In this document: positions 1 through 22,647 of the stretch, piece after piece
Numbering within the stretch: position 1 is the stretch's first letter
How the letters are laid out: each line of letters starts with the position of its first letter
Source: a virus
IMG/VR virus record: IMGVR_UViG_3300006805_000180
Span: 1-22,647 of that record
Length of the DNA: 22,647 bases
Strand: one strand, 5' to 3'
Made by a program: the position numbers and the translations under genes
Notes under the pieces: model-generated
Databases searched by the model: none
What the model saw: only the letters and a program-made list of their open reading frames with translations
Told to the model about the DNA's origin: nothing

Positions 1-43
1 GCGGTTTGAAGCCGCAAAACATCGCTAGTTACAGTATTTTATC

Positions 44-77
44 AAGTACGCACTGTGGTGCGCACCTGTGCGTACTT
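44..77. promoter_or_regulatory. Nested palindrome upstream of the small terminase
   Basis: The 10-bp arms AAGTACGCAC (44-53) and GTGCGTACTT (68-77) are perfect inverse complements. Between them lies a second perfect palindrome, GGTGCGCACC (57-66). The element ends 13 bases before the preferred ATG of the terminase gene, so it could be an operator or a 5' leader hairpin. There is no T-run after it, so it is not a typical terminator. The function is inferred from position only. Confidence 0.45.
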
Positions 78-90
78 CTTTAATGACATA

Positions 91-693
91 ATGGCAAAAG
101 TTGAATATATATCCAAAAGAGCGTTTGCAAAGAAGATACACGTTAGTGAGGGTGCAGTACGTAAGGCCATTGAATCTGGTAAGATTATTAAAGGCTTCAA
201 CGCTCAGCTTAATAAAATAAATTTTGCTATTGCGTATGAAGAATATGGCCAGGCTAAAACCACACCCAAAGCTGGGCACGGTGTGTCGCATGAAAAGGTT
301 GCAGAAAAGCTTTCGAAGCAAAAACCGAACGACGAAGCGCACAATGATGATGAGCTAGAAGATGATCTTGCAGATATGAGTTACATCGAGCTCATTCAAA
401 AGGTAAAAATTAATCCTACACTTTCATACCAGGAAGGTTTGCGCCGCAGCCAGATACTTAAACTGGCCACTGAAAAAATAGAACTTGAAGAAAAACAAAC
501 CAGCCTGGTACGTAAAGCTGAAGTTGACAAAGCAATGTTTGCAATGGGCGATCAACTTAAAAAAGATTTACAAAGCATACCCAGCCGTGCAGTGGCATTG
601 ATAAGATCCGCTGCAACAGAAGTAGAAGCAAATAATATTCTTGCTTTCGAAATAAACCAGGTGCTTGAATCATTTGCAGGGCTTGGATCATAA
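91..693 (+). CDS. terS: Phage terminase small subunit (lambda Nu1-like)
   Basis: This is the DNA-recognition subunit that would load viral DNA onto the large terminase for packaging. The ATG at 91 gives 200 aa. An upstream GTG at 55 would add 12 residues, but it lies inside the palindrome at 44-77. The N-terminus (about residues 5-35) reads as a winged helix-turn-helix (KRAFAKKIHVSEGAVRKAIE), followed by an acidic linker and then a helical segment of the Nu1 type, with YQEGLRRSQILKLATEKIEL leading into LVRKAEVDKAMFAMGDQL. The length is close to Nu1 (181 aa). Its usual partner, the GpA-type large subunit, is about 7.1 kb downstream instead of adjacent. The stop codon TAA at 691-693 is already part of the first cargo site. 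The family call is from pattern recognition. Confidence 0.75.
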   Translation: MAKVEYISKRAFAKKIHVSEGAVRKAIESGKIIKGFNAQLNKINFAIAYEEYGQAKTTPKAGHGVSHEKVAEKLSKQKPNDEAHNDDELEDDLADMSYIELIQKVKINPTLSYQEGLRRSQILKLATEKIELEEKQTSLVRKAEVDKAMFAMGDQLKKDLQSIPSRAVALIRSAATEVEANNILAFEINQVLESFAGLGS

Positions 694-812
694 CAGTAAC
701 GCTTTGTGCAGGTGGTGTTTCAAGGCTCGTCAGCCCAACCCTTGCACCAAAGTTCAATAAAGATAAAATGACGAGCCTTTAACCGTCTGCCCCACTTGCA
801 CAAAGCGTATTG
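691..812. repeat. attC-like two-armed inverted-repeat site A
   Basis: The outer arms are ACGCTTTGTGCAGGTGG (699-715) and CCACTTGCACAAAGCGT (792-808), 17 bp with one mismatch. An inner pair, AAGGCTCGTCA (722-732) and TGACGAGCCTT (769-779), is a perfect 11-bp stem. The site begins in the terminase stop (TAAC) and ends at the GTT of 812-814 that opens the next unit. The spacer is A/T-rich and non-coding. It could fold as a cruciform or an RNA. It resembles integron attC sites in layout, not in exact core sequence. Confidence 0.7.
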
Positions 813-826
813 TTGGTGGCAGTTAA
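812..826. repeat. Left bracket of cargo unit 1
   Basis: GTTGGTGGCAGTTAA is the inverse complement, with 14 of 15 matches, of TTAATTGCCACCAAC at 1081-1095. The two copies enclose only the small gene 839-1084. Confidence 0.75.
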
Positions 827-838
827 ATTTTGAACGAA

Positions 839-1084
839 ATGAGCAGAATATTAACAAGAGAGGAATGCTTAAAATTAGATATTCCTTTATACAACAAGGT
901 AATGGATAAACAATGGGCAATAGATAAAGTTGAAAAGAATTTGTCGGGCGAATTGTCTGTTTGTAAATATTGCCAAAGGAAGTATGTCATTTGTTGTATT
1001 TGTGATACAGCAGAAGAAAGGTGGAATAATATGTTAGAAGAAGTCAAAGCGGTTTCTGAACAACGGAATACTGCGTCCTATTAA
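839..1084 (+). CDS. Small CxxC protein, unknown function (cargo unit 1)
   Basis: This is an 81-aa protein from the ATG at 839. A TTG at 830 in the same frame is possible but less likely. Residues around 45-56 read CKYCQRKYVICCIC, a pair of CxxC-type motifs that suggests a small zinc-binding knuckle. The rest is charged and helical. I do not recognise a family. The gene fills a unit enclosed by a matched inverted repeat (812-826 and 1081-1095), and its stop codon lies inside the right copy. That arrangement supports mobility as a single cassette. A zinc-binding role is inferred only from the cysteines. Confidence 0.6.
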   Translation: MSRILTREECLKLDIPLYNKVMDKQWAIDKVEKNLSGELSVCKYCQRKYVICCICDTAEERWNNMLEEVKAVSEQRNTASY

Positions 1085-1279
1085 TTGCCACCAACGATAG
1101 GGCTTACTGCATGTGGCGGCATTTGAAAATATGATGCTCGGAACTAAAGCTAAATTAAAAAACAAAATTTTAAATATGGAACAAAAGTTAAATAGTAATT
1201 CGTCCGCTGGAGCCGCTGCTGATAGCGATATACAGCCCATTGTTATTCCTTCTGCCGACATTGCAGTAAACCCCATGTT
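1081..1279. repeat. attC-like site B with the right bracket of unit 1
   Basis: TTAATTGCCACCAAC (1081-1095) closes unit 1. The arm GATAGGGCTTACTGCAT (1096-1112) then pairs with ATTGCAGTAAACCCCATG (1260-1277). TTACTGCA/TGCAGTAA is perfect and the flanks are imperfect. The interior (about 1113-1259) is A/T-rich. It contains a module around 1198-1224 that is also found inside site D (about 4057-4084), with GCCGCTGCTGAT / ACCGCTGCTGAT at its core. An open frame crosses the site by chance, so the downstream gene is not extended through it. Confidence 0.65.
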
Positions 1280-1580
1280 GGCTGCTGCCTTGTTAAGCCC
1301 TGCCTTAGAATGGCAATCTGATAGAGGCGGCAGATTTGATTATCCTGCAAACTTTCGTGGTCGTGTACCATTAAAAGTAAAAGTTGCAAAAAAGGTAGAA
1401 CCTGATTTGCCTTGGTTAAAAAAAGAACTTGGCGTAAAAGATGATACTGTTTGTTTAAAAGACAATGAATATTATGTATGGGTCAATAGTTATGGTGCTG
1501 TGTCTGCAATATTGCCTAATGGCGAAAGGCTTGGATTGCTGCCGTCAGAGTTTGATGTTATAGAGTGGCACGAAAGGTAG
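1275..1580 (+). CDS. Hypothetical protein, about 101 aa (cargo unit 2)
   Basis: The unrecognised protein ends in YVWVNSYGAVSAILPNG followed by GLLPSEFDVIEWH. This compact, beta-rich ending looks like a small conserved domain, and I have an impression of having seen similar endings in Bacteroidetes hypothetical proteins. The frame is open from a GTG at 1113, with ATGs at 1131 and 1176. That stretch is the interior of repeat site B, so I prefer the ATG at 1275, which straddles the proposed site core (ATG then TTG). A TTG at 1290 is the alternative. The gene is enclosed by GTTGGCTGCTGCC (1277-1289) and GGTAGCAGCCAAC (1576-1588), inverse complements at 12 of 13 positions. The start is uncertain; the C-terminal reading frame is reliable. 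Confidence 0.55.
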   Translation: MLAAALLSPALEWQSDRGGRFDYPANFRGRVPLKVKVAKKVEPDLPWLKKELGVKDDTVCLKDNEYYVWVNSYGAVSAILPNGERLGLLPSEFDVIEWHER

Positions 1581-1702
1581 CAGCCAACGGTTTGTGGCTT
1601 GGCGATGTTGCCGAAACTGATGCTCAAAAAAGAGATGCAGTTGAAGTTACAATGTCAAGCAAAATTGAAAAACTGAACGGCAATATTGCCAAACCGCTTG
1701 TT
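1576..1702. repeat. attC-like site C with the right bracket of unit 2
   Basis: GGTAGCAGCCAAC (1576-1588) closes unit 2. The left arm CGGTTTG..GGCGATGTTGCCG (1588-1613) pairs with CGGCAATATTGCC..AAACCG (1678-1696). The left arm carries about six extra bases (TGGCTT), which would stay outside the helix. The interior is A/T-rich and encodes nothing visible. The site ends at the GTT of 1700-1702 that opens unit 3. Confidence 0.65.
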
Positions 1703-1714
1703 ATATGTAGTTGT
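1700..1714. repeat. Left bracket of cargo unit 3
   Basis: GTTATATGTAGTTGT is the inverse complement, at 13 of 15 positions, of ACAATTACACATAAC at 4010-4024. The pair encloses the 2.3-kb methyltransferase operon. The A/T-rich stretch 1715-1817 between it and the first gene holds a possible Bacteroidetes-type promoter (TTTG at 1770, TATTTTTTG at 1789), but the spacing is shorter than usual. Confidence 0.7.
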
Positions 1715-1817
1715 GGGTGCTAATTGATGTCGCTGCTATGAAAAACTAAAGTTCGGCTGTATTATTTTTTTTGAAGCTGCGGAGCATGTATTTTTTGTAT
1801 TTAAAAATCTTGAAATT

Positions 1818-2012
1818 ATGGATAATTCAATAGTAAAAATGGGGATGATAAAGTACGATGATGGTAAAGAGTATGGTGCTTTCTTTGAGATAGCAGGAAT
1901 TACTTTTAAATTACAGAAAGTAAAAACAAAACAAGCCGCAACTTTAGAAGTAAAAAGGCTTGTAAAAGCATTTTCTAAATTGCCAAATGTTGAAGAAACA
2001 AAAATGTTATGA
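1818..2012 (+). CDS. Small hypothetical protein upstream of the methyltransferase
   Basis: This 64-aa protein opens with MDNSIVKMGMIKYDDGKEYG and continues with a short beta-rich stretch and a basic helix (about residues 35-55). I recognise no family. It is the first gene of the unit 3 operon and overlaps the methyltransferase by 4 bp (ATGA), so the two are very likely translationally coupled. It may be an accessory or regulator of the methyltransferase, but nothing in the sequence proves this. Confidence 0.6.
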   Translation: MDNSIVKMGMIKYDDGKEYGAFFEIAGITFKLQKVKTKQAATLEVKRLVKAFSKLPNVEETKML

Positions 2013-2800
2013 TAGAATTACATCATGGAGATTGCTTAGAAATAATGCCTTCAATACCTGATAAAAGTATTGATATGATACTTTGTGATTTACCATACGG
2101 AACAACAGCTTGTAAATGGGACACGATAATACCATTTGACAAACTTTGGGAACAATACGAAAGGATTATAAAGCCGAATGGTGCAATAGCTTTATTTAGT
2201 AGTGAGCCTTTCGGCACTTACCTAAGAATAAGCAATATTAAATATTATAGGTATGATATAATTTGGGATAAAGAAACTGGCAATGGTAGCGTTCTTTGCC
2301 ATAAAAGACCATTAAAGCAGTTTGAAAAAATAAATGTTTTTTATAAAAATCAGCCTACTTATAACCCGCAAATGATAGAAAGGGATAAATCAAAGTACAG
2401 AACCCCGAGGGATATGTCCAAATGGAAGGACAGTATAACAGAAACAATGGGTATAAAAAGAATTAATCCAGTAAATTATGATGAAAATAAAAAATACCCA
2501 ACTGATATACTAAAATACAACTGTAAAGAAGCGGAGTTAAACTCAAAATATAAAATACATCCAACTCAAAAGCCCGTTTCATTAATCGGTAATTTAGTAA
2601 TGACTTACACTAATGAGGGTGAAACTGTTTTAGATAATTGTATGGGAAGCGGAACAACAGGGGTTGCTTGCAGAAATCTTAATCGTAATTTTATAGGCAT
2701 TGAAAAAGATGAAAAATATTTTGAAATAGCTAAAAAAAGAATAAATGAAGGAGCCAATAATGTTGAAAGAAACACAGAACAAATTAGCTTGCCATTATAG
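2009..2800 (+). CDS. Site-specific DNA methyltransferase, beta class (N6-adenine/N4-cytosine type)
   Basis: The protein would transfer a methyl group from S-adenosylmethionine to an exocyclic amino group in DNA. It has 263 aa, typical of solitary phage methyltransferases. Motif IV DLPYGT is at residues 27-32, followed by the conserved KWD. HPTQKPV is at 184-190, and the SAM-binding motif VLDNCMGSGTTGVA is at 207-220. The order catalytic motif before SAM motif is the beta class of the N4/N6 methyltransferase family. DLPYG favours adenine as target, but this is not certain. No restriction gene is coupled to it within unit 3, so it looks like an orphan methyltransferase, perhaps shielding phage DNA or acting on packaging or expression. 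It is coupled by overlap to 1818-2012 and 2760-2942. Confidence 0.9.
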   Translation: MIELHHGDCLEIMPSIPDKSIDMILCDLPYGTTACKWDTIIPFDKLWEQYERIIKPNGAIALFSSEPFGTYLRISNIKYYRYDIIWDKETGNGSVLCHKRPLKQFEKINVFYKNQPTYNPQMIERDKSKYRTPRDMSKWKDSITETMGIKRINPVNYDENKKYPTDILKYNCKEAELNSKYKIHPTQKPVSLIGNLVMTYTNEGETVLDNCMGSGTTGVACRNLNRNFIGIEKDEKYFEIAKKRINEGANNVERNTEQISLPL

Positions 2801-2942
2801 CCTTACTGGGAATACTGATTATGATAATGGGTATAATCAAGCAGTTAAAGACTTATGCAAGGTTATTAGAGATGCTATTGATAAACCCGATAATCAGTGG
2901 TACACAAAACAAATTTTAGAACAAATTTTAAAATCTTACTAA
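2760..2942 (+). CDS. Small hypothetical protein
   Basis: The protein has 60 aa from the ATG at 2760. AAGGAG at 2748-2753 is a well-placed ribosome binding site for this start, so I prefer it to the ATG at 2745. The gene begins inside the end of the methyltransferase gene. Residues include TDYDNGYNQAVKDLCKVIRD and a C-terminal helix. No family is recognised; the style fits small phage early genes. Confidence 0.55.
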   Translation: MLKETQNKLACHYSLTGNTDYDNGYNQAVKDLCKVIRDAIDKPDNQWYTKQILEQILKSY

Positions 2943-2944
2943 TT

Positions 2945-3166
2945 ATGAAAACTGCAATGCAATTTTGTTTAGAAAAGTTTATGGTAGAAATATCAAACGA
3001 AGATGCCGCAAAATTAATTGATATGGAAATGGAACAAATAACTAACGCTTTTGTAAATGGTATGATGCAAGGTTGCACTTTGCAATTAAGGGAAGAATTT
3101 AAAATGGTGCAAACACCAGAACAATTTTTTAACGAAAAATATAAAGACAATAAGAAAATGGGATAA
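2945..3166 (+). CDS. Small hypothetical protein, paralogue of 3490-3723
   Basis: The protein has 73 aa from the ATG at 2945, two bases after the preceding stop. It starts MKTAMQ and carries an I(T/V)(N/D)AF..G pattern and a KY-containing tail (EQFFNEKYKDN). The gene at 3490 has the same layout (MKTALQ, QIVDAFEEG, YLNSKYNQND), so the two are probably diverged duplicates. I remember this kind of short protein from Bacteroidetes phages, without a known function. Confidence 0.55.
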   Translation: MKTAMQFCLEKFMVEISNEDAAKLIDMEMEQITNAFVNGMMQGCTLQLREEFKMVQTPEQFFNEKYKDNKKMG

Positions 3167-3179
3167 ATACAGGTGCGAT

Positions 3180-3275
3180 ATGTGCAATGATAGCGGTGCT
3201 GTTACCACTGGTATTTCAGAAGATGGGCATACCATTTATTCTACCTGCCCATGCGTTGATGATGAAAGAAACTAA
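3180..3275 (+). CDS. Possible 31-aa zinc-knuckle microprotein
   Basis: The frame from the ATG at 3180 encodes MCNDSGAVTT followed by a CPC ending, TAA at 3273-3275. The frame is open further upstream and reads KWDKYRCDMCNDSG just before, giving a CxxC..CxC layout typical of small zinc-ribbon proteins. There is no ATG further upstream, so translation could start at 3180 or by coupling from 3166. It fills an otherwise empty gap in a tight operon. Confidence 0.35.
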   Translation: MCNDSGAVTTGISEDGHTIYSTCPCVDDERN

Positions 3276-3280
3276 TAACA

Positions 3281-3493
3281 ATGGAAAATATTTTTACGAT
3301 AAAGAAGGATAAGCTAAGAGAAATAGGCTATGATTTTGCCGAAAGTTTTTATAAATGGTGTAAAAACAATAGGATTAAAATTGAAGAACCGAAAAATAAT
3401 AAGACTGGACTTTATGAAACTTTTGTAGTTCATCTTGATACTACTGAAAAGCAATTTTTATTTTCAAATAAATACTTAAAAACACTAAAATGA
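3281..3493 (+). CDS. Small hypothetical protein
   Basis: This is a 70-aa basic protein (FAESFYKWCKNNRIKIEEPK..LYETFVVHLDTTEKQFLF) with no recognised domain. It lies in the middle of the unit 3 operon and overlaps the next start by 4 bp (ATGA at 3490-3493), which indicates translational coupling. Confidence 0.5.
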   Translation: MENIFTIKKDKLREIGYDFAESFYKWCKNNRIKIEEPKNNKTGLYETFVVHLDTTEKQFLFSNKYLKTLK

Positions 3494-3723
3494 AAACGGC
3501 ATTACAAGAGTTATTATCATGGGCAAAACACCCAATCGAAGATGGTGAAGTTAACCACTCTCTGTATAGTAAGATAAATGAACTGATGGAAAAAGAAAAA
3601 CAGCAAATAGTAGATGCTTTTGAAGAAGGTGTAAATATTGGAATGAACGGAATTTACGCAGAAAGATTTTCTGCTGATATTTATTTAAACTCAAAATATA
3701 ATCAAAATGACAAAGACATTTGA
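3490..3723 (+). CDS. Small hypothetical protein, paralogue of 2945-3166
   Basis: This 77-aa protein has MKTALQELLSWA at the N-terminus, a central MEKEKQQIVDAFEEG helix and YLNSKYNQND near the end. It shares layout with 2945-3166. It overlaps genes on both sides (4 bp and 17 bp). The function is unknown; it belongs to a class of small proteins I have seen in Bacteroidetes phage early operons. Confidence 0.55.
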   Translation: MKTALQELLSWAKHPIEDGEVNHSLYSKINELMEKEKQQIVDAFEEGVNIGMNGIYAERFSADIYLNSKYNQNDKDI

Positions 3724-3946
3724 ATTAAAAGAAAGCCCAATTTTTGATGATGAAGAACTTTATACTTCATTTACAGAATGGCATCAAAGAGTAGCCGAAG
3801 AAAGAATGGTATTAAACGAAATACTGGCTAATGAGCCTGATGGATTTGAAAGGCGCAAGGAATTATACAATAACTTTTACCGTAAAATCGGTATGGTATC
3901 AAACGATATGTTCAATGATTTCACAAATGTTATTAACGAAGACTAA
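3707..3946 (+). CDS. Small hypothetical protein, last gene of unit 3
   Basis: This 79-aa acidic protein (FDDEELYTSFTEWHQRVAEE, then ERRKELYNNFYRKIGMVSND) is probably all-helical, with no recognised family. It overlaps the previous gene by 17 bp and is followed by 63 non-coding bases before the bracket repeat at 4010. Confidence 0.5.
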   Translation: MTKTFELKESPIFDDEELYTSFTEWHQRVAEERMVLNEILANEPDGFERRKELYNNFYRKIGMVSNDMFNDFTNVINED

Positions 3947-4009
3947 TGTGTGGCTTGGGTAAAAAAAATAATACAGTTATCCGTCTGCCCCATAAATGGT
4001 ATGCTGGTA

Positions 4010-4212
4010 ACAATTACACATAACGAACAGGGCTTGCCGAAGTACGGGAATTAGTATTCCGTCCGCCCATGACCGCTGCTGATTAAGAAACTGAAGTTGA
4101 AGATAACAACAAAAAGCTAAATAGAATTACGTCAAGCTGGATATGAAGCACAATAGAATTACCGCAGATGAAGATAACTTGGGTCAGCCCGTATTTTGGC
4201 AAACCCATTGTT
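4010..4212. repeat. attC-like site D with the right bracket of unit 3
   Basis: ACAATTACACATAAC (4010-4024) closes unit 3. The arm GAACAGGGCTTGCCGAAGTACGGG (to 4048) pairs with CCCGTATTTTGGCAAACCCATTG (4188-4210), with two extra bases in the left arm. The interior (4049-4187) is A/T-rich and non-coding and shares the CCGCTGCTGAT module with site B. A stretch at 3979-3994 (TTATCCGTCTGCCCCA) resembles 783-794 in site A and may be a remnant of another copy. Together with the hairpin at 4273-4350, this fills the 453-base gap between 3946 and 4400; I see no gene in it. Confidence 0.7.
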
Positions 4213-4224
4213 ATGCGTTCGCCC
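4210..4224. repeat. Left bracket of cargo unit 4
   Basis: GTTATGCGTTCGCCC is the inverse complement of GGGTGACGCATAAC at 6844-6857 apart from one gap and one mismatch. The pair encloses the restriction-modification gene and its two hairpins. Confidence 0.65.
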
Positions 4225-4272
4225 TTCTGTCCACCGTTGTTTTAATTGTGTGTCGGGGTTTTAGAAGCGTCT

Positions 4273-4350
4273 GCAAGCCGCAAAGGGGTACAAAGGTTAG
4301 CGTTGTGTCAAGGTTTTTGTGTGCCTTTGTACCTGTTTGTCGGCTTTTGC
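4273..4350. repeat. Hairpin element E, constant loop and variable stem, upstream of the RM gene
   Basis: The inner stem is GGTACAAAGG (4287-4296) with CCTTTGTACC (4324-4333), and the outer is GCAAGCCG (4273-4280) with CGGCTTTTGC (4341-4350). The 27-base loop holds TGTGTCAAGGTTTTTGTG. The sequence before it, AGAAGCGTCTGCAAG, and the loop recur at element F (6674-6753), but the stem bases differ while pairing is kept. Confidence 0.7.
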
Positions 4351-4399
4351 GTAGGATGTTTTATCTTGTCGGCATTTCTATTAAAGCAAATAATTTATT

Positions 4400-6664
4400 A
4401 TGGCAAATAAAATTTATAAAGGAGTGAAAAGCGAAACTATAACTGAAAATATATTTAGGGGTTTTTATGGTGCTGATGCTTTCATAGAAAAGTCGGCTAT
4501 TCCAAAAGAATTTGGCTTCCAATCAAAAAACAATACAAACTACAAGGGTTATCCCGACTTCCTTAGAGAAGAAGAAGATTACTTTATTGTTGTCGAAGCT
4601 AAAGCAACTATACATAAGGAAGCCGTGTCAGAAGTAAACCACTACATGACTATTAATAAGATTGAAAAAGATATTATTGGTATTGCTGTGTCTGGGCAAA
4701 ATTTAAGTGATTTGAAGGTAAATTATTTTCTGAAAATTCAAGGTGGTGATGTTGTTTCCTTAAAAACTAACAATGCTTTGCTTGCTTTGTCTAACATTGA
4801 TAGGTTATTTAGGCAAAATAAATATGGCGAAAGTGTTTCTGCTGAAAGTCTAACAACGGTATTAAAAAGCCTAAATAAGACTTTTAATTCAGAAAATAAA
4901 GTAAGGGATGCAGACAGAAGTTTATTTTTTTCAGGTTTAATGATTGCGTTAAAAGATAATACATTTAGAAGCACTTATAAGAATATACAAACTCCTTCCG
5001 AAGATGAAGTAAAGTCAAAAAAGCATACAGTTCTTGAAGCTCATAATTTAAACAATGCGATATTAGAAGCTATTACAAGACAGTTAACTAACAAAATAAA
5101 CAACCTTTCAAAAGAATATAATTGGAGAGATAGATTTTCATTTATAAAAAATATAGATTACTCAATTATTGAGTACAGAAAAATTATTGATACGATTGAA
5201 AAGAATATTTACAAGCCGTTTCAAAATGATGAAAAGCATGATATACTTGGCAAGGCATACAAAATATTTTTGTCAAGAGCAGGGAAAATAGATAATAAGA
5301 ATATTATCTTAACTCCTGACCATATAAAAAGCCTAATGGTTGAATTAGCAAGACTAAATGCTAATGATGTAGTAATTGATACTTGTGCTGGCACAGGTGG
5401 TTTTTTGATGGAAGCAATGGAAGTAATGATTACAAAGGCAAATAATGATGATGCTATTATTCATAACATAAAAGAACACCAACTGTTGGGATTTGAAGTT
5501 GACCCTGTATTGTTTGCCTTAGCTTGTTCAAATATGTTTTTGCATGGCGATGGCAGAACCAATATGTTGTTTAGGAGCAGTTTGTTAAATGATAGACACG
5601 AAAGCATTTTAAACAATAAGGACGCAGAACTTTTAAAGTTCATACAAGATACTAAGCCAACAAAGTGCATAATCAACCCCCCATACGAAAACAACAACTC
5701 AATAAAATTTGTAAAACAGGCGATTGATTACTTAGAGCCTAATGGGAAGCTGGTTATTATTATGCCAACCCCCACTTTGACACAAAACCAAAATGGATTG
5801 GCAAAGGAACTACTTGAAATTGCTAAGTTGGATTTTGTTATAAAGATGCCATTTAAAATCTTTACAGAGCAGAAAAGAACAGTAAATACCTCTGTTTTTG
5901 GTTTTACGAAAACTCCACATCAGCAAAATGATGAAGTGTTGTTTTATCACTTAGAAGATGATGGGTTTGTAAGTATTCAACATAAAGGAAGGGTTGATAA
6001 ATATAAAAAATGGGATGCAATAAGAGCAGATGTTATACATAGTATTTTGAACTCAACAGAGAAAAAAGGTGTTTGCGAAAAACGTAAAATATTCAAAGAT
6101 GGCATTCTGAACTTTGCTGGTGTTCCAAATATTTATAATCGAAAGTCAAAAATGATTTTGATTGATGATTTGTTTATTGTCGAAAAAGGTTCTTTAGCAA
6201 GTGAAAACAGCGAAGAAGGAGAGTATGACTTTGTTACTGGGTCTGAAGATTGGAAACAACATAATTCATACGACTACGATAAAGAAGCTATTGTTTATGT
6301 TGTTTCTGCTGCTGGTTCACTTGGTAGAAGCCATTATGTAAACGGAAAGTTTATTGCAAGTAATTTATGTCTTGTATTAACGCCTAAACAATCTAAAGAC
6401 TACCCAATTAATTTAAAGTTTTATAACACCTACTTTAATTATATAAGAAAACAAATGGTTTCAGACTTGGCTGATGGTACTTCAAAACTTACAATTAGAG
6501 AAGACGATTTGAAAGCATATTATATTGATTATATTGATATAAAGTATCAAAATGACTTTGCAAAGAACCATATTGAACCGTTCCAAAAAAAGCAACATCA
6601 ATTAAAGCAGGAAATTGAAAAGTTGTCAAATACAATAAATAGTAGCTTAGTAAAGATACTTTGA
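4400..6664 (+). CDS. Type IIG-like restriction-modification enzyme (nuclease, N6-adenine methylase, target recognition)
   Basis: This 754-aa protein seems to carry a whole restriction-modification system. The N-terminal about 100 residues hold a PD-(D/E)XK nuclease motif: GYPD (D53) followed by VVEAKA (E66, K68). The central part is an HsdM-like methylase: LTPDHI at 304-309, SAM motif DTCAGTGGF at 327-335, and catalytic NPPY at 426-429. The last about 180 residues resemble an HsdS-type target recognition domain (EKGSLASENSEEGEYDFVTG, with TSKLTIREDDL later). The order nuclease-methylase-specificity matches type IIG enzymes. The gene is A/T-rich compared with the head genes, sits alone in cargo unit 4, and lies between hairpins E and F. 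A probable role is exclusion of competing DNA. Activity as a nuclease is inferred from motifs only. Confidence 0.85.
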   Translation: MANKIYKGVKSETITENIFRGFYGADAFIEKSAIPKEFGFQSKNNTNYKGYPDFLREEEDYFIVVEAKATIHKEAVSEVNHYMTINKIEKDIIGIAVSGQNLSDLKVNYFLKIQGGDVVSLKTNNALLALSNIDRLFRQNKYGESVSAESLTTVLKSLNKTFNSENKVRDADRSLFFSGLMIALKDNTFRSTYKNIQTPSEDEVKSKKHTVLEAHNLNNAILEAITRQLTNKINNLSKEYNWRDRFSFIKNIDYSIIEYRKIIDTIEKNIYKPFQNDEKHDILGKAYKIFLSRAGKIDNKNIILTPDHIKSLMVELARLNANDVVIDTCAGTGGFLMEAMEVMITKANNDDAIIHNIKEHQLLGFEVDPVLFALACSNMFLHGDGRTNMLFRSSLLNDRHESILNNKDAELLKFIQDTKPTKCIINPPYENNNSIKFVKQAIDYLEPNGKLVIIMPTPTLTQNQNGLAKELLEIAKLDFVIKMPFKIFTEQKRTVNTSVFGFTKTPHQQNDEVLFYHLEDDGFVSIQHKGRVDKYKKWDAIRADVIHSILNSTEKKGVCEKRKIFKDGILNFAGVPNIYNRKSKMILIDDLFIVEKGSLASENSEEGEYDFVTGSEDWKQHNSYDYDKEAIVYVVSAAGSLGRSHYVNGKFIASNLCLVLTPKQSKDYPINLKFYNTYFNYIRKQMVSDLADGTSKLTIREDDLKAYYIDYIDIKYQNDFAKNHIEPFQKKQHQLKQEIEKLSNTINSSLVKIL

Positions 6665-6673
6665 TGGTGTCCT

Positions 6674-6762
6674 AAGAAGCGTATGCAAGATTTTAGCTCT
6701 TTTGCAGGTTTGGTCTGTGTCAAGGTTTTGTGAGCCTGCAAATGTGCTAAAATGTGTGTCGG
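6674..6762. repeat. Hairpin element F, downstream of the RM gene
   Basis: This is a second copy of element E. AGAAGCGTATGCAAG leads into stem arms ATTTTAGC (6690-6697) and TTTGCAGG (6701-6708), which pair with CCTGCAAA (6735-6742) and GCTAAAAT (6746-6753). The loop holds TGTGTCAAGGTTTTGTG, nearly identical to E, while the stem sequence is different but still complementary. It starts 10 bases after the RM stop codon and could also act in transcript 3'-end formation, though no T-run follows. Confidence 0.7.
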
Positions 6763-6843
6763 CAAAGAAGCAGAGCTATTAAAACAAATTTGAAATACTG
6801 TCGCCCAAAATGTCAACTGTCTGCCGATTAAAGGACTGTCGCA

Positions 6844-6857
6844 GGGTGACGCATAAC
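6844..6857. repeat. Right bracket of cargo unit 4, array end
   Basis: GGGTGACGCATAAC matches the inverse complement of 4210-4224. Unlike after units 1-3, no second site arm follows before the recombinase gene at 6898. The array therefore appears to end in a half or truncated site. Confidence 0.55.
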
Positions 6858-6897
6858 ATCTTTCTTCCCGCACTCTTTATAATAATCAATAACTTAT

Positions 6898-7782
6898 ATG
6901 TCACGTAAACAAGAACTACTTAACCAATTTAAAAAGGAACTGCAACTTCGTAACTATGCCCCAAACAGCATAGATACCTATTCCGGTTACCTGGGCCAGT
7001 TCTTAGATGCAATGCAGGGCGCACCAAAGCCACTACCACTGCAGCATATAAAAGATTTTTTATTAAAGATCACCAATATGAATACCAGGGCAATGTATGT
7101 AATCAGCATCCGTAATTTTTACAACTTCGTTTTAAAAACACCGCTGAATCTTGATGATATTCCATACCCGCGCAAAACCAACTATCTGCCCCAAATACTC
7201 AGCATACAGGAAGTTCAGCGTTTAATAAATGGAACGCAGAATATTAAACACCGGGCAATGCTGCAGATAATCTATAGTTGCGGATTGCGGGTAAGCGAAG
7301 TGCCCGAAATTGAATGCAATAAAACCATTTGCCATATAGATAGCGATCGTAAAACATTGCTGGTAAAAGGTGCCAAAGGTTTTAAAGATCGTTACGTACC
7401 ACTTCCATTGCCAACCATTAACCTTTTAAAAACTTATCGTAAAACAGATCCTGTGGGCAAGTGGTTGTTCATGGGGCAAAACCAGCAAAAATATACGGTA
7501 CGCAGTATTCAGCAGGTGTTTCACCAGGCAAAGCAACGGGCAGGTATTTATAAAAAAGTAACTACGCATTCGCTTCGGCATAGCAGGGCTACTCATTTAT
7601 GCGAAGGTGGTATGGATATTTACGAGCTTAAGATATTCCTGGGCCATAATAATATAAAAACAACCGAAATTTATTTGCACCTCAGTAAATCAGCATTGGT
7701 AAGCAAAACCGAAATGGCAGATTTAATAATCGCACAGGCACTGGCAAATACTGAAATGCGGCTCGAATTTGCTCATGCATAA
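6898..7782 (+). CDS. Tyrosine recombinase / integrase
   Basis: This 294-aa site-specific recombinase would cut and rejoin DNA through a 3'-phosphotyrosine. A SAM-like core-binding domain (about residues 4-85) precedes the catalytic domain. The expected residues are visible: R131 in CGLRVSE, a lysine in VKGAKGFKDRYVPL (K160 or K163), H224 and R227 in THSLRH, H250 in LGHNN, and nucleophile Y259 in TEIYLHL. The overall form is XerC/D-like. I do not see the extra helix insertion that marks integron integrases before the HxxR box. The protein could integrate the phage, resolve dimers or act on the adjacent cassette sites; the sequence does not decide. Its position between the small and large terminase genes is unusual. 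Confidence 0.9.
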   Translation: MSRKQELLNQFKKELQLRNYAPNSIDTYSGYLGQFLDAMQGAPKPLPLQHIKDFLLKITNMNTRAMYVISIRNFYNFVLKTPLNLDDIPYPRKTNYLPQILSIQEVQRLINGTQNIKHRAMLQIIYSCGLRVSEVPEIECNKTICHIDSDRKTLLVKGAKGFKDRYVPLPLPTINLLKTYRKTDPVGKWLFMGQNQQKYTVRSIQQVFHQAKQRAGIYKKVTTHSLRHSRATHLCEGGMDIYELKIFLGHNNIKTTEIYLHLSKSALVSKTEMADLIIAQALANTEMRLEFAHA

Positions 7783-7789
7783 TCCAGCA

Positions 7790-7843
7790 GCACAAGAGTG
7801 CAACGCAACCACAGCTTAATTAATAACAAAACCTCTGGCTCAT
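7790..7843. repeat. Dispersed intergenic repeat, copy 1 (reverse orientation)
   Basis: GCACAAGAGTGCAACGCAAC followed by CACAGCTTAATTAATAAC and CTGGCTCAT matches the inverse of the copy at 9738-9825 (GAGCCA..ATGAATGAAGCTTTGTTGCGTCGCAC). It fills the gap before the large terminase. Confidence 0.6.
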
Positions 7844-7845
7844 AA

Positions 7846-9720
7846 ATGTCTACCAACCCCATCATAGATTACAGCATCATCGCCGGTTTCCTTCGTGGCA
7901 TCCGTCCGGATCCTTTGCTCACCGTTTCGCAGTGGGCCGATCATCACCGCGTACTGCCACAAACAAACAGTGAACCCGGTCGTTTCCGCACCAGCCGCAC
8001 ACCATACAACAGGGAAATTGCCGACAGGCTCAGCGCCACCGATCCTGCACAGATCATTATCTTTAAAAAATCATCGCAGATCGGTGCCACTGAAACTGCA
8101 AACAATTGGGTAGGTTACGATATCGACATAGCCCCCGCTCCTATGCTCTACATCATGCCCACCGATACCATGATGAAAGACACCAGCAAAAACCGCATTC
8201 AGAAGCTGATAGATACCACGCCGCGCATCAAAGCAAAGATCAAACCCAGCAAGGCCAAAGACAGCGGCAATACCATACAGTATAAAGAATTCGAAGGCGG
8301 GTTTATAAAAATGGTTGGTGCCAATAGCCCGGTAGGTTTAGCCTCCACTGCTGTGCGTTATGTTTATGCCGATGAAGTAGACCGTTACCCCCTCGATGTT
8401 GGCGGCGAAGGTTCAGCCCTCGACCTGGCTAAAACCCGTACCATTAGCTTTGGTGCCCGAAAGAAAATATTCATTACAAGTACACCCACAAAGAAAGGCA
8501 CCAGTGTTATCGACAATGCATTTAAAGAAACCGGCCAGCGGTATTATCATGTGCCCTGCCCGCATTGTGGCAGCGGCCAGGTATTAAAATTCGAGCAACT
8601 GCGTTGGACAAAAGGCGACTACACCACCGTAGAATACGAATGCATCCATTGCCGCACCAATATTTCCGAATTCCACAAAACCCGCATGATCACTGCCGGC
8701 TGCTGGCTTGCCACTCATCCGGAGAAAGAAGATGGCATTACCTACGGCTACCACATCAATGCATTGTATGCACCGCAGGGCTGGTATAGCTGGGGCGAAA
8801 TGGCAAAAGATTACGATGATAGCGAAGGCAACATTCCAAAGCGCATCACTTTCATAAATACAAAGCTGGGCGAGTGTTACGAAGAAGAGGGCGAGGTGCC
8901 CGATTACCAGCGCCTCTATGCCTTACGTGAGCTATATAAACAAAACACCCTCATGCCCGAAGTATCATTTATCACTGCAGGTGTCGATGTTCAGGCAGAT
9001 CGCTTAGAGCTGGAAATCGTGGGGTGGATAAAAGGCAAAGAAAGCCAGAGCATAGATTACCGAATCATAAGCGGCGACACCAGTAACCCCGACACCTGGA
9101 AGAAACTTGACTTTGTGCTCAATGAAACATTTGCCAAAGCAGATGGTACCCTGTTCCCCGTTTCAGCAATGGCAATAGATACCGGTTACAACACAAAGTA
9201 TGTGTACGATTTCTGTATGCGCTACCAGGGCCTTAACCGCGTGTTTCCCGTAAAAGGCAGCGATGCCCTCGCCACCATGTACAGCGCCCCAAAAGCGGTG
9301 CAGGTAACCCGTGCAGGGCAAAAGGTAAACAGCATCAAAGTATTTCATGTGGGTGTAAGCCTTATAAAAAGCGAGTTGTATGGATGGTTAAAGCTCAATC
9401 CCAACGAAGATAAAACCTACCCGCCCGGTTATTGTCATTTCCCGCAGTACGATACCCATTATTTCCGGGGCATCACTGCCGAAAAACTCGAACGCAAAAC
9501 CAATAAAAAAGGCTTTGCAGTGTACGAGTGGGTAAAGGTTTATAAAAGAAACGAGGCGCTCGATTGCCGGGTATATGCCCGTGCCGCCGCCGCCATCTTC
9601 GGCATGGATTTTATGAAAGAGGAACATTGGCAAAAGCTGCAAAGCACCATACCCGCAACCAGCGGTAAAGAGCCAGCAATCAATAAACAAAAAAAGAAAA
9701 AACGCGAAAGCATCTGGTAA
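7846..9720 (+). CDS. terL: Phage terminase large subunit (GpA family)
   Basis: This is the packaging motor ATPase and nuclease that would cut concatemeric phage DNA and drive it into the prohead. At 624 aa it is close to lambda gpA (641). The ATPase domain has the adenine-side region GRFRTSRTPYNREI, a deviant Walker A KKSSQIGATE (74-83), Walker B VYADEVD (173-179) and the coupling motif TSTPT (211-215). A zinc knuckle of CPHC (238-241) and CIHC (266-269) follows, as in the GpA family. The nuclease domain shows acidic residues in GVDVQAD (D381) and AIDTGYN (D445). The gene starts at the ATG at 7846 just after a dispersed repeat. Its usual neighbour, the small subunit, is at 91-693. Confidence 0.95.
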   Translation: MSTNPIIDYSIIAGFLRGIRPDPLLTVSQWADHHRVLPQTNSEPGRFRTSRTPYNREIADRLSATDPAQIIIFKKSSQIGATETANNWVGYDIDIAPAPMLYIMPTDTMMKDTSKNRIQKLIDTTPRIKAKIKPSKAKDSGNTIQYKEFEGGFIKMVGANSPVGLASTAVRYVYADEVDRYPLDVGGEGSALDLAKTRTISFGARKKIFITSTPTKKGTSVIDNAFKETGQRYYHVPCPHCGSGQVLKFEQLRWTKGDYTTVEYECIHCRTNISEFHKTRMITAGCWLATHPEKEDGITYGYHINALYAPQGWYSWGEMAKDYDDSEGNIPKRITFINTKLGECYEEEGEVPDYQRLYALRELYKQNTLMPEVSFITAGVDVQADRLELEIVGWIKGKESQSIDYRIISGDTSNPDTWKKLDFVLNETFAKADGTLFPVSAMAIDTGYNTKYVYDFCMRYQGLNRVFPVKGSDALATMYSAPKAVQVTRAGQKVNSIKVFHVGVSLIKSELYGWLKLNPNEDKTYPPGYCHFPQYDTHYFRGITAEKLERKTNKKGFAVYEWVKVYKRNEALDCRVYARAAAAIFGMDFMKEEHWQKLQSTIPATSGKEPAINKQKKKKRESIW

Positions 9721-9737
9721 TGGTCCGTTTCTCACAG

Positions 9738-9825
9738 CCGTCATTTCGAAGCAGGCACGACTGAGAAATCTTTTGAGCCAAACAATAGATCATGAATGAA
9801 GCTTTGTTGCGTCGCACACTTGTAC
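9738..9825. repeat. Dispersed intergenic repeat, copy 2 (most complete)
   Basis: The copy runs from CCGTCATTTCGAAGCAGGCA through GACTGAGAAATCT and GAGCCA to TTGCGTCGCACACTTGTAC. The first half recurs at 12673 and 15548, and the second half at 7790, 12721-12782, 16244, 19260 and 22622. It lies between the terminase gene and a small A/T-rich gene and encodes nothing visible. Confidence 0.75.
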
Positions 9826-9847
9826 GTTCAGATCAAAAAATAACATT

Positions 9848-10099
9848 ATGGAATTAGAACAAATATCAGAAAGCAAACACAAAGAACTTTTATCGCTACT
9901 CAATCCACTAATTGATTTTATGATTGAAAATAAATACAATTACTTTTTAGTTGCAGGAAAAGACGGTATTTGTACTCGTCATTTAAGAGGTGATTACGAT
10001 GAAGTGCAAGGAATTATTATCGGTATGATGGAAAAACAAAAGCAAGTAGCCGGCATGCTTAAAGATATTGTCAGCAATTTTAAACAAACCGAAAAATAA
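9848..10099 (+). CDS. Small hypothetical protein (possible moron)
   Basis: This is an 83-aa protein beginning MELEQISESKHKELLSLLN, with a central IDFMIENKYNYFLVAGKDG and a helical C-terminus (GIIIGMMEKQKQVAGMLKDI). I do not recognise it. By eye it is more A/T-rich than the terminase and portal genes around it and sits directly behind a dispersed repeat. This is consistent with a later insertion into the packaging operon. Confidence 0.6.
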   Translation: MELEQISESKHKELLSLLNPLIDFMIENKYNYFLVAGKDGICTRHLRGDYDEVQGIIIGMMEKQKQVAGMLKDIVSNFKQTEK

Positions 10100-10108
10100 T
10101 ACCCATAT

Positions 10109-10432
10109 ATGAACCTCCCCGCTATCACACTCCACCTTAACTTCTTTCAATGGTCCTGGTTATCAAACACGGTCCGTACAACTGCAGAAATTGCACCAGT
10201 ACATAACTACGAGCTGGAAACTTTGGTAATACAAGATATGTACAAACGCAGGCTGCACAGCTTTACATTCTTCAATAACAAAAATAAAATGGGCATGGCG
10301 CTATCGCTTCATCAGTACGAAGCCATGGCCATCAATAGCTATTTCAGCGAAACAAATCATGAATACACAGTATTTATGCGCATGTTCATTGAACCCAAAT
10401 TAATTTCAGGCAAGGTACCTGCACGCAATTGA
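10109..10432 (+). CDS. Hypothetical protein, 107 aa
   Basis: This 107-aa protein starts MNLPAITLHLNFFQWSWL and contains YKRRLHSFTFFNNKNKMGMAL and FIEPKLISG. Base use is like the structural genes. No family or transmembrane segment is recognised. It lies between the large terminase and the gpW-like joiner, where phages of this type often keep small unknown genes. A 108-base gap with a dyad repeat follows. Confidence 0.6.
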   Translation: MNLPAITLHLNFFQWSWLSNTVRTTAEIAPVHNYELETLVIQDMYKRRLHSFTFFNNKNKMGMALSLHQYEAMAINSYFSETNHEYTVFMRMFIEPKLISGKVPARN

Positions 10433-10449
10433 GCATTTGTTAACAACAT

Positions 10450-10464
10450 GTGCGTTTAACGCAA
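10450..10464. repeat. TTGCG-N5-CGCAA-type dyad, copy 1
   Basis: GTGCGTTTAACGCAA has arms GTGCG and CGCAA around a five-base A/T centre. It lies upstream of the DnaA domain IV-like gene, in an otherwise A/T-rich 108-base gap that could hold a promoter. Confidence 0.55.
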
Positions 10465-10540
10465 CAAAATTATTTTTCACTTTCTGCTTTCACATAATTT
10501 TACAGTTACCAAAATTCTTTCTTAACAAACTGTAGTCAGC

Positions 10541-10843
10541 ATGTCATATACCAATCCCGTACAAGAGAAGATCATTAAAGCAGCCTGCGATCATTTCGGT
10601 ATCTCCGAGCCCGAATTATTATCCATCACCGCCTACAATGTAGCCTACATGCGGCATATCTGCTTTTACCTCATTAAATGCAACACCATGCTCAGTAAAA
10701 GTGCAATTGGTTTCCGTTTTAATAAAACCAAAAGCCCCGTAGAGCATGGTATCGATATTATCAGCTGTACAAAAAGTAAGTATGTGCAAACTTTGGGCGA
10801 TTTAAAAAAAATCGCAGAAAAAGCCGGAATTTCGGAATATTAG
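10541..10843 (+). CDS. Stand-alone DnaA domain IV-like DNA-binding protein
   Basis: The 100-aa protein aligns by eye over nearly its whole length with the C-terminal DNA-binding domain of DnaA. Shared features are VQEKIIKAACDHFGISEPEL (helix pair and linker), R..CFYLIK (the AxAxxL helix region) and SKSAIGFRFNKTKSPVEHG, which corresponds to the DnaA signature IGxxFGxRDHTTVxHA. The base-contacting RDHTT is replaced by KTKSP, so it probably does not read the normal DnaA box. No ATPase domain is present. The gene is framed by two TTGCG-N5-CGCAA dyads (10450 and 10844), which are candidate targets. Possible roles are regulation of late genes, interference with host DnaA or packaging-site recognition, all inferred. 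Confidence 0.6.
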   Translation: MSYTNPVQEKIIKAACDHFGISEPELLSITAYNVAYMRHICFYLIKCNTMLSKSAIGFRFNKTKSPVEHGIDIISCTKSKYVQTLGDLKKIAEKAGISEY

Positions 10844-10858
10844 TTGCGTTTTACGCAA
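10844..10858. repeat. TTGCG-N5-CGCAA dyad, copy 2
   Basis: TTGCGTTTTACGCAA has perfect 5-bp arms. It begins one base after the stop of the DnaA-like gene and lies 25 bases before the gpW-like start. Confidence 0.6.
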
Positions 10859-10883
10859 TAAAAAGTAAAAAAAATAGCTTTTT

Positions 10884-11090
10884 ATGGCTTTTACACTCGA
10901 TCAGTTAACCGCTTTAGATGCCGCCATTGCACAAGGTGCGCTCACCGTTAAGTATGCAGATAAAGAGGTCACCTACCGCAGCCTCGATGAAATGCTGCGT
11001 TTGCGCAATGTAATCGCCGCAGAAGTTGCACCAGGCACATCGGCAACCTCAGCAAGAAAGTTTGGTACCTATTCCAGCGGCCTCACATAA
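10884..11090 (+). CDS. Head-to-tail joining protein, gpW family
   Basis: In lambda, gpW seals the portal after packaging and provides the platform for the tail. The protein here has 68 aa, the same length as lambda gpW. It has the family pattern of two helices around a short beta hairpin: FTLDQLTALDAAIAQGALTV, then YADKEVTYRSLDEMLRLRN. It sits just upstream of the portal gene, as W sits before B in lambda. Confidence 0.85.
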   Translation: MAFTLDQLTALDAAIAQGALTVKYADKEVTYRSLDEMLRLRNVIAAEVAPGTSATSARKFGTYSSGLT

Positions 11091-11132
11091 ATACAATTTC
11101 ATCACCAAATAAATACACTACCAAATTATTAC

Positions 11133-12644
11133 ATGGCAAAGATGAAATTCAACATACTAGATCGCATTATTAGTGCAGTTGCACCCGAAGCAGCCTATCG
11201 CCGCTTACAATTCCGCAAAGCCCTTAATCTTATTGGCACCCGCCGTTTCGATGCTGCATCTGGTGGGCGTCGCACATCGCAATGGGTAGCAACCTCAACC
11301 AGTGCAAACTCCGAAATTCATAGTGCCCTCACTTTCCTGCGCAACCGTAGCCGCGACCTGGTACGTAACAACGGATACGCAAAAAAAGCGGTTCAGGAAA
11401 TTGCCAATAACATCGTAGGCGTGGGTATTCTTGCCACACCCATGGCAGGCAGCGATCTTCAAACAAAAAAATTAAAAGCCGCCTTTACCGCATGGGCCGA
11501 TTCTACCCAATGCGATTACGATGGCCATTTAAACCTTTACGGTATTCAACACCTTGCCGCTTTGTGCCTCGCAGAATCCGGTGAAGTGCTCATTCGTAAA
11601 CACATCAACACTGCAAAAGATGCCATCTTTCCATTGCAGTTGCAGGTGCTCGAACCTGATTTTATCGATACCAGCAAATACCAGGATCGCCTTAGCGATG
11701 GCGGTTACATTTATTACGGTGTAGAATTCAACAGTGCAAATCAGATTGTAGCATATTGGCTTTGGCCAAATCATCCCGGCGATCAGTTGCATTACAATAC
11801 AAGTTCTGTTCGCACTCCCGCTGCTGAAATCCAGCACATCTTTAAAAAAGAACGCCCCGGCCAGTTTCGCGGTATTCCTTTCGGGCACGCCGCCATGCTG
11901 CGCCTTAAAGATTTGGACGAGTTTGAAGATACACAGCTCATACGTCAAAAAATTGCGGCATGCTTTACGGTATTTCGTCGCAAAACAAATGTGGTACCCA
12001 TTGGCGGCACCGATGATGGCACTAACCCCGACCGCCTCGAAAAAGTAGAGCCTGGTATCATAGAAGATCTGGCACCCGGCGAAGAGGTAAGCTTTGCCAT
12101 GCCGCCCGATGCCGGAGCTAACTACGATCAGTATACAAAATCGGTTCTTCGTGGTATTGCCGCAGCTTATGGTATCGATTATGTAACCCTCACCGGCGAT
12201 TTAACCGCTGTTAATTTCAGTTCAGGCCGTATGGGTTGGTTACAGTTCCATCGCAACATTACCGTATGGCAATGGAACACATTCATACCCATGATGTGTA
12301 ATAAAACATGGCTTTGGTTCATGCAGTTGGCAGTTATAAATGGTATTGCAAAAACGCAACTGGTCCCGGTACGTTGGACTACCCCACGCCGCGAAATGAT
12401 CGATCCATCAAAAGAAATTGAAGCCCAAAAGTCAGCAGTGCGTGCGGGCTTCACATCATGGCAGGAAACCGTACGCGAAAATGGTTACAATCCTGAAGAT
12501 GTACTGGCCCAGTTAAAAGAAGATAAAGAAAACTTCGATAAGCTTGGCCTCGAACCAGAATGCGATCAACGTTTTGATAAAGACAAACAAACCGGAGAAG
12601 TACCACCAAAAGGCAAGAAAAAACCAGCAGACACGGAAACATAA
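11133..12644 (+). CDS. Phage portal protein (lambda gpB family)
   Basis: This protein would form the dodecameric ring at the capsid vertex through which DNA passes. It has 503 aa (lambda gpB: 533). Family marks are an N-terminal RRFDAASGGRRTSQW segment, LTFLRNRSRDLVRNNGYAKK (about residues 67-86), LAESGEVLI, and the C-terminal DLTAVNFSSGRMGWLQFHR. The last 30 residues are charged and lysine-rich. It follows the gpW-like gene by 42 bases. Confidence 0.95.
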   Translation: MAKMKFNILDRIISAVAPEAAYRRLQFRKALNLIGTRRFDAASGGRRTSQWVATSTSANSEIHSALTFLRNRSRDLVRNNGYAKKAVQEIANNIVGVGILATPMAGSDLQTKKLKAAFTAWADSTQCDYDGHLNLYGIQHLAALCLAESGEVLIRKHINTAKDAIFPLQLQVLEPDFIDTSKYQDRLSDGGYIYYGVEFNSANQIVAYWLWPNHPGDQLHYNTSSVRTPAAEIQHIFKKERPGQFRGIPFGHAAMLRLKDLDEFEDTQLIRQKIAACFTVFRRKTNVVPIGGTDDGTNPDRLEKVEPGIIEDLAPGEEVSFAMPPDAGANYDQYTKSVLRGIAAAYGIDYVTLTGDLTAVNFSSGRMGWLQFHRNITVWQWNTFIPMMCNKTWLWFMQLAVINGIAKTQLVPVRWTTPRREMIDPSKEIEAQKSAVRAGFTSWQETVRENGYNPEDVLAQLKEDKENFDKLGLEPECDQRFDKDKQTGEVPPKGKKKPADTET

Positions 12645-12672
12645 TCCCCGTCACTTCGATTTTTCCTTTGCA

Positions 12673-12782
12673 CCGTCATTTCGAAGGAGGCACGACTGAG
12701 AAATCTCATGAGCCCAACAGTTGCGTAAATCGCAACATCCTTGCACAGTTTATCCCGAACTTGTTTCGGGGCACACTTGTAC
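12673..12782. repeat. Dispersed intergenic repeat, copy 3, with embedded dyad and hairpin
   Basis: It starts CCGTCATTTCGAAGGAGGCA and GACTGAGAAATCT as in copy 2 and ends GCACACTTGTAC. The middle is replaced by the dyad TTGCGTAAATCGCAA (12721-12735) and a hairpin with arms CCCGAA (12754-12759) and TTCGGG (12765-12770). It fills the gap after the portal gene. Confidence 0.7.
12721..12735. repeat. TTGCG-N5-CGCAA dyad, copy 3
   Basis: TTGCGTAAATCGCAA has perfect 5-bp arms around TAAAT. It lies inside the dispersed repeat at 12673-12782, at the place where other copies read TTGCGTCGCAC. Confidence 0.6.
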
Positions 12783-12801
12783 ACCATAACTTTTATCAGC
12801 A

Positions 12802-13095
12802 ATGAAAGAATTACAAACCCAAAAAGAAAATATTGCAGTTGTTCAAAAAGTTGCTGAACAAAAAAAGCAAATTTTCCTCGGCAGGCTCAACCCGCATAAA
12901 GGCCAGTTCTGTTACCAGCTCAATATAAAAACAGGCGCATTAACCATTGCAGAATTCAACCAGGTAAACCATAACCTCGATGGCTCTGTTCAAAAAAAGA
13001 TCATTGTAAAAGAAGATTGCATTTACACAACCGCCATTAACCCGCAAAATGCGCAACGCAAGTTTTTCAAAGCATTAAAACAAACCCATGCCTAA
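12802..13095 (+). CDS. Hypothetical protein, 97 aa
   Basis: This 97-aa basic protein has an N-terminal helix (KENIAVVQKVAEQKKQIF) followed by a beta-rich segment (GRLNPHKGQFCYQLNIKTGA). I do not recognise it. It overlaps the HNH gene by 8 bp, so the two are likely translated together. Its place between portal and capsid does not by itself show a structural role. Confidence 0.6.
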   Translation: MKELQTQKENIAVVQKVAEQKKQIFLGRLNPHKGQFCYQLNIKTGALTIAEFNQVNHNLDGSVQKKIIVKEDCIYTTAINPQNAQRKFFKALKQTHA

Positions 13096-13501
13096 AACCT
13101 GCAACAAAGAAGGCTGCACCAGCAACATCTTTGGTGGCGGCTATTGCAAAAGTCATCAGTACCTGCGTACAGATAAAAAACAAAAGCCCATTAAGCCATT
13201 CAGTGCAAAACGTGTACTGGTAAATAAACTTTATGCCGCCAAAGCAGCACTGTTTTTAGCAACGCATAAAAAGTGCGAAATAAATTCACCCGATTGTCCA
13301 CACAATCAGCCAGGCAAAAACCTGTATAATATTTTTCCGGTCCATATTCACCATGTACGTGGCCGTGGCGATAATCTAATGAACCAGGAATACTGGATGG
13401 CAGCTTGCGATCCTTGCAATGTCTACATAGAAGATCATCACGCCTGGGCAGTAGAGAATGGTTTTAAAGTTTCCCGACATGCCATTACACAAGCCGAATA
13501 A
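13088..13501 (+). CDS. HNH-like nuclease / zinc protein (phage type)
   Basis: This 137-aa protein has two cysteine-rich parts. The N-terminal part reads CNKEGCTSNIFGGGYCKSHQ (about residues 4-24). The C-terminal part has KCEINSPDCPH, then VHIHHVRGRGDN and ACDPCNVYIEDHHAWA, which is the HH..N..C..C..H layout of HNH endonucleases. In phages with HK97-fold heads, HNH proteins next to the terminase are often needed for DNA cleavage during packaging. That role is possible here because the gene is in the head operon. A free-standing homing nuclease is less likely given its tight coupling to 12802-13095. Confidence 0.7.
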   Translation: MPKTCNKEGCTSNIFGGGYCKSHQYLRTDKKQKPIKPFSAKRVLVNKLYAAKAALFLATHKKCEINSPDCPHNQPGKNLYNIFPVHIHHVRGRGDNLMNQEYWMAACDPCNVYIEDHHAWAVENGFKVSRHAITQAE

Positions 13502-13563
13502 ACTAAGAACACAGAATGAACAAACTGCAATGCTGCAACATTCTATTTTCGTATCTCTATAAA

Positions 13564-13578
13564 GTGCGATAAACGCAA
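13564..13578. repeat. TTGCG-N5-CGCAA-type dyad, copy 4
   Basis: GTGCGATAAACGCAA lies 8 bases before the start of the protease-capsid gene, close enough to affect its translation or transcription. Confidence 0.5.
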
Positions 13579-13586
13579 CTCATACA

Positions 13587-15539
13587 ATGCCAGAGATTAA
13601 AAAGCAAATACAATCACATTTACGTTCAGCAGAATTTGTACCGGGTAGTTTCAATGAAGAAAACTATACGGTAGATGTTGTTGCTGCAACCGATGCGCCT
13701 GTTTTGCAGATGAGCTGGGATGGTCCGGTAAACGAAGTGCTTTCTATGGATGCTTCCAGTGTTCGTATGAGCCGCTTAAATGCCGGGGCAAATGTGTTGG
13801 ATAACCATAACAAATATTCCAGCGTAACTACTGCAGTATTGGGTGTGGTAAAACGTGCATGGATTGCAGCAGGTAAATTGAATGCAACGATTCAGCTAAG
13901 CAAACGCGATGAACTTAAAGGCTTTATCCAGGATGTAAAAGATGGCATTGCCCGTAATATATCTGTTGGCTATCGTGTGTACCGCATGCTGATCGATGAA
14001 TCAGTAGGCGATATTCCTACAGCAACCGCAACAGATTGGGAGCCTTTCGAAATATCCTTTGTTTCTGTTCCCGCAGATTACAATTCTACAACCCGTTCAC
14101 AATCCGATTCAATTCCTACAAACGAAGTAACAATAATTCAAAATTCTAAAACACGTAATATGGCCGACGAAATTGTAATTCCAGCCGCTGCTGCCGCAGC
14201 TCCTGTAGCACCGCCACCTGCCGCTGCTGCTGAAACTACAGTGAATGTAGAAAACGAACGCAAGCTGGCAACCCAAAATGCAACCACCCGTTCAGTGGAT
14301 ATCATCGGCGCATGCCGTGCAGCCGGTTTTGATATCGATTTTGCAGAAACCCTTATTAAGGATACTGGTTTATCCATCGATGGTGCACGCGCTGCAATCA
14401 TAAACAAATTGGCAGAAAAACAATCTGCTGCACCACGTAGTGCATCAGTTGCAGTAATCGGCGATGATGAAACAGTAAAAGCACGCAACGCTGTAGAATT
14501 CGCTTTAATGCATCGTGCAGCACCTGGCCAGTTTGAAATTGGCAAACAGGATAACCCCGCCAGCGCAATGGCCGTAGCTTATCGCGGCATCAGTGTACTG
14601 GATGCAGCAGCTATTTTGCTTGAACAGCGTGGCATTAAAGTTAACAGGTACGATAAACAGGATCTCTATGCACGTAGCATGAGCACCAGCGATTTCCCCA
14701 ATCTGTTAAGCAACATTGCAAACAAATTTTTGCGCAAAGAATATACCCAAACTGCCCAAACATTTAAGGCGATTGCTACCCAGCAAAACCTGCCCGATTT
14801 TAAAGCGGCAAATGGTATTCAGTTTGGTGGTGTTGCTTCCTTCGAAGAAGTTAAAGAAGGTGCAGAATATAAATTCGGTTCTTTCACCGAAACAGTTGAT
14901 AACTGGAAGCTTTCCACCTACGGTAAACTGTTCCGCTTCACCCGCCAGATGATGATCAACGACGATCTTAATGGTTTCATCCGCGCTGCAAGGCTTATTG
15001 CAATTGGTGCAGCAAACAACGAAAGCGATATATTCTGGTCCATAATCACAAGCAATGCTAAGGTGAGCGATAATAAAGCATTATTCCATACAGATCATGG
15101 TAACCTTGCCGGTTCAGGTGCAGTGATTAGCGCAGCAACTTTAAGTGATGCACGCACTGCAATGCGCCGTCAGACTGGTTTAACCACCAAAGAAAAGATT
15201 GAAGTATATCCTAAATACCTGGTAGTTGCACCAGAACAGGAGCTTGCCGCAGATCAGATCATTTCAGTGGTTACACCAAACCAAACCAGCCAGGTGAATC
15301 CGTTCCAGGGTAGCCTTTTAAAGATCGTGGAACAAAGGCTTGCCGCAACTGCATGGTACCTGTTCGCCGATCCTGGTATGCTGGAATCATTCACTTATGG
15401 TTACTTAAACGGTAACGAAGGTTTATACACAGAAACTCAATACGGTTTCGAAGTAGATGGTGTTACAATGAAGGCCCGCCAGGACTTTGCCGCCAAAGCA
15501 TGGGATTATCGCGGTTCTTACAAAAACCCTGGCGCATAG
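13587..15539 (+). CDS. Prohead protease / major capsid protein fusion
   Basis: The 650-aa polyprotein combines the maturation protease and the capsid subunit. Residues 1-170 match the HK97 prohead protease family: ANVLDNHN (candidate catalytic H74), ARNISVGYR (candidate S126), and WEPFEISFVSVPAD (151-164). Residues about 199-215 form an alanine/proline linker. The rest (about 295-650) resembles the Mu gpT-type major capsid protein: FRFTRQMMINDDLNGF, then ALFHTDHGNLA and a C-terminal DVEG-like stretch. Fusions of this kind are a known arrangement; self-cleavage after assembly is expected. An in-frame ATG at 14160 (MADEIVIPA) sits exactly at the junction behind an A/T-rich leader-like sequence and could start a 459-aa capsid-only product. 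Confidence 0.9.
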   Translation: MPEIKKQIQSHLRSAEFVPGSFNEENYTVDVVAATDAPVLQMSWDGPVNEVLSMDASSVRMSRLNAGANVLDNHNKYSSVTTAVLGVVKRAWIAAGKLNATIQLSKRDELKGFIQDVKDGIARNISVGYRVYRMLIDESVGDIPTATATDWEPFEISFVSVPADYNSTTRSQSDSIPTNEVTIIQNSKTRNMADEIVIPAAAAAAPVAPPPAAAAETTVNVENERKLATQNATTRSVDIIGACRAAGFDIDFAETLIKDTGLSIDGARAAIINKLAEKQSAAPRSASVAVIGDDETVKARNAVEFALMHRAAPGQFEIGKQDNPASAMAVAYRGISVLDAAAILLEQRGIKVNRYDKQDLYARSMSTSDFPNLLSNIANKFLRKEYTQTAQTFKAIATQQNLPDFKAANGIQFGGVASFEEVKEGAEYKFGSFTETVDNWKLSTYGKLFRFTRQMMINDDLNGFIRAARLIAIGAANNESDIFWSIITSNAKVSDNKALFHTDHGNLAGSGAVISAATLSDARTAMRRQTGLTTKEKIEVYPKYLVVAPEQELAADQIISVVTPNQTSQVNPFQGSLLKIVEQRLAATAWYLFADPGMLESFTYGYLNGNEGLYTETQYGFEVDGVTMKARQDFAAKAWDYRGSYKNPGA

Positions 15540-15547
15540 TTTTAAAC

Positions 15548-15575
15548 CCGTCATTTCGAACGCAGTGAGAAATCT
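15548..15575. repeat. Dispersed intergenic repeat, left-half fragment
   Basis: CCGTCATTTCGAACGCAGTG followed by AGAAATCT is the first half of the repeat seen at 9738 and 12673. It lies 9 bases after the capsid stop codon. Confidence 0.65.
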
Positions 15576-15620
15576 GCTGTATTGTTTACAAAAAGTTCTT
15601 AAACAATTATAAAAAATATC

Positions 15621-15651
15621 AGCGCCTGCCACGCAGGTGGGCGCTCTTTTT
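15621..15651 (+). terminator. Candidate intrinsic terminator or attenuator after the capsid gene
   Basis: The arms AGCG and CCTGC pair with GCAGG and CGCT around the loop CAC, with a TGGG bulge. A C and then five T residues follow (15647-15651). It could reduce read-through from the capsid gene into the decoration gene that starts 14 bases later. The bulge weakens the call. Confidence 0.45.
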
Positions 15652-15664
15652 AAAAATACAAATC

Positions 15665-16231
15665 ATGGCAAAAAATCTTATAGCCTGCGGCGATGTTCTG
15701 GATTACGTAATACCAGCATCTACCACCATTACAAGTGGCGATCCTGTTCTTGTTGGTAATGTGCTCGGTGTAGCCATTACCGGAAGTGCTACCGAAGGCG
15801 ATGTGATCGCTGTGCAGGTAGAAGGTGTTTTTGAACTCACCAAACGCACACATGCAAGTAATGCTGCTTTTGCACAGGGCGATAAAGTGTATTGGGATGT
15901 ATCAGCCTCTAAAGTTGATAACACGCCCGATGGTGGCACCAATAAAGCTATTGGTTATGCTTATAAAGCTGCGGGTTCTACCGATACCACCGTTCAGGTT
16001 TCTCTTGAAGCATCTGTTGCTGGTCAGGCTGCAGTTGTTGCTGCACTAACTGATAACTCTGGTGGTTCGGCTTCTGGTACATTGGCTGCAATCACTTCTA
16101 CCACTCCGGCAGATCTTGCTGCAGTAGGTGTGCAGCTTGGTGTTATTAAAAATGCCATCGCATCACTGGCCGCTAAAAATGCAGCCGTACTTACAGCATT
16201 GAAAGATGCCGGTTTAATGGCTTCAGCTTAG
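15665..16231 (+). CDS. Capsid decoration (cement) protein, DUF2190-like, with C-terminal extension
   Basis: This 188-aa protein would bind the outside of the mature shell. Residues 1-115 have the DUF2190 pattern: an opening beta strand with CGDVLDYVIPASTTITSGDP, then VGVAI-type turns (NVLGVAITGSATEGDVIAVQ) and FAQGDKVYWD. Residues 116-188 are a separate alanine-rich extension (TDNSGGSASGTLAAI, then VIKNAIASLAAKNAAVLTAL) that is probably a helical trimerisation or surface segment. It follows the capsid gene directly, as gpD-like proteins do. Confidence 0.75.
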   Translation: MAKNLIACGDVLDYVIPASTTITSGDPVLVGNVLGVAITGSATEGDVIAVQVEGVFELTKRTHASNAAFAQGDKVYWDVSASKVDNTPDGGTNKAIGYAYKAAGSTDTTVQVSLEASVAGQAAVVAALTDNSGGSASGTLAAITSTTPADLAAVGVQLGVIKNAIASLAAKNAAVLTALKDAGLMASA

Positions 16232-16243
16232 TAACGTTCCAAC

Positions 16244-16300
16244 CGTACAAGTGTGCGACGCAACAGCAGCCTCATAGCATTCATTACGCCTGGCTAAAAA
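16244..16300. repeat. Dispersed intergenic repeat, copy 4 (reverse orientation)
   Basis: GTACAAGTGTGCGACGCAAC (from 16245), then CATTCATTACGCCTGGCTAAAAA, aligns with the inverse of 9773-9825. The palindrome core is GTGCG-A-CGCAA (16253-16263). Confidence 0.65.
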
Positions 16301-16304
16301 GTAT

Positions 16305-16649
16305 ATGGCAAACATTTTCGATACCCTGCAAAGCTCCATGATCGATACGGTTACCACCACTATGGGTTATGCAGCAAGTTGGACGCCCCTCGCCGGTGGC
16401 GATGCATTTACCGGCGCAGTTCTTTACAAAGGTCCTACTGAAAAAGAAAAACTGGCCAATGCTGATTATGATCCCGATAAACTTACACTCGAATACAAAG
16501 AGGGATTGTTTACAGGGTTGAAAGAGGCATCAGATACAAGTGCCCGTGAAGTGATCAGCATAGAAACCATAGGCGAATTTTTCATTATGTCAGTAAGTAA
16601 AAGGTGGGATGGTAAAACATACGAAGCCCGCCTGCAGGTTAAAACATAA
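16305..16649 (+). CDS. Probable head-tail connector protein
   Basis: This 114-aa protein is beta-rich: SWTPLAGGDAFTGAVLYKGP, then EYKEGLFTGLKEA, and a C-terminal VSKRWDGKTYEARL. The composition and length are like lambda gpFII-type head-tail attachment proteins. Its place between the decoration protein and the tail terminator candidate fits a neck role. The family match is weak; the call rests mostly on gene order. Confidence 0.55.
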   Translation: MANIFDTLQSSMIDTVTTTMGYAASWTPLAGGDAFTGAVLYKGPTEKEKLANADYDPDKLTLEYKEGLFTGLKEASDTSAREVISIETIGEFFIMSVSKRWDGKTYEARLQVKT

Positions 16650-16689
16650 AAGTTCTTTTACATTCTTAATTATTAATTCTTCATTCCCG

Positions 16690-17217
16690 TTGCCGTTTAA
16701 CTACTACGATATCGAAAACGAAATAGCCACCAAACTTACTGTACTATTATCAGCAGTAGCATTGGCTACGGTGCTTTTCGAAAATGAAAAAGATCGTAAA
16801 ACGGCACAGGATGCTGCGCAGAAAGATAACAAAGCATTGGTGATCGTTGCATACAATGGCAGCGATTTTCAAAACTCCAATTCGCTCAATTATCTCAACC
16901 AGGATGATAGCATGACTTTCGTTTGCAATGTTATGGCAAACAACCTGCGCAGCACTAACGGCATTCATAATGTAATCCGGCTTATTAAAAGTGCTTTACT
17001 CGGCTTTCAACCGGCAAATAGCAGCCGGCTTGTTTTAAAATCCATTGAATTCGAAAGCCGGGATAATGATACAGCAATGTGGAGTTACAATGTAAGCTTC
17101 ACCTGTAATAAAAAAGCAGTACAGGCAACTGTAGATGGCGATGATGATACTACCGCATCTGCAAACCTGGTACAAACCATTTTCGATGATAAAAGTATCA
17201 ACAACATTTCTTATTAA
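16690..17217 (+). CDS. Tail terminator candidate, Mu gp37-like (DUF1834)
   Basis: The protein has 175 aa from a TTG at 16690 (PFNYYDIENEIATKLTVLL). An ATG at 16609 would extend the frame through the end of the upstream gene and an A/T leader, so I reject it. The layout is that of Mu gp37-type proteins: an N-terminal helix, ALVIVAYNGSDFQ in the middle, and a beta-rich end (VLKSIEFESRDNDTAMWSYN). In Mu-like tails this position, just before the sheath, is taken by the protein that probably caps the tail tube. The start sits behind a TTAATTATTAATTCTTCATT leader similar to the one at 18669-18701. Confidence 0.6.
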   Translation: MPFNYYDIENEIATKLTVLLSAVALATVLFENEKDRKTAQDAAQKDNKALVIVAYNGSDFQNSNSLNYLNQDDSMTFVCNVMANNLRSTNGIHNVIRLIKSALLGFQPANSSRLVLKSIEFESRDNDTAMWSYNVSFTCNKKAVQATVDGDDDTTASANLVQTIFDDKSINNISY

Positions 17218-17234
17218 ACTACAAATTCTTTATC

Positions 17235-18656
17235 ATGGCATACTTACACGGGGTTGAAACAATCGTAAATACTACAGGTCCTGTTCCCGTTACGGTAATA
17301 AAATCCGGTGTTATCGGCCTGGTAGGTATCGCACCCATTGGCCCGCTCAATACATTAACCGCTGTTAACAATCCTGCCGATGCTGCACAGTTCGGTAGCC
17401 CGTTAACCGGCTTCAGTATTCCACAGGCTTTGGCAGCAATTTTTAAACAAGGCGCCGCATCTGTACTGGTAATAAATGTTTTCGATCCTGCAAGCTCTTC
17501 CATGTACGATCAGATAACCAACGAAGCGCAAACCGTTACAGCTGGTAAACTAAAACTGGCTTATGCGCCCACCAGTGCAGTAACCATAAAAAAAGCAGAT
17601 GGTACTACCGATACTACCCTGGTAAAAGATACCGATTACACGCTGGATGTATACGGTAATTACACGGTAATCAGCACCAATGCAGATCAGTCGAATGCAA
17701 CAATTTTAAAGTTCACTTACAAAAAATTAAAACCCGCAGGCATTACCAGCGCTGTAATTATCGGTGCCAACACCAGTGGCGTACGCACCGGCATTCAATG
17801 CTGGGAGCTTGCTAAAAATACTTTTGGTTACAATCCAAAAATTCTTATTGCACCCGGTTACAGCAGCGTTAATGCAGTGGCAACCGAATTGATCAGCAAG
17901 GCAGATGCGTTCCGTTCCATCACCCTGTTAGATGCTCCGGCAGCAACAACGGTGGCAGGTGCTATTGCCGGTCGCGGCGTTAGCGGCACCATCAATTTCA
18001 ATACTTCCGGCAAACGGGCAATGTTGCTGTACCCTTACCTTAAACAGTACGATATCGCCACCGATTCAAATGTCAATTATCCATACAGCCAGTTCATGGC
18101 CGGGGTAATCGCCGCAACTGATGCAGCAAAAGGTTACTGGTACAGCCCCAGCAATAAAGAAATTGCCGGTATCGTAGGTGCAGAGCTTAATATCAGTGCA
18201 GGCGCCAACGATGCCAATACAGATGCCAACCAGTTAAATGCTGCGGGCATCACCACTATTTTTAACACATTCGGTACAGGTATCCGCACCTGGGGCAACC
18301 GCTCAGCGGCTTATCCAACGGTTACCACGCCGGATAATTTTATAGCAGTTCAACGCACTGCAGATGTGGTACACGAAAGCCTTGAAAATGCAGCTTTGCA
18401 GTTTATTGATCTGCCCATTAACCAGGCGCTCATCGATACCATCCGCGAAACGGGTAATGCGTTTATCCGCACGTTAATTCAGCGGGGTGCATTAATCACC
18501 GGTAGCCGTATAGAATTCGATAAGGCAAAGAATACACCGGTACAAATTGCAGCGGGACAATTAACCTTCGATATTGTTTTTATGGTCCCTGTTCCTGGTG
18601 AGCGCATCACGTTCAACAGCTTTATCGATATCACATTGCTCAGCAGCCTTCAATAA
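17235..18656 (+). CDS. Contractile tail sheath protein (P2 gpFI type)
   Basis: This 473-aa protein is the subunit of the contracting outer tail cylinder. The N-terminus has the family hallmark HGVETIVNTTGPVPVTVIKS with VIGLVGIAPIGPLNTL, followed by VNNPADAAQFGS and QALAAIFKQGA. The C-terminal third has ALIDTIRETGNAFIRTLIQR and ITFNSFIDITLL. P2 gpFI is 396 aa; the extra length is in the middle, an inserted domain around residues 95-170. It establishes that the virion is a myovirus. The tube gene follows 46 bases later. Confidence 0.95.
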   Translation: MAYLHGVETIVNTTGPVPVTVIKSGVIGLVGIAPIGPLNTLTAVNNPADAAQFGSPLTGFSIPQALAAIFKQGAASVLVINVFDPASSSMYDQITNEAQTVTAGKLKLAYAPTSAVTIKKADGTTDTTLVKDTDYTLDVYGNYTVISTNADQSNATILKFTYKKLKPAGITSAVIIGANTSGVRTGIQCWELAKNTFGYNPKILIAPGYSSVNAVATELISKADAFRSITLLDAPAATTVAGAIAGRGVSGTINFNTSGKRAMLLYPYLKQYDIATDSNVNYPYSQFMAGVIAATDAAKGYWYSPSNKEIAGIVGAELNISAGANDANTDANQLNAAGITTIFNTFGTGIRTWGNRSAAYPTVTTPDNFIAVQRTADVVHESLENAALQFIDLPINQALIDTIRETGNAFIRTLIQRGALITGSRIEFDKAKNTPVQIAAGQLTFDIVFMVPVPGERITFNSFIDITLLSSLQ

Positions 18657-18664
18657 GCAGCCGG

Positions 18665-18702
18665 GTTTTAATTTTTAATTCTTAATTACTAATTCTTAAT
18701 TC
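18665..18702 (+). promoter_or_regulatory. A/T-rich leader of the tube gene
   Basis: A run built on TTAATTCTTAATTACTAATT ends directly at the ATG at 18703. A similar run (16664-16683) precedes the TTG start at 16690. I have seen such leaders before Bacteroidetes genes, where A/T-rich, unstructured upstream sequence replaces strong Shine-Dalgarno sites. Confidence 0.4.
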
Positions 18703-19218
18703 ATGCTACAGATAAACCGGGTAATAAACGCAAATGTATATGCTGATGATCTTAGTTTGCTGGGCACTGCTGAAGAAGTTGAGGCACCAAAACTCATGCA
18801 GGTAATGGCCGAGCATAAAGCACTTGGCATGGTAGGCAAAACCGAATTTCCATCGGGGTTCGATAAGATGGAAATGCGCATAAAATGGAATGCCATTTAT
18901 GCCAATGTAATGGCTAAGTTCAACAACCCGTACAAAGCAATACGCCTGCAGGTTCGTGCAAGCTTAGAGAGTTGGGAAGGTGGAGACCGTGTGGCGCAGG
19001 TACCCGTGGTTATTTATGCAACCGTACAAAGTAAAGGCATGCCAATGGGCAACTTTAAGCCCAACGATAATGTAGAGATAGAAAGCAATTTAAGCTGCAC
19101 ACATGTAAAAATGGAGATCGACGGTATTGAGATTGTGGAATTTGATGCCAGTGCAAACATCTTTAAAATAAACGGTGTAGATCAGCTTGCTGATTACCGT
19201 AACAATATCGGCGCGTAA
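18703..19218 (+). CDS. Major tail tube protein (P2 gpFII type)
   Basis: This 171-aa protein (P2 gpFII: 172) forms the inner tube through which DNA is injected. Family marks are NVYADDLSLLGTAEEVEAPK, MVGKTEFPSGFDKMEMRIKW, and the C-terminal DVEIES..CTHVKMEIDG-type segment with IDGIEIVEFDASANIFKING. It sits directly after the sheath gene, as in P2. Confidence 0.95.
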   Translation: MLQINRVINANVYADDLSLLGTAEEVEAPKLMQVMAEHKALGMVGKTEFPSGFDKMEMRIKWNAIYANVMAKFNNPYKAIRLQVRASLESWEGGDRVAQVPVVIYATVQSKGMPMGNFKPNDNVEIESNLSCTHVKMEIDGIEIVEFDASANIFKINGVDQLADYRNNIGA

Positions 19219-19228
19219 AGATTTTGGG

Positions 19229-19257
19229 GCCGTGCTATGGCCTTCCATAGCATCGGC
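19229..19257. other. Stable hairpin between tube and chaperone genes
   Basis: GCCG+TGCTATGG pairs with CCATAGCA+T+CGGC around a CCTT loop, 12 bp with one bulge. No T-run follows, so an mRNA-stability or processing element is more likely than a terminator. It is followed at once by a dispersed repeat fragment. Confidence 0.6.
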
Positions 19258-19259
19258 TC

Positions 19260-19282
19260 TTGCGTCGCACACTTGAACGTTC
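19260..19282. repeat. Dispersed intergenic repeat, right-half fragment
   Basis: TTGCGTCGCACACTTGAACG followed by TTC matches 9807-9829 (TTGCGTCGCACACTTGTACG) with one difference. It lies upstream of the chaperone gene. Confidence 0.65.
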
Positions 19283-19313
19283 GGATAATATTTCAACAAA
19301 TACCAAAACAGTT

Positions 19314-19664
19314 ATGGAACAAGATCAAGTTTTTCCAAAGCCGACATCAGACGGCTTTTGTTATTTAAACGAAGAAGATGAATTGCTCGGGATAGAAAGT
19401 AAAACCTACGAGAACGATAAAGAAGTAAAGCGGGTAATACTTTCTAAAGGCCGTAAAGCAATCATCCGCGAACTGGCAGCGTGGGAAATGGAAGATACCG
19501 GCAAGGTGGTTAAAAACGAAAAAAATGGCGATGGTACATTGATGGCCATTGCAGCCGCAGCCACTACCATCGATGATAAAAAGATCGTGTTCGAAGATGT
19601 AAAATTTATGAAGGCAAAGGATTGGACAAAAATTAAAACAGCAGTTGCCCGCCTAAATTTTTAA
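19314..19664 (+). CDS. Tail assembly chaperone, short form (P2 gpE / Mu gp41-like)
   Basis: The protein has 116 aa from the ATG at 19314; an upstream ATG at 19260 lies in the dispersed repeat and is rejected. The family core is RVILSKGRKAIIRELAAWEM, then MAIAAAATTIDDKKIVFEDV. The protein would chaperone the tape measure before tube polymerisation and is usually absent from the finished tail. It ends in a slippery sequence and is extended by frameshifting (next entry). Its place between tube and tape measure genes is the standard one. Confidence 0.85.
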   Translation: MEQDQVFPKPTSDGFCYLNEEDELLGIESKTYENDKEVKRVILSKGRKAIIRELAAWEMEDTGKVVKNEKNGDGTLMAIAAAATTIDDKKIVFEDVKFMKAKDWTKIKTAVARLNF

Positions 19665-19810
19665 TCAGCCGTGAAGATATTGCTTTCACGGCGCAATACT
19701 ACGGGCAAGATCCTCGAAAGGTTCTAAAAGAATGGACTTCAAAAGAAGTTTTTACCTGGCACAATGAAGCTGTAAAAATTCACAACAAACTGAATAATAC
19801 CAATGGATAA
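19314..19810 (+). CDS. Tail assembly chaperone, -1 frameshift product (E/E' type)
   Basis: A -1 shift at AAATTTT (19655-19661; zero-frame codons CTA AAT TTT TAA) opens a 49-codon frame (19661-19807) ending at TAA 19808-19810, giving about 165 aa. The extension reads LISREDIAFTAQYYGQDPRK, then VLKEWTSKEVFTWHNEAVKI, a helical domain expected to bind the tape measure. Its stop overlaps the tape measure start (ATG 19803) by 8 bases. This matches the gpE+E' organisation of P2 and G/GT of lambda in position, shift direction and overlap. Confidence 0.85.
19655..19692 (+). other. Programmed -1 frameshift signal
   Basis: The slippery heptamer AAATTTT (X XXY YYZ) in correct phase is followed by a 6-base spacer and a perfect 8-bp hairpin, GCCGTGAA (19668-19675) with TTCACGGC (19685-19692), with a 9-base loop. 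Heptamer, spacer length and stem are all as in known -1 signals. Confidence 0.85.
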
Positions 19811-21518
19811 AACTTTGAAAATAGCATTGATCTTAACCGCTGTAGATAAAGCTTTCAGCGTAATAGATAAATCTGTTTCCAAAGCATCTAAACGCATACA
19901 GGCATTAAACAGTTTTGGTTCTACTGCTGCTATTGTTGGCGGCGCAATAACCGGCATTGCAGGCAATTCATTACAGGCGGCAAGGGAAAACCTTGAAGCC
20001 AACCGCAGGCTGGAACAAGTATTTCGCAGTATGGGCGATGCCACCGGTGTTGCAGCAAAACAGGCAGAAGATTATGCAAGCAAATTAGAATTGCAGATCG
20101 GTGTGGAAGATGAAGTGATTATGGCAACGCAGGCAAAGATCGCAACCTTTAATAAAGTGAGCGATTCAACGGCCCGGATGGCTGGTATTTTCGACCGGGC
20201 CACACAAGCTGCATTCGATATGGCATCAGCAGGCTTTGGCGAAGCAGATCAAAACGCTGTGCAACTTGGTAAAGCCTTGCAGGATCCTGTTAATGGCATC
20301 AATGCATTGCGCCGCAGTGGTATCACATTCAGCGATGCAGAAAAGAAAAAAATCAAAATTCTTGTTGAAAGTAATAAAACTTTAGAGGCACAAAAGATCG
20401 TTTTAGCAGCAGTTGAAAAACAAGTAGGCGGTGTTGCTAAAGCTACAGCCGATCCTATACAGGTAATGCAAACAGCATGGAGCGAAGTAACTGAGGAGAT
20501 TGGTAAAAAGCTTATGCCTTATGTGCAACAATTTGCAGCCTGGCTTACTACGTTTATTCCAATGGTTATAGATTGGGTAGATGCAAACAGCAAACTTATT
20601 ACAACCATTGCGGCAGTCGGTGCGGCATTGTTGGTTGTGGGTACCGTTTCAAAAATCGTTTCTGCTATTCTTGCAACCAATCCAATTGTATTGATCATTA
20701 TGGCCATTGCTGCTGCTGCCATTTTAATTTACACTTATTGGGATCCGATTAAAGCCTGGTTCATCAATCTTTGGGATAAAGTAAAAGCCGTGTTTAACAC
20801 AGCGTGGGAATTCATTAAAAACATTTTCCTGCATTATACGCCGGTTGGGTTGGTAATAAATAACTGGTCCAAAATAACAGCCTTCTTTACCGGCCTTTGG
20901 GATAAAGTAAAACACCTTTTTGTAGCCGCATGGGAGTGGATTAAAAACATCTTCCTCAATTACACACCCGCAGGGTTGATTATTAAATATTGGGCACCCA
21001 TTACAGGCTGGTTCACTAACATGTGGGATAAAATAAAAAACATCTTCAGCAGTGCATGGGATTGGGTGATGAACCTGGGCAATAAGTTTTTTGATGCCGG
21101 TACTAACATTATTCTCAATATTTGGAATGGCATAAAATCAATGATCGATAAGCCTATTGAAGCCATTAAAGATATGGCCACTAAGATCCGTGCTTACCTG
21201 CCTTTCAGCCCGGCAAAAGAAGGTGCGTTGCGCGACTTGCATAAAGTAAAGATCGTTGAAACTATAGCAGCAACAATAAAGGCACAGCCTGCAATCAATG
21301 CCATGAAAAATGTAACCGGCGCAATAGCAGGTACGGGTGGTTTAAACAGGGCTACGCCTGTTGCCTATAACAATGGCGGCAACAATTTTACTTTTCAGTT
21401 TACATTAAACGGTGGTGCAACACAGGCAGATGCTGATATGCTCACCGATGCTTTTAATAAAAAGGTTATCAAAGTAATGAAGGAAGAAGAGGCCCGCAAA
21501 AAACGAGTAACATTTTAA
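19803..21518 (+). CDS. Tail tape measure protein
   Basis: This 571-aa protein would set tail length and be threaded through the tube into the host membrane. The N-terminal half is helical and glycine/alanine-rich (ERLEQ-type heptads, IVGGAITGIAG). Residues about 265-312 are two hydrophobic segments (AAVGAALLVVGT, IVLIIMAIAAAAILIYTY). A tryptophan-rich repeat follows, with a period of exactly 42 aa (126 bases): units start at 20739, 20865 and 20991, each with a WDK(V/I)K and AW(E/D) core; the third unit is degenerate. P2 gpT has 815 aa; using roughly 0.15 nm per residue, a tail near 85 nm is expected. It starts in overlap with the frameshift product. Confidence 0.9.
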   Translation: MDKTLKIALILTAVDKAFSVIDKSVSKASKRIQALNSFGSTAAIVGGAITGIAGNSLQAARENLEANRRLEQVFRSMGDATGVAAKQAEDYASKLELQIGVEDEVIMATQAKIATFNKVSDSTARMAGIFDRATQAAFDMASAGFGEADQNAVQLGKALQDPVNGINALRRSGITFSDAEKKKIKILVESNKTLEAQKIVLAAVEKQVGGVAKATADPIQVMQTAWSEVTEEIGKKLMPYVQQFAAWLTTFIPMVIDWVDANSKLITTIAAVGAALLVVGTVSKIVSAILATNPIVLIIMAIAAAAILIYTYWDPIKAWFINLWDKVKAVFNTAWEFIKNIFLHYTPVGLVINNWSKITAFFTGLWDKVKHLFVAAWEWIKNIFLNYTPAGLIIKYWAPITGWFTNMWDKIKNIFSSAWDWVMNLGNKFFDAGTNIILNIWNGIKSMIDKPIEAIKDMATKIRAYLPFSPAKEGALRDLHKVKIVETIAATIKAQPAINAMKNVTGAIAGTGGLNRATPVAYNNGGNNFTFQFTLNGGATQADADMLTDAFNKKVIKVMKEEEARKKRVTF

Positions 21519-21521
21519 ACT

Positions 21522-22370
21522 ATGTATGCGCAGCTGGGAAATATATTATTTGCAAATCAAAACGGTTTCGATTCGTTTTCTAAAACCGATGATACTACCT
21601 ATGCCCAGCACGATCTGATCAGTGGCAAGCCACGCCTGCAGCCTGTTGCAAATGAACTGGAAGAAATAACCATAAGCCTGCACCTGCGTGCAGAGTTTGT
21701 TAATGTAGAAGATTCAATTCTGGCTTTAAAAACAAGTAAAGATTCTTTCGAAATACTGCCATTGGTGCTGGGTAGTGGCCGTTACCTGGGCGATTATGTT
21801 ATTACCAGCATTGGCGAAACACATAACACTGCTTTTGATGATGGCCTGCTGATCGATGCTACCGTATCACTCACCATCCGCGAATATTCCACTACCGATA
21901 AGTTACAGCAGCAACAAAATGCAGCCCGTAAAAATGCCTTTGCAGTAGGCGATAAAAAACCCGTGCTCACCGGCTTAACCCAACCAGCAACCGTTGCACA
22001 AACAGCCACACAGGATGCCAGTATTATGAACAGTGAGTGTAAAGAGATTGACCAGGCGGTACGGGATTATGCAAACAATCCATCAAAGGCAGAACAGCTT
22101 GCAACAAAAATTCAAAAGAGTATTGCCAACACACAGGACAGCATAGAAAAATACCAGGGAAAAATAAATGTTTTAGCGAGTGTTTTTGAAGATACCAATA
22201 GTGTTGAACAGGCATTGCAAAACTTAAGCGATGCCACCAACAGCTTTACATTTCCTGTTCCCGGTTTGGGTTCGCTGCAAAGCAGCAATCTTTTTCTGCA
22301 ATCTGCATTGCAGGGTTTCAATACAGCCAACAGCATCTTAAATTATAAAGTGATCATTCGCCGCGCATGA
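21522..22370 (+). CDS. Tail protein, P2 gpU family, with long C-terminal extension
   Basis: Residues 1-130 match P2 gpU: an opening MYAQLGNILFANQNGFDSFS, then EEITISLHLRAEF, LVLGSGRYLGDYVITSIGET and LLIDATVSLTIREY. In P2 the whole protein has 159 aa; this one has 282 aa. The extra part (about 135-282) is helical with a glutamine-rich start and a coiled-coil-like segment (AEQLATKIQKSIANTQDSIE). It begins 4 bases after the tape measure stop and overlaps the gpX gene by 4 bp. It is expected at the tail end or hub region. Confidence 0.8.
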   Translation: MYAQLGNILFANQNGFDSFSKTDDTTYAQHDLISGKPRLQPVANELEEITISLHLRAEFVNVEDSILALKTSKDSFEILPLVLGSGRYLGDYVITSIGETHNTAFDDGLLIDATVSLTIREYSTTDKLQQQQNAARKNAFAVGDKKPVLTGLTQPATVAQTATQDASIMNSECKEIDQAVRDYANNPSKAEQLATKIQKSIANTQDSIEKYQGKINVLASVFEDTNSVEQALQNLSDATNSFTFPVPGLGSLQSSNLFLQSALQGFNTANSILNYKVIIRRA

Positions 22371-22612
22371 ACAATTTCGAATACATAACAAGAGAGAATC
22401 AAAGGTGGGATCAAATTGCGTACTCCGCTTATGGTGTAACCAGCATTAATGAAAATGGTGTAAACGAACCGGCAATGAAACGCATTATAGAAGCCAACCC
22501 CACCATACCCATTGCAGATAAATTAGCCGGTGGCATCATACTGAATATTCCGGTGCTCGAAAGCAATTCACCAAAAACAAATACGGAGCTGTTGCCACCA
22601 TGGAAAAAGTAA
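22367..22612 (+). CDS. Tail protein X (P2 gpX, LysM-like)
   Basis: This 81-aa protein has the gpX/LysM pattern: ENQRWDQIAYSAYG at the start, IIEANPTIPIADKLAGGIIL in the middle and LNIPVLE at the end. P2 gpX is 67 aa. It is coupled to the gpU gene by an ATGA overlap. The order T-U-X predicts a gpD-like baseplate hub gene just beyond the window. Confidence 0.9.
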   Translation: MNNFEYITRENQRWDQIAYSAYGVTSINENGVNEPAMKRIIEANPTIPIADKLAGGIILNIPVLESNSPKTNTELLPPWKK

Positions 22613-22621
22613 AGTTATACA

Positions 22622-22641
22622 GTACAAGAGTGCGACGCAAC
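22622..22641. repeat. Dispersed intergenic repeat, right-half fragment at the window end
   Basis: GTACAAGAGTGCGACGCAAC is the inverse of TTGCGTCGCAC..TTGTAC at 9807-9825, with one difference. It may continue beyond the window. Confidence 0.6.
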
Positions 22642-22647
22642 GAAAGC

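What the first reader, a model, noticed from the sequence alone, without database searches (positions are those of the whole stretch)
691..6857. Integron-like cassette array carrying phage cargo, without a recognisable integron integrase
Seen: four gene units in a row, each opened by GTT.. and closed by ..AAC. The opening is complementary to the closing sequence of the same unit (14/15, 12/13, 13/15 and about 13/15 positions), and three of the closings run straight into a two-armed inverted-repeat site that ends at the next unit's GTT. Established: in integron cassettes (attC sites), the inverse core beside the gene is complementary to the first bases of that same cassette, because the full site forms when the cassette circularises. 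Inference: these are mobile circular cassettes of a tyrosine-recombinase system inside a phage packaging operon. The complementarity extends to about 15 bases, more than the 7-base core of ordinary attC sites.
Basis: partly seen in the sequence, partly recalled or inferred. Interest (0 to 1): 0.9.

Follow-up and report, generated by a model that had tools for sequence, protein, structure and literature searches.

The report
Phage-borne integron with unusual integrase
A phage of Bacteroidota-type bacteria carries a set of swappable gene cassettes together with its own recombinase, part of an integron-like system that turns out to be widespread in this bacterial phylum and that I could not find described.

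Summary
Window 692-6857 is four tandem cassettes, each with complementary ends (11-14 of 15 bases) and an attC-like hairpin site. A covariance model trained only on another phage (L002) finds the four sites as held-out hits (E 5e-13 to 7e-7).

The recombinase is present: the tyrosine recombinase at 6898-7782 starts 40 bases after the last cassette, behind an attI-like junction shared with L002. And array plus recombinase are an insertion: six related phages have terS next to terL.

The model finds such sites in 131 of 395 Bacteroidota species. They co-occur with this recombinase family (odds ratio 9.7, p 1e-21) and face it in 25 of 26 linked cases. In Chryseobacterium/Epilithonimonas, homology breaks exactly at the attI junction and cassettes differ between relatives.

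It works like an integron but fails two definitional tests: the integrases lack the IntI additional domain, and the core is GTTRKNNG, not GTTRRRY. They branch as sister to canonical IntI. In phages, cassette genes are flipped relative to attC (32 flipped : 1 canonical, against 5:62 in chromosomes). Recombination is inferred, not shown.

The parts
88..693 (+). terminase small subunit, the phage gene left of the insertion
   Evidence: phrog_57 E 3e-12; homologues abut terL in relatives
692..811 (+). attC-like site A (outer end of the array)
   Evidence: R1 58.1 bits, E 4.9e-13
812..1095 (+). cassette unit 1, one ORF of about 81 aa (839-1084), no family match
   Evidence: ends 14/15 complementary; no match
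1096..1276 (+). attC-like site B
   Evidence: R1 33.4 bits, E 7e-7; full fold
1277..1588 (+). cassette unit 2; ORF 1275-1580 whose ATG overlaps the GTT core
   Evidence: ends 14/15 complementary
1589..1699 (+). attC-like site C
   Evidence: R1 50.0 bits, E 5.3e-11
1700..4024 (+). cassette unit 3: N6/N4 DNA methyltransferase (2009-2800) and several small ORFs
   Evidence: PF01555 E 1.6e-32; homologous MTases sit in cassettes of phages L213, L232, L233, L235; ends 13/15
4025..4209 (+). attC-like site D
   Evidence: R1 40.5 bits, E 1.2e-8
4210..6857 (+). cassette unit 4: N6 DNA methyltransferase resembling type IIG RM enzymes (4400-6664)
   Evidence: PF02384 E 6e-26; PADLOC REase_MTase_IIG E 6e-41; ends 11/15
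6855..6897 (+). attI-like junction AAC|ATCTTTCTTCCCGCACTCTTT
   Evidence: conserved right of AAC in L002 although the last cassettes differ; same geometry in chromosomal relatives
6898..7782 (+). tyrosine recombinase (array integrase), catalytic R131 K157 H224 R227 H250 Y259, no IntI additional domain
   Evidence: 74% identical to the L003 integrase behind a seven-cassette array
7846..9720 (+). terminase large subunit GpA, the phage gene right of the insertion
   Evidence: PF05876 and PF20454

Best explanation
The region is a complete phage-borne integron-like platform: integrase (6898-7782), attI-like site (about 6855-6897) and four cassettes, each of one attC-like site plus one gene unit. 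SHOWN: the units, the sites, their conservation, the shared attI junction, cassette replacement at that junction in chromosomal relatives, and linkage of sites to this integrase family. INFERRED: the integrase recombines the folded + strand of an attC (the canonical bottom strand, usually the more stable fold) with attI or another attC; new cassettes enter next to the integrase and excise as circles. The integrase belongs to a Bacteroidota family that lacks the IntI additional domain and is sister to canonical IntI. In phages the genes point toward attI, co-directional with the terS-terL operon, so they are probably transcribed from phage promoters. The recognisable cargo is mainly DNA methyltransferases, suggesting exchange of anti-restriction modification genes.
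For: Held-out detection of the four sites. Second phage with an unrelated packaging module, a 74% identical integrase, seven different cassettes and the same attI junction. Own-unit complementarity over 50 units: 8.6 of 11 at positions 4-14 against 4.3 for random pairing; position 11 never matches. attC-like fold; + strand more stable in 42 of 50. L009 and L031 are 96% identical over 6.3 kb of integrase and downstream DNA, with homology ending at the AAC|attI junction; L006/L007/L011/L044 are syntenic downstream of attI with different cassettes upstream; one cassette gene is shared by L009 and L013 in different neighbourhoods. Co-occurrence in 395 genomes: 82 both, 49 sites only, 39 integrase only, 225 neither; 25 of 26 linked sites face the integrase. 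terS|terL without insertion in six phages. Trees.
Against: No recombination was observed; no reads or circular junctions could be examined. The phage integrases are only about 36-41% identical to chromosomal ones and sit on a long branch. Array turnover was shown for chromosomal relatives, not for the window phage: L002 and L003 carry identical cassettes. Most phage arrays found (13 contigs) show no such integrase, though the contigs may be fragments. The 39 integrase-only genomes show that this recombinase family may do other things too.
Confidence: 0.85

Rival explanations
1. The array is an integrase-less cassette cluster (CALIN) served by the host's integrase; the adjacent recombinase is the phage's own lysogeny or dimer-resolution enzyme that happens to lie there.
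For: Thirteen other phage contigs carry arrays without a detectable integrase; host-type integrases are common; phages with CALINs are known (PMC9892861).
Against: The same recombinase and the same junction directly end the array in two phages with different packaging genes, and the homologous recombinase ends arrays in chromosomes with fixed orientation.
Confidence: 0.08
2. The mechanism is integron-like but convergent: a XerA-type recombinase evolved cassette exchange independently of IntI.
For: Additional domain absent, core is not GTTRRRY, XerA-like model scores best.
Against: The tree joins these integrases with canonical IntI and excludes chromosomal XerC/D (100/98) and archaeal XerA (95/90); the site architecture R box, spacer, L box is the same. 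Only three canonical IntI rows and two hand-copied XerA rows were sampled.
Confidence: 0.25
3. The inverted repeats are transcription terminators or RNA structures and the gene order is fixed.
For: They are hairpins between genes.
Against: Conserved complementarity of distant unit ends, conservation in a cross-phage model, breakpoints at the junction in relatives, and linkage to the integrase. No Rfam family matched.
Confidence: 0.01

Closest known systems
Canonical integrons (IntI, attI, attC; mobile class 1 and sedentary chromosomal)
   Same: Tandem cassettes, cassette ends complementary to each other, attC that folds with R box, unpaired spacer, L box and loop, attI beside the integrase, cassette turnover at attI; the integrase is the sister group of IntI in the trees made here.
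   Different: Integrase lacks the roughly 44-residue additional domain and scores 131-208 bits against a cut-off of 265 (controls 494 and 394). Core GTTRKNNG instead of GTTRRRY (1 of 50). R box extended to 15 bases with an invariant non-match, nearly always G.T, at position 11. In phages genes are flipped relative to attC.
CALINs and integrons in phages (PMC9892861), for example Polaribacter phage P12002L
   Same: Phage-borne attC arrays with DNA methyltransferase cargo.
   Different: Those are integrase-less or carry canonical IntI taken from the host. The R1 model does not hit P12002L below E 0.01, nor the Vibrio integron. The window has its own, non-canonical integrase.
Integrons reported in Bacteroidetes by IntegronFinder 2.0 (PMC9024848)
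   Same: Same phylum.
   Different: That survey reports only In0 elements and one complete integron in Salinibacter ruber; the family here has sites in 131 of 395 sampled species.
Archaeal XerA and bacterial XerC/XerD
   Same: Simple two-domain tyrosine recombinases; XerA model NF040815 is the best NCBIfam match.
   Different: Those resolve chromosome dimers at dif and have no cassette arrays; they fall outside the IntI plus Bacteroidota group.

Membership tests
Integron (canonical) | Tandem cassettes whose inverse core is complementary to the start of the same cassette | tested here: met
Integron (canonical) | attC folds as a single strand into R box, unpaired spacer, L box, loop; bottom strand favoured | tested here: met
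   (42 of 50 sites; the extrahelical position appears as a 1x1 mismatch)
Integron (canonical) | Core GTTRRRY / RYYYAAC | tested here: not met
   1 of 50 units; GTTR in 48 of 50 openings
Integron (canonical) | Integron integrase with the IntI additional domain | tested here: not met
   below the TIGR02249 cut-off; domain absent in alignment with Vibrio and Shewanella IntI
Integron (canonical) | attI adjacent to the integrase, at the array end | tested here: met
   conserved junction and homology breakpoints
Integron (canonical) | Cassette genes run away from attI with attC at their 3' end (usual, not strictly definitional) | tested here: not met
   window 4/4 and L002 7/7 flipped; chromosomal relatives canonical
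Integron (canonical) | attC x attI recombination activity | not testable with these tools
   needs an experiment
Integron (canonical) | Cassette promoter Pc beside attI | not tested
   promoter consensus of Bacteroidota is not covered by the scan
CALIN | attC cluster with no neighbouring integrase | tested here: not met
   integrase at 6898-7782 starts 40 bases from the last cassette

The most novel reading that the evidence does not exclude
Bacteroidota possess a phylum-wide integron lineage, overlooked because its integrases lack the IntI additional domain and its attC core differs from GTTRRRY; their phages run a parallel cassette pool in which genes are flipped relative to attC, and some phages, such as this one, carry the whole platform.
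Probability: 0.75. Interest if true: 0.92.

Novelty: new variant of a known kind. Interest (0 to 1): 0.87.

Why it matters
The IntI additional domain is considered necessary for integron recombination; a large sister lineage without it would make its role directly testable. It would add a gene-capture system to a major phylum, give phages a modular way to swap DNA-methyltransferase genes, and offer a candidate for the unexplained homology-independent gene uptake with attC-like hairpins reported in the related Riemerella anatipestifer (PMC13148043). The opposite gene orientation in phage and chromosomal cassettes is a strong regularity that needs explaining.

Tried and rejected
Rfam search: nothing. 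Pattern search for the attI motif in viral contigs: only the L002/L003 records are real, the other hits are unrelated sequence. The alignment-based viral search used poor peptide patterns and added only the known contigs and remote recombinases. A simple AAC/GTT inverted-repeat scan was too unspecific (about two hits per 8 kb of shuffled DNA), so a covariance model replaced it. Gut Bacteroides recombinases (L018-L033) have no significant R1 sites next to them. P12002L, Vibrio and Shewanella phage integrons are not hit below E 0.01. Negative control: 0 of 199 genomes in the phylum of L043 (Pirellulaceae) at E <= 1e-5; 12 of 125 in the phylum of L016 (Cloacimonadota) hit weakly. HattCI and IntegronFinder are not available here. 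Seven literature searches in an open-access library without bioRxiv found no description; that is not proof of absence.

Full report
WHAT IS THERE. The window is a whole IMG/VR record of 22,647 bases, a phage fragment with terminase small subunit at 88-693 (phrog_57) and terminase large subunit GpA at 7846-9720. Between them lie four gene units opened by GTT and closed by AAC. Opening against reverse-complemented closing gives 14, 14, 13 and 11 matches of 15; only 7 of 23,381 GTT...AAC pairs in the window reach 13 or more, the true pairs included. Before each unit lies a two-armed site with the pattern AAC, a few bases, GGGCTT..., a centre...AAACCC, 2-3 bases, GTT. So one cassette is one site plus the unit behind it, and four sites fit four units.

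INDEPENDENT CONFIRMATION. A search with the recombinase at 6898-7782 gave two viral contigs, L002 and L003, 74% identical in that protein. They carry a different terminase (Terminase_3) and seven other cassettes with the same kind of site. I built covariance model R1 from the seven L002 sites only. It finds the four window sites as held-out hits with E 4.9e-13, 5.3e-11, 1.2e-8 and 7e-7; the next hit is 0.42.

THE INTEGRASE AND attI. The last cassette closes at 6857; the recombinase starts at 6898. In both phages the sequence from AAC rightward is conserved (AACATCTTTyTT...GCACTCT) although the last cassettes differ. This is what an attI site would look like. The protein has the catalytic residues of tyrosine recombinases (read) and Pfam domains Phage_int_SAM_4 and Phage_integrase. 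Six related phages (terL 51-63% identical) have terS abutting terL, or in one case a single small ORF between them, without array or integrase, so array and integrase are together an insertion.

CHROMOSOMAL RELATIVES. R1 was run over loci encoding homologous recombinases in bacterial genomes. Loci from Chryseobacterium, Epilithonimonas, Taishania and other Bacteroidota hold up to nine sites, the strong hits all on the strand of, and upstream of, the integrase. Over 50 units the ends match 8.6 of 11 variable positions, against 4.3 for shuffled pairing; position 11 never matches and is nearly always G opposite T on the + strand. Joined in circular form, the sites fold with a 15-base R box, an unpaired spacer, an L box with one mismatch and a loop; the + strand, which corresponds to the canonical bottom strand, is the more stable in 42 of 50.

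TURNOVER. L009 and L031 are 96% identical over 6.3 kb of integrase and downstream DNA, and homology ends at the AAC|attI junction. L006, L007, L011 and L044 are syntenic downstream of attI, while next to attI their arrays share sites rather than genes. One cassette gene is shared by L009 and L013 in different neighbourhoods. For the window phage itself the evidence is that the two phages with the same attI have entirely different cassettes.

BREADTH. Of 395 Bacteroidota species, 131 have an R1 hit at E <= 1e-5, a lower bound because only eight candidates per genome were scored. The recombinase profile A3 (E <= 1e-50) hits 121, and 82 have both (odds ratio 9.7, p 1e-21). In 25 of 26 linked pairs the attI-facing end of the sites points to the integrase; in 5 of these 25 the integrase is on the strand of the sites as in the window, in 20 it is reversed. 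Controls: 0 of 199 genomes in the phylum of Pirellulaceae L043; 12 of 125 weak hits in the phylum of Cloacimonadota L016.

PHAGE CASSETTES ARE FLIPPED. Thirteen more viral contigs carry such arrays, one with about 14 sites in 7 kb (G417); L201 has terminase and portal genes behind the array (named from the ORF sequences). Counting units where the longer ORF exceeds the other strand's by 1.5 times, phage units are 32 flipped, 1 canonical, 8 unclear; chromosomal units 5 flipped, 62 canonical, 1 unclear (p 9e-20; the phage set there is the window, L002 and five further contigs; one search gives 26 of 29 on a simple majority rule over an overlapping set). In phages the site therefore precedes the gene. 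The likely reason, inferred, is expression by read-through from phage promoters instead of a promoter beside attI. Only the window and the L002/L003 records contain the integrase.

CARGO. Window unit 3 has an N6/N4 methyltransferase and unit 4 a type IIG-like methyltransferase; L003 has a C5 methyltransferase and a further phage-type DNA methyltransferase. Homologues of the unit 3 enzyme (43-47% identical) sit in cassettes of four other phage arrays. This fits exchange of modification genes against host restriction, which is inference.

COMPARISON WITH INTEGRONS. Canonical IntI controls from Vibrio and Shewanella phages score 494 and 394 bits on TIGR02249 (cut-off 265) in one piece; the array integrases score 131-208, mostly in two pieces, and the alignment shows that the additional domain is absent. 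The core is GTTRKNNG; GTTRRRY fits 1 of 50. Trees place these integrases as sister to canonical IntI, excluding chromosomal XerC/D (100/98) and also archaeal XerA (95/90; only three IntI rows, and XerA rows copied by hand from a printed alignment, so small copying errors are possible). So it works like an integron and is probably related to integrons, but two definitional features fail and it should not be filed as a canonical integron.

LITERATURE. IntegronFinder 2.0 reports in Bacteroidetes only In0 and one Salinibacter integron (PMC9024848). Phage CALINs are known, including a Polaribacter phage with methyltransferases (PMC9892861). A 2026 paper describes homology-independent integration with attC-like hairpins of unknown mechanism in Riemerella anatipestifer (PMC13148043). 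Nothing found describes the present family; the library holds open-access papers only.

Noticed in passing
window 7790, 9806, 12763, 16245, 19259, 22622: A 20-base word GTACAAGWGTGCGACGCAAC recurs six times near gene ends on both strands with 0-3 mismatches; 0 expected in shuffles. Function unknown, perhaps a terminator or a dispersed repeat.
   Followed up: partly
window 9738-9784 and 12673-12719: A 47-base direct repeat, 91% identical, CCGTCATTTCGAAGCAGGCACGACTGAGAAATCT..., between phage genes.
   Followed up: no
L018-L033: Gut Bacteroides and relatives carry a related recombinase but no significant R1 sites near it; its role is unknown.
   Followed up: no
G050, G076, G203: Single attC-like sites scattered over whole chromosomes rather than in arrays.
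   Followed up: no
G076, G074, G301, G320, G392: A second architecture in which the integrase is reversed relative to the array, as known for Spirochaete integrons; several of these proteins have N-terminal extensions.
   Followed up: partly
PMC13148043: Riemerella anatipestifer takes up genes by homology-independent integration with attC-like hairpins; the family found here is a candidate mechanism.
   Followed up: no
L009, L014, L044 integrase loci: The integrase gene appears broken (frameshift, stop or deletion) although the array persists.
   Followed up: no

Follow-up and report, generated by a model that had tools for sequence, protein, structure and literature searches.

A probable phage-borne, integron-like cassette array beside a tyrosine recombinase gene

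Do the repeated hairpins that precede a tyrosine recombinase gene in this viral DNA delimit mobile gene cassettes and, if so, which hairpin travels with which gene? The window (the whole stretch analysed, 22,647 nt) is a single 22.6-kb fragment of one Bacteroidota virus, IMGVR_UViG_3300006805_000180, and all features given here lie on its + strand. Four cassette units are bounded by the gene for the terminase small subunit (TerS, 55–693; phrog_57, 4e-12) and by that for a 294-aa, IntI/XerA-like tyrosine recombinase (6898–7782; PF00589, 2.3e-34), downstream of which the GpA-type terminase large subunit gene (TerL, 7846–9720; PF05876, 7e-85) forms the right flank of the cargo region. Arrays are absent from the TerL relatives L008–L013, so the array is not a fixed part of this phage lineage. 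We regard the region as very probably a phage-borne, integron-like cassette array, and it appears that there are phages which capture genes with a system of their own.

Sites, cassettes and the boundaries of the mobile unit

The left edge of the array is an AAC (692–694) that overlaps the TerS stop codon (TAA, 691–693), as read from the sequence. Here begins site A (692–814; covariance model R1 67.2 bits, E 1.8e-14; inverted repeat I6), the most divergent of the four window sites, whose stem ACGCTTTGTGCAGGTGG/CCACTTGCACAAAGCGT (699–715/792–808) is followed by GTT at 812–814. Site B (1093–1279; stem 1100–1121/1253–1273) scores 52.6 bits (E 9e-11) with the same model, site C (1586–1702; stem 1596–1613/1678–1695) 70.9 bits (E 2e-15) and site D (4022–4212; stem arms 4030–4048/4188–4206) 69.9 bits (E 3.6e-15). 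A search for the exact site-D pattern in viral contigs gave no match.

Each cassette combines one site with coding sequence and a bracket of two complementary segments. Cassette 1 (694–1094; bracket 812–826/1081–1095) holds site A and a small ORF (830–1084), and cassette 2 (1095–1587; bracket 1277–1291/1574–1588) site B and an ORF for an unknown protein; the reading frame from the first start in cassette 2 (1113–1580) passes through site B. Cassette 3 (1588–4023; bracket 1700–1714/4010–4024) holds site C, a DNA methyltransferase gene (2009–2800; PF01555, 1.6e-32; phrog_67, 4e-82) and small ORFs up to 3946. Cassette 4 (4024–6856; bracket 4210–4224/6844–6857) holds site D and the gene for a 754-aa N6 methylase (4400–6664), for which a type IIG restriction-methyltransferase is the closest PADLOC model.

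This assignment of sites to genes differs from that of the earlier note, which had joined 4210 to 1701 so that the bracket of unit 3 was paired with the downstream site D; the pairing was given up after comparison of the Polaribacter phages Freya_1 to Freya_10. These phages are essentially identical over 43.9 kb (0–4 differences in 43,888 backbone positions among the 7 of 10 isolates compared) and differ by whole AAC-to-AAC cassettes adjoining the integrase. All their size differences are such segments, lying between one gene and the integrase; an interior cassette of 902 bp and a terminal one of 307 bp are among those gained or lost. The variable segments start with a site after an AAC and terminate in AAC. 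Danklef_4 lacks exactly one methylase cassette of Danklef_1, leaving the junction CTCTAAC|TAAAAAG, one cassette is common to different phage species at 99.6% identity and another to two chromosomes at 99.7% over 1,047 bp, the homology being bounded by AAC in both cases. Within the window, the last unit has no site to its right, yet it closes on its own bracket. As judged from these sequence comparisons, the mobile unit extends between two AA|C edges, and the site that belongs to it lies upstream of its gene. The limits of unit 3 are then C1588...A4023, with its bracket and site C, and the crossover, formerly placed at the right-arm GTT, falls at AA|C in the left arm of each site (Freya, Danklef, the shared chromosomal cassette and the last window unit). 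On the complement AA|C reads G|TT, the crossover boundary of integrons, as found in both Freya and Danklef and in the cassette that two chromosomes share; the comparison places this boundary within the three bases AAC, not at one phosphate, and the window boundary is set by homology only. Transfer of the Freya evidence to the window depends on shared architecture, because the integrase of Freya has only 28% identity with the window recombinase and its tree position is unsure. No unit was seen inserted at an unrelated AAC in another part of a genome. Three Freya cassettes (c2, c7 and c8) gave no clear site or bracket by simple search and may be composite or decayed.

Directly upstream of the recombinase gene lies an attI-like primary site, AACATCTTTCTTCCCGCACTCT (6855–6876), whose motif is kept in a 74%-identical relative, L003 (AACATCTTTTTTAATGCACTCT), there after unrelated cassettes. 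The last unit closes on its own bracket just before the integrase in the window, L003, G011 and G009, as it does in 8 of 9 chromosomal arrays, and the conserved motif follows. The insertion point beside the Freya integrase, and the motif beside the integrase gene in the window, L003 and 8/9 chromosomal arrays, correspond to the attI of integrons.

Complementary unit ends and the predicted hairpin

The bracket of unit 3, GTTATATGTAGTTGT and ACAATTACACATAAC, and the arms of site D lie where the earlier note had located them. Of the 15 bracket positions 13 pair as Watson-Crick and the remaining two are G.T/A.C, and the 'two extra bases' remarked on in the left arm prove to be a 5-versus-3 base spacer. 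Units 1 and 2 do show the same geometry of bracket and site, and so does a fourth unit (4210 to 6857; GTTATGCGTTCGCCC/GGGTGACGCATAAC).

That this end pairing exceeds chance was borne out in two data sets. In a set of 37 units from 14 loci, the own end ranks first of all 37 ends for each of the four window units, and the mean pairing over the set is 8.8 for own ends vs 4.1 for other ends (0/20,000 permutations reach the own-end mean). An independent set of 46 chromosomal units, drawn from 13 further genomes and with its sites set by a covariance model blind to the brackets, gave 11.8 vs 4.4 (again 0/20,000), and in 43 of the 46 the four bases that follow GTT form an exact complement to the four that precede AAC, vs 1.9 expected. 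Complementary ends lie up to 2.6 kb apart in sequence. The L stem of the site has a conserved C.A mismatch and G.T wobble, and compensatory changes counted among homologues, as the earlier note had proposed, are two-sided at 14/19 (A2) and 18/19 (A3) stem pairs. Stem covariation is 0.53 (A2) and 0.63 (A3) vs 0.14 and 0.17 when shuffled, values that carry a bias absent from the bracket tests, as A2 came from a scanner that required a stem and A3 was fitted to the model.

If a unit were to circularise, its own ends would complete the outer stem of an attC-like site. The earlier note had the kind of structure right (R''/R' and L''/L' boxes are paired and the spacers unpaired, as in attC) and the register, that is, which site belongs to which unit, wrong. 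The top-strand junctions of units 1 and 2 fold at -35 to -39 kcal, and their controls with shuffled or swapped brackets at about -24 to -30 (0/100); the junction of cassette 1 with site A folds at -38.4 vs -29.1 shuffled (0/100), and unit 4 also beats its controls on the top strand (1/100). Folding thus speaks for units 1, 2 and 4 and weakly for unit 3, where the gain is marginal (5–8/100). Folding energy alone does not assign a site to a unit, because the identical stem arises with either adjoining site; the assignment is settled by other evidence.

We propose that each cassette is one mobile unit of the form C-[L''-loop-L']-GTT-R'-gene-R''-AA. R' and R'' being mutually complementary, a circle or one folded strand would give a continuous, attC-like R-spacer-L hairpin. 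The adjacent tyrosine recombinase would recombine the AA|C edge (G|TT, the integron crossover dinucleotide, on the complement) with the conserved, AAC-containing, attI-like site just before its own gene, so that new cassettes would enter at the integrase-proximal end and excision could occur anywhere in the array. The phage would probably use this to counter host restriction and defence, by exchanging accessory genes, DNA methyltransferases among them. Sequence comparison shows the unit boundaries, the gain and loss of whole cassettes, the way the last unit closes beside the integrase, the strict R'/R'' complementarity and the covariation of the L stem; we infer catalysis by this recombinase and, indirectly from the own-end complementarity and the strand-asymmetric mismatches, the circle as intermediate and the folded single strand as substrate.

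The recombinase, its distribution and alternative explanations

The window recombinase scores 199 bits with NF040815 and 134 bits with the integron integrase model TIGR02249 (cut-off 265), and the additional IntI-specific domain near patch III, an insertion of about 40 residues, is absent from it. Aligned to VchIntIA (2A3V) it has 34 residues where IntI has 77, and the spacing from K-beta to HxLRH is 67 residues (64–72 in all Bacteroidota members measured) vs 107 in IntI1. The system is integron-like in working and falls outside the definition by IntI. The recombinase subfamily also stands apart (E gap 1e-35 vs 1e-30) from the XerC/D housekeeping enzymes that the same genomes encode. A scan of genome contigs with a two-sequence integrase alignment, confined to weak peptide patterns, found no relative.

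Sites are present in 167 of 247 Bacteroidia genomes vs 0/149 Actinobacteriota, and in 53/57 genomes with the recombinase subfamily vs 41/90 without it (p 8e-10); these 41 may hold decayed arrays or be served by another recombinase. A pattern match in Aldersonia, L016, was rejected as chance, model R1 finding nothing there. Gene direction relative to the site is opposite in phages (23:0) and chromosomes (4:44; p 7e-15). The phage layout is a site, then a gene reading towards the integrase, and because of this direction an outward promoter Pc could not serve phage cassette genes. The cargo of the phages is rich in methyltransferases that act on DNA; in the window and L003 it comprises methyltransferases, a phosphoesterase and unknown proteins, with no immunity family in either.

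Could ordinary attC cassettes from a chromosomal integron, served by IntI, account for the array as a canonical integron or CALIN in a phage? The R''-L''-L'-R' layout, the G|TT crossover on one strand and the attI-like site would all fit, and phage integrons or CALINs with methyltransferases have been reported, one of them in Polaribacter phage P12002L (PMC9892861). The missing IntI insertion and sub-threshold integrase score, the own-end complementarity well beyond a 7-base R box and the opposed gene directions of phages and chromosomes have already weakened this explanation, which we hold to be unlikely. No recombinase would be needed if the array were a product of modular phage evolution, through homologous recombination between short repeats, and the hairpins acted as transcription terminators or RNA elements: phages are mosaic, intergenic stem-loops often end transcripts and the phage gene direction matches a late operon. 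Indels that run exactly from AAC to AAC where the genomes are otherwise identical, complementary ends up to 2.6 kb apart, closure at the integrase and the lack of any Rfam match within the window make this explanation very improbable. Less credible still are transposons, with the brackets as terminal inverted repeats and AAC as target duplication; inverted ends and precise insertions would suit them, but the bracket sequence varies from unit to unit, there is no transposase, the target is identical each time (AAC at the array), the arrays run head-to-tail and each unit has within it a conserved site whose layout is fixed.

Beyond the array itself, we think it rather likely that these elements represent an unnamed integron class of Bacteroidota and their phages, with a simple IntI/XerA-like recombinase lacking the IntI domain and with self-matched ends, so that a hairpin completes only with itself. 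Such a class would occur in most Bacteroidia genomes, in arrays of tens of kilobases outside standard integron detection, and phages would use an inverted-gene version to trade anti-restriction genes.

Comparison with known systems

Integrons were considered rare in Bacteroidetes, where an integrase without cassettes and then one complete integron, in Salinibacter, had been described (PMC9024848); an integron-like system occurs here in several phages and in two thirds of the Bacteroidia genomes sampled. Hairpin cassettes of attC type and the IntI-specific domain, usually assumed to be linked, come apart, which makes the evolution of integron recombination testable, and with the ten Freya isolates a natural experiment on how cassettes are gained and lost is already at hand. 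As the Freya 'integrase' gene sits at a cassette-capture site, its presence need not mean lysogeny.

With XerC/XerD-dif the system shares a simple tyrosine recombinase of about 290 aa; its sites, however, are hairpins, not the 28-bp double-strand sites of dif type, and its subfamily is separate from XerC/D. It may resemble the recombinase-associated acquired interbacterial defence (rAID) arrays of Bacteroidales (PMC12247911), in which a tyrosine recombinase from this broad group is likewise followed by short genes that share one orientation and a conserved motif between them. The recombinase of the B. ovatus rAID plasmid is 45.8% identical to a chromosomal family member (L070) and 33.6% to that of the window, and site model R1 has no match in one rAID-like locus, L128. 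In contrast to the cargo of the window and L003, that of rAID consists of orphan immunity genes and is not phage-borne. The closest likeness in organisation is to integrons, in which a cassette is likewise a gene with an imperfect hairpin site of R and L boxes, the G|TT crossover lies on one strand and a head-to-tail array grows at an attI-like site through a recombinase; methyltransferase cargo in phages is shared with the phage integrons and CALINs of Qi et al. 2023 (PMC9892861). Unlike integrons, the system here has a recombinase that lacks the IntI-specific domain, and its unit ends are complementary over 8 to 15 or more bases rather than 7. The two strands differ through the 5/3 spacers, a C.A mismatch and a G.T wobble, where integrons have demonstrated extrahelical bases, and the phage gene follows its site and reads towards the integrase.

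Cassette limits in the window and in near-identical genomes

The gene set of the window, over the whole 22,647-base IMG/VR fragment, is that of a tailed phage in which a 7-kb cargo region, four gene units followed by a tyrosine recombinase gene (294 aa, 6898-7782, PF00589 at 2e-34), separates the terminase small subunit (55-693, phrog_57) from the large subunit (7846-9720, GpA); beyond 9720 lie a contractile-tail sheath gene and further open frames reading as structural genes. Among host contigs, the same sites were first found in Chitinophagaceae.

The Polaribacter phages Freya_1 to Freya_10 were obtained from one isolation campaign on one host strain (PMC8776804) and are deposited as separate genomes, seven of which we compared. 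These seven vary at 0 to 4 of 43,888 backbone positions, and every difference in length falls between one gene and an integrase gene. At that place Freya_1 reads TTGTTTACAAC|ACCCCTATAACAAC..integrase; inserted between the last AAC and ACCCC are 842 bp in Freya_2, another 902 bp in Freya_5 and yet another 472 bp in Freya_6. The 902-bp cassette of Freya_5, here interior, distinguishes Freya_8 from Freya_10, and a terminal cassette of 307 bp distinguishes Freya_9 from Freya_10. Every variable segment starts just after an AAC and ends in AAC, and in the four Freya cassettes where it is locatable a hairpin site stands at the segment start, its GTT bracket pairing with the segment's own end. Danklef_4 equals Danklef_1 minus exactly one adenine-methylase cassette, the homology of a 1.16-kb cassette common to Freya and Danklef (99.6%) runs from AAC to AAC, and a cassette common to two chromosomes (99.7% over 1,047 bp) has the same AAC limits, left-hand site included. 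Because of these limits the mobile unit is, as read from sequence, C-site-gene-AA. For the window, a single fragment, this rule gives units at 694-1094, 1095-1587, 1588-4023 and 4024-6856, the direct boundary evidence coming from chromosomes and from phages whose integrase is 28% identical to that of the window. The junction from 4210 to 1701 that the earlier note drew for unit 3 with site D pairs the bracket with a neighbouring site and has to be replaced, the unit's own site being C.

The Freya (L102-L108) and Danklef (L109-L111) phages form a ready-made natural experiment of near-identical isolates with differing cassette sets beside the integrase. The Danklef integrase gene is a short annotated remnant of 132 bp, and the isolates still differ by one cassette.

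Pairing of the unit ends and structure of the site

Each unit opens with GTT followed by a bracket and closes with the complement of that bracket followed by AAC; adjoining these is a site, an imperfect hairpin with the layout AAC-(4 to 7)-GGGCTT..L''..loop..L'..AAACCC-(2 to 4)-GTT. The three window units first noted stand, and a fourth closes at 6857, just before the recombinase gene. As a chance control for bracket pairing, ends were permuted between units: own ends pair with a mean of 8.8 vs 4.1 (37 units, 14 loci) and, in 46 units from 13 other genomes whose sites were found by a covariance model (R1) spanning AAC to GTT only, of 11.8 vs 4.4, with 0 of 20,000 permutations as high in either set. 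The 4 bases after GTT exactly complement the 4 before AAC in 43 of these 46 units (1.9 expected).

The earlier note had proposed that circularisation would join bracket and site arms into one long stem, interrupted by two extra bases in the left arm. These bases correspond to a 5 vs 3 base spacer that recurs across the site family, and the DNA of the joined ends folds better than shuffled brackets for units 1 and 2 (0 of 100 shuffles as good) and for the top strand of unit 4 (1 of 100), with unit 3 reaching only 5-8 of 100. The compensatory changes it proposed to count are present in the L stem, where 14 of 19 pairs are altered on both sides among 28 aligned sites (covariation 0.532 vs 0.135 shuffled and at most 0.126 when slid) and 18 of 19 among 86 R1 matches from other arrays (0.629 vs 0.165), figures that lean towards structure, the 28 sites coming from a stem-demanding scanner and the 86 being fitted to R1.

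Two non-Watson-Crick pairs are conserved, a C.A at GGGC/ACCC (unpaired there in 25 of 28 sites) and a G.T further into the stem (24 of 28), and window sites B-D carry both at the same fixed positions. Added to the 5/3 spacers, they render the site strands unequal, which in attC is the role of unpaired features; by this analogy the mismatch and the wobble could decide which strand is used, like the extrahelical bases of attC. The open frame of cassette 2 (1113-1580) passes through site B and an ATG lies on the junction (CCATGTTGG), so that whatever gene comes next may take its start codon or a leader from the site.

The integrase-side site and the recombinase

After the last AAC the window reads ATCTTTCTTCCCGCACTCT and its 74%-identical relative ATCTTTTTTAATGCACTCT, the preceding cassettes being unrelated, and in both the left array boundary lies on the stop codon of the upstream gene (TAA|C). 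In two further phages (G011 and G009), too, the last unit is closed by its own bracket a short way before the integrase. The same closure is seen in 8 of 9 chromosomal arrays, where an AAC-n-C-nn-AAATA-n-ACGC-like sequence follows that in most of them lies close to the recombinase gene's 3' end. The conserved integrase-side sequence has the look expected of an attI site; the Shewanella attI (..GCGCACTAATAAAATGTT, quoted in PMC9892861) is comparable by eye with the window reverse complement AGAGTGCGGGAAGAAAGATG|TTATG.

NCBIfam places the window recombinase with XerA-like/integron integrases (NF040815, 199 bits), and with the integron integrase model TIGR02249 it scores 134 bits, below the cut-off of 265. 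Its alignment to the solved VchIntIA is interrupted precisely where the IntI-specific insertion lies (34 residues vs 77 in IntI). Between the K-beta motif and HxLRH, every Bacteroidota member measured has 64-72 residues (67 in the window), against 107 in IntI1. All catalytic residues (R, K, H-x-x-R, H and Y) can be read from the alignment. In the tree the group stands apart from housekeeping XerC/D, with phage, chromosomal, rAID and IntI branches not separated. Most of the chromosomal recombinases (L070-L097) measure 350-475 aa and have, unlike the phage enzymes, an N-terminal extension of about 100 residues.

Spread, cargo and relation to known systems

R1 sites occur in at least 94 of 147 family genomes and at least 167 of 247 in the class Bacteroidia, and in 0 of 149 of an Actinobacteriota control of differing base composition. 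They are found in at least 53 of 57 genomes with the recombinase subfamily vs at least 41 of 90 without (p 8e-10, kinship ignored). One chromosomal array (G384:C2:1-60000, L112-L114), comparable to a superintegron, spans nearly 60 kb and has more than 20 sites, all co-oriented; arrays may be split between draft contigs.

Within the units of chromosomal arrays, the longest ORF is antisense to the site by 37 to 4, and by 7 to 0 in three further contigs, the layout of a classical integron once the strand is turned, whereas in phage arrays it is sense by 23 to 0 (phage vs chromosome p 7e-15). Given this opposite polarity, phage cassettes are not just chromosomal ones in transit; we infer that reading of the phage array comes from the late operon around it, which would thus select cassettes of the other polarity. 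The window cargo comprises an N4/N6 methyltransferase, a IIG-like 754-aa methylase and unknown small proteins, and that of the 74%-identical relative a C5 methyltransferase and a phosphoesterase, for which a putative anti-restriction role is the natural reading. The best nucleotide relative of the window N4/N6 methyltransferase among phages is the methyltransferase of Polaribacter phage P12002L, where Qi et al. described a CALIN (PMC9892861), and a relative on a chromosome (49%, G134) ends 11 bp before an R1 site. The P12002L CALIN was tested with IntI1; P12002L has weak R1 matches of 25 and 20 bits (32798-32924 and 39123-39244, minus strand).

A recombinase gene beside tet(X3) on Acinetobacter plasmids (NZ_CP104735, 1528-2193) is 49.8% identical to a chromosomal family member (L070), and on NZ_CP104735 tet(X3) is closely followed by a weak, cut-off R1 match (15.5 bits), so that such a cassette may have carried tet(X) out of Bacteroidota.

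Integrons and CALINs occur in phages, some with methyltransferases (PMC9892861), and for Bacteroidetes proper IntegronFinder 2 reports, among complete genomes, a single complete integron (PMC9024848). The Freya paper reads the integrase as the mark of a temperate lifestyle and never mentions integrons (PMC8776804). A description of this site family or its phage version was not found in the literature searched, and because that coverage is incomplete the novelty of both is stated with reserve. Bacteroidales rAID arrays combine a tyrosine recombinase with conserved intergenic motifs (PMC12247911). On a Bacteroides ovatus plasmid a recombinase of the same group heads a rAID-like run of immunity-type genes (4698-10777); no R1 site was found at this locus, so that rAID sites, if homologous, would be of another shape. 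We file the window system as one that would work like an integron while standing outside the class by the IntI criterion.

Follow-up and report, generated by a model that had tools for sequence, protein, structure and literature searches.

The window, by which we mean the whole stretch of DNA that was analyzed, is a 22,647-base virus record. ORF prediction and family searches place phage structural genes after a tyrosine recombinase gene, and the window is a phage fragment. Its portal protein is a firm family match; the genes that we take to be the small and large terminase are named provisionally from gene order (no NCBIfam match for the large, no Pfam match for the small). An integron-like array with its own XerA-like recombinase (692-6857 and 6898-7782) lies between these two terminase genes, and its cassette genes read in the same direction as the phage structural genes. 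Repeats like GTACAAGTGTGCGACGCAAC occur in both orientations among the structural genes (7788-7815, 9804-9825, 12761-12782, 16243-16270, 19257-19278, and 22620-22647), and a similar word is also present in Chitinophagaceae chromosomes (L017, at about 2485, and L067). Two 47-base copies, 91% identical, occupy intergenic gaps at 9738-9784 and 12673-12719.

The array comprises four cassettes between the small terminase and the tyrosine recombinase, separated by imperfect palindromes. Its features, all on the plus strand, are the following:

692..824, +, attC-like site at the small-terminase end of the array (earlier detector; missed by the later one)
1093..1281, +, attC-like site between cassettes 1 and 2 (two attC detectors)
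1586..1704, +, attC-like site between cassettes 2 and 3 (two attC detectors)
4022..4214, +, attC-like site between cassettes 3 and 4 (two attC detectors)
4210..6857, +, cassette 4, whole, from GTTATGCGT (4210-4218) to its complement ACGCATAAC (6849-6857); L016 has the same frame around another gene
4258..4362, +, element E, attC-proximal (type A) cassette-end hairpin (R1 match, 49.8 bits; fold)
4262..4277, +, direct repeat box TAGAAGCGTCTGCAAG, to the left of E; the L016 cassette ceases to match directly after it
4400..6664, +, cargo: 754-aa N-6 adenine methylase/type IIG-like restriction-modification protein (PF02384, 5.9e-26; PADLOC REase_MTase_IIG, 6e-41)
6670..6771, +, element F, distal (type B) cassette-end hairpin (R1 match, 94.3 bits; fold)
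6673..6689, +, direct repeat box TAAGAAGCGTATGCAAG, to the left of F, where the match to the L016 and L017 cassettes begins
6898..7782, +, XerA/IntI-like tyrosine recombinase, lacking the IntI-specific domain and the N-terminal domain of its chromosomal relatives

The window cassettes are bounded by complementary end words (GTTGGTGGCA/TGCCACCAAC, GTTGGCTGCT/AGCAGCCAAC, GTTATATGTA/TACACATAAC, and GTTATGCGT/ACGCATAAC). In all four, R' is complementary to its own R'' in 9 to 10 of 10 letters, against 4 to 8 for other combinations. The attC-like palindromes stand in tandem, four in the window and seven in L005, a relative array with the same layout whose recombinase is 74% identical to that of the window and which shares with it a conserved stretch 5' of the recombinase gene. 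Single attC-like sites are near detector background, but their series and the R'/R'' matches are not. The first attC detector was too strict and the second close to background for single sites; the last, which was insensitive and misclassed F via a false site, placed a site near 31 of 90 hairpins versus 79 of 1,800 random places. As far as can be predicted from sequence, the layout of the array is that of integron cassettes.

Elements E and F were first singled out in a sequence-only reading as two hairpins with an invariant loop and differing, yet paired, stems. All letters quoted there for both elements are present in the sequence. In E, 4287-4296 pairs with 4324-4333 around a loop at 4304-4321, and an outer stem absent from that reading joins 4275-4280 to 4341-4346; in F, with its loop at 6716-6732, the stems are 6690-6697 with 6746-6753 and 6701-6708 with 6735-6742. 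The differing but paired stems are borne out, both elements being more stable than shuffles when folded as single-stranded DNA (E, z of -4.7, 0 of 200 shuffles equally stable; F, z of -3.1, 2 of 200). E had been placed at 4273-4350; its shared flank begins about 10 bases to the left of 4273. The window contains two copies, and no more, of the loop word TGTGTCAAGGTTTT. Invariance of the loop holds between E, F, and close relatives, and gives way across the wider family to a conserved pattern rather than a fixed sequence.

A strict flank-plus-loop pattern, run on a genome collection, retrieved three stretches, all from Chitinophagaceae MAGs (two are contigs of one MAG), and each has an F-like hairpin near one cassette end, an E-like one near the other, and different cargo between. 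F is nearly identical to the copies in L016 and L017, and 40 of 244 Chitinophagaceae genomes were hit when the L016 copy served as a BLAST query, with at most three candidates scored per genome. An alignment of 44 sequences (A2), seeded with F-like copies and including both E and F, gave the covariance model R1; in A2, 95.2% of 692 cells are paired, with two-sided change in 13 of 16 pairs. E matches R1 with an E-value of 1.6e-9 in one search and 3e-11 in another, both rough because calibration used little sequence. The covariance-model search of Bacteroidetes genomes that had been proposed earlier, run with R1, detected the family in 48 of 296 genomes sampled from across Bacteroidota, a set taken as such because the centre genome is a Chitinophagaceae MAG. 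R1 also matched 26 of 26 genomes that were re-examined owing to earlier hits and are therefore not independent. In the window, positions 1-7000 hold no third hairpin besides E, F, and F's own reverse strand (R1, E < 0.1), and the three cassettes other than cassette 4 are without hairpins.

A larger alignment fitted to the model (A3; 76 R1 matches, 75 distinct) shows 95.0% of 1,128 cells paired and two-sided changes in all 16 pairs, where cells count sequences and not events. Change is two-sided in 272 cells versus one-sided in 3 (0 of 500 shuffles), G-U occurs in just five cells, and pairing drops to 28 to 48% in slid controls. Pairing is poorest at columns 24/125, where 21 of 71 sequences have no pair. 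On its cargo side, hairpin A is followed by conserved sequence for about 19 bases (quartiles 18 to 21, in 47 cassette pairs). E and F are thus two members of one hairpin family with a conserved loop, conserved flanks, and compensating stems. Two copies alone prove little; the compensation between E and F is real because covariation is family-wide. The proposal that compensatory change reflects selection for the folded form is accordingly supported by 76 aligned members, and homologues with broken stems or unconserved loops, named at the outset as the contrary outcome, were not seen at this level of pairing.

Rfam gave no match at gathering for the window and one unrelated weak match for six relatives. 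Viral contigs yielded no matches to the flank-plus-loop pattern, and the single match of the loop word TGTGTCAAGGTTTTTGTG in them lies within a coding gene and is attributed to chance. R1 hairpins are present in three further viral contigs (L101, 3951-4046; L106, 1136-1234; L107, 2521-2618). No such hairpin was found in the gene flanks read in L014, another phage with a restriction-gene homologue (58%), nor an R1 match in the terminase relatives covered by that search, L010 to L013. The idea of three boxes, in which a flank word recurs in the loop and behind the hairpin, rose only moderately above shuffles.

Across the family, hairpin pairs are typically in direct orientation, 2 to 10 kb apart, just inside cassette ends. 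When a match is defined as 8 or more bases preceding A that are exactly complementary to a word following B, the flanking R'/R'' words are complementary in 29 of 37 hairpin pairs versus 117 of 1,332 mismatched combinations; four of the 29 matches are low-complexity (L017, L081, L084, and L087), and among the 37 pairs, those of L100 and L069 each extend over several cassettes, and the second one in L015 is doubtful. The earlier placement of E just inside the left bracket and of F just after the gene is therefore right, and general. The identity of E and F as paired cassette-end hairpins is well supported. Both lie inside R'/R'' and lack R/L boxes with GTT-AAC ends and the crossover point of attC. 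The suggestion of a recombination site read as single-stranded DNA thus fits the context in part: the sites proper are the attC-like hairpins outside, and E and F are additional to them.

The window cassette is almost the same as that of L016 in two stretches, one running from the attC-like half site up to the box preceding E and the other from the box preceding F through the cassette end. Between the boxes, the stems of hairpin E are different, and the proteins share only 28% identity across 329 aligned residues. This one clear comparison shows that hairpin E and the gene were replaced inside an otherwise nearly identical frame. No cassette with hairpins and without cargo was seen.

Cargo is about 1 to 9.5 kb long and changes between cassettes, with restriction genes frequent among the cargo examined. 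In protein sets picked by size or context rather than randomly, PADLOC matched 7 of 10 large cargo proteins, mostly as restriction enzymes or methylases, and Pfam assigned 5 of 10 other cargo proteins to restriction-modification; the rest of these ten include an RNA-repair ligase, a HerA-type ATPase, and two transport proteins. Hairpin order and strand are unchanged whatever the cargo direction. Cargo is coded mostly on the strand opposite to the hairpin reading in 30 of 36 pairs and on the same strand in 6 (the second L015 pair was dropped; L016 is counted as opposite-strand though its 854-aa gene is same-strand, and both L057 and L082 lack a 100-aa ORF), the clear same-strand cases being the window, L016, L017, and L093. 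Since the cargo strand varies, the hairpins keep step with the cassette and not with the gene. Most small cassettes go without hairpins (L095 has six attC-like sites and one hairpin), which indicates that they are unneeded for cassette movement.

Relatives of the window recombinase, at 33 to 45% identity, were fetched from 10 genomes, and the hairpin is also present in 9 of the 11 fetched recombinase regions, being absent from L097 and L098. An extra N-terminal stretch is found in nine compared relatives and in L090 and is absent from both phage proteins. Array-side chromosomal recombinases carrying it are L089 to L096, L098, and L099, with seemingly three copies, by eye, in L090. Compared with solved structures, this stretch gave no convincing match, and HARP, a candidate for the domain, was rejected as too weak (1 of 9 members, E of 0.026). 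The relative arrays L004 and L005 have no hairpins, and the L005 recombinase likewise lacks the N-terminal domain. A profile of the stretch (A5) matched 54 of the same 296 genomes; 22 genomes have both hairpin and domain versus 8.8 expected (p of 9e-7, in a test that ignores kinship), while 26 of 48 hairpin genomes are without a domain match and 32 of 54 domain genomes without a hairpin. None of the recombinases compared with IntI profiles or structures has the IntI-specific domain. In alignment with V. cholerae IntI (2a3v), about 54 residues (189-242) are left versus 11 in L096, this region is unmatched in the window recombinase too, and the recombinases fall below the TIGR02249 cut-off.

Taken together, the most likely function of the hairpins would be to signal, at the DNA level, the recombination of cassettes or the exchange of cargo. 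We favor a signal at this level because changes are almost solely Watson-Crick, orientation is bound to the cassette, and the cargo borders lie at the hairpin boxes. The scarcity of G-U suits DNA, or a fold required on both strands. The full reading, in which E and F are end hairpins of a large integron-like cassette and serve as a folded-DNA signal for recombination or cargo exchange, is held tentatively, with nearly even confidence. A cassette would then read attC, R', hairpin A (E), cargo, hairpin B (F), and R'', the last complementary to its own R', and the adjoining XerA/IntI-like tyrosine recombinase would run the array. The hairpins would act as folded DNA, single-stranded or cruciform, recognized by the shape of the stem, by the internal loop, and by conserved words in the loop or flank. 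They may aid the marking, folding, or exchange of cargo in cassettes of well above the usual size. A candidate for reading them in chromosomes is the additional N-terminal domain that the recombinases have there. The phage appears to have gained its defence cassette from a Chitinophagaceae-type source, given that its recombinase lacks the N-terminal domain and its three other cassettes lack hairpins.

The main rival is transcriptional insulation, because genes end close to the downstream hairpin in both orientations (6664 and F at 6670 in the window; 6288 and the F-like hairpin at 6283 in L016). Here the hairpins would stop or slow transcription from either direction at both ends of a cassette with its own promoter. 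They do frame multi-gene, multi-kilobase units, and a hairpin working from both strands would likewise avoid G-U. A hairpin close behind a stop codon also recalls intrinsic terminators. However, the stems of E and F lack a T run, a search for terminator-like sites gave none at either element on either strand (its sole site is at 5380), and a plain terminator needs no conserved loop, internal loop, or flank words. We consider insulation unlikely.

IS200/IS605 and REP elements carry subterminal hairpins in direct orientation that are read as single strands. E and F are likewise subterminal and direct, short direct-repeat boxes mark the cargo borders, and hairpin E and the gene were replaced between two boxes, all of which would fit a nested transposable unit of this kind, hairpin-cargo-hairpin, riding in the cassette. 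Such a unit is improbable, however: its ends are the cassette ends, independent jumps are not evident with 29 of 37 pairs inside matching cassette ends, and no cargo-free copy exists among those seen. The window cassette holds one large ORF (N6_Mtase), the methylase gene, and no transposase; Y1 HUH transposases were looked for in that cassette.

A structured RNA, raised in the sequence-only reading alongside a DNA site, would lie in untranslated regions of cassette genes and could, for example, control restriction-enzyme expression. Strong covariation and conserved loops are its usual mark, and scarce G-U also fits an RNA hairpin working from either strand. It is now less favored, and to us quite improbable: orientation and order track the cassette whatever the cargo direction, G-U is almost lacking, and two copies stand at opposite gene ends around unrelated kinds of cargo. 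Passive, functionless repeats hitch-hiking at cassette ends are highly improbable, for even though common descent of copies inflates covariation counts, two-sided change in every pair and 95% pairing across the phylum require selection on the fold.

The preferred reading, a DNA-level cassette signal, shares with integron cassettes and their attC sites (IntI) the tandem cassettes, palindromic sites, R'/R'' complementarity, array-adjoining recombinase, and folded-DNA logic. It differs in the extra hairpins within the cassette, the size of the cargo, and the recombinases, which lack the IntI-specific domain and, in chromosomes, have an extra N-terminal one. Qi et al. (2023; PMC9892861), in the available text, report integrons/CALINs in phages with methyltransferase cargo, including a Polaribacter phage. 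Cassettes and methyltransferase cargo in phage genomes are thus common to both cases; that text describes no cassette-end hairpins, and the array here lies between terminase genes with its own XerA-like recombinase. Hairpins of this kind are likewise not described in the available portions of PMC8138268, PMC8618304, and PMC9668308, and no description was found in the open-access papers searched.

The available text of PMC9668308 uses the IntI-specific additional domain as an integron criterion, and arrays such as these may be widely missed because integron searches depend on a domain that their recombinases do not have. More speculatively, and in our estimate distinctly unlikely, Bacteroidota may harbor an unrecognized integron-like system, operated by recombinases that lack the IntI-specific domain, in which large defence cassettes have their own dedicated DNA hairpin pair that lets cargo swap in a standing frame, as a route by which cassettes are made. 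The origin of gene cassettes is a long-standing question, and cargo of unrelated kinds, framed on both sides by a conserved pair of structures, would make a cassette-building step directly testable.
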